From Candidatus Sericytochromatia bacterium (lineage in GTDB: Bacteria; Cyanobacteriota; Sericytochromatia; UBA7694), in contig JADMKE010000016.1 in NCBI GenBank assembly GCA_018780035.1, positions 124,001 through 188,000 of the forward strand: a DNA stretch of 64,000 nucleotides. The letters are read 5' to 3'. Position numbers and translations under genes: made by a program. Shown piece after piece: positions 1 to 64,000 of this stretch. Each line of letters begins with the position of its first letter. Position 1 is the first letter of the stretch. Under the pieces are notes generated by a model. The model searched no databases and had not been told where the DNA came from. It saw only the letters and a program-made list of their open reading frames with translations.

Positions 1-133
1 TGTGCAAACTCCCCCCTTGATACCAAAGTGAAGGGGTCTGAGGGGCCATAAAATGAGTGGTTTGAAAAACGGGAAAACGCAAACAAACAAAAGTTTGGAG
101 CATCAGAATAAGCGCAAAAGACAGACTTAAAAA

Positions 134-206
134 GGGCTTTTGTTTCACAGGAGAAAGCCCCAATATAAAAACAGAAACTGCCAGCCCCCCCAAGAGAACT
201 GGCAGT
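134..206 (-). terminator. Rho-independent terminator after the flagellar gene
   Basis: An 8-bp perfect stem (ACTGCCAG at 177-184 with CTGGCAGT at 199-206) lies just downstream of the minus-strand stop codon at 228. Read on the minus strand it is followed by a T-rich stretch (165-176). A second possible stem, GGGCTTT with AAAGCCC, lies at 134-160. The rest of 1-133 shows nothing I can assign. Confidence 0.7.
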
Positions 207-227
207 ATAAACAACATTCTTTAATTT

Positions 228-1226
228 TTAGCGAAAAACGCTGATCAAATCATCCCAAGCATTTAAAAAGGTCTTCATCGCAGCAGTGGTAGACGTAAAA
301 TTACGCTGTAAAAGGCCCAATAGGCTCATACTGCTTGGCGTTTCAGCATTTGACTCTTCTAACGCTTGGCTTTCCAAATCACCCAGGCCCAGCTTGAGAT
401 CACCAGGTGCTCCAACCCCAGGAATGCCGCCGGGCGCCGCCGCATCGGTACCTTTATAGACAACGCCCCCAAAGCGGGAATTGCTTAAACCCTGTAAATT
501 GGGGAAAATAGCCAAGGCAATTTGATTGCCTTTGCGCAAACCACGGGTTTCGTTGATCAAAAACCCCTGTCTGTCGAAATCAACCTGATCTCCCGGATAA
601 CCTAAATTATGGGTGAATAAAACATCCGGACCGACAACTTTATCTGTCACGTATTCAGACACACGCAGAGAGGCCAGTTCCGGTGTCACATTGGCCAGAG
701 GCTCACCCAAAGCGGTGGCGATTTGAGCCGCAGTTTGGGTTCCACCCGTTTTAAGCTGATCTAAAATTTGTTGCCCCAATTGAGACACCACGGGATTGAT
801 CTCCATCGTGGTTTTTTCAAGTGCACCCGTGATGGGGTCAAAGCTGGCAACATTTAATCCGTCACTGTTTACCAATGTCCCTGTATTGTCAAAATGGAAA
901 GAACCATTGCGGGTATAATAAAATTCACCTTTGGCATCAAAGAGAATAAAGAAACCACGGCCATTGATCGCCATATCGGTCGTAAACCCAGTACGAACCA
1001 ATCCACCCTGACTAAAGTCTGTAGTTGTAGCCGCCAGAGATGTTCCTGGGCCCGCAGCTGTACGCCCATTGCCAAAGTTCAGAGTATCGATGCCTTGAAG
1101 GGTCCCCCGGACCGACTTAGAGCCGGGGATTTGACTGCGAGTGATATTTGAGGCCTCAATATTGATCAGTTGTTCAGAAGACCGCAATGCTTCACGGATT
1201 CCTGACATCCCACCACTACTCGTCAT
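228..1226 (-). CDS. Flagellar hook/basal-body family protein (FlgE/FlgF/FlgG type)
   Basis: This is a structural protein of the flagellar rod or hook. The family hallmark is visible at roughly residues 85-125: an AINGRGFFIL segment, then YTRNGSF and a G-x-LV turn. The C-terminus has the expected LEESNAE-type helix (LESQALEESNAE). At 332 residues it is longer than a usual FlgG or FlgF (about 250-260) and shorter than most FlgE, and the N-terminal helix is atypical, so the paralog is not settled. I chose ATG 1226 because GGAGG lies 8 nt upstream; an upstream TTG at 1286 has no ribosome binding site. It is separated from the next upstream minus-strand gene by a terminator, so it probably has its own promoter in the AT-rich stretch 1240-1380. 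Confidence 0.8.
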   Translation of the reverse strand: MTSSGGMSGIREALRSSEQLINIEASNITRSQIPGSKSVRGTLQGIDTLNFGNGRTAAGPGTSLAATTTDFSQGGLVRTGFTTDMAINGRGFFILFDAKGEFYYTRNGSFHFDNTGTLVNSDGLNVASFDPITGALEKTTMEINPVVSQLGQQILDQLKTGGTQTAAQIATALGEPLANVTPELASLRVSEYVTDKVVGPDVLFTHNLGYPGDQVDFDRQGFLINETRGLRKGNQIALAIFPNLQGLSNSRFGGVVYKGTDAAAPGGIPGVGAPGDLKLGLGDLESQALEESNAETPSSMSLLGLLQRNFTSTTAAMKTFLNAWDDLISVFR

Positions 1227-1386
1227 ATTGAAGACCTCCGGATAATTGGTACACGTCTGCGCATCTACACATATAGTTAAACTCAAACTGAATCACGCGT
1301 ATTAAAACATATTTTTTAAGATTATTTAATCAAAAGAAATTTATCAATAATATCCAATCAAGTTATTTTAAGTTTATTAAATTAAA

Positions 1387-1410
1387 AACCCCTGCTTTGA
1401 GACAGGGGTT
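1387..1410 (-). terminator. Rho-independent terminator
   Basis: AACCCCTG and CAGGGGTT form an 8-bp perfect stem with an 8-nt loop. On the minus strand it is followed by a run of T (plus-strand A at 1384-1388). It lies about 30 nt after the stop codon at 1439 and closes the small-gene unit 2561-1439. Confidence 0.8.
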
Positions 1411-1438
1411 AGGAATAAATTAAATACAAGGCGAGTTA

Positions 1439-1753
1439 TTATTTAGAAAAAAGCCAATCCCAAAAGTTCTGTTTCCTCTTTTCTTCTTTGTCTTTTTTCT
1501 TTTTCTTTTTTTCTTTTTTCAACTGCTGACGGGATTTTTCCAACTCAGCATTGGGCAAAATCGTCGTCAGGGCGCTGTATTGATCTTTGGCGGAAAGCAG
1601 CATACCGTCTTTGCCATAAGGCGTTTGGTGAATGACCTGTTCCAGGGCGGGTGTTACTTTCAGATTGGTACTGTCTTTGGATGCGGTCTGCCCCAACTCT
1701 TTTGCTACTTGGGACTTCATCGGCCCCGAATCTGAAATAGGTATAATTGCCAT
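1439..1753 (-). CDS. Small basic protein of unknown function with a Lys-rich tail
   Basis: I do not recognise this 104-residue protein. The first 70 residues are polar. Residues about 75-95 are an almost unbroken run of Lys and Glu, and the protein ends in an aromatic patch (NFWDWLFSK). The start at 1753 is supported by a GAGGGAGGGG purine run about 9 nt upstream. It is the last gene of a three-gene minus-strand set beside a flagellar gene, so a role in motility or surface structures is possible but is inference only. The charged helix and aromatic tail could bind membrane or nucleic acid. A very similar terminal motif ends the HTH protein encoded at 18428-19147. Confidence 0.65.
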   Translation of the reverse strand: MAIIPISDSGPMKSQVAKELGQTASKDSTNLKVTPALEQVIHQTPYGKDGMLLSAKDQYSALTTILPNAELEKSRQQLKKEKKKKKKDKEEKRKQNFWDWLFSK

Positions 1754-1820
1754 GAAACCAACCCCTCCCTCGACAGTTTAAAAATCTAGCGCTTGTGAAA
1801 AGCGATATCCATTTGATTGA

Positions 1821-2198
1821 TTATTTACTATGTGTCTGAATAGCATCCAACAACTTAACCACGTTGGTAGACCAATAGGGATCACGCTTGAGATCTTGCA
1901 TCACATGATTAACCAACCGAGGGTTGGAAGCAATCTTTTCAGGTAACTCTTTACGCAGGATTTCTTTGACTACCACAGGGAAGACAACATCACGTTCAGC
2001 GTTGTCGTAACCATCCCTGGTAAAATTATAATTGAATTCGCGATCTTTTTCACCTGATTTTCGCAAAATAAAAGAGAGAGATATATCTCCCTCTTTTAAG
2101 TAAACGGAATACCGCTTTAAAATTTCAGTGATCTGTTTTACAACGTTCTCTTTGCCTGCATCGAGGTCTATTACAATCGGGGGTTCTTGTGCGCTCAC
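1821..2198 (-). CDS. Conserved-looking small protein of unknown function
   Basis: A 125-residue soluble protein with no signal peptide or membrane segment. It appears alpha/beta and has many charged residues. I do not recognise the family. Translation starts at GTG 2198, with AGAGG about 9 nt upstream. The gene follows the 2211-2561 gene by 12 nt and precedes the 1439-1753 gene by 67 nt on the same strand, so the three are probably co-transcribed. Nothing in the sequence points to a catalytic site. Confidence 0.65.
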   Translation of the reverse strand: MSAQEPPIVIDLDAGKENVVKQITEILKRYSVYLKEGDISLSFILRKSGEKDREFNYNFTRDGYDNAERDVVFPVVVKEILRKELPEKIASNPRLVNHVMQDLKRDPYWSTNVVKLLDAIQTHSK

Positions 2199-2210
2199 GC
2201 CTGAAAACCT

Positions 2211-2561
2211 CTAGGCGGCAAACATAGCTTCGGCAAGCTGGTTGGCCATTTCAACAACAGTAAGCTCAGCACGATTTTCTTTAGAGAGCTGTGCAGAAGC
2301 TCCTTTTAACGCACCCACGGCAACCGAGGGAGACAAAGCACTGCTTCCACCCAAATTGACCTGGGTGGCAGCACCACCGGCTGAACCGACGACGGAACTG
2401 ATATTGAGAATGTCTTCATTTTTAGAGGCGGAAGGTTTGCCTGAAGCACCTTGTACACCACCACTGGGAGCAGCAGTGGAACCGGCTTTTTGGGCACGAC
2501 CGGATTTGGAGACAGAAAAGTCAAATCCGCTGTTGCCTTGCAATCTATTAATGCTGCTCAT
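2211..2561 (-). CDS. Small Ser/Gly/Ala-rich protein, first gene of a putative sigma28 unit
   Basis: A 116-residue protein of unknown function. The N-terminal 85 residues are low-complexity, rich in Ser, Gly, Ala and Pro, and probably disordered. The C-terminal 30 residues (KENRAELTVVEMANQLAEAM) look like one amphipathic helix. Start ATG 2561 has GGAGG 6 nt upstream; the in-frame ATG at 2579 lacks one. A disordered chain with a single terminal helix resembles small flagellar regulators such as anti-sigma or export-related proteins, but I see no family signature and assign none. A sigma28-like promoter lies about 80 nt upstream. Confidence 0.65.
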   Translation of the reverse strand: MSSINRLQGNSGFDFSVSKSGRAQKAGSTAAPSGGVQGASGKPSASKNEDILNISSVVGSAGGAATQVNLGGSSALSPSVAVGALKGASAQLSKENRAELTVVEMANQLAEAMFAA

Positions 2562-2887
2562 GTTGTCCTCCACATACATGTCTAACTTAGTCTTCTACTA
2601 CAGTTAGTTAATTTTGGGTTAAGGTTGTTAATCTTTACATAATAACTATAGGCAGCACCCCGCAAAACTTGCGAGGGAAAACGATCTTTTAATCTTGTTT
2701 TTGAAGAAATCGATTTATTTAATAGACACATAATATTTTTAACAATCGCTCAAACCCTCTCATAGAAAGCATTTGAATTAATTAATGGGTCTATTTCGAC
2801 TTAAAAAAGTTCTTTGCTCACTTGCTGCATATTTCTGCCAAAACAGGGGTACAAGATCACAAAGAGCCTTACAAAGGAAGCTAAGCA
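2562..2887. other. Divergent intergenic region, about 325 bp
   Basis: AT-rich spacer between divergent genes. It contains the sigma28-like promoter at 2646-2672 and a small hairpin (CGCAA-AAC-TTGCG at 2661-2673). No gene or recognised riboswitch was found. The promoter for the plus-strand gene at 2888 could not be pinpointed. Confidence 0.5.
2646..2672 (-). promoter_or_regulatory. Sigma28 (FliA)-like flagellar promoter
   Basis: On the minus strand the sequence reads GCAAGTTT, then exactly 11 nt, then GCCTATAG. The known FliA consensus is TAAAGTTT-N11-GCCGATAA; the match is 6 of 8 at each element with the exact spacing. It lies about 80 nt upstream of the start at 2561 and next to a flagellar gene. 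Confidence 0.5.
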
Positions 2888-3544
2888 ATGAAAATTGATC
2901 CATCTGTACAAAAATCACATTATTTACCCATTCATTCCAAAACAGATCCGATCTCAACTTCCCAGGATTTGAATTTGAACGGGCAGGCTCAACCCGATCA
3001 GTCAGCCCAAGCAGATCAGCAAAACAGTTTGGGGACAGATCAGGCACAGGTTTCCGCTCCCAAGGCCCAGCACGGCACGGAACCCAAACAGATTCACTTC
3101 GAGACAGAATCTCCCGAGCAGGAGACACCTGCCCCCTCTGCAATGCATCTACAAGACTGGGAACGGCCCTCTGATACAGCAGAAACCCAGCAGGCCATGG
3201 ATTTTGCCAGAGAAATCCAAAATCAAAATATCCAGTCTTTATTAGATGGCATTGATCAGTCTCTGGCCCGGGCCCAAAAAATTATGCAAGAAAATCTGCA
3301 ACATTATTACACCAAAGTCAAACCGCAAATGGACGCCCTCAAAAAAGCTATTTCTGAAGAAAGAGCAGGCGAAGCAGCAACGGCCACACACGATCAACAG
3401 GCCGCCAAGAGCCAGCTCTCACACATGATCGGCGAAGTAAAAAATCAACTCTCTGCAGTGATGCAAACCAATCCTGAGCTGGCACAAGCACTGGAAAAAG
3501 CCTTGGCACAGGCTCAAACAATTAGCGAAATGCACGCTCACTAA
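2888..3544 (+). CDS. Gln-rich coiled-coil protein of unknown function
   Basis: This 218-residue protein has no signal peptide. Residues 1-90 are low-complexity and rich in Gln, Ser, Asp and Pro. Residues about 100-215 are a long charged helix rich in Gln, Ala, Lys and Glu that probably forms a coiled coil. AGGAAG sits about 9 nt before the ATG. It is divergent from the small flagellar-side genes and its 3' end overlaps the convergent M23 peptidase gene by 23 nt. I do not recognise a family. A structural or chaperone-like role is conceivable, but there is no direct evidence. Confidence 0.65.
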   Translation: MKIDPSVQKSHYLPIHSKTDPISTSQDLNLNGQAQPDQSAQADQQNSLGTDQAQVSAPKAQHGTEPKQIHFETESPEQETPAPSAMHLQDWERPSDTAETQQAMDFAREIQNQNIQSLLDGIDQSLARAQKIMQENLQHYYTKVKPQMDALKKAISEERAGEAATATHDQQAAKSQLSHMIGEVKNQLSAVMQTNPELAQALEKALAQAQTISEMHAH

Positions 3545-4466
3545 AGCGAATCCAGCTCATCCCATCGGTATTGTGACCATTGAGATAGACTCCCCAATGC
3601 AAATGGGGGCCTGTCGAGCGTCCAGTTGTGCCAATATAGCCAATCGTCTGCCCCTTTTTGACACGATCTCCATTTTTGACAGCAAGCTTGCTCATGTGAA
3701 TATAGACCGAGGTCACGCCTTGGCCATGATCCAAAAAGATCGTATTGCCATTGGAATTGTATTTTGAAAAATAGCGGGCCAAAGCCACAATCGCATTTGC
3801 AGGTGATTTGATTGGGTAGCCATGGGGAGAGGCAAAATCAACCCCAGAATGGTAACCATTGTATTTGCCATTGAGATAACGACGGGTTCCATAAGCGGCG
3901 CTCATCCGGTGAGGAACTGGCAAAATAAACGGGCTGTCCCACAGTGCTTGCTCAGTTCGTGAGATGCGGGCCTCATCGACAGATTTATCTTCTTCTGCCA
4001 CCAAAGCAGCCTGTTCTGGGTTTAATGGAGGCCGGACAAAGCGAATATACTGGGTAGAAAAAGCACCAGGCACGACCTCTAACTTATCTTTTAAAAGCAC
4101 TTGGCCATTTTCATCTTTGACCAGGATCGTATAACCACCTGGTTTGAGATCCCCTTTAATGGCCAAAAAGGCCCGGTATTTATGTTTTTTTCCGGCTTCG
4201 GTTTGACCATTTTCAAACATCAACAGCGACTGGCCCGCCACTTCCACCTTGTATTTACCAGGTTGAGAGCTTTGCAAATTCAACTCAGCAGATTGGCCCT
4301 GAACCACTTTGTTTGGAGCAATCGTAAAAACAGGCGCAAGTGAAACAGAGGGTTCAGAGCTCGCAAGAGAAGAAGGCATCACTGTTGGCGTTGTTTGTGG
4401 CAATTCCTGAGCACTGGCTGTTAGGGTCAGTCCCAGAATACCCAAACCGATTAAAAATTGTTTCAT
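3522..4466 (-). CDS. Exported M23 (LytM-type) peptidase
   Basis: A predicted exported zinc metallopeptidase or peptidoglycan-binding LytM protein. The N-terminus is a signal peptide ([19 protein letters not shown]). A beta-rich middle region (about 50-130) precedes the C-terminal M23 domain (about 195-305). That domain shows the zinc ligands: HSGVDF (H-x3-D) and HLHW (H-x-H), with the upstream YIH. M23 enzymes cut cell-wall cross-links; if the residues are functional, this one would act in the periplasm. ATG 4466 overlaps the stop codon of the upstream carboxylase gene (TGATG), which suggests translational coupling, although the two functions look unrelated. Confidence 0.85.
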   Translation of the reverse strand: MKQFLIGLGILGLTLTASAQELPQTTPTVMPSSLASSEPSVSLAPVFTIAPNKVVQGQSAELNLQSSQPGKYKVEVAGQSLLMFENGQTEAGKKHKYRAFLAIKGDLKPGGYTILVKDENGQVLLKDKLEVVPGAFSTQYIRFVRPPLNPEQAALVAEEDKSVDEARISRTEQALWDSPFILPVPHRMSAAYGTRRYLNGKYNGYHSGVDFASPHGYPIKSPANAIVALARYFSKYNSNGNTIFLDHGQGVTSVYIHMSKLAVKNGDRVKKGQTIGYIGTTGRSTGPHLHWGVYLNGHNTDGMSWIRFSERAFR

Positions 4467-6073
4467 CACATTCTAAAGACGCTAAATCGGGTATCTTGCG
4501 GAGGTGCATTAAGCGAGGACGAAATCGCCAAACCCAAAACCTTGCGGGTTTCAGCCGGGTCAATAATGCCATCGTCCCAAAGCCGTGCGGAACCAAAATA
4601 GGCGTCGCTTTCATGAGCGTAGGTTTCCAGTATCGGTGCTTTAAAGGCCTGCTGTTCTTGCTCGGTCAGGTCTTGACCTTTGGCCTGTAACTGATCGCGT
4701 TTGACAGTTAAAAGGACATTGGCAGCCTGTTCACCGCCCATCACACCAATTCTGGCCTTGGGCCACATCCAAAGAAAACGGGGGCTATAGGCCCGACCAC
4801 ACATGCCATAATTGCCCGCACCATAAGAGCCGCCAATAATCACCGTAAACTTGGGAACAGAGGTGGTCGCTACAGCTTGTACCAATTTGGCGCCATCTTT
4901 GGCAATTCCGCCGCGTTCATAGTCTTTTCCAACCATAAAGCCAACAATGTTCTGCAAAAAAACCAAAGGCGTTCCACGTTGACTGCACAACTCAATAAAA
5001 TGAGCGCCTTTAAGCGCACTTTCGGAAAACAAGATCCCGTTATTGGCGACAATCCCAACCGGATAACCCATGATTCGGCCAAAGCCACAGACCAAGGTAG
5101 GGCCATACAAAGCCTTAAATTCATGAAACTCACTGCCGTCTAAGAGGCGAGCCAAGACTTCATGCACATCGTAGGTTTGCCGTTCATCAGCGGGAATAAC
5201 ACTGTAAAGCTCTTCTGGCGGATAAAGCGGCTCCTGCGGGGGACGAATATCCAATGAAATCCGTTTGACCCGATTGAGGTTGGCGACAATATGTCGGGCG
5301 ATTTCAAGGGCTTCTTGGTCATTATTGGCCAAATGGTCAGCCACCCCAGACAATCGGGTATGTACATCTGCACCACCGAGGTCCTCAGCACTGACAACTT
5401 CTCCCGTAGCGGCTTTTACCAAAGGCGGCCCCCCCAGAAAAATCGTGCCTTGATTGCGCACAATAATGGTTTCGTCAGACATCGCAGGCACATAAGCGCC
5501 ACCTGCGGTACATGAGCCCATCACAACAGCGATCTGGGGAATATTGCGCGCAGACATTTGGGCCTGCATATAAAAGATCCGACCAAAATGCTCTCGGTCA
5601 GGGAAAACCTCCGACTGCAAGGGCAAAAAAGCTCCGCCAGAATCCACCAAGTAAATACAGGGCAGGTGATTTTCAAGGGCAATTTCTTGGGCCCGCAAAT
5701 GTTTTTTTACGGTCAAAGGAAAATAGGTTCCGCCTTTGACAGTGGCATCATTGGCCACAATCATGACTTCTTGGCCTTCAACAACCCCAATGCCAGTAAT
5801 AATACCAGCAGCAGGAACGTCTGTATCGTAGACAGAATCCGCGGCAAAGGGACTTAATTCCAAAAAGGGGGTGCCGGAGTCACAGAGTTGAGCGATACGT
5901 TCGCGGACAAAGAGCTTGCCGCGTTCTTCGTGTTTGGCACGAGCCGCCGGTGAGCCACCGGACTGAAGACCTGCCAATTTTGTCCGAAATTCGGCCACAG
6001 CCAGCCGGTAAATCTCAGCATTTTTGTGGGATTCAGAGGTATTGAGATTGAGTTTTGATTCGATGGGATACAT
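4466..6073 (-). CDS. Acyl-CoA carboxylase beta subunit (carboxyltransferase; methylcrotonyl-CoA type)
   Basis: This is the biotin-dependent carboxyltransferase subunit that moves CO2 from carboxybiotin to an acyl-CoA. The 535-residue length and the crotonase-like tandem domains fit. Motifs include [13 protein letters not shown], the [16 protein letters not shown] oxyanion region and [16 protein letters not shown] in the second half. These match the methylcrotonyl-CoA carboxylase beta subunit (leucine degradation) best, but substrate cannot be fixed from sequence alone. No biotin carboxylase subunit lies nearby. Two starts are possible: ATG 6100, or ATG 6073. I prefer 6073 because a TATACT -10 box sits 7 nt before it, as for a leaderless mRNA; neither start has a good ribosome binding site. 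Confidence 0.85.
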
Positions 6074-6253
6074 GTTTAACAGTATAACAAAACTGCTCAT
6101 CCTCTATCCGGCAAAAGCCCTTTCCATGTTAGAATTAACCCAAATAATACGATTTTCCTGAGCCTTTTCCCTCTTCTTAAAATTCAGAAGCAAAGCGACA
6201 TCTAAAATGCACCTTTGTGGGAATGCGCTCAGCAAGTAACAAGGAGTGTAAAA

Positions 6254-7333
6254 ATGCGTGTTGCAGTTGGTATGAGTGGTGGCGTGGACAGTTCTGTTGC
6301 GGCAGCCCTGCTCAAACAAGCTGGCCATGAAGTGGTGGGCGTTACGATGTTAATTTGGGATGGCAGCAAATGCTGTTCCGGTGACGCCATTGAAGACGCC
6401 GAATGGGTCTGCAAACAACTGGCTATCGAACACCATGTTTACAACCTGATTCCCGAATTTACCAAAGAAGTGGTCACACCTTTTGTCAATGAATACATGA
6501 GTGGGCGCACCCCCAATCCATGCCCCACCTGTAATTTTAAAATGAAGTTTCAGCATCTTTGGCAAGCCGTTAAAGACAATATGGAAGTTGATAAAATGGC
6601 CACCGGTCATTATGTGCGCCTTTTACACAATGCAGAAAGCAACCGCTACCAGCTTTACAGAGGCCTGGATCCCAACAAAGATCAAACTTATATGTTTTAT
6701 CGCCTCAGCCAGACACAGCTCTCTGAACTGATGTTTCCCTTGGGCCATTATCACAAAGCTGAGACACGCAAAATGGCACAAGAGCTGGGACTGGATCCAG
6801 TCATCAATAAGCCCGATAGCCAAGATTTGTGTTTTGTGGGTGATAGCCTCAACGATTTTTGGCGCAATCACTACCAAAAATCGATCAAAAGCGGTGATAT
6901 AGTTGATATTCAAGGCAATATCTTGGGCCAACACGAAGGAATTGTTCACTACACTGTTGGTCAGCGCAAAGGCTTGGGTTTGGCCCACGAACATCCCCTT
7001 TATGTGCTGAAATTGGATGCCGCTAAAAATCAGGTGATTGTAGGCCCTCGCGATCAAACCTTCGCAGACGGATTAACTGCCTCAGGCATTAACTGGTCTG
7101 CGATTTCTGAATTAAATGCCCCACTCAGAGCGCGGGTGCGCATTCGCTATCGTTCAGATCTTGTCCCTGCCTTGATTGAACCCGTCAACGAAGACAATGT
7201 GAGAATCATTTTCGATGATCCCCAAAGCGCCATTTCACCTGGCCAGATCACTGTTTTCTACGATGAACAGGACATGTTATTGGGCGGGGGCGTAATTGAA
7301 CAAGCTCTGATCCTGACCGAAGCGCTGGCCTAG
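6254..7333 (+). CDS. mnmA: tRNA-specific 2-thiouridylase MnmA
   Basis: MnmA adds sulfur to U34 of tRNAs for Lys, Glu and Gln in the cytoplasm, using ATP and a persulfide donor. The PP-loop GMSGGVDSS is at residues 6-14. The two catalytic cysteines are in place: Cys93 in NPCPTCN and Cys193 in SQDLCFVG. HYTVGQRKGLG marks the second domain. The 359-residue length is normal. ATG 6254 is chosen because AAGGAG lies 7 nt upstream. The following oxygenase-like gene starts 5 nt after the stop, so the two may be co-transcribed. Confidence 0.96.
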   Translation: MRVAVGMSGGVDSSVAAALLKQAGHEVVGVTMLIWDGSKCCSGDAIEDAEWVCKQLAIEHHVYNLIPEFTKEVVTPFVNEYMSGRTPNPCPTCNFKMKFQHLWQAVKDNMEVDKMATGHYVRLLHNAESNRYQLYRGLDPNKDQTYMFYRLSQTQLSELMFPLGHYHKAETRKMAQELGLDPVINKPDSQDLCFVGDSLNDFWRNHYQKSIKSGDIVDIQGNILGQHEGIVHYTVGQRKGLGLAHEHPLYVLKLDAAKNQVIVGPRDQTFADGLTASGINWSAISELNAPLRARVRIRYRSDLVPALIEPVNEDNVRIIFDDPQSAISPGQITVFYDEQDMLLGGGVIEQALILTEALA

Positions 7334-7338
7334 GTGCC

Positions 7339-8436
7339 GTGTCCGAATCAGCGCAATACTGGCTTCAAACCGGGCTTCGGGCTTTGGCCCAAGAAAATTA
7401 TACCCATGCAGCACAGTGCTTAGAGAAATCGCTGTTTGAGCGACAAGGCAAGCCCTGGAATCGCTGCTCCTTTGCTGAGCAAGCTATTTTTTTTGAACGG
7501 TCCTGTACTGTTCCAGACGCTTTGCCCTTGCATAAACTGCATCATGACTTGGCACAATTGGACTATCTGCTCAGCACCCAAAAGTTGCCACTTCCCGTTT
7601 TTGCTCAGGTTCAAGCCAACTTAGAACGCGTTATCCAATCATTGGCAGAACGCTTTCCCAAATGCGCGTTGACAGAATTGCTAATGTTAAGCCCGCAAGA
7701 ACAAGACCTATTGCGTCCCTTCTGGGGACGGCTGTTGTATTTTGAATCTGCTCCTCCATTTGAGGGGCCTTTTTTTTCTGAGTATTTAGACAGTGAACGC
7801 ATTTCCTGGTCTTACCAGCACAATCAACCTGGATTTGCTTTTGCCGATCAGATTTTATCACTGCCTTTGCTTGAAACACTGAGGAGTTTTATGCTCAGTT
7901 CCACAATCTGGCATGATTACCAGCGAGGAGGATATGTGGGCGCCTATCTGCCGAATGGATTTTGTACCCCTCTTTTATTGCAATTGGCACAAGAATTGAG
8001 AAAAACATTTCCCAAAATACTGGGCCCATACCCGCTCAGCTTGATGTGGGGGTATAAGTACGATTCCCAACATCCAGGTGTGGGTATTCACGCCGACTCT
8101 GGTGGGCAGGTCAATGTCAATTTTTGGCTCACACCCGATGAAGCCAATTTAGAACCCGAAAGGGGGGGGTTGATTGTCTACGATGTCATGGCTCCTGATG
8201 ATTGGGATCCACGCAAGTACAACCTCGAAGATATCGTTCAAGGCCCTTGTAAAGCGTACACAGTTCCCTATCAATATAACCGGGCTCTGTTTTTTAATTC
8301 AGGCCTGTTTCATGCCTCTGATCAGTTCAAATTTCAACCGGGTTATCTTCAACGCAGGCTCAACCTGACAATGCTCTTTGGCATTCGCAATAAAAGTGCC
8401 GAAGAGCAAAAACTTCTACACTGGGTATCTGTCTAG
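7339..8436 (+). CDS. 2OG-Fe(II) oxygenase-like protein with an N-terminal TPR-like helix pair
   Basis: The C-terminal half (about 155-350) looks like a prolyl-4-hydroxylase-type dioxygenase. The iron-binding HADSGG (H-x-D) lies in a strand-rich region, a distal FHASDQF supplies the second His, and QRRLNLTMLFG supplies a basic residue for 2-oxoglutarate. The first 40 residues resemble a TPR helix pair (ALAQENYTHAAQCLEKSLF). Such proteins hydroxylate protein or small-molecule substrates; the substrate here is unknown. The GTG start at 7339 lies 5 nt after the mnmA stop, with AGGTG overlapping that stop. Alternatively it is an inactive member, but all three putative metal ligands can be placed. 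Confidence 0.72.
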   Translation: MSESAQYWLQTGLRALAQENYTHAAQCLEKSLFERQGKPWNRCSFAEQAIFFERSCTVPDALPLHKLHHDLAQLDYLLSTQKLPLPVFAQVQANLERVIQSLAERFPKCALTELLMLSPQEQDLLRPFWGRLLYFESAPPFEGPFFSEYLDSERISWSYQHNQPGFAFADQILSLPLLETLRSFMLSSTIWHDYQRGGYVGAYLPNGFCTPLLLQLAQELRKTFPKILGPYPLSLMWGYKYDSQHPGVGIHADSGGQVNVNFWLTPDEANLEPERGGLIVYDVMAPDDWDPRKYNLEDIVQGPCKAYTVPYQYNRALFFNSGLFHASDQFKFQPGYLQRRLNLTMLFGIRNKSAEEQKLLHWVSV

Positions 8437-8485
8437 TCAACAGGCAGTGGACAACGTCGATTTGGGGGCCGACAAAATAATAAAA

Positions 8486-9286
8486 CTAGGGTTTTTGGAC
8501 GTTTGGCTGGGAGACTTGTTCAGTCCCACCGTTCAATTGGAAACCTTGTTCGGTGGTCATTAATTGAGACAAAGGCAAATGCATGGGCACTTTCATTTTG
8601 CCAAAATCCAACATGATTTGATTGGGTCCCACCCGTTTGAGCGAATCAGAAAAGGAAAAGGCCTCTAAAGGCGAAAGAGGTATGCCATTCAGAGGCGGAG
8701 CCTGAGAACCATCATCCACAAACAGCCCCAACAGCGCATCTCTCAATTTTGTAGGTACGCTAAAACCCGTTTTAAAATCATCAATCGTCATCAATAATTG
8801 GTTGAGGGGGGTTATCGTTAAACTCACTTCTGCCGTAAAAGGCAAAGGCAGACCCAAAAGCGGATATTTACCAGAAAGGGTCATTTTATTACCAGGATGA
8901 AAATCGATTTTGGTATCTTGGATCCCTTTCTCCTGCAAAGCCCAATTGAGGTAATTCGACATTTCAACTTCATCAGCGTTGAGCTGAAAATCAGAGACAT
9001 TGTACTGATAGCGATCCCAAATCACCATATCGGGTTTGACACCATCAAAGCCACTGCGGCTGGTGATATTAAATTTCATGCGATCAATATTAAAGGCATT
9101 GTATTTTAAATCGGAGATGGCAATCTCAGTCGGCTTGGGTTGTTTTTGAAGCTGAGGGGCAGGTGGATAATAGGGTTTTTGCGCCATCTGCACATTTTGT
9201 TCTGGCCGAGCAGGCAATGGGGGAGGCACGTAATTGGGATCTGGACGGTTAAAAATCTGGTTTGTGAGAACTTTAAAATTAGACAC
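8486..9286 (-). CDS. Protein of unknown function, possibly DUF2993/LmeA-like lipid-binding
   Basis: A 266-residue protein with a Pro-rich N-terminal 55 residues and no signal peptide. The body is amphipathic beta (for example MTLSGKYPLLGLPLPF and a conserved-looking TIDDFKTG segment). It faintly resembles DUF2993/TULIP-type lipid-binding proteins; I hold this loosely. GTG 9286 has GGAGAG about 9 nt upstream. It is convergent with the oxygenase gene and downstream of enolase on the same strand, about 80 nt away; no clear terminator separates them. Confidence 0.6.
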   Translation of the reverse strand: MSNFKVLTNQIFNRPDPNYVPPPLPARPEQNVQMAQKPYYPPAPQLQKQPKPTEIAISDLKYNAFNIDRMKFNITSRSGFDGVKPDMVIWDRYQYNVSDFQLNADEVEMSNYLNWALQEKGIQDTKIDFHPGNKMTLSGKYPLLGLPLPFTAEVSLTITPLNQLLMTIDDFKTGFSVPTKLRDALLGLFVDDGSQAPPLNGIPLSPLEAFSFSDSLKRVGPNQIMLDFGKMKVPMHLPLSQLMTTEQGFQLNGGTEQVSQPNVQKP

Positions 9287-9369
9287 GGCCAGTCTCTCCT
9301 CTTACGCTTTGATAGTAGATCTATCGCCAAATCAGAGCAGAGACTGACCTTAATAAGGTTAACGCTCTC

Positions 9370-11239
<1,870 letters not shown>

Positions 11240-11241
11240 GC

Positions 11242-14172
11242 CTAAAAACCCTGTCCCAGCGTATTGATCTGCTGACCTGCCTGTTGATTAATTTTATTCA
11301 AATTGCCCGAAATATCACTGGTACTAAACGGAAAGGCCAAGAGAGAGAGGTTAAGATTAAACTGCTGATAAAAAGAATCCCAAGAAGCAGTCAAAATAAA
11401 GTCGTGTAAATCTTTGCGCAGGGTGAGTTTAAATGGGATCACCAAGGCCATCAATTCTTCGCTGGTTTGCAATGTCGTCGGCTGAACTGAAAACGCGAGA
11501 TCCAACTCGGTATGCCAAAGCCAGGAATCCCCAAAAGAAAATTTAAACATGCCATTTAAAGCATTGAGTCGCCCCAAATGGAAATCGTAGCCAATATCGC
11601 CGCCCAACTCAACCCCTTCGGGAATTCCGCTTTCCAAACCAAAGGTACTTAAGGCACCTGTAGCAAAAACCTGTTCATTGCTGCGCCAGCGCATGCCAAT
11701 GCTCAAATTGCCCCAGCGACCACCATAGGGAGAAAAACTACCCACATCTTCGGGTTTGACAATAATCGTCGAACCGTTGTGAAGATAAGGGTGATTATTG
11801 ATATCTTTGAGCGGAGTACCCACATCTGATTCACGAATCAGGGTAGGCTCATAAGATATATTGCTGCGCAAGACAAATTGATTGCCCAATTGAGAAGAAA
11901 TATCACTGCGAATCAAGGGATAACTGCGACTTAAAAAATTATAACCCCCATTCAGGGTCCAGGTAAATTCAGGCAAATTTACCAAAGCCAAACTGGCGTT
12001 GAGGTTGTTAAAGTTTTGCAGGGTCAAAGGCTCAAAAAGTGTAAAAGGTGAATTGTTGTTTTCCTGATCTTGCACAGAGCGCTCATAGGTCACACTGGGA
12101 ATAAAATAAGGTGAGAGGTCATTGCGCAGGGTTACGCGGCCTGTAAAATTGTACTCCGCATCCTGTGTTTGATACAGGCGCTGCTCAAAACTGGTCCCCC
12201 CAAAATTGGCTTTCATGCCCATGCCCAAATCCAACTCTTTGGCTCCCAGCGAGACCCGCAAAAGGGTACGGCCAATTTCATTGAGGTTAAATTGAGAAAG
12301 GGTGAGCGCTGTCGTAGAGGGGTCAAAATAGCGACCCAAACGGGTTTCCAACTGAATCGGAAAGGTCTCCTGAAAAAAGGGATTGAGTTGAACCTGCAAT
12401 TCCGGTAATTTTTTAATCTGTCCCGAGGACTGGTTTTGTGCAGCCTGACGATCCTGTGAGAGTGTGAAATAATCCTCATAACTCAAATTGAGAGACCCCC
12501 AATCCAAGGTTTGAGCCAAAGAGACCCTGGGATTTAAGGTTTGAATCAGGGTTCCCTGGGGTGTCGCGGTTGAAAGACCGTTAACATTGCTCTGATAATT
12601 AAAGGTGCCTGTCAATTTTAATTTTTCATTGATCGGCACATTTAAATTGAGCGTGGAACTTAAATTATCAGCGCCTGAGAAAGGCCCCTCACTTTCTGAT
12701 TTGAGAACCTTATTGAGAAATGTCTTGGTTTTAGTCGAACTGATCGATTCACGCCATTGGGTATCCAAATTCAGGCTGGTCTCTCCCAAAGCCAAGCTAA
12801 TATTGCCACTGCGGTTTTGACCAGAGACATTTTGAGATTCTTCTTGGCGCTTGGATGTATCTCCCCCACCATTGGGAAAGGTCACACTTAGAGGTCCGCT
12901 TAAACTCTGATCCAAATGCAAGCGGGTATCTACTTTCAGTTCCGTCTGAGAATCCAACAAGACCAATTGGCTATCGGTAATATCCAAGCTGAAGTTTTGA
13001 GCCGGATTGCGCTGGGCTTGAAAAGCGGATGTATTGTAAAAATCTTTGTTATTGTATTTGAGTTCGGCTTCGGTATATGGCAATAAGCGCTGCTTGTGGG
13101 CAATACTGATTTCATAATCCTGAAATTTATTCCGGCGCCAATTGGCCAATTGCTGGAAAAAATTAGGCTCTGCAGTCGCTTGCTGGGTTGTTGCCGTTCC
13201 CTGCGTCAAAGTCTGATCATTGGGGGGCGTAAACAAAGCCGTTGCATAGCCAGGAAAGTCAACCAAACTGTTGGTGACGGGCAAACCATAAAAATGGAAA
13301 CGGGTGATGGAATTGGGCGCAGCCACCCAATCGTGCTGAAAGCCAAGACCCACACCTTTTTTTTCCATCGCGGTCAAATACCAAAAGCCATCATGAAAAT
13401 CATTCCAATGATAATAGCCTTTGAATTTGGTAAAGACACCTTCGACCGGATTTTGTCCGGCGTCAATATCAGGCTTGTTGATGCCCTGTGGGTTTTCAAG
13501 TGGAATATACCAGAAGGGAAACCAAAAAGCCTGTCCCTCAAAAGCCATAATCCGAGCATTCCATGCCAAGATTCGCTTCCCCTCGACATAATCCAAGACC
13601 TCTGAATCAATTGCATAATGGGTCCATTGTTTACGCATGTCTTGAATATTATGGGGATCTACCTGGCCCTCTGTCAGCTGATGCGACTTGTCAAAGTGAT
13701 TACAGGTTGTATAAAACCCATTGAGGAAAACCACCCGCTTGCCATCGTCATAAGCCGTCATTTTTTCGCCCTGTATGTACACCTCTTGTCCAGGGGACTG
13801 AGCAGGAACAATAAGATAGACATTTTCTGCCTCAGCTCGCTTTAGACGAATATCATAAATCAATTTATCGCCTTTTATTGTCCGCTTCTGATTCTCTTTT
13901 GTAGTCTGGACAATTTCAAAAGGGACCTCACTGAACAGCACCTTATTTTCAGTGTCATATTCCAATTTTTCACTGGTAATAACCATATCACGCACAACCA
14001 TTTCAACATGGCCCAAAAGTCGAAAGGTTTTTTGATTGTTGATATATTCAATTTTATCGGCTTTGTATTTGACTTTGATTTCCTCAGCATAAACAGGCAA
14101 GCCAAAGAAACAGCTCAAGAAAAAGCCGCAGATCCAGATGAAAGAAGGATTTAAAATAACTAAAGATTTCAC
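11242..14172 (-). CDS. lptD: LPS-assembly outer membrane protein LptD
   Basis: LptD is the outer-membrane barrel that inserts lipopolysaccharide into the outer leaflet. A signal peptide (ending near VYAEE, residue 30) precedes an OstA/LptA-type beta-jellyroll region (about 32-165: YKADKIEYI, TSEKLEYDTE). The remaining 800 residues are a long beta-barrel domain with many alternating strands. At 976 residues it is larger than E. coli LptD (about 780). GTG 14172 is the start. It lies 7 nt after the LptF/LptG-type permease gene and before the Rieske gene. An organism with LptD must have an LPS-like outer leaflet. Confidence 0.9.
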   Translation of the reverse strand: MKSLVILNPSFIWICGFFLSCFFGLPVYAEEIKVKYKADKIEYINNQKTFRLLGHVEMVVRDMVITSEKLEYDTENKVLFSEVPFEIVQTTKENQKRTIKGDKLIYDIRLKRAEAENVYLIVPAQSPGQEVYIQGEKMTAYDDGKRVVFLNGFYTTCNHFDKSHQLTEGQVDPHNIQDMRKQWTHYAIDSEVLDYVEGKRILAWNARIMAFEGQAFWFPFWYIPLENPQGINKPDIDAGQNPVEGVFTKFKGYYHWNDFHDGFWYLTAMEKKGVGLGFQHDWVAAPNSITRFHFYGLPVTNSLVDFPGYATALFTPPNDQTLTQGTATTQQATAEPNFFQQLANWRRNKFQDYEISIAHKQRLLPYTEAELKYNNKDFYNTSAFQAQRNPAQNFSLDITDSQLVLLDSQTELKVDTRLHLDQSLSGPLSVTFPNGGGDTSKRQEESQNVSGQNRSGNISLALGETSLNLDTQWRESISSTKTKTFLNKVLKSESEGPFSGADNLSSTLNLNVPINEKLKLTGTFNYQSNVNGLSTATPQGTLIQTLNPRVSLAQTLDWGSLNLSYEDYFTLSQDRQAAQNQSSGQIKKLPELQVQLNPFFQETFPIQLETRLGRYFDPSTTALTLSQFNLNEIGRTLLRVSLGAKELDLGMGMKANFGGTSFEQRLYQTQDAEYNFTGRVTLRNDLSPYFIPSVTYERSVQDQENNNSPFTLFEPLTLQNFNNLNASLALVNLPEFTWTLNGGYNFLSRSYPLIRSDISSQLGNQFVLRSNISYEPTLIRESDVGTPLKDINNHPYLHNGSTIIVKPEDVGSFSPYGGRWGNLSIGMRWRSNEQVFATGALSTFGLESGIPEGVELGGDIGYDFHLGRLNALNGMFKFSFGDSWLWHTELDLAFSVQPTTLQTSEELMALVIPFKLTLRKDLHDFILTASWDSFYQQFNLNLSLLAFPFSTSDISGNLNKINQQAGQQINTLGQGF

Positions 14173-14179
14173 AGCATTC

Positions 14180-15262
14180 TCAGTCTACTTGGATCAAGAA
14201 GAACAAGCCAACTACCCCAAAAATAATATTGGGAAGCCAAGCGGCTAAATTGACAGGCAAAAGCCCCAAATTGCCAAAACCGGTACCCATGGTCTCAGCC
14301 ACAAAATAAAAGAAGGTCAATATGATGCTGATCGCAAAACCAATATATCCTCCTCTGGCAAATTTCAAGCCAATAGGAGCAGCAATAATCGCGGCAAAGA
14401 AGGTGGCAAAAGGACGGGCAAACTTAGCCTGATACTCAATTTCAAAAGCGCGGGTATCTTGGCCTCCCTCTTTGGTCGCCAAAATTAATTTCTCCAGTTC
14501 TTCTGAACTCATTTGTTTGGGTTGTATTTCTCCCGCGAGATAATTCTCAATCTGAATCCGGGTTTCGACATCCAATTCCGAGAAACTGTACTCCTTCTCG
14601 ACGAAACCGTCTGCAGATCCTGCAGGATAGGTTTGTACCACGCCATCCTGCAAAATCCAGTGTGTCCCCTGCCAACGGCCCCTGCGGGCAGTAATCAGTT
14701 TATGGGGGTTCTGAGGATTGCTATCAAAGATCAGAATGCCATCCAAGGTTTTTTCTTTTTTATTCAGGGTTTGAACACTGAAAAAACGCGAGTCAACCCC
14801 TTTAAATTGAATGTTTGCGGGCTTGTCCTGATTTTCGCCCTTGATGGTAATTTCAGCTTGTTCACGCGCAGAACTGCTTCGTTTATTTGCTTCTGGGACC
14901 AGTTTCTCATTCAAATAAAAGGCCATAAAACTGATCACGATCGAAATCAATAAAATGGGCCGCATAATGGTGCGACTGCCTGTTCCCGTGGCCCGAATCG
15001 CAATCAACTCAAAATCTTTGGACATACGGGCCAAACCCAAAAGGGTGGCAATCATAAACGCAATGGGCAAACTCAAGACCACAAACTCTGGCATTTTGTA
15101 CAAAATCATCTTCAAGACCAATTGCCAGGGCACTTTTTTGACAATAATCAGTTGCATATCCTCATTGAGACGGACAGACAGCATAATCACAATCACGCCA
15201 ATCACCACCATCAAAAAAGGTCGAATGACTTCCGATGAAATATAGCGATCGACAATCTTCAA
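14180..15262 (-). CDS. LptF/LptG-family LPS export permease (YjgP/YjgQ)
   Basis: An inner-membrane permease of the Lpt ABC exporter. It has the family plan: about three N-terminal transmembrane helices, a periplasmic jellyroll domain (about 125-255), then three C-terminal helices. The recognisable segment LPIAFMIATLLGLARMSKD is near residue 60. Start TTG 15262 has GGGAG 7 nt upstream; a TTG at 15268 is too close to that site. LptF and LptG cannot be told apart with confidence. A second paralog is at 37.5 kb next to lptB, so the pair would complete the exporter. This copy is immediately upstream of lptD. Confidence 0.88.
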   Translation of the reverse strand: MKIVDRYISSEVIRPFLMVVIGVIVIMLSVRLNEDMQLIIVKKVPWQLVLKMILYKMPEFVVLSLPIAFMIATLLGLARMSKDFELIAIRATGTGSRTIMRPILLISIVISFMAFYLNEKLVPEANKRSSSAREQAEITIKGENQDKPANIQFKGVDSRFFSVQTLNKKEKTLDGILIFDSNPQNPHKLITARRGRWQGTHWILQDGVVQTYPAGSADGFVEKEYSFSELDVETRIQIENYLAGEIQPKQMSSEELEKLILATKEGGQDTRAFEIEYQAKFARPFATFFAAIIAAPIGLKFARGGYIGFAISIILTFFYFVAETMGTGFGNLGLLPVNLAAWLPNIIFGVVGLFFLIQVD

Positions 15263-15400
15263 ATTCAAACTCCCAGAGAGACAGTAATATTCAATTGTAA
15301 TGAAGTTTCAGAGCCATGGGCAACTTTCCCGATTGAAACAAAGAACAGCAAGACACACTACGAATGATATACTAAAGCAACGATTTCACAGAGGTTGCCT

Positions 15401-16558
15401 ATGTCCCGTGCCTATATTCCCTTTCACAGATACAGCTTTAACCATCTTGAAGAAGAGGCTGTAATCCGAACATTGAGATCCGGTTGGATTACCCGTGGCC
15501 CCCAAGTGGAGATTTTTGAAAAAGCCATCTGTGAATATACCCAAGCTCAACATGCCCTGGGCCTCAACTCCTGTACCGCAGGTTTACATTTAGCTCTCTT
15601 AAGCCTGGATCTGCAACCTGGTGACGAGGTAATAACAACCCCATTAACTTTTGTCGCAACAGTTAATATGATTGTTCGCTGTGGTGCCACACCTGTTTTG
15701 GCGGATATCGATCCGAACACCCTGAATATTTCAATTGAGGCGCTCGAAAAAGCCATCACCCCTAAAACCCGTGCAATCATACCCGTGCATTTGGGTGGGC
15801 AACCCTGTGACATGAAGCCAATTATGGATTTGGCAAAAACCCACCATCTGTTTGTGATTGAAGATGCGGCCCATGCAATTGGGGCAGAATATCAGGGACA
15901 ACGGATTGGCACGATCGCGGATGTAACCGTCTTTAGCTTTTACGCCAATAAAAACATCACCACAGGGGAAGGCGGCATGCTCACCACCCAGAACGCAGAA
16001 CTGATGGAAAGACTTCGCCCCTTGGCATTACATGGCCTGAGCAAAGACGCTTGGAAACGGTTTTCAGAAGGGGGTTATCAGCACTATTTGGTTGAAGAAC
16101 CCGGATTTAAATACAATATGACAGACATTCAGGCCGCCTTGGGCAATGTGCAATTGGCCAAATGCGACGATTTAATTGCCGCTCGAAGCAAAGCTGTAAA
16201 TTATTACCAAACTCACTTAAAGAGCCCTCTCCTAAGAATCCCCTCCGAAATTCCACAAATCCGCAATCCCTACCACTTATTTATGATCTTGCTTCAAACA
16301 GAAGAGCTGAAAATAAGTCGGGATGAATTGATTGGACTGCTCCATCAAAAGGGAATCGGCACAGCCGTTCATTATATTCCGATTCACTTTCACCCTTTTT
16401 ATCAACGTCTTTTACCTGAGGCAAAAGCACACTTGCCGATCGCCACAGATATCGCTCAAAAAACCCTGTCATTGCCATTGTTTCCTGCGTTGACTGAATC
16501 AGAGCAAGATTATATTATTGATACTTTGGAAGCCCTTTTGAGTTCAAACAAAAAATAA
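15401..16558 (+). CDS. DegT/DnrJ/EryC1/StrS-family sugar aminotransferase
   Basis: A PLP-dependent aminotransferase that puts an amino group on a nucleotide-linked keto-sugar. The 385-residue protein has the family fold-type I layout: N-terminal SGWITRGPQVE, the PLP-contacting EDAAHAIGA (about 154-162), and the Schiff-base lysine 184 in FSFYANKNITTGEGG. ATG 15401 has GAGG 6 nt upstream. The stop overlaps the next start (TAATG), so the PEGA-domain gene is coupled. This class supplies amino sugars for LPS, capsule or protein glycans; which one applies here is not shown. Confidence 0.9.
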   Translation: MSRAYIPFHRYSFNHLEEEAVIRTLRSGWITRGPQVEIFEKAICEYTQAQHALGLNSCTAGLHLALLSLDLQPGDEVITTPLTFVATVNMIVRCGATPVLADIDPNTLNISIEALEKAITPKTRAIIPVHLGGQPCDMKPIMDLAKTHHLFVIEDAAHAIGAEYQGQRIGTIADVTVFSFYANKNITTGEGGMLTTQNAELMERLRPLALHGLSKDAWKRFSEGGYQHYLVEEPGFKYNMTDIQAALGNVQLAKCDDLIAARSKAVNYYQTHLKSPLLRIPSEIPQIRNPYHLFMILLQTEELKISRDELIGLLHQKGIGTAVHYIPIHFHPFYQRLLPEAKAHLPIATDIAQKTLSLPLFPALTESEQDYIIDTLEALLSSNKK

Positions 16559-18420
16559 TGCGACTCATCTTGTACCTGACGCTGCTTCTGCTGCTGGGCT
16601 CTCAAGCTCTGGCCCAAACATCTCAAAAATACGTGCCAACAGGCGCTTTTGCTGGTCAAGAAATCGCGTCAAAGGCCCTGCTTTTGAAACACGCCTACCC
16701 CCATCAATTTCCACTCAGACTGGTTTTGATGCCTTGGTACTCACCAAGTAAAACACCAGAATGGAAAGACATTCAAACAGAGTGGCTCCAAGCCCTTGAG
16801 AAAACAGAATCCGGGTTTAAACTGCAAAAAGCACCTGATTTTGTCAAAACACAAATGCAAGAAAAAACGTTTCCGCTTGCAGAACCCACCTGGAAAAAAC
16901 TCAGTTTTGAATTAAAAGCAGATCTCTTCTTACAAACCCAGTTGATTCCAGTCGGAAAAAAATACTGGTTCAATCTTCAATTGATAGAAGGGATTACTGG
17001 CAACATCTTGGCCAACGAACAAAAGGAATTAAAACAGCTGGACTTGGAACTTTGTGTCAATCTTACGCGCACTTTTCTCGCGCACCAAGCCCAAGCCAGT
17101 TATCCCCGTATTATCGATATCGGCTCCGAAACCGATCCAGGCGAAGTCCATCTCGAAACAACCCCAACAGAGATGTCTGTTTATCTCAATGAGGATCCTG
17201 TAGGCCAAAGTCCCTTGATTCTAAGATATGTTCCAGCGGGTCTTCATCAGCTTCGCTTTCAAGAGTTTAAACCTTTTCGTTATCAGATTTTGCGTATTTA
17301 CAGCGAGCCTTCTGGGGTAGAGGTTTGGTTAAACAATCAGTATAAAGGGCAAACTCCGTTGGCTTTGCCCAGTGAGCAATTATTGACTGCTGGAGATTAT
17401 CAATTGGAATTTAAAAGTCCCAGTAATTTTAAAGCCAATCTTGAAATTCAAACCCAACCGGAAGGTGTTCCGTTCCAACTGGACAACAATGCCATTGTCA
17501 GAACCCCAATTACGTTTGAGCAATTAAACAAAAAATTATATAACTTAAAAGTTTTGGGCAATGAACAAATCCAGGTGAGAGAGCCTCTGCTCATTCCACC
17601 CAATCCGGAAATGCCTTTACAGATCAAAATTGAGCCCTATAAATTTGCAAAGGTGGTACTGGATGCATCTGAAGAAAATACAGAAGTTATTCTCGATCAA
17701 GAATTGCGCGGAGAAACACCTATTTCGTTGAATCTCAGCCCTGGTTTGCATACTTTAGAATTGAAAAAACCGCGTTATAAGCGCATTCTCCAATCCCTGG
17801 ACCTTGAAGCGGGGAATAGCTATAACTATAACTACCAGCTCGATCTCAAAAGCGTGGATACATCCATTTTTTTAACTCCCACCGGAGAAATCAGCTCCCG
17901 GCTCAACGTTTCGAGCAAAATTCTTGGCCTGGGTCAATTTAAACCAAACGCAAATAGTTCAACACTAAATGCCAGCATGGGTACCTTAGAAGTGGATTAT
18001 GGCTGGCCAGAATTGGCAAAATTCTATGACATCCTCGATTTGGGCCTGAGCGTGGGTGGCTATGTCGCCGTATTGCAGAAAGGGGAAAATATATCTTCTA
18101 TGCAAGGCGTGAGCGCTAAATTGCAATTATTGAAAGAAAGCCGTTCAGTCCCCGTTTCGGTGGCTGTGGGCAGTTATCTTAATATCGATTTTCAAAATCC
18201 CAAAGCAGTTGGTTTTGTCAGTCTTTCACGTAACTTTTTTGATTTCGCCCTGCATTTGGGTTTTCAAACCCACGGTATGAATCTAAATATCGGCTATACG
18301 GGTTTTGACAATTGGCGTTTGGGCTTTGTGGTTTTTGCCAACTCTTTATTGGGCCTATTGAGCAATCCTGACGAAGAAATAAGTACCCTTTACGGACTAC
18401 AGGCTGGTTACAGTTTCTAA
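16558..18420 (+). CDS. Exported PEGA-repeat protein with C-terminal beta domain
   Basis: A 620-residue exported protein: signal peptide (cleavage after LGSQALAQ), then a mixed domain (30-185) that may resemble a lipoprotein/TolB-like module. Four PEGA-type repeats follow at about 195-240, 245-290, 294-335 and 364-410, each with a short V-x-(L/I)-(N/D) turn and GQTPL/GETPI. The C-terminal 180 residues are beta-strand-rich and look like a small membrane barrel. PEGA domains are common in surface-layer and envelope proteins and are thought to bind other envelope parts. Its ATG overlaps the stop of the sugar aminotransferase, which hints at a shared envelope pathway. Confidence 0.75.
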   Translation: MRLILYLTLLLLLGSQALAQTSQKYVPTGAFAGQEIASKALLLKHAYPHQFPLRLVLMPWYSPSKTPEWKDIQTEWLQALEKTESGFKLQKAPDFVKTQMQEKTFPLAEPTWKKLSFELKADLFLQTQLIPVGKKYWFNLQLIEGITGNILANEQKELKQLDLELCVNLTRTFLAHQAQASYPRIIDIGSETDPGEVHLETTPTEMSVYLNEDPVGQSPLILRYVPAGLHQLRFQEFKPFRYQILRIYSEPSGVEVWLNNQYKGQTPLALPSEQLLTAGDYQLEFKSPSNFKANLEIQTQPEGVPFQLDNNAIVRTPITFEQLNKKLYNLKVLGNEQIQVREPLLIPPNPEMPLQIKIEPYKFAKVVLDASEENTEVILDQELRGETPISLNLSPGLHTLELKKPRYKRILQSLDLEAGNSYNYNYQLDLKSVDTSIFLTPTGEISSRLNVSSKILGLGQFKPNANSSTLNASMGTLEVDYGWPELAKFYDILDLGLSVGGYVAVLQKGENISSMQGVSAKLQLLKESRSVPVSVAVGSYLNIDFQNPKAVGFVSLSRNFFDFALHLGFQTHGMNLNIGYTGFDNWRLGFVVFANSLLGLLSNPDEEISTLYGLQAGYSF

Positions 18421-18422
18421 AA

Positions 18423-18438
18423 GACGTTTAAGAACGTC
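18423..18438 (-). terminator. Short terminator hairpin at convergent gene ends
   Basis: GACGTT-TAAG-AACGTC stem-loop. On the minus strand it is followed by TTTTAG, so it could end the HTH gene, whose stop codon lies inside the stem. The 6-bp stem makes this a weak call. Confidence 0.45.
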
Positions 18439-19147
18439 CAAACAAACGCTGCCAAAAACCTTTGTTTTTTTCAGTTTCCAAAGCAATCTGGAGCTCTTTT
18501 TTGGTTTCTTCTGCCCGCTCTAAATCTTGCTCTAAGCGATTCACTTTGGTTTGGTAGCTTATCTCTTTTTGCATCAAATCGTCTTTTAAATTGCCCATTT
18601 CTTTTTGAGTTGATGTCCACTGATCAGGAAGTGGCAAAAGTTGGAGTTTTTGTTCATGGCGCAAATTGGTTTCTTCCAATTGACGGTTACGCTCTTCCAA
18701 TTGACCAATTTTATAAGTGGCTCTGGCATACTTTTCAGCCAACTCATTTTGCTCACGAATAATCTTCTCAAGCTCTGTCTGATGTTTTTGTAGCATCAAA
18801 CTCAGGTTTTCAAGATTTTTACCACTGTTGTCTACTTGTCCACCCGTTATCAGACCAGCAACCTTCTCGACATCAATCAGTCCACTTATGTCGACTCCCC
18901 TTGAACCAGAGGAATGGGAGGAGAGGACAGGTTCAGAACTGGCGGAAACCAAAAGCCGTTTTTGAATAAATTCATGGCGATTAAGAGAAGGATCCAAACG
19001 CAGAGGAATATCGTTTTCGGTGATCAGATAACCTGTTCCATGCCTGACTGCTGGCAACTTTCCCGATTTGATCCAACGGGAAATTGTCTTTTCGCTTTTA
19101 CCTGTAATTTTGGCAACGTCAGCCAGGGAATATTGAATGTCTACCAT
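18428..19147 (-). CDS. Excisionase/MerR-type HTH plus coiled-coil protein (RacA-like layout)
   Basis: Residues 1-55 form a winged helix-turn-helix of the excisionase/MerR type (SLADVAKITGKSEKTISRW, then GTGYLITENDI). Residues about 55-90 are a Ser-rich linker. Residues about 105-225 are a long coiled coil with regular charged heptads. The protein ends in a short basic aromatic tail (FWQRLFGRS). A DNA-binding head, coiled coil and amphipathic tail is the layout of RacA-like chromosome anchors; there is no sequence proof of homology. ATG 19147 is preferred over GTG 19153 from ribosome-binding-site spacing. It sits beside tRNA-Asn on the same strand. Confidence 0.75.
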   Translation of the reverse strand: MVDIQYSLADVAKITGKSEKTISRWIKSGKLPAVRHGTGYLITENDIPLRLDPSLNRHEFIQKRLLVSASSEPVLSSHSSGSRGVDISGLIDVEKVAGLITGGQVDNSGKNLENLSLMLQKHQTELEKIIREQNELAEKYARATYKIGQLEERNRQLEETNLRHEQKLQLLPLPDQWTSTQKEMGNLKDDLMQKEISYQTKVNRLEQDLERAEETKKELQIALETEKNKGFWQRLFGRS

Positions 19148-19270
19148 TGTCACATCGTCCTTGTGTTAGTCAATCATACCCCAGCAAAGGACAAAAGTCT
19201 AGTAGACGCTTTAATAAAAAAACAAAACTGCCGAGAAGTCTCGACAGCTTAAAAAATAAGTATAAAAAAG

Positions 19271-19342
19271 CTCCAACTGTGGGACTCGAACCTACAACCG
19301 ATCGGTTAACAGCCGATTGCTCTACCATTGAGCTAAGTTGGA
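19271..19342 (-). tRNA. tRNA-Asn (GTT)
   Basis: A complete cloverleaf. The acceptor stem is TCCAACT/AGTTGGA with discriminator G, the D-arm contains AGCTCAATGGTAGAGC, the anticodon loop CTGTTAAC reads GTT, and the T-arm carries GGTTCGAGTCC. CCA is not encoded. It matches the very conserved bacterial tRNA-Asn sequence. Confidence 0.95.
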
Positions 19343-19446
19343 ATGAACAAGTAGTATATTAAGGGATCTTGAAGGGCAACGTCAAGAGATTAGAGTCAAC
19401 TCCCCAAAAAATATCATTGCTAAAAATAAACAATCTGAAAATAACC

Positions 19447-19629
19447 TTACATTAAACTTGCCGGCAGCTTAGAAGGTGTATCCAAGCCCCGCATAGTATC
19501 ACCCATATTGGAACTTAAGAGCTGCTGCGTTAACAGGGTTGCCGAAACAAAGGCCAAGAGAACAGCAGCAGCAATCACAGCATATTCAACAAGGGCCTGC
19601 CCCCGCTGGTGCCTCAGCCCTTGCTTCAT
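19447..19629 (-). CDS. Flp/TadE-like small pilin
   Basis: A 60-residue protein with the Flp-type processing region and helix: basic N-terminus, GQALVEYAVIAAAVLLAF (Glu five residues after the Gly), then a hydrophobic helix. Flp pilins assemble Tad-type adhesive pili; a prepilin peptidase would cut after the Gly. No other tad genes are in the window. The gene starts 3 nt after the upstream lipoprotein stop, so the two are co-transcribed, with AAGG just upstream. A pseudopilin-like or TadE/G-type role is equally possible. Confidence 0.75.
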   Translation of the reverse strand: MKQGLRHQRGQALVEYAVIAAAVLLAFVSATLLTQQLLSSNMGDTMRGLDTPSKLPASLM

Positions 19630-19632
19630 GCC

Positions 19633-20172
19633 TTAACGCGCCAAAGCACTGGAAAGGAAATTGATTGGAACATAGATATCCAGGCTGGCGGGCCAACCGG
19701 CATCATCTTGCCCCTGTAAGGTAACTTTGGCAGAAATTTGGCTATTGATACGTCCCTGTGAGAGCGGATTGCCCAATTCAACCACATGAGAACTGATCAC
19801 AGGCAATTCGACCAGACCTTTGCCAGAAATGACGTTGCCTTCTTTGTCAAATTGGTGCGAAGAAGGTACTCTCACAGATCCTGTAATCGTCACGACTTTG
19901 GGGTTTAAACTTAAAGACTCAGGCAAATAAGTAATGGTGATCGTATCATAGGTTACACCAATACTCCCCGGTTCTCCCTCTAAGGCAATCTTGGGGTTTT
20001 TAATCTCTGCACTGATACGGCTTTGATCCACAGTATAAGTAACAGAAGCGTTAATCGAACTCTCAGCGGCTGCAGAAACCTTGATTTGAGCTGGAATATT
20101 TGTATAGAGACCACAGCCCCCAATTAAAGAGGCCAAAACAAAAAAACCAACGAGTTTAGAATTGAATTTCAT
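19633..20172 (-). CDS. Lipoprotein of unknown function
   Basis: A 179-residue protein. A signal peptide ends in a clear lipobox (ASLIGGC, Cys20), so it is lipidated on a membrane. The mature part is beta-strand-rich with no recognised motif. It is followed 3 nt later by the Flp-like pilin gene. A shared role in pilus or surface structures is an inference from this context. No family is recognised. Confidence 0.65.
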   Translation of the reverse strand: MKFNSKLVGFFVLASLIGGCGLYTNIPAQIKVSAAAESSINASVTYTVDQSRISAEIKNPKIALEGEPGSIGVTYDTITITYLPESLSLNPKVVTITGSVRVPSSHQFDKEGNVISGKGLVELPVISSHVVELGNPLSQGRINSQISAKVTLQGQDDAGWPASLDIYVPINFLSSALAR

Positions 20173-20239
20173 GAATAATAATGCCGTTCCATTCAGTGTG
20201 CTCTAAACGGCATTATAACATACGCAGGCTGTTTCTCTA

Positions 20240-21265
20240 TCAAGGAGCGGCAGAAGGATTCACCAAGACCACATTTGTTTGATTGAGAAAATCGGAGGCC
20301 CGCAACCCACGGTTATCCTGCACAACCTGATTCTTCAGCAAATTATTCTCAAGTTGGACCAGCCGATAGCGATCGACGGCTTCTTTGACCACCAAGACAA
20401 TCCGATTTGGACTGGGCTGAGCAGGGGTAATTTCGTCTTTGCGAAAGGCCACTTGCTCCTGCCCATAGGCCCGAATAGCCAATTGAGACAATTGATTCAA
20501 CATGCTGGGATTGGTCAGGCTTTGCGCCACCATCTGATACGCGGCCTGAATCGCTGAACTGTCTGTCGTTTGTTTAGAGAAATTCAAGAGTCCATTGATC
20601 ACCACAGTCTGTTGGTTGCGCAAGCCTTCCAAAGCCTGTTTGGGTTGCTGTTGTGTAAACAGACTTTCAAAAGCCGCCAAGTCAGTAATATAACGCTCTG
20701 TGTATTCAGTGGCCTGAAAAACAGCCGTCAAATCTTTGAGCGCAGTTGTCACGGATTCAGAAGTCGCCCCCGAACCCAGCGATTGGGGTGTTTCGAATTG
20801 ATTTTGATAAATTTGCAGATTGAGATTTATCCCTGTCAGCATCTGATTCAAGGCATCGGCATATAATTGCTGAAATTCTTGTTTGTACAGTGCTTTATCT
20901 GATTCAGGTGTTTCAGTACCCGAAGACGTTGTCAGGGCATTGGCTGCCAAAACCATCGCAGGCAATACTTTCTCAGCGGCGGCTTGGTAAGCCTCTATAT
21001 CGGGTGTAACAAATTGCAAGCGGCCTGAAATTTGTAAAAAAGCGTTGCGGGCCTGGTTTAAGGCATTGCGCGCAGACAAACTGGCCGAATTGGCAGAGAT
21101 ATCGAGTGGATCTTGAAAGAAATTACTGGCAGAAGGTGTAGGCACACTCCCTGTCGTAGAAACCTCGCCACAGGCAACAAGAGAAAAAATTGTTCCCAAA
21201 CAGAGCACCGTTGCCGAAATTTTCAAAGGCATTTTAGGCAAAGACAACCGTTGCTGATAATTCAT
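20240..21265 (-). CDS. Lipoprotein of unknown function
   Basis: A 341-residue protein. The signal sequence ends in FSLVAC, a fair lipobox. The mature protein is mainly alpha-helical with many Gln, Ala and Asn. Start ATG 21265 is chosen; a longer frame to 21319 would overlap the upstream synthase gene and adds no signal. The gene lies 40 nt downstream of the membrane spermidine synthase gene and 67 nt upstream of another lipoprotein gene. I see no family signature. Confidence 0.6.
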   Translation of the reverse strand: MNYQQRLSLPKMPLKISATVLCLGTIFSLVACGEVSTTGSVPTPSASNFFQDPLDISANSASLSARNALNQARNAFLQISGRLQFVTPDIEAYQAAAEKVLPAMVLAANALTTSSGTETPESDKALYKQEFQQLYADALNQMLTGINLNLQIYQNQFETPQSLGSGATSESVTTALKDLTAVFQATEYTERYITDLAAFESLFTQQQPKQALEGLRNQQTVVINGLLNFSKQTTDSSAIQAAYQMVAQSLTNPSMLNQLSQLAIRAYGQEQVAFRKDEITPAQPSPNRIVLVVKEAVDRYRLVQLENNLLKNQVVQDNRGLRASDFLNQTNVVLVNPSAAP

Positions 21266-21305
21266 AGATCCCAACTCTCTTTGTTTTGCACTTATTATAA
21301 ACTCC

Positions 21306-22829
21306 CTAGCGGATTCCATTCCATCCTTTAGCGTAATAAGTTAAAAGTCGCGGTTGCATCAAACTGTTTATTTGAATCGAATTCAAATCCAGCAAAAGAT
21401 CCTCTGGAAACATAAACAAAGCTGGCAGGGTTTGGGTATTTAAAAAACGCATTGAGACATTCTTGTTGAGACGCCACTGCTTAAAATCTAGCGGGTAACG
21501 ACTTGCCAATTGAAAGCCCCAATTGCCAAAAGAGGGGATATCCACTTGATAAGGTAAAACATGGAAACCAGCGTGTTGTAAGGTTTTGTGAATCGACCAA
21601 AAAGCTTCACGGGCAAAAAAGGGAGAGGTACTTTGGGTGACCATCACCCCCTGATAACTCAAACGCTTTTTTAAGAGCTGATAAAATTCATGGGCATATA
21701 ATTTGGCCAAAGCCGTGTGACTGGGATCTGGCAAGTCCACCAAAATGAGGTCATAGAGCTGATCGTCTTGTTCGACAAATTTATAGGCATCTTGATTGAT
21801 AATTTTGAGTTTGGGGTGGTTCAAACTGCCCTGATTTAACTGAGTCAAAAAAGATTCTGTTTTAAAAATCTCAGTCATAGCAGGATCCAAATCCACCAAA
21901 ACCACCTGCTCAACCTGAGCATATTTTAAAATTTCTCTTGCAGCCAGGCCATCCCCACCTCCCAATACCAAGATCTTGCGGGCCTGAGGTACAGCCGAAA
22001 AAGGCACATGCACCAAACTCTCGTGGTAGCGGTATTCATCAAGAGAACTGAATTGCAGACCGCCATTGATGTACAAACGAATATCTTTGTGCCACCGGGT
22101 CAGCGTAATCTGCTGGTAAGCGGTCTGCTGAGAGAAAATCACCTCATCCCGGTACAAGCGTTGTTCCAACAGTTCCTGTTGCGTCTGGCTTGTGAGCAAG
22201 AAAAAGCTTAATACCCCTAAAATACCCACAAACCCAAATACCAAAGCAGGAAAAAAGCGCAAAAGGGTGCGGTGGCGGACAAAATTAATCAACGCAATAC
22301 AGAGATTTAAAACACCCAATATCAGGGCTGTACGAATCAAACCCAAATGAGGCAAAAAAAGAATCGGAAAAAGCAGGGCTCCGATCAAGCCCCCAATATA
22401 ATCATAGGTTAAAACATGGGCCACATTTCGCCGCAGCGTTTCTTGCTGTTCCATCAGGCGGATCAAAAGTGGGATTTCAATCCCAACCAAAGCCCCAATC
22501 AAAAGTGTAACGGCCACCATAGCGTATTCATAGCTGTCGCCCAAAGTATAAGACCAAAATAAAAAGAGAGCAGATACCCCACCGATAAGACCGATTAAGA
22601 GTTCAGACAAAACAAAGGCATCAAAGAGGTGGTTTTTGACAAACTTCGAGGCAAAAGCCCCCAGCCCCATGGCACTCATATACAAGCCAATGGTGACCGA
22701 AAAATAAAAGACGGAATCACCCCAAAGATAAGAGGAGACCGCCCCAATAATCAATTCATAAATAATTCCACATACAGCCACCACCAAAATGCTCAAATAG
22801 AGCAAAGGGGTGGAAATGCCTAGACCCAC
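21306..22829 (-). CDS. Membrane-anchored spermidine synthase-like protein (SpeE family)
   Basis: The N-terminal half (about 1-205) has six to seven transmembrane helices. The C-terminal half (about 230-430) is a polyamine aminopropyltransferase Rossmann domain. It shows VLGGGDGLAAREILKY (nucleotide-binding), VVLVDLDPAM and the acidic LILVDLPDPSH. Known relatives transfer an aminopropyl group from decarboxylated SAM to putrescine, but membrane forms are poorly characterised. GTG 22829 is the likely start and the gene overlaps the stop of the upstream glycosyltransferase gene by 10 nt. Its position in a glycosylation operon is unusual. Confidence 0.82.
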   Translation of the reverse strand: MGLGISTPLLYLSILVVAVCGIIYELIIGAVSSYLWGDSVFYFSVTIGLYMSAMGLGAFASKFVKNHLFDAFVLSELLIGLIGGVSALFLFWSYTLGDSYEYAMVAVTLLIGALVGIEIPLLIRLMEQQETLRRNVAHVLTYDYIGGLIGALLFPILFLPHLGLIRTALILGVLNLCIALINFVRHRTLLRFFPALVFGFVGILGVLSFFLLTSQTQQELLEQRLYRDEVIFSQQTAYQQITLTRWHKDIRLYINGGLQFSSLDEYRYHESLVHVPFSAVPQARKILVLGGGDGLAAREILKYAQVEQVVLVDLDPAMTEIFKTESFLTQLNQGSLNHPKLKIINQDAYKFVEQDDQLYDLILVDLPDPSHTALAKLYAHEFYQLLKKRLSYQGVMVTQSTSPFFAREAFWSIHKTLQHAGFHVLPYQVDIPSFGNWGFQLASRYPLDFKQWRLNKNVSMRFLNTQTLPALFMFPEDLLLDLNSIQINSLMQPRLLTYYAKGWNGIR

Positions 22830-25561
22830 GAGGGGAACCAGCGCAGCAGATTATAATACCACCAGGGGATGGGAAAAGCTGAATAGATCGGATAAAACAT
22901 CACAAACAGCCCACAGGCCAAAGCCATATAGCCCCGCACGATCCAGGGACCTGCATTTTTCCAGCGCTCTACCGCAAAACCCAAAGCAGCCGCAATCGAT
23001 AGACAGGCATAAGGCACCGCCTCAAAGAAATAATGGGCAAAATTCAGGGTTCGGGGTGAAAGCCCCCAGGGCAGATACATAAACAAACAGGCAAAACCCA
23101 AAAACCACAGGTTCAGATTTTTGCGCAACAACCCCTGCCAAATGACAACCAATACCACAGGCATCGACAGCCACCAAATTGCAGGGTTGCCCAAAGCCAG
23201 AATTCCACCAATGGTGTTATTGCCATTGTTGTGAAAATAATACCAGGTGGGGCGCACAAGCCAAGGCCAGGTATACCAAGCAGAATAATAGGGATGGGGA
23301 TCCGTGAGTTGAGCATGATAACGCCAAATCCCCTTTTGCATTTCGATCACCTCTTGAACCGAATGGCCCAAGCTCATGTATTGAGAATAAGAGGCCAAAT
23401 ACAAAATAGCTGGGATCAAAATAACGGCAACCGGTATAATCACCAAGGGCAAAAAGGTATAGAGCCAACGCTGGAAAGAATTGCCTATTTTGGCAAAATA
23501 GCGGTACATCAAAAGAGAGGGGATCACCACTCCAATCGCCAAAACCCCCATCATAAAGCCATAAGACCAGAGCGAGGTCCAGCGGGTACAAAGCGAAAGT
23601 CCAATAAAGACAACGGCTCCGAGAAAGTAAAAATAACTGGAGAGATAGTTTTTGGTTGAATCTAAACGGTGCCAATAGACCTGGAAGAAACGCCAGGTAA
23701 ACATCAGGGCAGTAACCTGAAACAGCGTGGCAAAGATATTGGTCATGGCTGTACGCGACTGGACAAAATAAACCCCATCACAGGCCAAAAGAAGCGTTGC
23801 GCAAACAGCTTGCCAACGGTGAGGTAAGGTAAATCGCGCCAATAAATAAACCGAGAGTAAGAGAAAAGAACCAGCAATCACAGGCAAAATACGCCAGCCA
23901 ACACCTGTTAACTCATAGACATTGACCCCAACCGCGATCAAGAGCTTGGCCAAAGGCGGATGCACCCACTCAAAGGGGTGCATGCCCAAGACATATTCGC
24001 CACCCGCACGGGCGTGGTAGACCTCATCAAAAACCATTTCAGGCGGGAATTCCAAGCGCCACAATTTAAGCAGGGCAGAACCCACAACAAACAGAGCGAT
24101 GATTTTAATATCCTGCCAGTCCAAAGGCTGGGGAACAGGTATCAGGTCTCTGACATTTATACGGATAATTCTTTGCCACAATTTGAGGGAACTTTCTTTG
24201 AGTCTTTCAGAGGCATCCAACAAGGGACCTTGCACCAAAACAAAGACGATCCAAGCAAAGATAATAATATTCAAGACGGCCAAAGGCTTGTACCACCCCT
24301 TGGCTAAAAACTCATTCATACTGTACAAAAATGAAGGGAAATTCAACTCACGTTTGGTACCAGGCAATTCATACAATAAATTGAGCATAAAAATAAACGA
24401 TAGCGAATAAAAGGAAGCCACCAAACGGCGGTTTAAGACCATCGATCCCAGAAGAAAAAACAAACCACTGAACAAATAACGTTCGTGCATGCGGGTCGGG
24501 AAAAGAAAAAAGGCAATCATGATCAAGGTAGAGGTATGCCAAATGACAACCCCACCGTCTTCATCTTCTTTCGGACGGTTTTGCCAAAAGAAAAGCAAAG
24601 CTCCGGCATAAGCCAGTGAAAAAAGAATCAGGCCCCAGGTTTTATGCTGCCAGAGCAAGCTCGGATTACCGCCACCAATCCCAAAAATTCCCCTGGAAAC
24701 ATCACTTTGCCACATATTGGTCAAAGACCAGAAATTAAAGGCTTGGATCGAACTGTAGGGATAGAGATTGGCCTGGTTCACATATTGATTCACAAACCAA
24801 GTGATCATTTGATTTGTGGGCACAAAAATAGCTGTCAGGGCAAGGGTCGCCAACAAAGAGCCGACCAGACCTCCAGCCAATTGAGGCCAGCGCCGCCGCC
24901 ACAGGGTCCAGAGCAAAACAAAGGGCATCAAGATCAGCCCCTGGGGTTTGACCAAGATATTCAAGGTGGTGACCAGAATGGCCCCCCCTTCTTGTTTTTT
25001 AAGCATCAGCCAAACAGCCAAAAATTGCAGCACAAGTGTAATCGAATCAACTTGCCCCCACATGGCAGATTCATAGACAACGGCTGGGTGAATGGCAAAA
25101 ATGAAGGCCGGGATAATCGCCAAAAAGAAAGGGATATAACGCTTTAAAATAACGACAAATAGAGCCATACAGCCCAAGTCTGCCAAGATAGACGGCATTT
25201 TTACGAGCAGAGTGAAAAAGCCTTTGTTCCAATTGGCAAAATTGGGATCAAAAATGGCATAAAATTTGCCAATACCCCAAAGTACCAAAATATACAAAGG
25301 CGGATAATCACACCAAACCCCTTTGGCTGGGTCCACACTTTTATAGAAGCTGTGAAAATCATGGCGGGCCACATGCATGGCCCACGCTTTAAAGTTATTA
25401 ATATCTGTGGGGTGACCGTGCATGGTATTGGACAATACGATCCGCAATACCAAGGCGGTAATCAAAAGCGTCGCCAAGACCCAAAATTCTTGTGATTTCC
25501 AAAAAGCGGGAACGGTTCTTGTTATTTCTTGTTCTTCGTTATTCAGTGCTGCGTCTGTCAT
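22820..25561 (-). CDS. Fused pair of GT-C membrane glycosyltransferases (second half PMT/GT39-like)
   Basis: 913 residues that read as two GT-C modules in one chain. The first (about 25-455) has the GT-C first-loop acidic and HPAVVYESAMWGQVDS region and about ten helices. The second (about 480-900) is like dolichyl-phosphate-mannose-protein mannosyltransferase: FDEVYHARAGGEYV, HPPLAKLLIAVG and LLACDGVYFVQSRTAM. GT-C enzymes move a sugar from a polyprenyl phosphate donor to a protein or lipid in the periplasm. A typical PMT is about 500-700 residues, so fusion explains the extra length. It overlaps the ROK kinase gene and the synthase gene at its ends. Confidence 0.85.
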   Translation of the reverse strand: MTDAALNNEEQEITRTVPAFWKSQEFWVLATLLITALVLRIVLSNTMHGHPTDINNFKAWAMHVARHDFHSFYKSVDPAKGVWCDYPPLYILVLWGIGKFYAIFDPNFANWNKGFFTLLVKMPSILADLGCMALFVVILKRYIPFFLAIIPAFIFAIHPAVVYESAMWGQVDSITLVLQFLAVWLMLKKQEGGAILVTTLNILVKPQGLILMPFVLLWTLWRRRWPQLAGGLVGSLLATLALTAIFVPTNQMITWFVNQYVNQANLYPYSSIQAFNFWSLTNMWQSDVSRGIFGIGGGNPSLLWQHKTWGLILFSLAYAGALLFFWQNRPKEDEDGGVVIWHTSTLIMIAFFLFPTRMHERYLFSGLFFLLGSMVLNRRLVASFYSLSFIFMLNLLYELPGTKRELNFPSFLYSMNEFLAKGWYKPLAVLNIIIFAWIVFVLVQGPLLDASERLKESSLKLWQRIIRINVRDLIPVPQPLDWQDIKIIALFVVGSALLKLWRLEFPPEMVFDEVYHARAGGEYVLGMHPFEWVHPPLAKLLIAVGVNVYELTGVGWRILPVIAGSFLLLSVYLLARFTLPHRWQAVCATLLLACDGVYFVQSRTAMTNIFATLFQVTALMFTWRFFQVYWHRLDSTKNYLSSYFYFLGAVVFIGLSLCTRWTSLWSYGFMMGVLAIGVVIPSLLMYRYFAKIGNSFQRWLYTFLPLVIIPVAVILIPAILYLASYSQYMSLGHSVQEVIEMQKGIWRYHAQLTDPHPYYSAWYTWPWLVRPTWYYFHNNGNNTIGGILALGNPAIWWLSMPVVLVVIWQGLLRKNLNLWFLGFACLFMYLPWGLSPRTLNFAHYFFEAVPYACLSIAAALGFAVERWKNAGPWIVRGYMALACGLFVMFYPIYSAFPIPWWYYNLLRWFPSWV

Positions 25562-26477
25562 TCACGTCTATTTCCATGTCAAGTGCAAGTAAAGCGGCCC
25601 CCACAACCCCCGCTGCAGATCCCAATTGAGCCAAAGAGATAATGTCAGGGTTTTGCAAAGGCATACTCATTATAGCGCCAATACGGTCTTGTACAGGTTT
25701 CAATAAAAGCTTTTCTCCCTGTGACGAGATTCCTCCACCCAAAACCAGATGTTCAGGAGCCAGAGTATTGAGGATATTGGTACAACCGACAGCCAGCATT
25801 TCAATAAAATGGGCCACAGTTTCTTTGGCTATCACTTCTCCCTGGAAGGCCTGTTCAAAAATAGCTGGCCCTTTCAAGGCCAGATCGCCCCCACGTAAGC
25901 GATAACTTTTGAGCAGGCCATTGCCAGAAACATAGGCCTCTAAACAGCCTTGCTGGCCACAATTGCACATTCTCCCACCCGCATGCACGATCATATGCCC
26001 AAATCCAATACCCAGACCATGATTGCCTCGCAGTAAACGTCCATTCACGATCACACCACTGCCCAAACCGGTACCCAGGGTCAATAAAACAAAATGCTGA
26101 CTCTGTTTACCACTGCCCAGACAGTATTCCCCCCAAGCTGCAACATTGGCATCATTGTCAACAATCACAGGCACGCCCAGTCGCTCTTCCAAAACGGTTC
26201 GCAGTGAACGCCCTTCCCACCCCGGTAAATTAGGGGTACAGCCCAAAATGATCCCCTCTGGAAAAGCCACCAATCCAGGCGTTCCAATACCTACAGGCAA
26301 ATTTCCATATTGTTCAAGCAATGCTTGGATTTGCTCTGTGAGCAAATCCAAGATACTTTGGCCACCCAATTCCACAGGTGTAGCAACTCTGGTTTGAGCG
26401 AGAATTTCGCCAGATTCTTGAACCACTGCCAAATGAAGTTTGGTCCCGCCTAAATCTACTCCAATTGCCGAGCGCAT
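25539..26477 (-). CDS. ROK-family sugar kinase (glucokinase-like)
   Basis: A 312-residue ROK protein. It has the ATPase-fold phosphate 1 loop (GVDLGGTKLHLAV, about 5-17), DNDANVAAWGE, the TLGTGLGSG loop, and the zinc-binding CNCGQQGCLEAY typical of ROK kinases. These enzymes phosphorylate glucose or related sugars with ATP. ATG 26477 has AGAGGA about 8 nt upstream. It starts 1 nt after the upstream FapA-like gene stop and overlaps the glycosyltransferase gene by 23 nt. The absence of an N-terminal DNA-binding domain argues against a ROK repressor. Confidence 0.9.
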   Translation of the reverse strand: MRSAIGVDLGGTKLHLAVVQESGEILAQTRVATPVELGGQSILDLLTEQIQALLEQYGNLPVGIGTPGLVAFPEGIILGCTPNLPGWEGRSLRTVLEERLGVPVIVDNDANVAAWGEYCLGSGKQSQHFVLLTLGTGLGSGVIVNGRLLRGNHGLGIGFGHMIVHAGGRMCNCGQQGCLEAYVSGNGLLKSYRLRGGDLALKGPAIFEQAFQGEVIAKETVAHFIEMLAVGCTNILNTLAPEHLVLGGGISSQGEKLLLKPVQDRIGAIMSMPLQNPDIISLAQLGSAAGVVGAALLALDMEIDVNDRRSTE

Positions 26478-26478
26478 G

Positions 26479-27894
26479 TTAAATCCTCTCTTTGCCAATA
26501 TTCTCGTGAGCCTTCAGTTCATAGGCTGAAGGAATCAAACCATAACGACCAGGACGGTAGACAAGCGGTTTAGACATTGTTTTTTCAAGCACCGTTTCAA
26601 AGGGTTCCATCGAGATTACGGTACCCGCATAAAGTCGTTCCAAACAAATCAATTCAGCCTGTTTTACATTTTGCTTGACTTGAAAAAGTTGCTCCAATTG
26701 ACTGTGCAATTTTTGCAACGAGAACTCCAAGCGGGGTGTGCGACTGCGGAGGTGTCTGAGCATGATATCCTCCTGACTGCGTTTTTCCTTGAGCACATAT
26801 TCAGAGATAGTCATCCTCATTTCTGACAAACGGGTATCAAAGCGATCCTTTTCTTTCTGCAACTGCTGAATTTTATCTGTGAGATAGGGGTTATTTCCGA
26901 TAAAAAGCTGTGAGAGAAGGCCCGCTGAGCCAATGGTCTTGGCCCGAATAGAAATACTGGCACGCGTTTCTCCGCCAATAATTGAATCAGCTTCGACACA
27001 GTCCAAAGCGACACTATAAGATTGTGTCAATGTTTTGGCATAAATGGATTGTTGAGCTTCCAAAGTGCAGCGTTCAGCAAACCCCAAACAGATATGATTG
27101 GCAGCTTTGATCACAGCCATATCTTTGCCCTTAATGCCTTTTGTAATGAAAACATTTCCGCCTGAAAGAACCACTGCAGCATCCACATTTCCATTGATAA
27201 AAACATCCCCCTCAGCACTTAAACGCACATGATCGTGAACCGAACCATTAATAACAACCATGCCAGGGAAATGGCGAGATTCACTTAGATCTCTGTCTAA
27301 GATATACATCGGTTGAATATGAATATTGTGGGGCAGATGAACCAAAGGACAGCCTTCAATCGTGGAAACCAATACCTGTCCCTCCTGCTCTTCGATATGC
27401 AGGTTTTTCATTTTGGGAAAAGGCAAATCCCTTCCCCACACACCCGAAATCAATTCACCACGCAGGCTCATTCCTGGAGCACCCGCTGTTGCCGCATGTT
27501 TACGCAAAATAGGAGTATTTGCAGGTCTCAGATTTTTTTTAAAATCAGGCCATTCAATTTGGCTTGAAGCCTGCCTAAAATCCGCCAATAATTGCTGAAA
27601 GGGCTCGGGTTGAGATGAGGTTAAAACCTCAAAATAAGCGTCTTCACCTATTTCTGGAGCAATACCGGTCGCAACCAATTCTCGTTTACAACCGCCGACT
27701 TGGACAATTTCAACCAATTTGCGATGATGAATGCCATAGGTAATGCCTTGATCTTTTAAAAAATCAAGCAAAGATCTTACATTTAATTGGTAGCCTGTTT
27801 GAGGCCTGGGCAAAGGCAAAACCGTTAAAAAAACCTGATGTTGGTATTTTTCGGACAAACGGGGAAAATGAAGCTGAAATTGGTAAAAGGTCAT
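26479..27894 (-). CDS. FapA-family (DUF342) protein
   Basis: A 471-residue protein. After an N-terminal 140 residues, the FapA core (about 150-310) is a run of right-handed beta-helix-like repeats (VINGSVHDHV, FINGNVDAAV, VFITKGIKG). A coiled coil follows (about 330-440). The family has been called flagellar assembly protein A, but its biochemical function is not established. ATG 27894 overlaps the stop of the nth gene by 4 nt (ATGA). It lies two genes downstream of motB, which supports a link with motility or the cell surface. Confidence 0.8.
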   Translation of the reverse strand: MTFYQFQLHFPRLSEKYQHQVFLTVLPLPRPQTGYQLNVRSLLDFLKDQGITYGIHHRKLVEIVQVGGCKRELVATGIAPEIGEDAYFEVLTSSQPEPFQQLLADFRQASSQIEWPDFKKNLRPANTPILRKHAATAGAPGMSLRGELISGVWGRDLPFPKMKNLHIEEQEGQVLVSTIEGCPLVHLPHNIHIQPMYILDRDLSESRHFPGMVVINGSVHDHVRLSAEGDVFINGNVDAAVVLSGGNVFITKGIKGKDMAVIKAANHICLGFAERCTLEAQQSIYAKTLTQSYSVALDCVEADSIIGGETRASISIRAKTIGSAGLLSQLFIGNNPYLTDKIQQLQKEKDRFDTRLSEMRMTISEYVLKEKRSQEDIMLRHLRSRTPRLEFSLQKLHSQLEQLFQVKQNVKQAELICLERLYAGTVISMEPFETVLEKTMSKPLVYRPGRYGLIPSAYELKAHENIGKERI

Positions 27895-28523
27895 ACATGC
27901 GCAGCAGGGCAAAGTGCTGCCAAAAAACAGCGCTCACACTGTGGCACTCGAGCCTTACAAAGAGCCCGGCCATGGGAAATCATCAAATGCGGAAAGAGCA
28001 CCCAATCCGTTTCAGGAACGAGAGCCATGAGGTCTTGCTCGATCTTCTCTGGCTGGGTTGCCTGGGTCAAACCCAAACGCTGAGAAAGCCTGGAAACGTG
28101 GGTATCTACCACAACGCCATCAGCTTTGCCAAAGGCATTGCCCATGACCACATTGGCAGTTTTACGCCCCACGCCCCGCAAAGCTACCAACTTGGCCAAG
28201 TCATTGGGCACTTCGCCCCCATGTTCGCTCAAAATTTGCTGAGAGGCCTGTTGGATTGAGAGGGCTTTGTTGCGGAAAAAACCGGTGGGACGAATATCCT
28301 GCTCCAAGTCCAAGAGATCTGCTTGGGCAAAATCCTGGGGACCTGTGTATTTTTGAAAAAGATCTGCCGTAACCAGATTCACGCGTACATCGGTGCATTG
28401 GGCTGAGAGAATGGTTGCCACCATCAATTCAAAGGGATTTGAATAATGAAGCGCACAATGGGCATCGGGATAATGCTGCTTGAGGGCACTTAAAATCAGC
28501 TGCGCTTTTTTGGGCTTTCGCAC
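27891..28523 (-). CDS. nth: Endonuclease III
   Basis: A DNA glycosylase/AP lyase that removes oxidised pyrimidines in base excision repair. The helix-hairpin-helix ALRGVGRKTANVV contains the catalytic Lys121, and Asp140 lies in VDTHV. The [4Fe-4S] cysteines follow the C-x6-C-x2-C-x5-C pattern at the C-terminus. Start GTG 28523 is preferred: AGGAG lies 7 nt upstream and the resulting 210-residue protein matches E. coli Nth (211). A longer frame begins at 28583. It lies 69 nt after motB and its stop overlaps the next gene's start. Confidence 0.95.
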   Translation of the reverse strand: MRKPKKAQLILSALKQHYPDAHCALHYSNPFELMVATILSAQCTDVRVNLVTADLFQKYTGPQDFAQADLLDLEQDIRPTGFFRNKALSIQQASQQILSEHGGEVPNDLAKLVALRGVGRKTANVVMGNAFGKADGVVVDTHVSRLSQRLGLTQATQPEKIEQDLMALVPETDWVLFPHLMISHGRALCKARVPQCERCFLAALCPAAHV

Positions 28524-28592
28524 CCCATTACTCCTAACATAAGAAAACAGGAAAGGCACCCGAAAGGATGCCTCACCTGTCATTTCAATCGA

Positions 28593-29405
28593 TTATTTTT
28601 TCTGAGGTGTGGCGTCGCCAGCGTAAGGATTCAGCATTTTTTCAACTTCTTCCTCTTTGACTTGGCGGGTCCGTTCAATCAACTCAAGCTGTGTTAGTGC
28701 CTTTGTTTCATTTTTCTTGCTGCGTGTCTCAGCATTGACCAAAATGATATTAATGCGGCGATTGCGGGCCCGATTTTCAGAATTGATATTCGGCACCAAA
28801 GGGCGGGTATCTCCATAAGCTGCGGCTGAAATCTTGGTGGAATTAAAACCCACCTCACGAATAAAGAAACGCACGACTTCTGTTGCTCGTAAAGCAGACA
28901 ACTCCCAATTGGAGGCCATTTTAGCCGTATTGACTTTTTCATCATCGGTATGGCCCTCAACAATTACCTGGGCATCCGTATCTTTACAAAATTGGGCAAC
29001 CTCTTTCAACAAACGCACCACACGGGGTTTGATGGCCGATTCACCGGGGTCAAAAAAGATACTGTCCACAATCGAAATAATCGTACCACGCTCATCAGTC
29101 GAAAAACTGACGGATTTATCAATCCCAAAAGCGCGGGCAGCCTCTTCGATCGCCTCACTGGCGGCGGTAATCACCGAACGGGTGGGAGAAGATAAAATCG
29201 AAATCCCCACCGCACTGGCCTGCACAGACTCTTTATTCAAGGCCCGGCGCAGCGACTCCGAAATTGCCAACAATTTATCTTTGGAAACCTCCGAAGAGGC
29301 GAACATGACCACAAAGAAAATCATCAGCAGCGAAATCAGATCCGCATAAGTGGTTAACCAACGCTCTGTATTTTCTGGAGGAGTTTCTCTTTTTCTACGT
29401 GCCAT
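28593..29405 (-). CDS. motB: Flagellar motor stator protein MotB
   Basis: MotB anchors the stator to peptidoglycan and carries the proton path. A short cytoplasmic N-terminus precedes one transmembrane helix (about 17-40) holding the essential Asp22 in TYADLISLL. A plug/linker region follows, then an OmpA-type peptidoglycan-binding domain (about 115-245) with VEGHTDDEKV and NRRINI. The 270-residue length is normal. It lies 17 nt after motA on the same strand. The basic MARRKRE start and the whole plan are standard. Confidence 0.95.
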   Translation of the reverse strand: MARRKRETPPENTERWLTTYADLISLLMIFFVVMFASSEVSKDKLLAISESLRRALNKESVQASAVGISILSSPTRSVITAASEAIEEAARAFGIDKSVSFSTDERGTIISIVDSIFFDPGESAIKPRVVRLLKEVAQFCKDTDAQVIVEGHTDDEKVNTAKMASNWELSALRATEVVRFFIREVGFNSTKISAAAYGDTRPLVPNINSENRARNRRINIILVNAETRSKKNETKALTQLELIERTRQVKEEEVEKMLNPYAGDATPQKK

Positions 29406-29422
29406 GTTCTTTTACCTGTCCC

Positions 29423-30502
29423 TTAATCATCAGCCAGACGGCGTTTTTTGCCACCTGCCGCGCCTTTTTTGCGCTTCTTGCCCTTCATTTTGGAGCCTTT
29501 GGGCAGTTTTTTGACGGGCTTGTATTTCATATACTCATTGGAGAAATCTTTGCACAAGGTCTTGTCATCAGCTTCGTTGATCAACTCAGCCAACATCAGC
29601 TTGACATCTTCGATCCCAATTTCTTTGGCTTCGGTGTGTTTTTTCACTTCCGCCATCAGTGCCATGGCTCGCTCTTGATCTTGGGGGTTCATATAGGTGG
29701 TGTATTCGATATGTTTGTCGGTCTTTTTCTTACCAACTTTGCCACCTTCAATCTTGGCACGCATTTTTTCATCAACATATGACTTCATGACTTTGTCGAT
29801 GGTATCTGCGGTACTGCCGGCTTGAATGGCCAACATGCCATCAATATACATGCCCTTTACAAGGGCTTCAGTGGTATTTTTGGTTTTCAGTTTGGCACTC
29901 ACAGGTAAGATAAAGACGTTTGCACCAAATACACCATAAAGGGTCGTTAACAGCGCCAGCGCCAGAGCGGAACCCAGTGCAGCCATGTCATCCAAATTGC
30001 CCATGGCCTGAACAATCCCAAGTACGGTTCCCAACATCCCGAAGGTAGGGAAATAACCGGCCAAAGCGTCTAGAAACCCAGTGTTCACTCCATGTCGTGT
30101 TTCTGCACTGGAAAGCTCAGCTTCCATAATCGTTCTGACCACTTCAGAATCGGTCCCAGCAACCAAGAGTTTAATCCCACGGCGGACAAATTCATTGGGT
30201 GCAGTGGGAATTTCCGAAGTCAGGGCAGGCAAACCACCGCTGCGGGCTTTGTCGGCCATGCGCTTCATATCCACAACCACTAATTCTTGACGGGTTGGAA
30301 ACGGCAAAATGGCCTGTAAATAAAGTATTGGCATTTTAAACATCAGCCCAAAACCAGAGCCTACTGCGGCAGAGCCCAATGACCCACCAATTACAATAAT
30401 TAACGATGCCGGATCATAATAGTCCTGAAGGCGCTGATTACTCATCAACATAGCGATGTAGATACAGGCCAGAACCATTGGTATTCCTAAAATAACCCCC
30501 AT
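29423..30502 (-). CDS. motA: Flagellar motor stator protein MotA with long basic C-terminal tail
   Basis: MotA with MotB forms the ion-driven stator ring. Four transmembrane helices are visible: two near the N-terminus (about 1-20, 33-55) and two after the large cytoplasmic loop (about 150-215, containing FGMLGTVLGIVQAMG). The family is usually about 255-285 residues; this one is 359. The extra C-terminus (about 265-359) is hydrophilic and ends in a dense Lys/Arg cluster (KMKGKKRKKGAAGGKKRR). That tail would face the cytoplasm. flbD lies 20 nt upstream and motB 17 nt downstream. Confidence 0.92.
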   Translation of the reverse strand: MGVILGIPMVLACIYIAMLMSNQRLQDYYDPASLIIVIGGSLGSAAVGSGFGLMFKMPILYLQAILPFPTRQELVVVDMKRMADKARSGGLPALTSEIPTAPNEFVRRGIKLLVAGTDSEVVRTIMEAELSSAETRHGVNTGFLDALAGYFPTFGMLGTVLGIVQAMGNLDDMAALGSALALALLTTLYGVFGANVFILPVSAKLKTKNTTEALVKGMYIDGMLAIQAGSTADTIDKVMKSYVDEKMRAKIEGGKVGKKKTDKHIEYTTYMNPQDQERAMALMAEVKKHTEAKEIGIEDVKLMLAELINEADDKTLCKDFSNEYMKYKPVKKLPKGSKMKGKKRKKGAAGGKKRRLADD

Positions 30503-30522
30503 GGTGTTATCCCCTTAAAAAT

Positions 30523-30858
30523 TCAGACTTCATCGTGTGTTTCCTCATTCAGGTGCGGATATTCAGCAACTGCCTTTGGATCAGCTTCATCCGCAGGCAA
30601 GAGGCCATCGGCCTCTATCCAGTCAAAGGAGCGCTGAGAGTCTGGTATGCGCACGTGTTTTTTCACAGGCCAGTCACTGAAAACAATGCGTTTGTATTCA
30701 ATCACCTTTTGCCAGACTTCATCGACACTTTCTTTGACAACCATTCGCTTTTTATCAATTGTGAGTGTTACAACTGTCTCAGGTGTAGCCTCAAACATCT
30801 CTATCAGTTCGGCATTGACAAAAAACGCACGGCCGTCCAAACGGGTTAACTTTATCAT
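30523..30858 (-). CDS. flbD: Flagellar protein FlbD with C-terminal extension
   Basis: FlbD is a small conserved protein encoded beside motAB in many flagellates; its exact job is not settled. The family core is at residues 1-60 (MIKLTRLDGRAFFVN..LIEMFEATPETVVTL..KKRMVVKESVDEV). A usual FlbD is about 60-75 residues, so the last 50 residues here, acidic and Trp-containing, are an extension. Start ATG 30858 matches the family start; no strong ribosome binding site is visible. It is the first gene of the stator operon. Confidence 0.88.
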   Translation of the reverse strand: MIKLTRLDGRAFFVNAELIEMFEATPETVVTLTIDKKRMVVKESVDEVWQKVIEYKRIVFSDWPVKKHVRIPDSQRSFDWIEADGLLPADEADPKAVAEYPHLNEETHDEV

Positions 30859-30948
30859 ACAATTAACCAAATTTTCGAACCGAAGTAAAATGCATCGGTC
30901 ACAGTTTGGAGTTGCCTACTTTATTTCAGTTCAATTTTCTTTTCATTG

Positions 30949-30954
30949 TACAAT
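30949..30954 (+). promoter_or_regulatory. -10 box of a probable leaderless gene
   Basis: TACAAT at 30949-30954 ends 6 nt before the ATG at 30961, so transcription would start at or near the start codon. No Shine-Dalgarno is present. The -35 match is poor (TTCAGT, 18 nt upstream). Confidence 0.5.
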
Positions 30955-30960
30955 AAAAAT

Positions 30961-32031
30961 ATGAATGATCCAAACGGCCCCAAAGAGCAACAATCGAATC
31001 CAAAACTGTCATCAAGAGCCACCAATTTTTTGATGAGTTCTGGCTCCATGGGATCGTCTGTGGGACAAGTCAGCCAGACGGGACCCATTCCTTCCGAAAC
31101 AGCGGCCCATCCTGTGGCTGAAGCAGTGGAACAAACGCCTCCTCCGCCAACAGAGCCCAAAGCACCGCGCACAGGGGTCATCAGTTCAACCATTTATCCG
31201 GCACAGCGCCCTGGTACCCAACCCCAAGAGCCAAGCTCAGGTTCTTCAGCCAATCGCACCAATCAATTGTCGCCAACAAAATCGGGCGTGGCCAGCTCTC
31301 AACAAAGCAAAAAATTATCAATTGAAGAAAAAGCCCGTTTACAAGATCAAAAAATCGATAATATTGCCGAGCGCATCACCAACGTTTTAAAACAATTATC
31401 CGATTTTAAAACGGGGATGTTAGACACCCGATTGGCCCCGAGCCAGAAATTGCAATTTATTGCCGACAAATATCCGGGCATGGCCAAATTTTTAGGCGCG
31501 CTTCTGACCCAGTTAGAACCAGTAATCATGCTCATGCAACGCATCAATCAAAAATTGGTTGAAAAAAACCTGATTCAAGGTCGGCGCAAAAAATATCACA
31601 ATGATGCTGACCATGCTGATCAGCCCGAAAATGATTTGCCTCCTGCTCCGCCGCCCAAAGTATCATTTTTAGAGCTGGCAGAGAAAAATATCGTCTTCTG
31701 TGATAACCGCAAACGCCCCCTTTACTCACTTGAGCAAATGCGGGGAAAACATGGCTATACCGCCAGCGAAGAAGTGCTTGTACCCATGATTATGGAAAAC
31801 ATCATTCAGGCCTTTCAAGAGGTGGCCCCCAAAGCCAAAGCCATTCCCACCCCCCAAAGTGGAATGTATGCAGGCCGCCCCATGGATCAAGTCATGAATA
31901 ATATCAGTGAAGATGAGATCATGCTGTTTTTAAACTACGTACAAAAATTCCCCCGGGGCTATGTCGGTAAAAACTTCAGAATTACGGAGTCTTTTGCTGG
32001 TTGGGTCGTGAGTGGAACCCCTGACGACTAA
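30961..32031 (+). CDS. Protein of unknown function upstream of a CheY-like gene
   Basis: A 356-residue soluble protein. Residues 1-120 are disordered (Pro, Ser, Gln). Residues about 120-200 are a helical region with a long charged stretch. The C-terminal 120 residues are the compact, probably functional part (SFLELAEKNIVFCDNRKRPL and a C-terminal helical block ending in SGTPDD). No known domain was recognised. ATG 30961 is chosen; the TTG at 30946 is upstream of the -10 box. Its stop overlaps the start of the response regulator (TAATG), so the two are translationally coupled. It is divergent from flbD-motA-motB, so a motility role is possible. Confidence 0.65.
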   Translation: MNDPNGPKEQQSNPKLSSRATNFLMSSGSMGSSVGQVSQTGPIPSETAAHPVAEAVEQTPPPPTEPKAPRTGVISSTIYPAQRPGTQPQEPSSGSSANRTNQLSPTKSGVASSQQSKKLSIEEKARLQDQKIDNIAERITNVLKQLSDFKTGMLDTRLAPSQKLQFIADKYPGMAKFLGALLTQLEPVIMLMQRINQKLVEKNLIQGRRKKYHNDADHADQPENDLPPAPPPKVSFLELAEKNIVFCDNRKRPLYSLEQMRGKHGYTASEEVLVPMIMENIIQAFQEVAPKAKAIPTPQSGMYAGRPMDQVMNNISEDEIMLFLNYVQKFPRGYVGKNFRITESFAGWVVSGTPDD

Positions 32032-32396
32032 TGAAACGTGTATTAATCATCGAAGACTCGGCTTTTATCCGGCAATTATTAATCGAAAACCTGGTTGAAC
32101 TGCAAATGGAAATTGTGGGAGAAGGGTGTACCCCGGAGGAAGGGATCGCGCTTTTTAAAGCCTATACTCCCGATGTCACCCTGATCGACTATAGCCTGTC
32201 CAAGCAAACAGGTTTTCAATTGGCCGAAGAACTCCTGAAATACGATATATATGCGCGTTTGATTTTGATGATTCCGCACCGCATGTTTTATCATTCCCAC
32301 GATTTAATTGCAATGGGAATCCGGGCTGTGATTACCAAGCCTTTTTATCCAGAAAAACTACAAAGCACCTTAATTGAGGTCATTGAAGATCTCTAA
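32031..32396 (+). CDS. Single-domain response regulator (CheY-like) with atypical switch residue
   Basis: A stand-alone receiver domain of 121 residues. The acidic pocket is complete (Glu8, Asp9, phospho-acceptor Asp53 in LIDYSL) and Lys103 is present in TKPF. The Thr/Ser that normally follows beta-strand 4 is a Pro (Pro82 in LMIPHR), and the aromatic switch position is Val100. It may therefore be phosphorylated but signal abnormally, or work independently of phosphate. Its start overlaps the stop of the unknown gene at 30961 (TAATG). No output domain is attached. The neighbouring stator genes suggest a motility link. Confidence 0.85.
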   Translation: MKRVLIIEDSAFIRQLLIENLVELQMEIVGEGCTPEEGIALFKAYTPDVTLIDYSLSKQTGFQLAEELLKYDIYARLILMIPHRMFYHSHDLIAMGIRAVITKPFYPEKLQSTLIEVIEDL

Positions 32397-32442
32397 AAAC
32401 AATGGCCCACGCATAAAAGCGCAGGCCATCATAAAAATAAGG

Positions 32443-32515
32443 TGGAGGTAAGCGGATTCGAACCGCTGACCCCTTGCATGCCATGCAAGTGCTCTACCAG
32501 CTGAGCTATACCCCC
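32443..32515 (-). tRNA. tRNA-Ala (GGC)
   Basis: The acceptor stem is GGGGGTA/TACCTCC with discriminator A. The D-arm has AGCTCAGCTGGTAGAGC, the anticodon stem CTTGC/GCAAG encloses loop ATGGCAT (anticodon GGC), and the T-arm carries GGTTCGAATCC. CCA is not fully encoded. Confidence 0.95.
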
Positions 32516-32620
32516 GCAACGAAATTTACTTTACCATGAATGGATGAGCAGTGTCGATTCTATTGAATAAAAAAATTTGTGTTCTTAAAAATACAATCAC
32601 CATCAGAGTAAAATAAATGC

Positions 32621-33076
32621 ATGAGAAAAACATTCGCTTTCACGTTGATTTTAATCATGCTTACAGGCTGTGCTTATTTTCCTTCAGCCGCTCAAAAAAC
32701 CAATCAAATTGAACCTCCCCGCTCACTTCATAGCCAATTAAAATCTTCAGAAATAAGCTCAAAACTCAAACTGAAGATCTTAAGTGAAGTCAGTTCATGG
32801 GATCAATCCGGCCATTTCAGATTGCAACTCAGACTACAGAGCCCGAGAGAATCTCTTCCCCAGACAGAGCTGCGTCAAGCGCTGTATCAAAGCCTTCGGC
32901 CCTATCTACCCAAATACTCAGTAATTTGGGCAGAAGTCACCAGCAACCAAGATGGTCCCCACTGGTTGGCCCGTGCAGACTGGTTTGCACCTGAAGTTCC
33001 GCCTCATTTGCGATATTCAATCAGTCAGTCCCAGGAAACCTTTCGAGGATTAAAAATTGAATACTCTAAACATTAG
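32621..33076 (+). CDS. Small lipoprotein of unknown function upstream of lptC
   Basis: A 151-residue exported protein. The signal peptide ends in a clear lipobox (LTGC, Cys17). The mature part contains a helical region and a few strands with no recognised motif. ATG 32621 has TAAAAT (32609-32614) 6 nt upstream, which fits a leaderless mRNA. It overlaps the downstream LptC-like gene by 20 nt, so translation of the two is coupled. It may assist LPS transport; that is context only. Confidence 0.65.
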   Translation: MRKTFAFTLILIMLTGCAYFPSAAQKTNQIEPPRSLHSQLKSSEISSKLKLKILSEVSSWDQSGHFRLQLRLQSPRESLPQTELRQALYQSLRPYLPKYSVIWAEVTSNQDGPHWLARADWFAPEVPPHLRYSISQSQETFRGLKIEYSKH

Positions 33077-33551
33077 AAAATGGGCTTTGTGCCTCTGTCT
33101 GCTCTTCGTGGGATGCTCTTCTACAGAAAAGCAAACAGCCGCCCCCCCTGAGCAAAAGCCTCAGGAAAAGATGGAAAAACTGGTGTTAAAAGAGGGAAAC
33201 GGAGTTGCTGAGTGGACAGTAACAGCTGATCTGCTCGCCAAAATCTCAAAAGAAAAAAATGTCTACTCAATAAGTCACCCCGTTGTCAACTGGAAAAATT
33301 GGGGGGAGCTGACAGGGGACAAGGGGACAATTTCAGAGAATGAGCTGAAAATAGAAGATTGTGTTTTAATTAGAAACGACAAAAAAATCTCAAGTAAAGA
33401 AATAATTTTCAAAAAAAAGGAAAACAAGCTATATTTACCTTTTTTTCATCTAGAATCACACAGAATGAAGCTAAATGGCAAGCAATCCATAATAAACTTG
33501 TCAAATAAAAAGTTAAACTTCAAACAGGGCCAAGGAAAATATGTCTACTAG
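33057..33551 (+). CDS. lptC: LptC-like lipoprotein of the LPS exporter
   Basis: LptC carries LPS across the periplasm between the LptBFG pump and LptA. The 164-residue protein has a lipoprotein signal (LFVGC, Cys20) and the beta-jellyroll strand pattern typical of LptC (EGNGVAEWTVTADLLAKI, then NELKIEDCVLI and KEIIFKKKENKLYL). Start TTG 33057 has GAGGA about 8 nt upstream; no other good start precedes the signal. Many LptC proteins have a membrane helix instead of a lipobox, so the lipid anchor is a variant. It overlaps the lipoprotein gene upstream. Confidence 0.72.
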   Translation: MNTLNIRKWALCLCLLFVGCSSTEKQTAAPPEQKPQEKMEKLVLKEGNGVAEWTVTADLLAKISKEKNVYSISHPVVNWKNWGELTGDKGTISENELKIEDCVLIRNDKKISSKEIIFKKKENKLYLPFFHLESHRMKLNGKQSIINLSNKKLNFKQGQGKYVY

Positions 33552-33556
33552 AAAAT

Positions 33557-34213
33557 TTATATTTGTAAAAAATGGCGAATTCCCTGATTGTCACCAATAA
33601 TCACCAGCAGATCATTTTCACTGATCACATGATCAGGTCCAGGGATAATCGCCAGCTCTGTGCCCCCATGTTTAATGGCGACAACAGAAATACCAAACTT
33701 TACCCTCAGATTTAACTGAGCCAGGGTTCGATTAAGAACATGATCCGGTGCTTTCATTTCAATCACGCTAAAGCGGGGATCCAATTGAAAGCTTTCAAGA
33801 ATACTCGATTGCATCATCATTTGAGCCACACGTTTGCCCATGTCGCGCTCAGGGAAAACAACCTGAGGCACATTCATACGTTCTAAAATTTTACCGTGAT
33901 TGGCATTGGTCGCTTTGGCGATTAATTTTTTAACCCCCAACTCCATCAGGTTGAGCGCAGTTAAGATACTCGCCTGTAGGTCTTCTCCAATTGCAAGAAT
34001 CACACCATCAAAGCCCTGTAAGCCCAGTTCCTCTAAGGCATGAATATTGGTTGAATCCAAACAAATCGCCTGGGTGACCAGTTCTTCGGTTTGGACACTT
34101 TGAACATTTTCTTCATCGTTGTCGATGGCCAAAACCTCATGTCCTTGGGCACGAAGAGTGGCAGCCACACTCACACCAAATCGCCCCAGACCGATGACCG
34201 CAAATTGCTTCAT
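33557..34213 (-). CDS. Potassium uptake regulatory protein KtrA/TrkA type
   Basis: The cytoplasmic regulatory subunit of a K+ channel-like uptake system. The N-terminal RCK_N domain is a Rossmann fold binding NAD or ATP/ADP (VIGLGRFGVSVAATL, then IDNDEE). The C-terminal RCK_C domain (about 140-218) closes with FGISVVAIK. The 218-residue length fits KtrA (about 220) and is half of TrkA. AAGGAG lies just upstream of ATG 34213. It starts 9 nt after the KtrB-type channel gene, so the pair forms a Ktr system. Confidence 0.93.
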   Translation of the reverse strand: MKQFAVIGLGRFGVSVAATLRAQGHEVLAIDNDEENVQSVQTEELVTQAICLDSTNIHALEELGLQGFDGVILAIGEDLQASILTALNLMELGVKKLIAKATNANHGKILERMNVPQVVFPERDMGKRVAQMMMQSSILESFQLDPRFSVIEMKAPDHVLNRTLAQLNLRVKFGISVVAIKHGGTELAIIPGPDHVISENDLLVIIGDNQGIRHFLQI

Positions 34214-34222
34214 AAAAACTCC

Positions 34223-35602
34223 TTAGCTAACAAGCAAATTTTCTTCAGGGTATTTTAATAATGATTGACGGTGATGCAACCAAAATGCCGTCCCCAATGT
34301 AATCACGCCGACACGTCCGGCATACATGGTCAAAATAATCAAGATTTGTCCCAACCCTGATAAAGTCGGGGTGAGACTGACAGAAAGTCCGACAGTCGCA
34401 AAAGCGGATACCACTTCAAAGATCAGCACCGATAGCTCTTTTTTCTCAGTCAGCAGCAAGAGTAGGGTCACACCATTGATCCAAACGAGTGAAAATAAAA
34501 GGGTTGCTACCGCTTTATTGACAGTTGAGTCACTGATTTTTCGTTGAAACAGGACAAGATTCTGACGGCCTTGAAGAGAAAAAAGCGATTTAAAAAAGAC
34601 AACAGCAATTGTTGTGGTTTTAACCCCCCCACCGGTTCCCCCTGGATTGGTCCCGATAAACATCAAGGTCAAGGTGATAAACAAGGTTGCCTGCCCGAGT
34701 TTGGCCGTATCCAGAGCATTAAAGCCAGCCGTTCTGGGCATGACTGATTGAAAAAAAGCATTTAGCAGCTTATCAAAAGCGCTCATGGAGCCCAATGTAT
34801 GTGGGTTATTCAGCTCTAAATAGAGAATCGCATAGGTCCCCAACACCAACAGCGCTCCTGTCGCAATCAGGCAGACACGGGTATGCAAAGACAAATATTT
34901 CCAGCGCAAAGGTTTAGAGGAATCTCGAAAGCGATTCCACAGTTCCGAAAGAACCGGATAACCCAGCCCGCCGAAAATAACCAAAGTGGCAATGGTCAGC
35001 AAAAGCAAAGGATTGGATTGATACCCCATCAAGCTATCACTAAAGAGAGAAAAACCCGCATTGTTAAAAGCAGAGACACTGTGAAAAAGCGCCAAGAAAA
35101 GGCCTTTGCCCCAACCCACTTGAGGCACCCAGACTCCAGCCAAAAAGCACATACCCAGACCTTCTATACATAAGGTCATTAATAAAATCCGTTTGACAAA
35201 GCGCACAACGCCTCCGGGCCCTGGCAAATCCAAAACCTGCTGCATGGCAAAACGCTCACGCAAAGACAGTCTTTTTCCGACAGCCAAAACCATCAGGCTG
35301 TAGAGAGTCATGTAACCCAATCCACCCAATTGAATCAAGGCCATTAAAATAACCTGACCCAGTGGGGTGTAATAGGTGGAGGGGTCGACCACACTCAGCC
35401 CTGTGACACAGACTGCAGAAGTAGAGGTAAACAAGGCGGTTAAAAACGTGCTAGAAGAAGGTTGTGTGACAGAAAAGGGCAACCAGAGAAAAAAAGCCCC
35501 AACCAAAATGAGCGCAAGAAAACCAATTAAAGTCAGCTGAGATGGCGTGAAATTCCATGTTTTGAGCTTTCGTTCTGTTCCAAAAAATAAACCTTCACTC
35601 AC
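34223..35602 (-). CDS. Potassium uptake channel protein KtrB/TrkH type
   Basis: The membrane subunit of Ktr K+ uptake. About 459 residues contain four repeats of M1-pore-M2 helices; pore-like segments include TSTSAVCVTGLS and SAFNNAGFSLF. A longer frame begins at 35770, but its first 56 residues look non-coding. I prefer GTG 35602, with an AGGTG site about 8 nt upstream and a 459-residue length close to KtrB. It is divergent from the DUF47/Pit phosphate pair. A weak -35/-10 pair (TTGTTC, 17 nt, CATAAA) lies near 35635-35660. Confidence 0.9.
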   Translation of the reverse strand: MSEGLFFGTERKLKTWNFTPSQLTLIGFLALILVGAFFLWLPFSVTQPSSSTFLTALFTSTSAVCVTGLSVVDPSTYYTPLGQVILMALIQLGGLGYMTLYSLMVLAVGKRLSLRERFAMQQVLDLPGPGGVVRFVKRILLMTLCIEGLGMCFLAGVWVPQVGWGKGLFLALFHSVSAFNNAGFSLFSDSLMGYQSNPLLLLTIATLVIFGGLGYPVLSELWNRFRDSSKPLRWKYLSLHTRVCLIATGALLVLGTYAILYLELNNPHTLGSMSAFDKLLNAFFQSVMPRTAGFNALDTAKLGQATLFITLTLMFIGTNPGGTGGGVKTTTIAVVFFKSLFSLQGRQNLVLFQRKISDSTVNKAVATLLFSLVWINGVTLLLLLTEKKELSVLIFEVVSAFATVGLSVSLTPTLSGLGQILIILTMYAGRVGVITLGTAFWLHHRQSLLKYPEENLLVS

Positions 35603-35784
35603 AAAACCAACACCTACTTTAAACGCCTTTTTATGACTGACAGAATCGCTAAGAACAAGTGCCGAAACCTTTACAAGATAAGAAAAGGGATTCCATACCC
35701 ACCTATGGGAAAGTATGCTAACATGCACAGCAATAAGGAGGCAATTCAGAAAGTTTAAGAAATGATTCAATAGAGATTAAAGAA

Positions 35785-36456
35785 ATGATTAAACTAAGTT
35801 TATTTCCAAAAGACAAAAAATTTTTCGTCTTATTCAACAATCTTTCACAATGTCTTGTTGAAATAGCTAAAGAATTCCAGCTTTTTTTACATACTTATCA
35901 AGACAATCCCATTGTAACAGCCAATCAGACCCGTGATCTGGTAGAAAGCTCTGCCGCTCTCAAAAAAATTGTGAGCCTGGACTCCCATGGAGATGGTCTG
36001 TCTGAGGACCTCCTCAAAACTTTATTCTCCACCTTTGTGACCCCCATGGATCGGGAAGATATCCATGCCTTAACCAAAACATTGACCAGTATTATTGCCC
36101 ATATCAATGGAGCCGCTCGCCGTTTTGATATGTACCATGTTCACAGCGTCGAACCCGCAGTGCATGAGTTGACCCAAATTCTCTTGGAATGCACCAATGA
36201 ATTGTCCTTCCTGATCGAAAGACTGGATAATCTCAGTTCGCTCGAGAGATTTACTCCCCATCTTGAAAAGCTAAATCAGCTTGAAAAAGAGGCGGATAAA
36301 ATTTATCGCTCCTCAATTAAACAATTGTTTAATGAACCCCAAGATACCTTGCATGTGATGAAATGGAAGGACATTTTTGAATGTCTCGAAAATGCCATCG
36401 ACAAATGCCACAGCGCTGGCTCAATTTTGATGGGGATCATTTTGAAGTATGCTTGA
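35785..36456 (+). CDS. DUF47/PhoU-like phosphate transport accessory protein
   Basis: A 223-residue all-helical cytoplasmic protein of the DUF47 (PhoU-like) family, often encoded just before Pit transporters and thought to regulate them. Helices with LFNNLSQCLVEIAKEF and LEKLNQLEKEADKIYRS carry the acidic metal-binding pattern expected of PhoU-like bundles. ATG 35785 has a weak purine run upstream. Its stop lies 8 nt inside the Pit gene, so the two are coupled. TATGCT at 35714-35719 is a possible -10 box. Confidence 0.88.
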   Translation: MIKLSLFPKDKKFFVLFNNLSQCLVEIAKEFQLFLHTYQDNPIVTANQTRDLVESSAALKKIVSLDSHGDGLSEDLLKTLFSTFVTPMDREDIHALTKTLTSIIAHINGAARRFDMYHVHSVEPAVHELTQILLECTNELSFLIERLDNLSSLERFTPHLEKLNQLEKEADKIYRSSIKQLFNEPQDTLHVMKWKDIFECLENAIDKCHSAGSILMGIILKYA

Positions 36457-37459
36457 TTCCTTCGTCTTATTGGTTTGCGTTGTTATCTTTGCTTTGGTTT
36501 TTGACTATATCAATGGTTTTCACGATACAGCGAATTCAATTGCTACCGTTGTTTCGACACGGGTTCTGAGACCTTCCCAAGCCGTCATGATGGCTGCTGC
36601 GTTGAATTTGTTCGGCGCATTTTTGGGTGTCGAAGTAGCCAAAACAATTGGAAAAGGCATGGTCTCAGGCGCTTCAGTTACACAAGTAACCGTTTTAGCT
36701 GCTTTGATCGGTGCCATTATTTGGAACCTGATCACCTGGTATTTTGGCATTCCCTCCAGTTCGTCTCACGCCTTGATCGGCGCTCTCTGCGGTTCTGCAG
36801 CTGCTTATAGTGGGCTAAGTGCTCTGAATATGCAAGGGCTAATGCAAAAGGTGTTTATACCGATGATTGTCTCACCGACACTGGGTCTCGTCGTCGGTTT
36901 TTTGGTCATGACTTCACTCTATTGGATGCTTGTAAAAGCCAAGCCAGGGTTTGTCAATCGTTGGTTTTCAAAATTACAGCTGGTTTCAGCAGGCTTTATG
37001 GCCCTCAGCCATGGATCGAACGATGCACAAAAAACGATGGGGATTATCACCTTGGCTCTGATGAGCTATTACGGCACACCCGCTGGAAATCACGATTTTC
37101 AAATCCCATTTTGGGTGGTTCTGTCTTGTGCCTTGGCCATGGGCATGGGCACTCTCGCTGGCGGCTGGAAAATCATTCACACCATGGGCAGTAAAATGAT
37201 CAAACTCCAACCGATTCATGGCTTTGCTGCCGAAACCTCGGCTGCAATTATGATCATGACGGCTTCTCATATGGGTATGCCTGTCAGTACCACCCATGTT
37301 ATTTCCAGCTCAATCATGGGAGTGGGTGCCTCCAAACGTTTTTCAGCAGTCCGTTGGGGAATTGTTGGCAGTATTGTTTGGGCCTGGGTGCTCACATTTC
37401 CTCTGTCTTTTATTTTGGGGGGAGGAGCCTTTTTGCTCCTCAATATTTTCTTTCATTAA
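36449..37459 (+). CDS. Low-affinity inorganic phosphate transporter (Pit family)
   Basis: A cation:phosphate symporter of the inner membrane. The Pit signature is duplicated, as in the family: FDYINGFHDTANSIAT near the N-terminus and ALSHGSNDAQKTMGI in the second half. About ten membrane helices are visible in 336 residues, a normal length for the short Pit type. It overlaps the upstream DUF47 gene by 8 nt and its 3' end overlaps the convergent permease gene by 4 nt. The DUF47-Pit pair suggests regulated phosphate uptake. Confidence 0.93.
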   Translation: MLDSFVLLVCVVIFALVFDYINGFHDTANSIATVVSTRVLRPSQAVMMAAALNLFGAFLGVEVAKTIGKGMVSGASVTQVTVLAALIGAIIWNLITWYFGIPSSSSHALIGALCGSAAAYSGLSALNMQGLMQKVFIPMIVSPTLGLVVGFLVMTSLYWMLVKAKPGFVNRWFSKLQLVSAGFMALSHGSNDAQKTMGIITLALMSYYGTPAGNHDFQIPFWVVLSCALAMGMGTLAGGWKIIHTMGSKMIKLQPIHGFAAETSAAIMIMTASHMGMPVSTTHVISSSIMGVGASKRFSAVRWGIVGSIVWAWVLTFPLSFILGGGAFLLLNIFFH

Positions 37460-38580
37460 CCCCATTGGTTGCGTTTCCAAGCCAAGAAAGATGCGCTTAA
37501 AGCGGTCAGACCATCTGCCATCCAAGCGGCAAACCAAGCAGACACACGTCCAGAGTCTCCCATGGCTGTTCCAAGTGCAAAGAACAAATAGTAGACAAAA
37601 ATCAAAAGTAAGCTAAAACCAAATCCCTGTAAACGACTACTCAAGGTGCGAGCACCCATAGCTGCACCCAAAATAATGAAAATAAGGGTGGTCATGGGCA
37701 GAGCTATTTTTTGATGCCAGCGCACTTTTAAAGCGGACACATTTTGTCCACTGGCTTCTAAATCTTGAATATATTGGTGCAACTCAGACAAACTCATTTC
37801 CAGCGGAAGTCGACTTTCCTGCATTATTTTTTGAGTGGACAATTGCAATGGATATTGAAACTTCAAAAAATCAACAGACTGAAAACGCCCATCAGAACTT
37901 GACTTGAAAATTTTTCCCGAATAAAACGTCCACTGACCATCCTGAAGTGAAGCACGTTTGGATTGAAGCAAACTGACTGAATTTTCTGGTTCAAAGATCT
38001 GTAAAACAAGATCATAGAGATACTTTTTGTCTGCTTGTTTGGCGTATAAAAGATACTTTAACTGTCCTGATTCGATTTGCCGAAATACAAGATGGGATTG
38101 TAAGACGGGAATTTCAGGCTGACGGGTTTGGGCATAATGCAATAATTGACGGGCCGAATAAGCCGATGCTGGCAAAAGGGTTTCATTCAAGATGATAGCA
38201 AGCAAAGCCAACAGGCAACCGCCCAACATCAGGGGCATTAAGAGTTGATAAAAACTCCAACCCATCATTCTCAAAGAAAGGAGTTCACCATCTCCAGACA
38301 AACGAGAAAAAGCCAGCATACTTCCGAGTAAAGAGGCCATGGGAAGTGTATAAAAAAGCATTTCAGGAATGCGCGCCAAAAATATTTGCAAAGCCAGAGT
38401 GAAGGGGATTTGAAACTGAACACTTTGCTCCAACAAATTGAAGAGCACAAAACCTGTGGTTAAAATACAGCCCATCATCACCACAGAAAAGAGAAAAGGG
38501 CTGAAAAACTCAAGCAGGATATAGCGTTGAACCAAAAAAGAAGAGCGGCTAAACAGCGGGAGACTCGTACAAATCGGCAT
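37456..38580 (-). CDS. LptF/LptG-family LPS export permease, second paralog
   Basis: A 374-residue permease with the same plan as the one at 14.2 kb: N-terminal helices (about 20-110), a periplasmic domain (about 140-280), then C-terminal helices. The conserved [21 protein letters not shown] region follows the second helix. The start is ambiguous: ATG 38580 or 38589, both inside the lptB 3' end, neither with a strong ribosome binding site. Located directly after lptB, it presumably forms the exporter with LptB and the other permease. The overlap of about 32 nt with lptB suggests coupling. Confidence 0.85.
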
Positions 38581-39400
38581 CCAGGTCATCAAAATTGACT
38601 TGGCTCAGATCGGCAATACTTTCTTCTTTTCTGCGCATGATTTCTTCGTCCGTAAAAGGAAAACGCATTTTAGAACGGTAGCGTTGGAACTTAAACTCAC
38701 TGCCCAAATAATACCTTCTGGCCAAAGGATTTTGCGCAACCTCTTCAGAGGGCCCACTTACAATGACATTACCACGGGTCAAAATATAGGCCCAGTCTGT
38801 AATTCCAAGCGTCTCCTGGACATTATGATCGGTGATTAAGATGCCAATTGTCCGCTTTTGTAAATGGACAATCATTTCTTTAATCCCTGCCACAGCAATT
38901 GGATCAATACCGCTAAAAGGTTCATCCAACAACAAAAAAGAGGGATTGGTGGCAACAGCTCGCGCAATCTCAACCCGCCTGCGCTCACCACCAGACAATT
39001 GATGGCCTTTTGATTTGCGCACATGCTGCAAATTGAACTCTTCTAAAAGTTCATCCAAACGCACCTTTTGTTCAGCGCGGGGAACCTTTAACAATTGCCA
39101 GATTGCCTTGATATTGTCTTCAACTGACAGTTTGCGAAAAACAGACGCTTCCTGAGGCAAATAGCTGATGCCCAAACGGGCCCGTTTGTGCATGGGTAAT
39201 TTAGAAATGCGTTTCCCATCAAAAAAGACATTGCCTTTTTCGGGAGAAACCAACCCCACAACCATATAAAAAGTAGTCGTTTTACCAGCTCCATTGGGGC
39301 CCAAAAGACCGACAACCTCTCCCCTGCCCACTCGGATATTGACATTATTGACGACCCGACGTTTGCGGTAAGTTTTGATCAGTCCCTTGGTTTCAATCAT
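38549..39400 (-). CDS. lptB: LPS export ABC ATPase LptB with C-terminal extension
   Basis: The ATPase that powers LPS extraction from the inner membrane. Walker A is [10 protein letters not shown] (about 34-43), the signature is [14 protein letters not shown], and Walker B with [12 protein letters not shown] follows. It is 283 residues; E. coli LptB is about 240. The additional 40 residues at the end are charged and include [17 protein letters not shown] 39400 overlaps the stop of the upstream sugar ABC ATPase (ATGA). The downstream permease gene overlaps it, so the unit runs SLOG-mltG-ABC-lptB-permease. Confidence 0.93.
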
Positions 39401-40530
39401 GGATGTTTGGCCGTACTTAAAATACGCTTTTCACTGACAGGATCAAAAAGGTGGACATGTCGGGTATCCAGCCAAACAGGAATTTCTGTCCCCGAAGTAA
39501 TATGAAGAACTTTAATGGTGTCCACTTCGGCCACCAATTTATGTTTATCGCCCACAGACAGATGAATAAATGTACGTGAACCAGAAGGCTCAACCACATC
39601 GACCCAAGCTTGAACCGATTGCCACTCAGGAATGGAAGTATCCACATCTGTTAAAGCCAAAAATTCAGGCCGAATCCCAAAGGTCATTTCTTTGCCTTTA
39701 AAAGCATCAATTTCAGAACTGGCATCTGTTCGCTTTAGATTTAAACTCAAACCAGGGGCCTCAACCTTGACAGAGGTACTGTCAAGGTCAGAGACTTTGA
39801 CTTGTAAAAAATTCATCGAGGGACTGCCAATAAAACCGGCCACAAAGAGATTGGTGGGAAATTCGTAGGCAATAGCAGGTGTGGCCAATTGCTGAATAAT
39901 TCCCCCTTTCATCACGGCAATCCGATCACCCATAGTCATGGCCTCGATTTGGTCGTGGGTGACATAGACCGTGGTAATCCCCAATTTTTGCTGTAGGCGT
40001 TTGATCTCTGTGCGTGTTTGCATGCGCAACTTGGCATCCAGGTTGGAAAGCGGCTCATCCATTAAAAAGACCTGAGAATCACGCACCAAGGCCCGGCCTA
40101 AGGCGACACGTTGACGTTGTCCACCCGACAACTCTTTCGGTTTGCGTTGCAAATAGGGTTTGATATCCAACATATCTGCGGCTTCTTGGACTTTTTTCTC
40201 AATCTCAGACTTTGAATATTTTCGCAGCTTTAAGCCAAAGGCGATATTGTCATAGACGGTCATATGCGGGTAGAGCGCATAATTCTGAAATACCATGGCA
40301 ATATCACGATCTTTGGGAGGAATATTCGTCACATCACGATCACCAATCGTAATCGTGCCCTCATTGGCGGTTTCTAAACCTGCAATCAGACGCAAAGTTG
40401 TGGATTTTCCGCAGCCACTGCCACCGACCAAAACCAAAAACTCACCATCTCGGATGTGCAAAGAAAGAGATTTAATGATCTCCACTGTCCCGTAGCGTTT
40501 AACAATATTGGTTAATTTGACTTCACCCAT
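39397..40530 (-). CDS. Sugar ABC transporter ATP-binding protein (MalK/UgpC/MsmX type)
   Basis: A 377-residue ATPase of carbohydrate importers. Walker [14 protein letters not shown]-loop [11 protein letters not shown], signature [15 protein letters not shown], Walker [16 protein letters not shown] and the switch His in THDQIEAM are all present. The C-terminal TOBE/regulatory region (about 240-377) fits MsmX-like ATPases that serve several permeases. No permease or binding protein is adjacent, so it probably works as a shared ATPase. Its stop overlaps the lptB start. Confidence 0.92.
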
Positions 40531-40550
40531 AAATCAATTCCAGCCCTCTT

Positions 40551-41561
40551 TCATGATTTTCCAAAATAAATCCGCCGCACAGCAGATAAATGCTCGGAGT
40601 AGCTCTTTGAAAAAGCATGAGAGCCATCTCCACGGGCAACAAAATACAAATAGGCTGTCTTTTCGGGATACAAGACCGCTTTTATCGCAGCGCTCCCCGG
40701 ATTGCCAATTGGACCAGGAGGCAAACCCCCATACCGATAGGTATTATAAGGGGAATCGACGCGAATGTCTTTGAGCGATAAGCCTTTGGGTCCTTGGTGC
40801 CACCCCAAAGCATACTCCGTAGTGGGATCCGATTCCAGTTTCATACCAATCGAGAGACGCTTCAGAAACACACCCGCAATCACCGGAAGCTCACGATCTA
40901 AGAGCCCTTCAAGCTCAACAACTGAGGCCAAAGTAATGGTTTGATGCAGATCTAACTTATGCTCAGGGGGACGTTTCTCCCAAAGAGGCAAAATGACCTC
41001 TTGAAAACGCTTAAGCTGGGCTTCAATCAAATCCTTTTCGACCCCTTGTAAAAAATAGGTGTCCGGGTAAAGAAAGCCCTCTAAGGATTTGCCGGGTTTT
41101 AGAAAAGGGTACTTTTGAAACAAACCCGGATCAGGTTTCTGCGCAATTTCAATATAGCGCTCAGGAGAGAGCAGATATTCATTTAAACGGCGGGAAGCCT
41201 GATTGATACGATAGCCCTCGGGAATGGTATAAGGAATCTTTTCAGTCAGGCCTTGGGTGATTTTGTTGACAATATCTACCGAAGACATCTGGGGGGAAAG
41301 TCGGTAATATCCTGACTGAATCTTACTTTGCAAGCCACTGAGCTTGACATAAAGCTTAAAAATATCAGGATTGCGAATCAGTTTTTTCTCTCCCAAATCT
41401 TGGGTGACTTGACCAAATGTCGTTCCCATTTGGATACGATATAAAACAGATTTGTCAGAAGTCCCGACGGGAGCCAACTCTTGATTAAAAAACCAACCAG
41501 CACTCAGCAATGCCAATAAAACCCCCACCAGAGCAAGACCCAACCAGCGCAACAAAGACAT
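40551..41561 (-). CDS. mltG: Endolytic murein transglycosylase MltG
   Basis: MltG cuts nascent peptidoglycan strands and sets their length. It has one N-terminal transmembrane helix (about 5-25), a LysM-like region (about 40-110) and the YceG catalytic domain (about 130-336). The catalytic Glu lies in TLASVVELEG, followed by the conserved TEYALG and PYNTYRYGGLPPGPI. The 336-residue length is normal. It lies 20 nt upstream of the sugar ABC gene and 10 nt downstream of the SLOG gene. Confidence 0.93.
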   Translation of the reverse strand: MSLLRWLGLALVGVLLALLSAGWFFNQELAPVGTSDKSVLYRIQMGTTFGQVTQDLGEKKLIRNPDIFKLYVKLSGLQSKIQSGYYRLSPQMSSVDIVNKITQGLTEKIPYTIPEGYRINQASRRLNEYLLSPERYIEIAQKPDPGLFQKYPFLKPGKSLEGFLYPDTYFLQGVEKDLIEAQLKRFQEVILPLWEKRPPEHKLDLHQTITLASVVELEGLLDRELPVIAGVFLKRLSIGMKLESDPTTEYALGWHQGPKGLSLKDIRVDSPYNTYRYGGLPPGPIGNPGSAAIKAVLYPEKTAYLYFVARGDGSHAFSKSYSEHLSAVRRIYFGKS

Positions 41562-41571
41562 TTGTGGCCAG

Positions 41572-42093
41572 TTAATCCAAATAAAAAGCAGTCACGATTT
41601 TGTGCTGCTCATGGGCAAATTGAATGGTTTGTTTGAGGGTCATGCTGGTGTGATACAGAAAAATAACCAATTGCTGACATTTACCAATAATTTCGGTATA
41701 ACAAAGTTCACTGGCCTGAGCCAAAGTCATATTCGTTCTTTCGGGATACTCAATGACCGTACTTAAAGTTAAAAGCTGTTCTCGACTTTCGTCAGGCTGT
41801 TGCTCAATTGTTTGCGGAAGAATGACGATGAGATTATCGGGATTGGCACGTTGAACACCTTTGATCACCGCAAAATTGGTACCAGACGCACCACTCGTAA
41901 TCACCTCATTGCCCTCTAAAGCCAAAGCATAGGCGAGGGTTTCAATCAATTGTTGATGTGCCAGAGAAATGTGGCGGCTGCCAATCAAAGCGATTTTTTT
42001 AGAACCTTTGGATTGCAATAATTGCAACTCTTCAAAAAATGTATCCAGTTTATTATCGGTGATTGTGTCGGCGTTTCCGGATTGCTGTGCCAT
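41572..42093 (-). CDS. SLOG-fold protein, cyanobacterial 'DNA recombination-mediator protein A' family
   Basis: A 173-residue Rossmann-like protein. It matches the cyanobacterial DprA-related family I recall: KKIALIGSRHISLAHQQLIE, GNEVITSGASGTN, VILPQTIEQQP and CQQLVIFLYH. SLOG domains bind nucleotides or nucleic acid; despite the name, this family's function is unknown. It is much shorter than true DprA. The family is a useful lineage marker because it is chiefly seen in Cyanobacteria. The gene heads the mltG-lptB operon. A 12-bp-spaced direct repeat (ATATGCAGATA) lies 30-52 nt upstream of its start. Confidence 0.82.
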   Translation of the reverse strand: MAQQSGNADTITDNKLDTFFEELQLLQSKGSKKIALIGSRHISLAHQQLIETLAYALALEGNEVITSGASGTNFAVIKGVQRANPDNLIVILPQTIEQQPDESREQLLTLSTVIEYPERTNMTLAQASELCYTEIIGKCQQLVIFLYHTSMTLKQTIQFAHEQHKIVTAFYLD

Positions 42094-42240
42094 AAGTGGA
42101 TGAACGTATTATCCTTCCCAAAATATGCAGATATATATGCAGATAAGATGCTGATACCATGTCTAGGTCAAACATTGCCATTGTAACATAATCACCCCTT
42201 GGACACGTTAAAGACCAGCGCAGGGCTGAAAAAGGATAAC

Positions 42241-42249
42241 TGATATAAT
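42241..42249 (+). promoter_or_regulatory. Extended -10 promoter of ppc
   Basis: TGATATAAT gives an extended -10 element (TG-N-TATAAT, perfect TATAAT) 29 nt before the ppc ATG. No good -35 is visible, as is common with extended -10 promoters. Confidence 0.6.
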
Positions 42250-42278
42250 AACTAAAAATCAGGCCCTAGGAAAAAAAA

Positions 42279-45044
42279 ATGCCTCCCCAATCCCCAACCG
42301 ATCCCAATGCACCTTTAAGATCAGATATTCGCAAACTGGGAGACATCTTGGGAAAAGTCTTAAATGCCCAGGTAAATCAAACATTTTTTGAGCTGGAAGA
42401 AGAAATTCGAGAACTATGTAAGCGGGCCCGTCTCGAAAATAATGTGGGTATCTATTCTCAAATAGAGCAATTAATCGGTTTACAATCCCCAGAAACATTG
42501 GTTCATCTTAGTAAAGCCTTTGGGATTTATTTTCAATTGGTCAATCTGGCAGAGCAGCGACACCGCATCCGCCGCAAACAAGATTATCAAAACCAAGAAG
42601 AAATCATTAAATACTCCCTGGAGTATATATGCGAGAAAATCATCCAGCTAAATCTATCGCCGGAAACGCTTTCTGAGAAACTCAAACAGGTCAATATCAT
42701 GCCTGTTATGACTGCTCACCCCACCCATATTATGCGCCAGACTCTCACCAATAAACACAAACGTATCATAGATATTCTGCTGCGAAGGGATTTATCTCAC
42801 TCCCAACGCGAACAAGAGAAATTGGCGCTTGAGTTGGAACATGAGATCACCTTGCTTTGGCAAAGTCATCCTTTTCCCGTGCAAAAAGTCTCAGTGGCCG
42901 ACGAAGCCGAAAACCTGTTTCTCTATTTTGATCATGCACTTTGGAAGATCATTCCAGAACTGTACAATGATCTGAGTTATTTATTGGCACAGGCAAGAAT
43001 AAATATTCCCATTCCCAGCTTACTTCGCTTTGGTTCCTGGATCGGTGGAGATAGGGACGGCCATCCTTTTGTCACAGCAGAAGTAACCCGGACCATCCTG
43101 CGCCAGCAAAAAGAATATGTCTTACTCAAATACGAACAAGCGCTTAAAAACCTACAAGATCATTTAAGTCTGTCTCTGATTTACCAGGGCGTCAGCCCAG
43201 AATTATTGGAAAGTTTACTTTCCGATCAAGAGCACTTTCCCGAAGCCTACAAAACTCTTTGCGAGATTTACCCCCAAGAGCTTTACAGACAAAAACTGGG
43301 ATTGATCTTGCATAAACTGAACAACACCCGTTTACAAAACCGAGAAAAAAAGAGACATTTTTCACAGTTCTTATACTACCAACATGCGGAAGAGTTAAAG
43401 CAGGAGTTGAAAATCATTCACAGCAGCTTGGAAACCCATCAAGGTATCTCTGTTTGCCAACCGATTAAAGATCTGATTTGCCAGATCGAAACCTACAACT
43501 TTTGTTTGGCGACCCTCGACATCCGTCAAAATGCCACGATTCAAAATCAAGCACTGGCTGAAATTTTCAAAAACAATCAAATTAAAGTGGATTATCTGGC
43601 TTTGCCAGAAAATGAAAAACAGCAGATTTTGCTTGAAGAGCTGAGCAATCCGCGTCCCATGCTATCCCCTTTTCAGGCACTTTCTGAACAGACCCAAGAG
43701 CTGATTGAAACCTTAGATACCATCCGGGAAACTCAGCAAAATATGGGGCCCAGAGCGATTGAAAATTATATTATCAGTACCTGTGAACAGGTATCTGATG
43801 TCTTGGGCCTGCTCTTATTGTTAAAAGAAACCGGGATGGCTGAATTGACAGGTGATAAAACGAATTGCGACCTAAATATTGTTCCGCTTTTTGAAACCGT
43901 CCAAGATTTGAAACGGGCACCTGCAGTCATGGAAACGCTTTACCAAAACCCGCTTTACCGATCTGTGCTCAAACACAAAAACAATACCCAAGAAATTATG
44001 TTGGGCTATTCAGACAGCGCCAAAGAAGCAGGTATTTTAGCGGCAACCTGGCAACTCTACCAAACCCAACAAAAATTAGCCAAAAGTGCCCAGGCACATC
44101 AGGTGCATTTGCGCTTCTTTCATGGTCGGGGAGGGACGATCAGCAGAGGAGGGGGCCCTTCACATCACGCCATTTTGGCACAACCGCCGGAAACCCTTTT
44201 GGGAGATATTCGGATTACCGAACAGGGGGAAGTCCTGTCTTGGAAATATCTCTTTCCTGACATGGCCCATCGCAATTTATCTGTGCTGATTTCTTCGGTG
44301 CTCGAAACCCTCTTAGAGAGTGCTCAGCCAACAGCCCACCCGATTGAAAACCCAAGCTTGCTAGAAAATCTGGCCGCAATGAGTTATCATCACTACCGTC
44401 AATTGGTTGAACACCCACATTTTATTGATTTTTTTAAACACGCCACTCCCCTGGATGCGATCAGTCATTTAAATATTGGATCCCGTCCATCTCGACGCAA
44501 AGAAACCCAAGGTTTGGAAGACCTCAGAGCCATTCCCTGGGTCTTTGCCTGGATGCAATCAAGGTGTGTCATGCCCGCATGGTATGGCGTTGGAAGTGCT
44601 TTTGCCCCCTATTTACAAACGCCCAAGAATCTGTCTGAGCTCCAAAGCATTTACCACGGATGGCCTTTTTTTAAAGTCTTTATCGACAATTTACAAATGA
44701 CCCTCTCCAAAGCAGATTTAGGAATCGCAGAGCGGTATACACAAATGGTCGAAAATGCTGCCTGGCGAGAGCAGATTTGGCCTTTGCTCGAAAAAGAATA
44801 CCTCAAAACATGTCAGGCTGTTTTGCAGATCACCGGACAAACAGAATTATTGGAGAACGCGCCTGTACTCAAAAAATCAATTGCCTTACGCAACCCGTAT
44901 GTCGATCCCCTCAACCAAATCCAAATAGAAAGCTTAAAACGCTTAAAAACCCTGTCCCCATCAGACCCCGCTTACATACCGTTACAACAGGCACTCAATT
45001 TGAGCATCATGGGTATATCAGAAGGATTGCGCAATACAGGTTAA
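42279..45044 (+). CDS. ppc: Phosphoenolpyruvate carboxylase
   Basis: Makes oxaloacetate from PEP and bicarbonate, refilling the TCA cycle. The 921-residue length is typical. Motifs: TAHPTHIMRQT with the catalytic His (about 150), GGDRDGHPFV, GYSDSAKEAGI, FHGRGGTISRGGGP with catalytic His and Arg, and the invariant C-terminus GLRNTG. It is preceded by an extended -10 promoter and followed by a short gap to the 45.1-kb gene. Enolase at 9.4 kb makes its substrate. No fusion or truncation is seen. Confidence 0.97.
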   Translation: MPPQSPTDPNAPLRSDIRKLGDILGKVLNAQVNQTFFELEEEIRELCKRARLENNVGIYSQIEQLIGLQSPETLVHLSKAFGIYFQLVNLAEQRHRIRRKQDYQNQEEIIKYSLEYICEKIIQLNLSPETLSEKLKQVNIMPVMTAHPTHIMRQTLTNKHKRIIDILLRRDLSHSQREQEKLALELEHEITLLWQSHPFPVQKVSVADEAENLFLYFDHALWKIIPELYNDLSYLLAQARINIPIPSLLRFGSWIGGDRDGHPFVTAEVTRTILRQQKEYVLLKYEQALKNLQDHLSLSLIYQGVSPELLESLLSDQEHFPEAYKTLCEIYPQELYRQKLGLILHKLNNTRLQNREKKRHFSQFLYYQHAEELKQELKIIHSSLETHQGISVCQPIKDLICQIETYNFCLATLDIRQNATIQNQALAEIFKNNQIKVDYLALPENEKQQILLEELSNPRPMLSPFQALSEQTQELIETLDTIRETQQNMGPRAIENYIISTCEQVSDVLGLLLLLKETGMAELTGDKTNCDLNIVPLFETVQDLKRAPAVMETLYQNPLYRSVLKHKNNTQEIMLGYSDSAKEAGILAATWQLYQTQQKLAKSAQAHQVHLRFFHGRGGTISRGGGPSHHAILAQPPETLLGDIRITEQGEVLSWKYLFPDMAHRNLSVLISSVLETLLESAQPTAHPIENPSLLENLAAMSYHHYRQLVEHPHFIDFFKHATPLDAISHLNIGSRPSRRKETQGLEDLRAIPWVFAWMQSRCVMPAWYGVGSAFAPYLQTPKNLSELQSIYHGWPFFKVFIDNLQMTLSKADLGIAERYTQMVENAAWREQIWPLLEKEYLKTCQAVLQITGQTELLENAPVLKKSIALRNPYVDPLNQIQIESLKRLKTLSPSDPAYIPLQQALNLSIMGISEGLRNTG

Positions 45045-45075
45045 AAGAGGCTCTTCTTGGTTTCTGTACATAGAA

Positions 45076-45084
45076 TGCTATAAT
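45076..45084 (+). promoter_or_regulatory. Extended -10 promoter of the 45.1-kb gene
   Basis: TGCTATAAT is an extended -10 with a perfect TATAAT at 45079-45084. A partial -35 (TTGGTT) lies 16 nt upstream. The gene has AAGGA before its ATG at 45122. Confidence 0.6.
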
Positions 45085-45121
45085 TTATCATTTCATAGCT
45101 AAGCAAAAGGAAAATCGATTC

Positions 45122-47041
45122 ATGAAACGCTCACTGTTCTTTACCGGCATTGCCCTCAGCTCTTCTCTCCTCATTTCTGTTCCCGTTTGGGCAGAAACAG
45201 CTTCCAAGCAATCAGCACAACAGGTAGCACCAGAATCTACATTTCGGTTTATTGACCCAAACCCTGCGGCAACCGCTAATTTTGGTTGGGGGCGTTTCAG
45301 ATTGCCTTCTCTGCGTATAGATATTGGCAGCACAGTTCCTGTCGATAAATCCATTCAAGACTTTACCTCGCTTGGCAGCTCTTTGAGCAGCTTAACCAAT
45401 GCCCTGCTCAAAGGCGAAACCACCAGCAATGAAACTGCCACCAGCACCAAAAATCAGCTTGCAAATGCTTTGGCTCCCTTTCGCTCAGGAGCGCGCTTGG
45501 ATTATGAAACAGAGGTTGCTTTGGTCAGTTTTGCAGGATCTCCATTTCCTGGCTTGCAAATTGCCAATCGCCCCCTGAGTTTGGGTTTACATATTGGCGC
45601 AGAAACACGTGGTTACGTCAATGCCCAGTTTTCCCAAGAGTTTAGCAATAGCCTGACCACCCTCAGCGATAGCTTGCCTGGCTTGCTCACAACAGCGAGT
45701 ACCGTTGCAGGTCTCACCACCAATGCAAATCAATTGACCACACAAACAGCCCAATTAACTGGAAACATTACCCAATTGGTGAGCGAAGGCAATCAATTGC
45801 TGCAAAGCCCCTCTTTGCAGCAACTCAACACAGTCACCAGTCTCGCAACACAGGTTTCTGGCAATGTAGATCAATTGCTGACACCCGCCCGCAGTTTGAC
45901 CAAAGCAGTCACAGACAGCACAGCGACCGCCCAAGGGCTTTTAAACGCTCTGAAAGGCGCTTCGTCTGGAGGAATCAGTTTCGACAGTGCCAACGACTTG
46001 CACGTGACAGTATCACTCTCAGGGGCCTATCCGGTCTATGATACACCTGATGTCAAAATCTCCGTGGGCACCAATCTCAAATTGTTTTTGATGCCTTTTA
46101 ACGTGCCTTTTCGCAGTTTGGGACTCAACAGCGATTCCTCTGTCATGGGCCAAATCAAAGTCACCGAATTTAAGGGGCTGCAAAACTTAGATGGCATTCA
46201 AACCACCTTAAACAGCCTGAATACAGCTGCGACAGATGTCAATAAATTGATAACAGAAGCAGAATCCGTCAAAACCCAATTGGATACCGCCAACCAAAAT
46301 TTAAGTAGCAACAATATTGCTGCGATTGCCACTCAGGTTCAACCTCTACTGAATTCTGTGACAAGTGCCAATCAAACCCTGCAAACAACCCAACAGAGCA
46401 TCAATTCAGCATTGCAAAACGTCAACAATATCCAACAGACCCTCAGCACTGAATTGCAGCAAGTTTCCCTCAAGGGCAGTATTACAACTCCAGGCGGGGC
46501 AGGCTTTGGTTTGGATTTAGGTATCAATGCAATTCTCTATCGCAATCTGCGCCTTAATTTGAGCCTGCAAAACCCCTTGGTGCTGTGGCAGGGCACCGAA
46601 CGCCCCTTTGAAGCAAAGATGGCCAATGGCACCTCGGGCCAACCCCAGCCTTCACTCAGCTTTCAAGATGATCAGGCCAAATCCGTCAATTATAATGCCA
46701 CTGTTCCCCTGGCACTCTTGTTAAATGGCAGTTATAGCTTTGATGAATTATTGCCCCAATTTCAAGGGCTCTCCCTCAAGGGTATGTTTGAATTTGTCAA
46801 CAATGGTCGCACACCAGGCCTCACTCTCGGCTTGCAAAAACAAGTGGGAATGGGTTATTTCGGTGTAGGTGGCCGTGCAGGCGGAATCAGCTCGATGATC
46901 TACGGAGAAGCTGGTCTGCGCTTGCTGGGTAATTTTGGACTGGATCTGCAATTGGGTGTCTCTCCTGCTGGCACAGGCATTCCTGCCCCTGGTATGAGCT
47001 GGTTGAACAGCGCCATTGTGGGCATGTACCTCCAGTTTTAG
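45122..47041 (+). CDS. Exported protein with coiled-coil and beta-rich C-terminus, probable outer-membrane
   Basis: A 639-residue protein. Signal peptide (LLISVPVWA), then a region about 45-180 with strands, a long Thr/Leu/Gln-rich heptad region (about 180-280) and a second heptad region (about 355-445). The C-terminal 190 residues are alternating strands ending in an aromatic residue (YLQF), as in outer-membrane barrels. No family is recognised. Its function could be a porin or adhesin; this is inference from shape. Promoter and ribosome binding site (AAAGGAAA) are clear. The next gene starts on its stop codon (TAGTG). Confidence 0.7.
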   Translation: MKRSLFFTGIALSSSLLISVPVWAETASKQSAQQVAPESTFRFIDPNPAATANFGWGRFRLPSLRIDIGSTVPVDKSIQDFTSLGSSLSSLTNALLKGETTSNETATSTKNQLANALAPFRSGARLDYETEVALVSFAGSPFPGLQIANRPLSLGLHIGAETRGYVNAQFSQEFSNSLTTLSDSLPGLLTTASTVAGLTTNANQLTTQTAQLTGNITQLVSEGNQLLQSPSLQQLNTVTSLATQVSGNVDQLLTPARSLTKAVTDSTATAQGLLNALKGASSGGISFDSANDLHVTVSLSGAYPVYDTPDVKISVGTNLKLFLMPFNVPFRSLGLNSDSSVMGQIKVTEFKGLQNLDGIQTTLNSLNTAATDVNKLITEAESVKTQLDTANQNLSSNNIAAIATQVQPLLNSVTSANQTLQTTQQSINSALQNVNNIQQTLSTELQQVSLKGSITTPGGAGFGLDLGINAILYRNLRLNLSLQNPLVLWQGTERPFEAKMANGTSGQPQPSLSFQDDQAKSVNYNATVPLALLLNGSYSFDELLPQFQGLSLKGMFEFVNNGRTPGLTLGLQKQVGMGYFGVGGRAGGISSMIYGEAGLRLLGNFGLDLQLGVSPAGTGIPAPGMSWLNSAIVGMYLQF

Positions 47042-47748
47042 TGACGACCTCCCTCCTTTCTTTTCATCAGCTGCGGGATTGGCTTTGCTGCCCGCAGCTG
47101 TACGCCTATAAACATTTACATATGCTGCCAGATTATCAGCATCAAGCAGAGCAAGAACGGGGGGAATTACTCCACACACTCATCACCCAAGAAAGCCTGG
47201 GCCAAAGTATTCAGCCCCCCCCCGATTTGGTTGAACTCTGGCAAAACTATTTGAATGGCATGCTCCCTTTTCGAGAGTATCCCTCTCACAGTGAGTGGAG
47301 TTATTTTTTTCAGTTTAAGACAAAGGGAATGTCATGGGGCATTCATGGACGTTTTGATTTATTGGTTTATCTGCCTGATTCTCTTTTAATTATTGACTGG
47401 AAAACGGGCTCACACTCACTCACAGACAGTTGGCAAATGGAATGGTACGCTTGGTGCTGTCACCGCTTACGTAGCGCTTTAAATATCAGTGCAGATCTGC
47501 CAATTCAAACCCAATGTATCTATTTAAAAGACGGTCGCACTCAAAAAGTCCTCTTTCAGCCCACAGAGCTGGAAAAGCACGAAGAAGAATTCAGCAAACA
47601 CATTGCCCAGCTCAACCCAAAAGAGTATGCTTTTATACCAAACCCACATTCCTGGCAACAGGGAAGCTGGTGCGAACGCTGCACCTATCAAGAAATTTGT
47701 CCAGAAGGGATTCGTTATTGTCATGAAAGAGCTGATTTCGCTGTGTAA
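47041..47748 (+). CDS. Stand-alone PD-(D/E)XK nuclease with Cas4-like Fe-S cysteines
   Basis: A 235-residue nuclease-superfamily protein, Cas4/RecB C-terminal-like. The catalytic core reads GRFDLLVY...LIIDWKTG...QMEWYAW. N-terminal Cys16/Cys17 and a C-terminal C-x2-C-x5-C ([10 protein letters not shown]) give the four cysteines of a [4Fe-4S] cluster. Relatives process DNA ends. No CRISPR array, cas gene or recB-type helicase is nearby, so a general DNA-processing role is more likely. GTG 47041 overlaps the upstream stop. Its 3' end overlaps the glycyl-tRNA synthetase start by 26 nt. Confidence 0.8.
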
Positions 47749-49093
47749 GCGCCGGGGCTTTATTTTCCAGGGCTCAGAAATTTATGGGGGGCTCGCCAAT
47801 ACCTGGGATTATGGCCCTGTCGGAGTGGAGTTAAAAAACCGGATCAAACAGCATTGGTGGAAAAGCTTTGTCCAAAACCGCGAAGACGTCTTGGGTCTGG
47901 ATTCCGCCATCTTGCTCAACCCCAAAGTCTGGGAAGCCTCTGGCCATGTCGGTAATTTTAACGATTTTCTGATGGACTGCCGCAAATGTAAGGCCCGCTT
48001 TCGTTCAGATAAATTGATCGAAGAGTATTTGGTTGCTCAAGGGGATATGGAAACCCAGGCTGGTGGCTGGAGCAAAGAAAAAATGGAAAGTTATATCAGC
48101 GAAAATAAGATCCCTTGTCCAGAGTGTGCTGCCAACGACTTTACCGAAATGCGCCAATTTAACCTGATGTTTGAAACCCATCAAGGGGTGGTAGCCGATT
48201 CAGCGGCTCGCATTTATCTCCGGCCCGAAACTGCCCAGGGTATTTTTATTAATTTCCGCAATATTATGAATACCGCCCGCCCCAAACTGCCGTTTGGGAT
48301 TGGCCAGATTGGCAAATCTTTCCGCAATGAAATTACGCCAGGTAATTTCATTTTTCGCACGCGCGAGTTTGAACAGATGGAAATGGAGTATTTTTGCCAT
48401 CCTGACGACTCTCTGAACCAATATGAATACTGGTGCAATTTTTGCATGAATTGGCTGCAAGATCTGGGGATTCGCCCTGAAAATCTGCGTTTGCGGGCCC
48501 ATGATCCAGAAGAACTTTCCCATTATTCAAAAGCGACCTCAGATATCGAGTATAAATTTCCCTTTGGCTGGGGAGAACTCTGGGGTGTTGCCCACCGGGG
48601 TGATTACGACCTGGGCAAACACGAAGAACATTCTGGCCAGGATCTGCATTATCAAGATCTGAGCACCAACCAGAAATTTTTACCCCACGTAGTAGAGCCC
48701 GCACTGGGTGTGGATCGGCTCTTATTGGCAATTCTCTGCGATGCCTATCAAGAAGAGGAAGTCAACGGTGAGGCCCGTGCGGTACTGCGCCTGCATCCCC
48801 GAATTGCACCGGTTCAGGTCGCTATTTTGCCACTGTCTAAAAAGCTCAATGACGAAGCCTATAAACTTTACCAAAAGCTGCAAACACTCTTTGTCTGCGA
48901 TTTTGATACCACTCAAAGTATTGGTAAACGCTACCGCCGCCAGGATGAAATCGGCACGCCTTATTGCGTCACTTTGGATTTTGACAGTCTCGAAGATCAA
49001 GCCGTGACCATTCGCGAGCGCGACAGCATGAACCAAGAGCGGATCCCGATTAGCGATTTGATTGGCAAATTGGCCGAAAAATTAAGCGTCTAA
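47723..49093 (+). CDS. glyS: Glycyl-tRNA synthetase (homodimeric type)
   Basis: Class II alpha2-type GlyRS of 456 residues that charges tRNA-Gly. Motif 1 is near the N-terminus ([20 protein letters not shown]). Motif 2 is [25 protein letters not shown] and motif 3 is [12 protein letters not shown]. Two Cys pairs (CRKC, CPEC) suggest a zinc site. The C-terminal anticodon-binding domain follows. ATG 47723 is chosen inside the end of the nuclease gene because the family begins with these residues. A strong terminator follows the stop. Bacteria with this single-chain type lack the alpha2beta2 GlyQ/GlyS pair. Confidence 0.95.
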
Positions 49094-49101
49094 AATAAGC
49101 C

Positions 49102-49135
49102 AAAGCCGCCGAAGTTAAAGTTCTTCGGCGGCTTT
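49102..49135 (+). terminator. Rho-independent terminator after glyS
   Basis: A 13-bp perfect stem (AAAGCCGCCGAAG with CTTCGGCGGCTTT) and an 8-nt loop are followed by GCTATTTTTT. Read on the minus strand it could also end plsC. Confidence 0.85.
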
Positions 49136-49151
49136 GCTATTTTTTGAATAG

Positions 49152-49925
49152 CTATTCTCGCCCTGAGAAATCCTTTTCCATATCTACCAATTGGTTTTCA
49201 ATTAAAGTATAAACATGTTCAATCAGCTCTTCTTTATTGGCAAAAGAAGGGTAAGTCGCCGGGTCAAGTGGAGCCAAAAAAGCCACCTCAATTAAACCGG
49301 GTCTGACCACTTTCACACCAGGGGGCAGGGCCTCATAACTGCCCCGCACACAAAAGGGAACAATCGGCAGACCCGATTCCAAAGCAAAGACAAAAGCCCC
49401 TTTTTTAAAAGGAAGCATTTTACCATCGCGGGTACGTGTCCCTTCTGGAAAAAAAATCACCTGTTGCTGGTGCTTTAACAATTGCTCTGTTCCGGTCTGA
49501 ATACTGGCAATGGCTTTCTCACTGTTCTTGCGGTCAACAGAAATATGGCCAAAGGCCCGCATACCAGGCCCCAAAACAGGAATTCGAAACAGTTCTTGTT
49601 TAGCAACAAAAACCGGGGGGCGAGGCAAATATTTCATCAAAACCAAAATATCAAACATGCCTTGGTGATTTCCCACCAAAACAGCAGGAGTAGCTGGTAA
49701 ATTTTCCATCCCATAGAGCTTAACCTCCATAGCCGAAGCCCATAAAATCCAACGGGCCCAACAAACAGAAGCCCACTCAGACCATTTAAGTGGCCCCCTA
49801 AAAAGGGTAAAGATCATGACCAAGATGCCAAAAATAAACGTCGCAAGCGCAGCATGAAAAGAAGCATAAATAAACCACCCATTGAGGCGAGGCAAGGAAG
49901 CTGCGCTTGGGCGGTTGATGTTCAT
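49152..49925 (-). CDS. 1-acyl-sn-glycerol-3-phosphate acyltransferase (PlsC-type)
   Basis: Makes phosphatidic acid from lysophosphatidic acid at the inner membrane. An N-terminal hydrophobic segment (about 15-40) precedes the acyltransferase motifs NHQGMFD (HX4D box variant, about 91-97) and FFPEGTRTRDGKM. The 257-residue length is normal. ATG 49925 lies 12 nt after the sepF stop on the same strand. The window also contains a decayed plsX, so the first acylation step must be done elsewhere in the genome. Confidence 0.92.
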   Translation of the reverse strand: MNINRPSAASLPRLNGWFIYASFHAALATFIFGILVMIFTLFRGPLKWSEWASVCWARWILWASAMEVKLYGMENLPATPAVLVGNHQGMFDILVLMKYLPRPPVFVAKQELFRIPVLGPGMRAFGHISVDRKNSEKAIASIQTGTEQLLKHQQQVIFFPEGTRTRDGKMLPFKKGAFVFALESGLPIVPFCVRGSYEALPPGVKVVRPGLIEVAFLAPLDPATYPSFANKEELIEHVYTLIENQLVDMEKDFSGRE

Positions 49926-49934
49926 TCAAATCGT

Positions 49935-49956
49935 GTTTAGCCGCGCGCGGCTAAAC
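49935..49956. repeat. Perfect 22-bp palindrome at the end of sepF
   Basis: GTTTAGCCGCGCGCGGCTAAAC-type perfect inverted repeat with no loop, centred at 49945/49946 on GCGCGC. It overlaps the last codons and stop of sepF and lies 10-30 nt before plsC. It has no T-run, so a terminator is unlikely. Confidence 0.75.
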
Positions 49957-50341
49957 CATCGGCCGTGCTCAAAGCATTGCGAGAGCGAATGCCAATGTGA
50001 CTGGGTGTCAAAACAAAGATACCCTCACCCACACGCTCTTGATAACCATCCAAGGCATAAGCAGAGCCCGAGATAAAATCGACAAAGCGTTGGGACTCAT
50101 TTTCGCTCATTTTAGTCACATTAATCACCACAGTACTGCGTAATTTAAGAAAACTCACTGCAGCCAAGGTTTCATTAAACGATTTGGGATGCATCACGAC
50201 AACTTCGTGACTCACTTCGGCTTTGGGGTGAAGAGAAATAATATTGTGACTGCCATCTTCTCCACGCACAGGAACGTCAATCGCCTCGACATACTCATCC
50301 TCTTCCTGGATGGTAAACAAGGATTTGATTTTGTCCCACAT
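49937..50341 (-). CDS. sepF: Cell division protein SepF
   Basis: SepF links FtsZ to the membrane in Gram-positive bacteria and Cyanobacteria. The 134-residue protein has the N-terminal amphipathic helix (MWDKIKSLF), an acidic linker and the DUF552 core (about 45-125) ending in DFISGSAYALDGYQERVGEG, a strong family signature. There is no FtsA in the window. SepF in an organism with an LPS-type outer membrane fits Cyanobacteria and their relatives. Confidence 0.93.
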   Translation of the reverse strand: MWDKIKSLFTIQEEDEYVEAIDVPVRGEDGSHNIISLHPKAEVSHEVVVMHPKSFNETLAAVSFLKLRSTVVINVTKMSENESQRFVDFISGSAYALDGYQERVGEGIFVLTPSHIGIRSRNALSTADGLAARG

Positions 50342-50548
50342 AGCTCTGAGATACCTTCAGTTTTTCAATAATTATAGACAAGCGAATACCCTCACATGGT
50401 ACCAAGACTTGCCTCAGAAGGATGTGACAAAACATACCTGCACCTTGCTGAAATCAACCGACAAAAGGCACACATTGATTTTATTGCGTCTAACCAGACA
50501 GGACGTGTTAAATTAAAAGTAATGACGCTGCTCCGAAAGGAAGTACAG

Positions 50549-51238
50549 ATGAGAAACGATCAACAGTATTCTTCTCCCACTTATATGGATGTCGGCTGGC
50601 AAGCCGGTATGAGCCAACGGGTTTTTGATACCCGCGTTTTGCCTTTGTTTGGTTTTGGCCTTTTAATGACAGCAACAGCAGCTTATCTCGGACGAGATTT
50701 GCCGTTTGGGATGTTAATTGCGGCGATGATTGGTGAGTTAATCCTGGTATTTACTGCAGGTATTTGGCAGCGCAAAGAGCTGGGCAGTCTGAATATTGGC
50801 CTCTATTTTTTGTTGACCGGACTCAGCGGATTGACCTTGATCCCGCTCTTGCAGTGGGCCAATTTGAGATCGGGCCCGATGTTAATTGCTCAAGCCCTGG
50901 CAGTTACAGGCATTACTTTTGGTGCCTTGATGGCCTATTCCCTGATCACAAAACGTGATTTCAGTGGTTGGGGTGGTTTTTTAGTGGCCGCCTGTATTGG
51001 CTTGATTATTGCCATGATTGTCAATGTCTTTATTGGCGGTTCAACCTTTTCCTTGATCATTTCCTGTTTTGGTGTGGTGATTTTTTCAGGCTTTGTGCTC
51101 TATGATATGTCTTTAATCAAAGGCCAACTGAGTGATGCAGACTATATCATGGCAGCCATTATGCTCTATCTGAATTTTATCGGAATGTTTACACATATTC
51201 TGCGTATTCTGGGCATCATGGGCAGCAGTGACGATTAA
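50549..51238 (+). CDS. Bax inhibitor-1 (BI-1/YccA) family membrane protein
   Basis: A 229-residue protein with seven transmembrane helices. It has the BI-1 signature regions LSGLTLIPLLQWA, GALMAYSLITKRDFSG and the C-terminal LYDMSLIKGQL...MLYLNFIGMFTHILRILG with its acidic pair. The family forms calcium or proton-leak channels in some bacteria; function here is not established. ATG 50549 has AAAGGAA about 9 nt upstream. The longer in-frame region to 50396 does not look coding. A strong terminator follows. Confidence 0.9.
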   Translation: MRNDQQYSSPTYMDVGWQAGMSQRVFDTRVLPLFGFGLLMTATAAYLGRDLPFGMLIAAMIGELILVFTAGIWQRKELGSLNIGLYFLLTGLSGLTLIPLLQWANLRSGPMLIAQALAVTGITFGALMAYSLITKRDFSGWGGFLVAACIGLIIAMIVNVFIGGSTFSLIISCFGVVIFSGFVLYDMSLIKGQLSDADYIMAAIMLYLNFIGMFTHILRILGIMGSSDD

Positions 51239-51252
51239 GTGAGTTTATTTCA

Positions 51253-51282
51253 AAAAGCCGGTTTAAAATTAAACCGGCTTTT
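51253..51282 (+). terminator. Rho-independent terminator after the BI-1 gene
   Basis: AAAAGCCGGTTT and AAACCGGCTTTT form a 12-bp stem with a 6-nt AT-rich loop, followed by a U-rich tail (TTTTGTCTTCT). Confidence 0.85.
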
Positions 51283-51345
51283 GTCTTCTCAATGCAGCTC
51301 CAAAACTAATTTTTGGCATAAACAAACACAACAAGGAAACCAGCT

Positions 51346-52305
51346 ATGTCGCCTGCCTCAAACCATTTTGCCCAAGCGCTGATCCAAAACATCTCTCAGG
51401 CCATTTTAGGCAAAGAAGAAGCGATCAAATTATCCGTGACCGCATTTATTGCTGGGGGCCACATCCTACTTGAAGACATGCCCGGTGTCGGCAAAACGCT
51501 GCTGGCAAAATCTCTCGCAAATTCATTTGCGGGCAATTTTAAACGCATTCAATTCACATCAGATATTATGCCTGCAGATATTACAGGCAACTCCATTTAC
51601 AATATGAAAACCGGTGAATTTGAATTTATGCCGGGCCCTGTCTTTTCACATATTATTTTGGCCGATGAAATCAACCGCGCCACCCCCCGCAGCCAATCCA
51701 GCTTGCTGGAAGTCATGGAAGAGCAACAAGTCACCATTGATGGCAAAACCTATCTATTAGAAAAGCCCTTCTTTGTAATTGCGACTCAAAACCCACTTGA
51801 ATCTTATGGCACCTTTCCACTGCCTGAATCGCAACTGGATCGTTTTATGTTTTCGCTTTCGATGGGATACCCCGACTTTGAACAAGAGCTTCAAATTTTA
51901 AGACTTCATCGCCTCAACAGCAAAGCATCTCAAACCACTTCTTTACATGAAAAACTCAAACCTGTTTTGAGTGCAGCTGACAGTCAAAAATTACAACAAG
52001 AGACCCAGCAAATTGATGTCAGTGACGAAATTGAACATCTGATCCTCGGCTTGATTCATCAAACCCGCAAAGACAGTCGCTTAAGCATGGGAGCAAGCAC
52101 GCGCGCATCGGTGGCCTTTTTAAGGGCTACTCAAGCTTTGGCTTTCATTGAAGGCCGTCATTTTGTCATTCCAGATGATGTCAAATTCTTGGCACCTTAC
52201 ATCTTAAGCCACAGAGTTGTGGCTCGGCAATTGAATAAACGCCAAGACAAAGAAAATTTAATTCGGGAAATGTGTAACGAAGTTTTTGCCAAAATGAAGC
52301 AATAA
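51346..52305 (+). CDS. MoxR-family AAA+ ATPase
   Basis: A 319-residue chaperone-like ATPase. Walker A EDMPGVGKTLLAKSLA, Walker B IILADEINRATPRSQSSLLE, sensor 1 (ATQNPLESYGTF) and the C-terminal lid with a sensor 2 Arg (GASTRASVAFL) are complete. MoxR proteins usually sit with DUF58 and VWA-domain genes that they help fold or activate. None is here, so this copy is isolated. AAGGA lies before ATG 51346. It is followed by a bidirectional terminator shared with L31. Confidence 0.92.
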   Translation: MSPASNHFAQALIQNISQAILGKEEAIKLSVTAFIAGGHILLEDMPGVGKTLLAKSLANSFAGNFKRIQFTSDIMPADITGNSIYNMKTGEFEFMPGPVFSHIILADEINRATPRSQSSLLEVMEEQQVTIDGKTYLLEKPFFVIATQNPLESYGTFPLPESQLDRFMFSLSMGYPDFEQELQILRLHRLNSKASQTTSLHEKLKPVLSAADSQKLQQETQQIDVSDEIEHLILGLIHQTRKDSRLSMGASTRASVAFLRATQALAFIEGRHFVIPDDVKFLAPYILSHRVVARQLNKRQDKENLIREMCNEVFAKMKQ

Positions 52306-52339
52306 AAAAAGCCCCGGAGAAATAACTCCGGGGCTTTTT
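52306..52339. terminator. Bidirectional terminator between moxR and rpmE
   Basis: A 14-bp perfect stem (AAAAAGCCCCGGAG/CTCCGGGGCTTTTT) with a 6-nt loop. The A-run and T-run flank it, so it can end both convergent genes. Confidence 0.9.
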
Positions 52340-52350
52340 CAAAATAAGAT

Positions 52351-52620
52351 TTACTCTTCGTCTTCACCTTTTTTACGGGCGGTGGCGTATTTCTTACGGA
52401 AGCGCTCAACACGACCTTCGGTATCCATAATTTTTTGGGTACCAGTAAAAAATGGGTGTGAGGCACTGGAAATTTCCACTTTTACAAGGGGGTATTCATT
52501 GCCATCTTCCCAAACGATCGTATCATTGGTTTTCACCGCAGAACGGGTCAAAACGGTAAAATCACAAGAAATATCTTTAAAGACGACGGGTCTGTAATTT
52601 GGGTGAATATCTTTTTTCAT
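52351..52620 (-). CDS. 50S ribosomal protein L31, zinc-free type B
   Basis: An 89-residue L31. It begins [14 protein letters not shown] and contains [10 protein letters not shown]. The CxxC zinc pairs of the C+ type are absent: only one Cys is present (Cys19). Zinc-free L31 often replaces the zinc form under zinc limitation. The C-terminal extension is charged. The leader (52621-52728) holds a 34-bp tandem duplication and three 12-14-bp repeats, so expression may be controlled. Confidence 0.92.
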
Positions 52621-52623
52621 AGT

Positions 52624-52657
52624 CTTATCTCAGCTTAATACTTATCTTAGCTTAATA
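52624..52657. repeat. 17-bp tandem duplication overlapping the rpmE ribosome binding region
   Basis: CTTATCTCAGCTTAATA at 52624-52640 is followed directly by CTTATCTTAGCTTAATA at 52641-52657 (16 of 17 identical). It ends 3 nt before the rpmE start codon on the minus strand. Confidence 0.75.
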
Positions 52658-52684
52658 TTTTAATCTAATTCAGTCTATTTCCAG

Positions 52685-52723
52685 ATGCGTTTCACAATGC
52701 GGTTCACATCATGCGGTTTCACG
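52685..52723. repeat. Three imperfect repeats of ATGCGGTTTCAC upstream of rpmE
   Basis: ATGCGTTTCACA (52685), ATGCGGTTCACATC (52697) and ATGCGGTTTCACG (52711) run head to tail at 12-14-bp spacing. CCAGA (52681-52685) and TCTGG (52724-52728) flank them as an inverted repeat. A possible extended -10 (TGC-TACACT) lies upstream near 52754-52765, which would place the repeats in the mRNA leader. The rest of the 52621-52806 gap is AT-rich without a gene. Confidence 0.6.
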
Positions 52724-52806
52724 TCTGGAAAATCATATAGAAAATCACAATGTTGATCAGTGTAGCATAATTAACCCCGATTTTACGATGGGTTTGACTG
52801 TTTTTT

Positions 52807-54390
52807 TCACTGCCTTTTATGTCTAACAGATTGCCTAACAGAAGCCTGACGAACCCAGGCCTGAATTGCAGAGCTATTTCCCTCCGTAGACAACCAATTC
52901 AAAAAATAATCCTGAAAATCGCAGTGCTCTCGTTCCAATTGTAAAGCTGAAACAGAGAGATCCAAGACTGACTCTCGGTAAATACCAACAAGATGACCCA
53001 GCAAATAATTAAAATAACCCATTTTTAGGCAATTTAAATTGAATTCCAAACCGGGGATCCAGGTTTGTCTGGGAGACAGGTTCCCTGGATCTTTTAAATG
53101 CTGAGCCGACATCAATGAAAAGCCCAAATAATTGTAAGGTGTTGGTTTAGGGGCAATAGCATGTCTATATGCCGTATGAATACCGTGGTATAAACAGTGG
53201 ACAGATCCACTGCCATCTCTCAAGATGTCCAGACCAGAAAAATAGACCCTGTGATCAGAATAGTGCAAACGCAGTCCCAGAGTTCCCAAAGGCAAAGAAG
53301 TGTCTCTTCGGGCAAAATCAAGCAAACTTTCTAAAGCTCCTGCTTGTGGCAAAATCCGGGAATCCCAAACCAATACCCACTCAAATTGTTCCAACTGGAC
53401 AAAAGGCAAAACTTGAGTGAGCGCAGAGCCCAGCGAAAAATCACGCAAACGAAAAGGCATGGGATGCCAAGAGACAGTCCCCAATGGAACGCATCCATCT
53501 CCCGGCCCAAGCGCTGTACCAGCGTAAAAAACAGAGACCGTTGGGTTGTTTAAACCCGACAACAATTTCAGACATGGCTCCAAAGCTAGATCTGGTGCCA
53601 AATGCAATAAAATAATCGCGAGTTTTTTTTGCCCCAATTGCATTTTTTCTAAAAGGGGAAATTTCAACAAAGAAAAAGAGGGTTGCAAAGGGAGGTGTTT
53701 TTGGTATTTTTGGATCGTTAATTGGCGATAGTGATCAAATTCTCGATCTACAGTTCCAGTTGACAAATGTTTTAGCTTGATATCGGTCATCACGCCGTTT
53801 TTCCGGGGCTTTGGCCCCCTTTGATGAGAAAGCCAATTATCCAATGTCAACTGAACATCATAAAAATGGAAGCCCGACAATTGCGGATTAAAGCGGACAT
53901 CGGTTCGCTCTTGATGCAAAGCCAAAAACAAGCCATCCAAAGTCACAGATTCAAGTAAGTATGTGCCCAAACGACCAGAAAAATCACTGAGAAAGGATTG
54001 ATTTGTAACCGGATCTTGGTGCCAAAGATGACCCAGCATATTTTGAGGGGGAGCCCAAGCCACAGCATGTTCTTCCAGCCCAAGAGAGCCTGCCACCCCC
54101 AAAATTGCAAATTCAGGGTTGTGTTGAAAATGGCGAATCACTTGTCTGCCCCAACCTCGGTTGCGGGAAAAAACCAGATCGTCATGCAAAAGACAGACTA
54201 TTTGAAAACGTGCTTGAACCAAAAATTGGTTATATACCTCAGCAAGAGACACTCGACCAGGGTTGTAAAAAAAAAGCAGTTGAACCCGAGACACACCCAC
54301 TGTCTGCAATAAATGCTGAGCATAACGCCGGATAAAATCGGGAGAGCGCCGGGTACTCACCCCCAAGGTCAATCCATGACGACGCAGCAT
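52807..54390 (-). CDS. Large glycosyltransferase, StrF-like N-terminal half and second GT-A-like half
   Basis: A 527-residue soluble protein. The first 250 residues resemble the StrF/GT2-like glycosyltransferase family: FLVQARFQIVCLLHDDLVFSRN with the DD box, then GFHFYDVQLTL. The second half (about 265-520) has a similar pattern, LEQFEWVLVWDSRILPQAGAL, and could be a second glycosyltransferase domain. Sugar donor and acceptor are unknown. It starts directly after the patatin gene stop. Single-chain double glycosyltransferases occur in capsule or LPS pathways. Confidence 0.68.
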   Translation of the reverse strand: MLRRHGLTLGVSTRRSPDFIRRYAQHLLQTVGVSRVQLLFFYNPGRVSLAEVYNQFLVQARFQIVCLLHDDLVFSRNRGWGRQVIRHFQHNPEFAILGVAGSLGLEEHAVAWAPPQNMLGHLWHQDPVTNQSFLSDFSGRLGTYLLESVTLDGLFLALHQERTDVRFNPQLSGFHFYDVQLTLDNWLSHQRGPKPRKNGVMTDIKLKHLSTGTVDREFDHYRQLTIQKYQKHLPLQPSFSLLKFPLLEKMQLGQKKLAIILLHLAPDLALEPCLKLLSGLNNPTVSVFYAGTALGPGDGCVPLGTVSWHPMPFRLRDFSLGSALTQVLPFVQLEQFEWVLVWDSRILPQAGALESLLDFARRDTSLPLGTLGLRLHYSDHRVYFSGLDILRDGSGSVHCLYHGIHTAYRHAIAPKPTPYNYLGFSLMSAQHLKDPGNLSPRQTWIPGLEFNLNCLKMGYFNYLLGHLVGIYRESVLDLSVSALQLEREHCDFQDYFLNWLSTEGNSSAIQAWVRQASVRQSVRHKRQ

Positions 54391-55608
54391 TTAAACGCTA
54401 TTTGCAGAGGCAGCCAAACGATTCTGATAGTCTTTTAAAACTTTGGTACCGGTTTCATATCCCAGCGCAACATAATCTTTTAAAATTCGGATCCGGTCTT
54501 GACGATAGAGACCCGCAAAGGGATCTCCTTCTAAATTGATAGGGGGCTCAATCATGACAATTTCAACTTCGCGTTTGTTTAAAAAGCTATCGACACTGCT
54601 AAAACCGGCCACCTGTAAGAGTGCCTGATTAAACTCACTCTCACGCAAAATCTGACCTGAATCATCAGTCTTTAGCAAGGTCCTCAAAAGGCGAATGCGC
54701 TCATTGATTTGCTGAATTTTGCGAAAATCATTGGCCAGATCTTTGTTTAAAATAATTTTATAAATTTGATCCACCACGGTGAGCAAATTATCCAAGCGCC
54801 CTGAAGTGGGTTGGGTGATGGGCATCGAAGAAACGAGAAAAATGGTACGCACCCGTGGATCCAATTTAATCGCTCTGCCAAAAGGGCCATTTTTGGTTAG
54901 GCCTCCATCCGTATAAAAATCTGTTTTGCCGTTAATTGACAAAGGTACAGGCGGAAAAACCCCTGGAAAGCTACCAGAAGCCTGAACCACTTTGCGCAAA
55001 AACTCAAACTCTGAAGACATTTGTTCAGAAGTTTGCTCTGGATGAAAGTGAAACGAAAGATAGCCCCCATAGCTCACCAAAGGCTGCTCAGCATAGGTTT
55101 CAATCGCCCCAGTTAAACTGGTCACCGCTGCAGAAAAATGAATTTCTTTTTTAATTTTTTCAGGGGGCTGCAGGGTCTGTTCCAATTGCTGCTTTAAGTG
55201 TTTATCACTCAAAATAGAGGTGAATTTCAACTTAAAAAACTCTTTGATCCAACCCGCATTGGCAGGGGTCAACCACATCAATAGACGGCGCAACATAAAA
55301 ATGCTTAAACGCACGTCTCCGACCAAGCTTCGCAAGGAATTATCTTGAATTTCACCATAAGCCCAAAGTTTTTGAATACTGGCTTGATAGAGCCACATAT
55401 TGACCATGGTTTGTTCTACATCGCGGGGTGTAAAGCGATCTTCCATGATCAAACGGGCAGCAAAAGCGCCATTTAAAGCACCTGCAGAAGCCCCCACAAT
55501 CACAGAGGGAACAATGCCCTGTTCAGCAAAACTTTTCATCACCCCAGCATGAAAAGCACCTTTGGCAACGCCACCGGTTAAAGCAATGGCACAGGGCAAA
55601 AGGGTCAC
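54391..55608 (-). CDS. Patatin-like phospholipase
   Basis: A 405-residue lipid acyl hydrolase. The oxyanion hole TGGVAKGAFHAGV and the nucleophile elbow GASAG (Ser41) are at the N-terminus. The catalytic Asp is in FYTDGGL (about 236). These make a Ser-Asp dyad. The C-terminal 150 residues are helical. GTG 55608 overlaps the upstream TPR gene stop by 4 nt (GTGA), so they are coupled. No signal peptide is seen, so it acts on the cytoplasmic side or is exported by another route. Confidence 0.88.
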   Translation of the reverse strand: MTLLPCAIALTGGVAKGAFHAGVMKSFAEQGIVPSVIVGASAGALNGAFAARLIMEDRFTPRDVEQTMVNMWLYQASIQKLWAYGEIQDNSLRSLVGDVRLSIFMLRRLLMWLTPANAGWIKEFFKLKFTSILSDKHLKQQLEQTLQPPEKIKKEIHFSAAVTSLTGAIETYAEQPLVSYGGYLSFHFHPEQTSEQMSSEFEFLRKVVQASGSFPGVFPPVPLSINGKTDFYTDGGLTKNGPFGRAIKLDPRVRTIFLVSSMPITQPTSGRLDNLLTVVDQIYKIILNKDLANDFRKIQQINERIRLLRTLLKTDDSGQILRESEFNQALLQVAGFSSVDSFLNKREVEIVMIEPPINLEGDPFAGLYRQDRIRILKDYVALGYETGTKVLKDYQNRLAASANSV

Positions 55609-56072
55609 TTCGTGCGCTCCTGAATCCAGTTCAAGACTTTTTGAGCTTCGGCATAATCGGATCGACGCTCCACAGCCTCGGTCAAATTATCAATTACCTC
55701 TTGTAAATCTTCCTGGGTTTGGCACTTATCTAAGGCCTTTAAAAACTCAGGTCGCACACCACTCACACCATTGACCAACATACCCAAAACCAAATTAAAA
55801 TGGGCCTGATAATTGGCCGGTTCCAGTTTAACAGCCTTAACAGCATAGTTTAAACCTTTGTCAGCATCTTCTTCCTGATTGCGTAACAAATGCAGCCAGG
55901 ACAGACAGGTATACCCAGTCGCATCTTTAGGAGAGAGGATAAGCCCTTGCTCAAACAAAGCAATCACCTCTTCCAAAGAGCCTTTTTCCTCGTACAAAGC
56001 CAGTCCTGATTCATAGGGGTGTTTGGGTGTTTCGGCTTCTGTCGTGATCAATGATTCCTGCTGTAAGCTCAT
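55605..56072 (-). CDS. TPR-repeat protein
   Basis: A 155-residue helical protein with about three tetratricopeptide motifs (VIALFEQGLILSPKDATGY, GLNYAVKAVKLEPANYQAH). TPR proteins are scaffolds; the partner is unknown. It overlaps the patatin gene, so that enzyme is a plausible partner. It lies just downstream of the plsX remnant. Confidence 0.8.
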   Translation of the reverse strand: MSLQQESLITTEAETPKHPYESGLALYEEKGSLEEVIALFEQGLILSPKDATGYTCLSWLHLLRNQEEDADKGLNYAVKAVKLEPANYQAHFNLVLGMLVNGVSGVRPEFLKALDKCQTQEDLQEVIDNLTEAVERRSDYAEAQKVLNWIQERTK

Positions 56073-56104
56073 CTTAATACCTCAATACGTGTCATTTATT
56101 TTAC

Positions 56105-56707
56105 TCAATTTTCTAAAATAATCTGTGTATCATGTACCAATTTGCCAATCATGGTACCTCGGAAAACCTGCATAAAAAATGCAACAATACCCTCTGCCAA
56201 TTTTAGCAACAAATGACCAACAAACCCATCACTTACGGTCACATCAACGGTTCCTCGGATCAAATCCCAACCTTCAAGAGTGCCCTAAATAGAAAGTGAG
56301 GCACAGAGCACAATCAGCTCATTTAGGTATTGCTTGAAAAGGAGGTGGTTAGGTCTTGTTTGGATATGAGCGGTCACAGCCATGCGCTCAAATAAAGAAA
56401 GCTGTTTAAAAAATAGCTTTCACAGAGGCACTCAGCTTCACGGAAACCCAAATAAAGGCATTCGATTTTGCGAAAAGGGCAGGCACAGGAAGCCCATTCA
56501 TCCCAGTAACATCTGTTGCAGGAACCAAAGAAACACACGCCATATCAACAATTTCTCTTTGGAGCAACGCGTTTAATGTGGGTACATGGCCTGTAAAAAA
56601 AGACGAATATCAGAAAACTGCCGGAGTGCTTCAACGGCACCCCGGACAATTTCTAATGGAGTGCGATCTCCACCCATTGCATCAAGAGCAATGTGATACA
56701 AATCCAC
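56105..56707 (-). pseudogene. plsX: Decayed plsX (phosphate acyltransferase)
   Basis: PlsX makes acyl-phosphate for phospholipid synthesis. Three fragments of the family can be read on the minus strand. The first (56707 to about 56590) reads IALDAMGGDRTPLEIVRGAV, the PlsX N-terminus. The second, in another frame (about 56573-56410), reads ATDVTGMNGLPVPALFAKSN, like the middle of PlsX. The third, back in frame one (about 56287-56105), reads RGTVDVTVSDGFVGHLLLK, like the C-terminal region. Stops (TAA, TAA and TAG) separate them, and the whole is about 600 bp against about 1,000 for an intact gene. It starts 11 nt after rpmF, the usual plsX position. Confidence 0.88.
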
Positions 56708-56718
56708 TTGAAAAGATA

Positions 56719-56907
56719 CTATTTATCAGCAGAAGCGGGTTTAAAAACTTCACGCCCTTTATAATATCCGCAACCGGGACAAACGACATGGCTGGGCTTT
56801 TTATCGCCGCACTGATTACAAATAACCAGTGTGGGAAGTACAGCTTTCCAATGTTGACGACGGCTGTTACGTTTAGAACGGGATGTTTTCTTTTTTGGTT
56901 GTGGCAT
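56719..56907 (-). CDS. rpmF: 50S ribosomal protein L32
   Basis: A 62-residue L32. It begins MPQPKKKTSRSKRNSRR and has the zinc site C-x2-C...C-x2-C (CNQCGDKKPSHVVCPGC). It lies between yceD and the plsX pseudogene, the standard yceD-rpmF-plsX order. AAGG lies 7 nt upstream of ATG 56907. Confidence 0.95.
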   Translation of the reverse strand: MPQPKKKTSRSKRNSRRQHWKAVLPTLVICNQCGDKKPSHVVCPGCGYYKGREVFKPASADK

Positions 56908-56974
56908 AGATCAGCCTTGGCGGTCAGGAAAACCACCAACCTCCTTTTTTATGGTAATGAATTTTCTTGGTTTA

Positions 56975-57535
56975 TCACTTGGACTTGTCAACTTCCCAGG
57001 ACTGAACCGCCTGTCGAATGGATTCCCAAGCAGGATCGATAGGAAGGGAGTCGTCTGGGTTAGAGTCCAGATTAGATTCTTGATTGACGTTTGCCAAATG
57101 TTCATTATAACAGGTTTCGGAGCTTAATTTTTGAGCTGGTAAATTCAAAATAATATACTGCCGAACCAACTCCTGCAGGTCCAATTCTTCCTCAGGCAAA
57201 ATTTGCTCATGGCTATCGTCCGTCAATTCAGCCTCTTCTAAATAGGTATACTCCGGAACAACCTCCATAATTTCTTCAAAAGAAAAAGCCAAGGTTGTAT
57301 CAAAAGGTTGAAGTGTGCGGTCACAGAGCAATTGCAAAGTAACATCTACTTTGCCTTGACAGAGCAAGAGACGGGCCTGGAGCTCTACACGAATCTCACC
57401 GCTGATCTGATGGACGGTCATATCCGGGTCGTCAAACACCCCCGGAGGAACACACAAATCAAAAACAGCTGTCTTTTGAGGCAATCGAGAGAGAGCAGAA
57501 GGCGCAATGGCTAGTTTTTCATAATGCTGAGTCAT
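56975..57535 (-). CDS. yceD: YceD/DUF177 family protein
   Basis: A 186-residue protein of the DUF177 family, implicated in 23S rRNA accumulation. The core shows GEIRVELQARLLLCQGKVDVTL and the CDRTLQPF box, followed by an acidic EEEL..ELVRQYIILNLP segment. It precedes rpmF, as in most bacteria. The last 45 residues are an Asp/Asn/Ser-rich extension. No Shine-Dalgarno is visible. Upstream, 57540-57561 holds an 11-bp tandem repeat (CTGAATCAAAT) and 57578-57598 a TTAGG-N5-CCTAA-N1-TTAGG motif. Confidence 0.85.
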   Translation of the reverse strand: MTQHYEKLAIAPSALSRLPQKTAVFDLCVPPGVFDDPDMTVHQISGEIRVELQARLLLCQGKVDVTLQLLCDRTLQPFDTTLAFSFEEIMEVVPEYTYLEEAELTDDSHEQILPEEELDLQELVRQYIILNLPAQKLSSETCYNEHLANVNQESNLDSNPDDSLPIDPAWESIRQAVQSWEVDKSK

Positions 57536-57644
57536 AATACTGAATCAAATCTGAATCAAATCAAGAATTTAATAAAATTAGGATAAACCTAAGTTAGGGT
57601 AACATTCCTTGGGGCGATCTTCAAGCAGAATCACATCGTTGCGC

Positions 57645-59003
57645 CTAAAGAACTTCATCAAAGAAAGAAAAAACCTTTGCCTTGACCCGTTGCCAAGCTG
57701 AAAACGACTTGCTGTCATAAGGGGCCAAGGCATGGCGATTGTGCTCGAATAGGCGGTCTTCAACAATTTTTGTAAAACCTGCATCGGTAACAGAAATATT
57801 CAATTCTTGGTTGTTTTCGAGTGCCCGTGTGTCAAAATTGGTGGAACCAATCGTGGTCCAAACACCATCAATCGTCATTAATTTGCCATGTGTGAAGACT
57901 TTTTTATCTTCACCGGGATCTACCTTAAACACTTTGCCACCTGCTTTGACCAAACGCTCAGCATTCTGCTGATTCAAAACCTCGTGGATCGGGTTGTCAC
58001 TGACACCCGGCAAAAGGACGCGAACCTCGATCCCTCGGCGGGCAGCAGCAATCAGTGCTTCAATGACATCGGGATCAGAAAAATAGGGCTGGACCACATA
58101 AACATGGTGTAAAGCCGACTGAATAGCACTGATAAAGGCATTCTTGCTATCTTTTTCTTTACCTGGTTCTTGGGGACTGGTTACGGTTACTCTGGTAGCA
58201 GAAGTTCCAAATTTCATGCCAACTGGCAGTCGGGGCAAAACAGCAGGAACCTGTCCTCCAGCATGTTTCCAATTCTGAAAGAATTCAGTTTGCATCTCTT
58301 GAACTGATTCACCTTGTACCGCAGCCATTAAGTCATGCCATTCATACTGATACTCATCACCAATATTCATGCCACCCGTAACGCCTTTATAGCCATCCAC
58401 TAAAACCAATTTACGGTGAGTGATATTGACGTTTTCCCAATCAAATAATTTTTTATTATAGAGTTTTACATCTACGCCATTTTGCTGGAGAAACTTAACC
58501 ACTTCACCAGATTCATTGACCTGGCCCATGGCATCCAACAAAAGTTTGACATCTAAACCTTGTTTTTTCTTGGCAACCAATTCATTGGCAAATTCCCAGC
58601 CCGTCTTATCACTGTGGAAAAGAAACATTTCAACATAAACAGCTTGTTTGGCAGAGCGAATATACTCTTTCATTTTGTCAAAGGCCTCTTTGCCGTCGAC
58701 CAAGAGTTCCACGTGATTGTTGTAGGTATTTTGGGTGCCTGTGGCTTTATCAACCGCACGGTTGATACTGCTGGCGGAAGATTGAATCTGAAGCAATTGA
58801 ATGGGAGCCATACGGGTTTGACCAGCAACATTCAAATCGAGCCGATCGCGATTAAAAACCTGCCCTGGCGGCAATAAACCACCGGGATTACTGGGTTGTT
58901 GAGGCAAAAAAGGACGCTGCAATTTCAAATGCTGGGGTGAATTGTATTCATCCCATTGTTTGACAAATCGCGACACATATTGATTTTGCAATGCGTTAGG
59001 CAT
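57645..59003 (-). CDS. Phospholipase D-like protein (cardiolipin synthase type)
   Basis: A 452-residue PLD-superfamily enzyme with both HKD motifs: HRKLVLVDGYKGVTGGMN (about 205-225) and HGKLMTIDGVWTTIGSTN (about 370-390). Cardiolipin synthases join two phosphatidylglycerols; this one lacks the usual N-terminal membrane helices, so it may be peripheral or hydrolytic. The first 60 residues are polar. ATG 59003 has GAGGGAG 6 nt upstream. A weak hairpin with a T-run near 57578-57592 may end it. Confidence 0.85.
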   Translation of the reverse strand: MPNALQNQYVSRFVKQWDEYNSPQHLKLQRPFLPQQPSNPGGLLPPGQVFNRDRLDLNVAGQTRMAPIQLLQIQSSASSINRAVDKATGTQNTYNNHVELLVDGKEAFDKMKEYIRSAKQAVYVEMFLFHSDKTGWEFANELVAKKKQGLDVKLLLDAMGQVNESGEVVKFLQQNGVDVKLYNKKLFDWENVNITHRKLVLVDGYKGVTGGMNIGDEYQYEWHDLMAAVQGESVQEMQTEFFQNWKHAGGQVPAVLPRLPVGMKFGTSATRVTVTSPQEPGKEKDSKNAFISAIQSALHHVYVVQPYFSDPDVIEALIAAARRGIEVRVLLPGVSDNPIHEVLNQQNAERLVKAGGKVFKVDPGEDKKVFTHGKLMTIDGVWTTIGSTNFDTRALENNQELNISVTDAGFTKIVEDRLFEHNRHALAPYDSKSFSAWQRVKAKVFSFFDEVL

Positions 59004-59128
59004 ACTCAACTCCCTCGGTAAACACCGATTCTGATAAGGAGTTTATAGACTAAAAAATAATAATACTGACGCTAAGAAATGGTTAACTTTTCATTACTGA
59101 AAGCCAAGAATTTTTAACCTAGAACCCA

Positions 59129-60019
59129 TCATGCATCACGGTATCTGCCGATTTTGAGGTATTGACCAATATTGGCATTGGGATAGATCACAGGTTGGAT
59201 ATGAGTGCTTGATGCCGTAATTAAGGTAGTTACCCCAGGGCCATGCCCGGCTGTATACGAATCGGTATGGCAGACCACCCCGATTGTCATCGCCCCTTTG
59301 AGGAAGGACCAGCCATAAAAAGACTTATAATCCATTAGCGCCACGACATCACCGAGTTTCAATTTATGCAAGCCCAATTGCTCGATATACTCCCGATCTG
59401 AGGTTTGAATATCAATATCAGCTTTAAACCCATCTGTGCGCCCCAATCCTGAGCCAAGTAACTCAGCCGGAACAGTTGCCACCACAGGAATACGTAATTT
59501 TTTTTCAGCAGGATCTTCTTCGATTCCCATATTATGAAAAAGTGAAGGAGCCAAGCTCCAGATTAATACCTCAGGGTAATCTAACAATTGCAATCCCTGA
59601 CCGTAGGCCCGAATCTGGATTTTGTCCTCGTGGCTCATGACATCTAAGACTTCATCCGCAAAATCAATCATCACATGCTCACACCCCCCATGAGTTCCCG
59701 TCACAATCCCTTTGGCCCCTTTGGCTTCTCCAGATAATAGACGGGCTTCATTGCCCAGACAAGCAAAATAATTATAAGAGAGGTTTACTCCCTGCTCCCG
59801 TTTTTCAATCGAAGCAGTAGAAGAGACGCCTGGTTCAGCGTGATCGGCCACCCAGCCAAACGCACTGTCTCCGACTTTGAGGTTGTAAGTAATTCCCCCC
59901 ACACCGGGCAACATGAGACCTTGTCCATCATGAGAAACACGCCAGCCAGACGCCCCGGGATAAATCGGATTACCTTGGACGGCTGTCATGATCAATTGTG
60001 TTTCATTGGTTTTCAACAT
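59129..60019 (-). CDS. DUF4438-family protein
   Basis: A 296-residue protein that resembles DUF4438 (Thermotoga-type). It starts MLKTNETQLIMTAVQGNPIYP and contains GTHGGCEHVMIDF and the C-terminal HTDSYTAGHGPGVTTL; the His, Asp and Gly-rich segments look like an active site. Function is unknown. It starts directly at the gatC stop codon (no gap), so the two are co-transcribed. A metal- or nucleotide-binding role can only be guessed. Confidence 0.7.
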   Translation of the reverse strand: MLKTNETQLIMTAVQGNPIYPGASGWRVSHDGQGLMLPGVGGITYNLKVGDSAFGWVADHAEPGVSSTASIEKREQGVNLSYNYFACLGNEARLLSGEAKGAKGIVTGTHGGCEHVMIDFADEVLDVMSHEDKIQIRAYGQGLQLLDYPEVLIWSLAPSLFHNMGIEEDPAEKKLRIPVVATVPAELLGSGLGRTDGFKADIDIQTSDREYIEQLGLHKLKLGDVVALMDYKSFYGWSFLKGAMTIGVVCHTDSYTAGHGPGVTTLITASSTHIQPVIYPNANIGQYLKIGRYRDA

Positions 60020-60310
60020 TTATTTATCTCCCATGATTTGCGGAACTTTAAAATAGGCCTCTTCAGTTTCTGGGGCATTCATAAAAATTTGGGCTTGGCT
60101 CAAGGAATGCAAAACGGTGTCATCGCGAAAAACATTGATAGCAGGCAAAGCATGGCTGGCCGGTTTAACACCAGTTGTATCCAGTTCAGCAAGCTGATCC
60201 ACATAATTCAAAATAGCCCCTAATTGCTCAGTAAACTGTTCAATTTCGGCCTCAGAAAAACTCAAGCGCGAGAGTCGGGCAATATGTTTAATCGATTCGG
60301 TAGAAATCAT
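60020..60310 (-). CDS. gatC: Asp-tRNA(Asn)/Glu-tRNA(Gln) amidotransferase subunit GatC
   Basis: The small subunit of the GatCAB amidotransferase that converts Glu-tRNA(Gln) or Asp-tRNA(Asn). The 96-residue protein has the expected start (IKHIARLSRLSFSEAEIEQF) and the C-terminal EEAYFKVPQIMG. ATG 60310 has AAGGAG 5 nt upstream. gatA and gatB are not nearby. It is the first gene left of oriC and is transcribed away from it. Confidence 0.93.
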   Translation of the reverse strand: MISTESIKHIARLSRLSFSEAEIEQFTEQLGAILNYVDQLAELDTTGVKPASHALPAINVFRDDTVLHSLSQAQIFMNAPETEEAYFKVPQIMGDK

Positions 60311-60401
60311 AGAGGCTCCTTCAAAAAATAAGCACATAACTATTTTAACAACTCTCTTAGAAGTTGACCGAAATAGACAAATTTAGACAATAAATCGAAT
60401 C

Positions 60402-60585
60402 TGTGGATAACCTGTGGATAACTCTTTCCTGATTGTGGATAATTTGTGGATAAGCTCTCAGTGAGATGGCTAACACTTTGCCTTAAATCCGCATAAACAC
60501 TTGAAAATTTACCTGTGCAAAAATCACAAATGAAGATTGAATAAATCTCAAACAAAGCGAAGTGCTGTGGATAACTTGTGGATAA
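60402..60585 (+). promoter_or_regulatory. DnaA-box array 1 (six perfect boxes)
   Basis: TGTGGATAA at 60402, 60413, 60434, 60445, 60566 and 60577, all in one orientation and mostly 11 bp apart within pairs. TGTGAATAA at 60610 is a one-mismatch box. Confidence 0.9.
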
Positions 60586-60739
60586 CTAAGGATTTATGTG
60601 GGGATTTTATGTGAATAAGTCTCTTGGTAGCCGACGTCACTCTCGAAAAAAGTCCTCTTCTGTCTTGGTAAATTTCCCAGACATCAAATCAAAATAGCAA
60701 AGACCCCAAAATAGAAAAAAGCAAAATTGGCGAAAATCT

Positions 60740-61031
60740 GATCTCTCGACGATCCAGGGGATCTTTAAGTGGGAAAAACTCTTTTTTATAGAATTGTCCT
60801 CTGACATTCTTGTCCCCGGATCGAGCCTCTCGACATAAGTGATTTTCAGAGCAAAAAGCAAGCATCTAGGAACTTTGTGACAGAGGACACAAAAAATCGA
60901 TCCACTGGATCCACTCGATGAATCTCTCAGATCTGATTGAAATTAATAAAAGGGGGAGTGGATCCCCAAAGGGCAAAGTCGGTGGAAATTTTGAAACAGA
61001 AAACCATACAGCCCAGTTCCCAAGATCCACT
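60740..61031. repeat. GATC/GATCCACT-rich spacer of oriC
   Basis: Nine GATC sites in about 290 bp (60740, 60751, 60760, 60819, 60899, 60908, 60930, 60961, 61024). Four GATCCACT copies (60899, 60908, 61024, and one inverted at 60957-60964). CTCTCGA occurs at 60640, 60743 and 60827. Confidence 0.8.
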
Positions 61032-61211
61032 GCAACGTCTGCTGCCCAAAATAAGTTTGTCTTACATTTGCATTAGCTGCCATCAATCAGTAGACAATTA
61101 ATAGAAAGAAGACTACACTAGTAGACAATGATAGACTACTTAAAAAAGATAAATACAAATAGCCTAAATTATTGAGATATGTTTATTTTTATTTAATTTT
61201 GTAAATCAGCT

Positions 61212-61375
61212 TGTGGATAAGTTGTGAATAACTGAACTTATTTCTGTGGATACGACTGTGGATAAATATGGGCCTGTTGAAACCAGTAATCTTATCCACA
61301 GTTTTTCCACAACTGTGGATAGCGTCTAAAACAATTAATCATCAATGCTTCAGAGATCTTATCCACATTTCCACA
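61212..61375. promoter_or_regulatory. DnaA-box array 2
   Basis: Perfect boxes: TGTGGATAA at 61212 and 61257, and the reverse form TTATCCACA at 61292 and 61359. One-mismatch boxes: 61223, 61245, 61303 and 61314; a two-mismatch box lies at 61367. Boxes point both ways. Confidence 0.9.
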
Positions 61376-61400
61376 GGCTCTACTACTACTGATCATATAA
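61359..61400 (+). promoter_or_regulatory. BUS-like DNA unwinding element (boxes, GC spacer, DnaA-trios)
   Basis: In order: box TTATCCACA (61359-61367), weaker box ending TTTCCACA (61368-61375), GC-rich GGCTC, then TACTACTACTGA (61381-61392) and AT-rich ATCATATAAATTGATC. This is the box-box-GC-trio-AT order of the Bacillus basal unwinding system, with trios reading TAG on the other strand. Confidence 0.7.
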
Positions 61401-61549
61401 ATTGATCTTTGAAGCAGGATCTTGATCTCTGGTTAGAGAATCAGTTGGGTTTTCAATTGTAAGGGGGTGTGTTAGTTTGGTATTTAGCCAACATTTCCAA
61501 TCCTAAGAAATTTAAAAAAATCCAAAAAGATCCAAGAGACTAAGAAGCC

Positions 61550-62665
61550 ATGAAAATTACCTGTTCTACAGAGCATTTAAGAAAAAATTTGCAAGCCGTT
61601 CAGAGAGCTGTTGCCAATAAAGGCATCTTGCCTGTTTTGAGCAATGTATTATTTACCTCATTGCATGATTCAGAGGGGCATATCAAAATCATTGGGACAG
61701 ATCTTGAAATTGGTGTAGAAAGTCGCTTAGAAATTGGAGCTGCTGAGAAGATCAATATTACAATCCCAGCAAAAAAACTCTTTGAAATTGTCAATAAATT
61801 CCCTGATGAAACCGTTCATTTTGATTTTCATGAAAATGGCTCTGTGGATTTGATTGGGGAAAAGTTAAAATTCAATTTAAACACTTTACCCGCAGATGAT
61901 TTCCCTCGTCTGCCTCATGTCAACCGGGACACCCAATTTTCATTGGGGTTGAGTGACTTCTGCCAAGCCATTCGACAAACAACTTTTGCAACAGCAACCG
62001 ATACAGCAAAAAGTATTTTAACGGGTGTTAACGTTCAACTCGACAATGGCCAGTTGCGCTTAGCGGCCACTGATGGCTATCGTCTGGCTGTTCGGCAATT
62101 GGTTTTACATGACAATTCACCTCAAGCACTCAACGTCATTATCCCCAAACGTACTTTGGTTGAGTTAGAGCGTTTGATCAAGCAAGATGAACGTGAAATG
62201 GTTGGCATGTCTGTGACTGATAGTCATGTTTTGTTTGAATCTGATGGGAAAGTATTGACCTCTCGATTGATTGAAGGCAAATATCCTGATTACAATAAAA
62301 TTTTGCCCAAATCTTTTGGACGCAAAGTCTGGTTTGAAACCAAACCCCTCTTAAGCGCTGTCGAGCGTGTTGCAATTATGGCATCGGAACAAACGCATGT
62401 GATTAATTTTGATATTCAGGCCAGTGAATTGATTATTACTGCTGGAGCTGAGCAGGGCAAAGCAAGGGAATCTGTCGAGGTCAAAACTGAAGGTGAGCCC
62501 TTGAACATTAGTTTTAACGCCAATTATTTGATGGATGTACTGAAGATCTTTGCTGAAGATGCCAGTCACAGCTTGCTCCAACTCAACAGTGAAATACAAC
62601 CCGCTGTCATTCATTCCGTTGATAACGATGATTATGTCTGTATGTTGATGCCGATTAAACCCTAA
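61550..62665 (+). CDS. dnaN: DNA polymerase III beta subunit (sliding clamp)
   Basis: The ring-shaped clamp that holds DNA polymerase III on DNA. The 371-residue length and three-domain repeat are typical. It starts MKITCSTEHLRKNLQAVQRAV and ends with VCMLMPIKP, near the usual (V/L)MP(I/M)R end. It is the first plus-strand gene right of oriC. The ribosome binding site is weak (AAGAAG). recF follows 16 nt later. Confidence 0.97.
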   Translation: MKITCSTEHLRKNLQAVQRAVANKGILPVLSNVLFTSLHDSEGHIKIIGTDLEIGVESRLEIGAAEKINITIPAKKLFEIVNKFPDETVHFDFHENGSVDLIGEKLKFNLNTLPADDFPRLPHVNRDTQFSLGLSDFCQAIRQTTFATATDTAKSILTGVNVQLDNGQLRLAATDGYRLAVRQLVLHDNSPQALNVIIPKRTLVELERLIKQDEREMVGMSVTDSHVLFESDGKVLTSRLIEGKYPDYNKILPKSFGRKVWFETKPLLSAVERVAIMASEQTHVINFDIQASELIITAGAEQGKARESVEVKTEGEPLNISFNANYLMDVLKIFAEDASHSLLQLNSEIQPAVIHSVDNDDYVCMLMPIKP

Positions 62666-62681
62666 GCATGATAAGGCTATC

Positions 62682-63824
62682 GTGTGGCTTCAATTCATTG
62701 AGTTAAATCAGTTTAGGAATTATAAATCCCTAAAGTTGGAGCTGGGCGATGCGCGCCAAATTGCTTTGGTTGGTTTTAATGCCCAAGGGAAAAGTAATTT
62801 TCTAGAAAGTCTATATTTATTGGCTTTTGCCTCTTCTTTCCGGACAGCATCGTTAACGGAAATTGTTCAATGGGGGTCAACTATCGCCACCGTTGAAGGC
62901 AATTTTGGCTATAAACACAATGTTCCTTTGTCTCTCAAATTTGGGATTTATAAAAATGGCAAACGACAGGCAATTGTCAATCAAGAACATCAGAAGCGTC
63001 TCTCAAATTATATTGGGCATATCAAATTGGTCTGTTTCACCCCCAAAGACCTTATGATGTTAACAGGGCAACCTTCAGATAGACGGCAATTTATTGATTT
63101 ATTATTAACCCAAAGCTATCCCCGCTATTATTCTCTGTTGCAAAATTATCAGCGTTTGATCAAACAAAGAAATGCCCTGCTAAAAAATCTCAAAAAAAGG
63201 ACGGGCTCTCAGCTTGCTCAAGAATTAGACGAGCTAGATTCTTGGGATGCTCAGATCAGCCAATTGGGAGCACAGATTATAAAACGTCGCCAAGTTGTGT
63301 TGACTGATCTAAGTCGGTTATTGCATGGCACTCATGCTTCGGTGTCTTTAATGGCTGAGAAAATTGAATTGATCTACCGTTCAAATTTGGGCGAAGATAT
63401 TTCACAGATGGGATTATCTGATTTGGAGCAAAGCTTGGCCAAGCAGTTAAAAGCAAAAAAAACCAGTGATATTCTACATGGGCATACCTCTGTTGGTCCA
63501 CATCGGGATGATTTGAGTTTTGTCTTAAATGGGCATGAATTAAAATTTTTCGGCTCTCAGGGACAGATTCGCACTGTTGCACTGGCACTTAAAATCGCTG
63601 AAATGAAATATTTGTCTGATCTGTTTAACGAACCTCCGATTTTATTGCTAGATGATGTCTTTTCCGAATTGGATATCAAACGACAACAGGCTTTGATCGA
63701 GCATATACAACAGCCAGGTATCCAAACTTTTTTAACCACCACACATTTAGAGGGACCCGTTCAACGCTTTTTTAACCAGGGCTCAAAAATTCTTCATGTT
63801 TCGGGGGGAAGTATTTTTCAATGA
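62682..63824 (+). CDS. recF: DNA replication/repair protein RecF
   Basis: An SMC-like ATPase that helps load RecA at gaps. Walker A is slightly altered (GFNAQGKSNFLESLYLL; usual GxNGxGKT/S). The signature GSQGQIRTVALALKIAEM and Walker B ILLLDDVFSELD are intact. The 380-residue length is normal. GTG 62682 has AAGG 7 nt upstream. Its stop overlaps the next gene (ATGA). dnaN-recF is a conserved pair. Confidence 0.96.
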   Translation: MWLQFIELNQFRNYKSLKLELGDARQIALVGFNAQGKSNFLESLYLLAFASSFRTASLTEIVQWGSTIATVEGNFGYKHNVPLSLKFGIYKNGKRQAIVNQEHQKRLSNYIGHIKLVCFTPKDLMMLTGQPSDRRQFIDLLLTQSYPRYYSLLQNYQRLIKQRNALLKNLKKRTGSQLAQELDELDSWDAQISQLGAQIIKRRQVVLTDLSRLLHGTHASVSLMAEKIELIYRSNLGEDISQMGLSDLEQSLAKQLKAKKTSDILHGHTSVGPHRDDLSFVLNGHELKFFGSQGQIRTVALALKIAEMKYLSDLFNEPPILLLDDVFSELDIKRQQALIEHIQQPGIQTFLTTTHLEGPVQRFFNQGSKILHVSGGSIFQ

Positions 63825-64000
63825 AGCCACGGAAACATAAACGTAATGCGGGGTTTCGGTCTGTCGGAGATTTGCTCAGTGGGGTTCTTGGCCCACATTC
63901 AAAGCTTCAAAATAATCCTCTCCTACAAATTTTAGAGCGCTGGAAGGATATTGTCGGTCCCTTTATTGCCGAAAGAATGCAGCCCGTTCGGATTGAGAAT
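63821..64000 (+). CDS. DUF721 (DciA-like) protein, 5' part only
   Basis: The first 60 codons of a gene cut by the window edge. The reading starts MKPRKHKRNAGFRSVGDLLS and continues with LLQILERWKDIVGPFIAERM, the W-x-x-I/V-V-G signature of DUF721. DciA proteins of this family load the replicative helicase in bacteria without DnaC. ATG overlaps the recF stop (ATGA), so it is translated with recF. Confidence 0.85.
   Translation, partial: MKPRKHKRNAGFRSVGDLLSGVLGPHSKLQNNPLLQILERWKDIVGPFIAERMQPVRIEN

What the first reader, a model, noticed from the sequence alone, without database searches (positions are those of the whole stretch)
56105..56707. plsX is a pseudogene in the yceD-rpmF-plsX cluster
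Three recognisable PlsX fragments in two frames are split by stops and a large deletion. PlsX is usually needed with PlsY for phospholipid synthesis, and PlsC is intact at 49.2 kb. The organism must use another plsX copy, PlsB, or an unusual route. Decay at the standard site is a fresh and datable loss.
Basis: seen in the sequence. Interest (0 to 1): 0.75.

Follow-up and report, generated by a model that had tools for sequence, protein, structure and literature searches.

The report
Dead plsX, acyl-phosphate route abandoned
In a non-photosynthetic relative of the cyanobacteria the membrane-lipid gene plsX is a decayed fossil and its partner gene plsY could not be found in the assembly, and the first step of membrane-lipid making has likely been taken over by enzymes that resemble human GPAT1.

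The parts
56588..56695 (-). plsX relic piece A (PlsX positions 2-37, motif IALDAMGGD)
   Evidence: PF02504 E 3.2e-5; tblastn
56457..56582 (-). plsX relic piece B (about PlsX residues 51-85), other frame
   Evidence: tblastn of UBA7694 PlsX; translation
56096..56302 (-). plsX relic piece C (PlsX positions 203-272), three stops in the matched stretch; the last ~50 residues are absent
   Evidence: PF02504 E 1.7e-7; 59-60% identity over 44 and 40 aa to PlsX of G003 and G002
56607..56717 (-). first 111 bp of the relic: two-hairpin element shared with the sister species (hairpins 56675-56693 and 56621-56645); possibly a reused terminator of rpmF
   Evidence: alignment score 68 against a maximum of 44 in 2000 shuffles; z -5.2 and -5.7; neutral-drift test 2 of 2000; second hairpin listed by the scan, whose count is not above shuffles
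56719..56907 (-). rpmF (ribosomal protein L32)
   Evidence: PF01783 E 1.3e-24
56975..57535 (-). yceD
   Evidence: PF02620 E 3.6e-18
55605..56072 (-). TPR protein; its orthologue directly follows plsX in UBA7694
54391..55608 (-). patatin-like protein, next gene in the same order in UBA7694
   Evidence: PF01734 E 3.3e-21; synteny
49152..49925 (-). intact PlsC-type 1-acylglycerol-3-phosphate acyltransferase
   Evidence: TIGR00530 130.8 bits, over the cut-off

Best explanation
The relic marks a lineage that has likely lost the PlsX/PlsY (acyl-phosphate) route and likely starts phospholipids with acyltransferases of the PlsB/GPAT1 type that would use acyl-ACP or acyl-CoA directly. Shown: plsX is broken here, and open, reduced to a scrap or missing in the same slot in relatives; plsY is undetected in all seven genomes of the order; two GPAT-like proteins, gpsA and plsC are present. 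Inferred: the class-wide 555-aa enzyme ('GPAT-A', G000:C7) made PlsX/PlsY dispensable. PlsY was then lost once at the base of the order, which left PlsX without its usual partner, and plsX decayed separately in several branches. The 485-aa enzyme ('GPAT-B', G000:C44), derived by duplication from the lineage's own FAR-GPAT ether-lipid fusion, added a second G3P or DHAP acyltransferase in this family.
Against: No activity is shown for either enzyme, and neither reaches the curated PlsB cut-off (64 and 86 bits against 618.5). G006 (74% complete) and G013 have GPAT-A but no GPAT-B or fusion, so GPAT-B is not general. GPAT-A is absent at full scale in two genomes that have PlsX and PlsY and present in six others that have both, so the association alone is not statistically strong. 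Sources name relatives of GPAT-A both as G3P and as 1-acyl-G3P acyltransferase. G008, which has PlsY, also departs at 10 of 76 PlsX columns, so faster PlsX change does not prove relaxed selection. Some inner branches of the species tree have 84-88% support and the single-protein trees differ. The class genomes are 64-100% complete. Substrate (G3P or DHAP) and acyl donor are untested.
Confidence: 0.78

Rival explanations
1. Assembly or binning artefact: plsX is intact in the organism and plsY fell into the missing 5% of the assembly.
For: G000 is 94.8% complete in 64 contigs.
Against: The relic carries several independent lesions; the sister G001 (95% complete) has only a scrap in the same slot; G004, G005, G006 and G013 show no plsX in that slot; PlsY is missing in 7 of 7 genomes of the order.
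Confidence: 0.03
2. Phospholipids start mainly by the acyl-DHAP/ether-lipid operon (AGPS, FAR-GPAT, SDR), as in peroxisomal plasmalogen synthesis, and the G3P-acylating step is of minor weight.
For: G000 carries AGPS, FAR-GPAT and SDR in the same order as M. xanthus MXAN_1676-1674; the G005 AGPS, 75% identical to that of G000, matches a peroxisomal alkyl-DHAP synthase of known structure at 2.8e-171.
Against: An AGPS above 50% identity occurs in only 5 of 18 class genomes; G001, G006 and G013 have neither PlsX nor PlsY and no such AGPS. In M. [quoted passage not shown]
Confidence: 0.12
3. The cells take up host or prey lipids and need no G3P acylation of their own.
For: Loss of a core biosynthetic pair; patatin-like and PLD-like proteins lie beside the relic.
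Against: A 6.5 Mb genome with gpsA, PlsC, KASIII-like genes and two GPAT-like enzymes.
Confidence: 0.04
4. A non-homologous enzyme, or a PlsY too divergent to detect, acylates G3P; GPAT-A and GPAT-B serve other lipids (triacylglycerol, wax, ether lipids).
For: GPAT-A coexists with both PlsX and PlsY in 6 genomes; GPAT-B comes from an ether-lipid fusion.
Against: In the 7 class genomes without PlsX no acyl-phosphate from that enzyme is expected for a PlsY to use; the class-specific PlsY profile scores 1.7e-69 or better in its 9 matches and finds nothing in the order.
Confidence: 0.1

Closest known systems
PlsB (E. coli type glycerol-3-phosphate acyltransferase) and human GPAT1
   Same: Same acyltransferase core, motif order and predicted fold; would use acyl-thioesters and make lysophosphatidic acid (inferred).
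   Different: 485-555 aa instead of about 800; far below the PlsB family cut-off; PlsX/PlsY not found, whereas in E. coli loss of both is lethal even with PlsB (PMC11633183, abstract and introduction).
Xanthomonadales, described as the only bacteria known to keep only PlsB/C (PMC11633183 introduction); mycobacteria with PlsM/PlsB2 (PMC10593935, start of abstract in a listing)
   Same: A PlsB-type enzyme in charge of the first acylation.
   Different: Different phylum and enzyme subfamilies, with intermediate stages of the loss still visible here. That mycobacteria lack PlsX/PlsY is recalled, from no call.
M. xanthus MXAN_1676-1674 ether-lipid operon (PMC9131029 passages)
   Same: Same three genes in the same order in G000 (AGPS, FAR-GPAT fusion, NAD epimerase).
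   Different: In this family the acyltransferase part also exists alone, as GPAT-B.

Membership tests
PlsX (PF02504) | full-length, open reading frame | tested here: not met
   two profile hits plus one tblastn piece, two frames, stops, ~100 residues and the C-terminus missing: a pseudogene of the family
PlsX (PF02504) | orthologous position yceD-rpmF-plsX | tested here: met
   open plsX frame in the same slot of UBA7694 and of G002
PlsX/PlsY pathway | PlsY present | tested here: not met
   0 matches in G000 with PF02660 and with the class profile
PlsB/GPAT (GPAT-A, GPAT-B) | LPLAT domain with HxxxxD and E/GGTRSR motifs | tested here: met
   PF01553; alignments to 9vuq and 8e4y
PlsB/GPAT (GPAT-A, GPAT-B) | GPAT1-like fold beyond the LPLAT core | tested here: met
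PlsB equivalog (TIGR03703) | score over the curated cut-off | tested here: not met
   64.4 and 85.6 bits against 618.5
PlsB/GPAT | acylation of G3P at sn-1 | not testable with these tools
   needs biochemistry
MXAN_1676-1674-type ether-lipid operon | AGPS, FAR-GPAT fusion and NAD epimerase in this order | tested here: met
   G000:C18; operon description in PMC9131029 passages
Rho-independent terminator (5' scrap of plsX) | stable hairpin followed by a T run | tested here: inconclusive
   hairpins conserved and T runs in G001, but the consensus scan finds no more terminators than shuffles do

The most novel reading that the evidence does not exclude
A branch of the Cyanobacteriota has abandoned the acyl-phosphate route of bacterial phospholipid synthesis and starts its membranes as animals do, with GPAT1/GNPAT-type enzymes, one of them cut out of a FAR-GPAT ether-lipid enzyme; and the head of the dead plsX was reused as a tandem-hairpin transcription terminator for the ribosomal operon in front of it.
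Probability: 0.4. Interest if true: 0.7.

Novelty: new variant of a known kind. Interest (0 to 1): 0.52.

Why it matters
PlsX/PlsY is described as the most widespread way bacteria start phospholipids, and E. coli dies when both are lost even though it has PlsB (PMC11633183). A class that shows the successive stages (both present, PlsX alone, PlsX as fossil, both gone), with a candidate replacement in each of the 10 genomes that miss part of the pair, makes the order and conditions of this replacement testable. It bears on how cells could move from acyl-phosphate to the acyl-thioester chemistry used by eukaryotes. The 5' hairpin element, if functional, would be a clean case of dead coding sequence turned into a regulatory RNA structure.

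Tried and rejected
Second plsX copy: rejected, the relic is the only PF02504 signal.

Ether-lipid operon as the general replacement: rejected, because an AGPS above 50% identity is in only 5 of 18 genomes.

GPAT-B as the general replacement: rejected outside family f1. GPAT-A is the common denominator.

plsX scrap in G004: looked for in the 141-bp spacer between rpmF and the TPR gene and not found; its score of 19 was reached by 459 of 500 shuffles. That spacer folds into other hairpins.

Terminator as a proven function: not accepted, because the consensus scans give no excess over shuffles (3 against 3.2, and 1 against 2.6), and in G001 the scan lists the hairpin on the + strand only, as the sense stem has one A/C mismatch. 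Direct alignment of the G001 scrap to plsX of G003 or G002 is not above shuffles (312 and 81 of 500 reach it); its identity rests on the alignment to the G000 relic and on its position. The reverse strand of the G001 spacer also scores 48 against the relic, as expected of a palindromic stretch.

Rfam: no match at gathering threshold in 54000-59500. A paper search for pseudogene, terminator and exaptation terms gave nothing on point among the 10 listed of 180.

FakA/FakB, GlpK and acyl-CoA synthetases were not searched for.

Full report
THE OBSERVATION. The window lies in a 6.47 Mb genome of 64 contigs, 94.8% complete. PF02504 finds PlsX only here, in two stretches: 56588-56695 (-) and 56096-56302 (-), the second with three stops. 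tblastn with PlsX of relatives adds 56457-56582 (-) in a second frame. The part for about residues 100-203 is missing and the similarity ends about 50 residues early.

WHERE THIS IS. The sister species G001 carries a GPAT-B identical over 460 columns to one named Ca. Blackallbacteria CG17. The window's own record is not named. So this is a genome of the Sericytochromatia, a non-photosynthetic class related to the Cyanobacteria (PMC8245535 passages).

THE SLOT IN RELATIVES. UBA7694 has yceD-rpmF-plsX-TPR-patatin with an open 318-aa plsX; G002 has yceD-rpmF-plsX with an open frame; G001 and G004 have rpmF followed after 161 and 141 bp by the same TPR gene; G005 and G006 have rpmF and no plsX after it. 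Outside the order, G013 has rpmF then fabH, and G007 has rpmF then an RNase III gene, both without plsX. Of 59 genomes searched (G000 included), 53 have a PlsX match, G000's relic among them; the 6 without are G001, G004, G005, G006, G007 and G013.

PLSY IS NOT FOUND EITHER. PF02660 matches 9 of 18 class genomes: none of the 7 in the order (G000-G006), nor G013, nor G017 (64% complete). A profile made from the class's own PlsY gives the same nine at 1.7e-69 or better and nothing else. The class therefore shows four states: both present (8 genomes), PlsX only (G002, G003, and G017, which is incomplete), PlsY only (G007), neither (G000, G001, G004, G005, G006, G013).

ORDER OF EVENTS. A tree from three proteins places ((G000,G001),(G003,(G002,G004))) beside (G005,G006) (two inner branches have only 84-88% support, and single-protein trees differ). 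On it, by parsimony, PlsY was lost once at the base of the order, and plsX at least three times within it, besides G007 and G013. In the PlsY-less G003 and G002, PlsX departs at 12 and 14 of 76 columns that are invariant in 26 reference PlsX; leave-one-out among the references gives 0-7; G008, which has PlsY and was kept out of the references, gives 10. This fits PlsX losing constraint after PlsY but does not prove it.

THE ETHER-LIPID OPERON. The fusion lies between an AGPS (75% identical to that of G005, whose best solved match is a peroxisomal alkyl-DHAP synthase at 2.8e-171) and an NAD epimerase. A review describes the same three genes in M. xanthus, MXAN_1676-1674 (PMC9131029, passages); a M. 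xanthus contig shows that order here too. An AGPS above 50% identity is in G000, G004, G005, G007 and G008 only, so the operon is not what made PlsX/PlsY dispensable everywhere.

NOT FRESH, AND PERHAPS REUSED. The G001 spacer aligns with the first 111 bp of the relic from end to end: score 68, maximum of 2000 shuffles 44. Differences fall on codon positions 8/27, 7/26 and 5/28, unlike relic against UBA7694 plsX, where the third position leads (13/43, 10/43, 29/43 in piece C; piece C against G002 gives 21/46, 11/46, 21/46). So this stretch has probably been non-coding for most of the time since the two species split. In both species it folds into two hairpins, z -5.2 and -5.7 (0 of 300 shuffles each), while the five further segments of the relic lie between -0.8 and +0.6; plsX starts of G003 and G002 give -2.5 and -2.2. 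After 30 random substitutions only 2 of 2000 sequences keep such a fold energy, in either direction. Stem columns differ at 5 of 38 and the rest at 25 of 68 (Fisher p 0.013; stems were chosen after looking). In G001 seven T follow hairpin 1 after seven bases, and T residues follow the second stem directly. Reuse as a terminator of the rpmF operon is a fair hypothesis, not shown: the consensus scans find no excess of terminators.

WHAT IS KNOWN. PlsB uses acyl-ACP or acyl-CoA and PlsY needs acyl-phosphate from PlsX; in E. coli losing both PlsX and PlsY is lethal; Xanthomonadales are named as the only bacteria known to keep only PlsB/C (PMC11633183, abstract and introduction read). Mycobacteria with PlsM/PlsB2 are a further PlsB-type case (PMC10593935, start of abstract in a listing). 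In the held library no paper holds both 'Sericytochromatia' and 'PlsX' (0), and one holds both 'Sericytochromatia' and 'acyltransferase', a general tree paper seen only as a listing; broader searches showed nothing on point in the rows listed. Most subscription journals are not held.

Noticed in passing
L107 5698-5838 (G004): The spacer left after plsX loss in G004 folds into hairpins unrelated in sequence to those in G000/G001; possibly a terminator gained independently.
   Followed up: partly
L033 2132-3094 and L044 2091-3059 (G003, G002): PlsX of the PlsY-less relatives changed otherwise invariant motifs in the same way (EGRD to EGWD, HGSS to HGRA); the G000 relic also reads EGWD. Either drift or a new role for PlsX without PlsY.
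   Followed up: partly
L092 about 2500-8104 (G000:C18): Ether-lipid operon AGPS, FAR-GPAT, NAD epimerase shared by Sericytochromatia and Myxococcota, patchy in the class; possible horizontal transfer.
   Followed up: partly
G000 genome: No FabH above the curated cut-off in G000 (best KASIII-like 260 against 292 bits); 11 of 18 class genomes have one.
   Followed up: no
window 45122-47041 (+): 639-aa open frame without any Pfam match.
   Followed up: no
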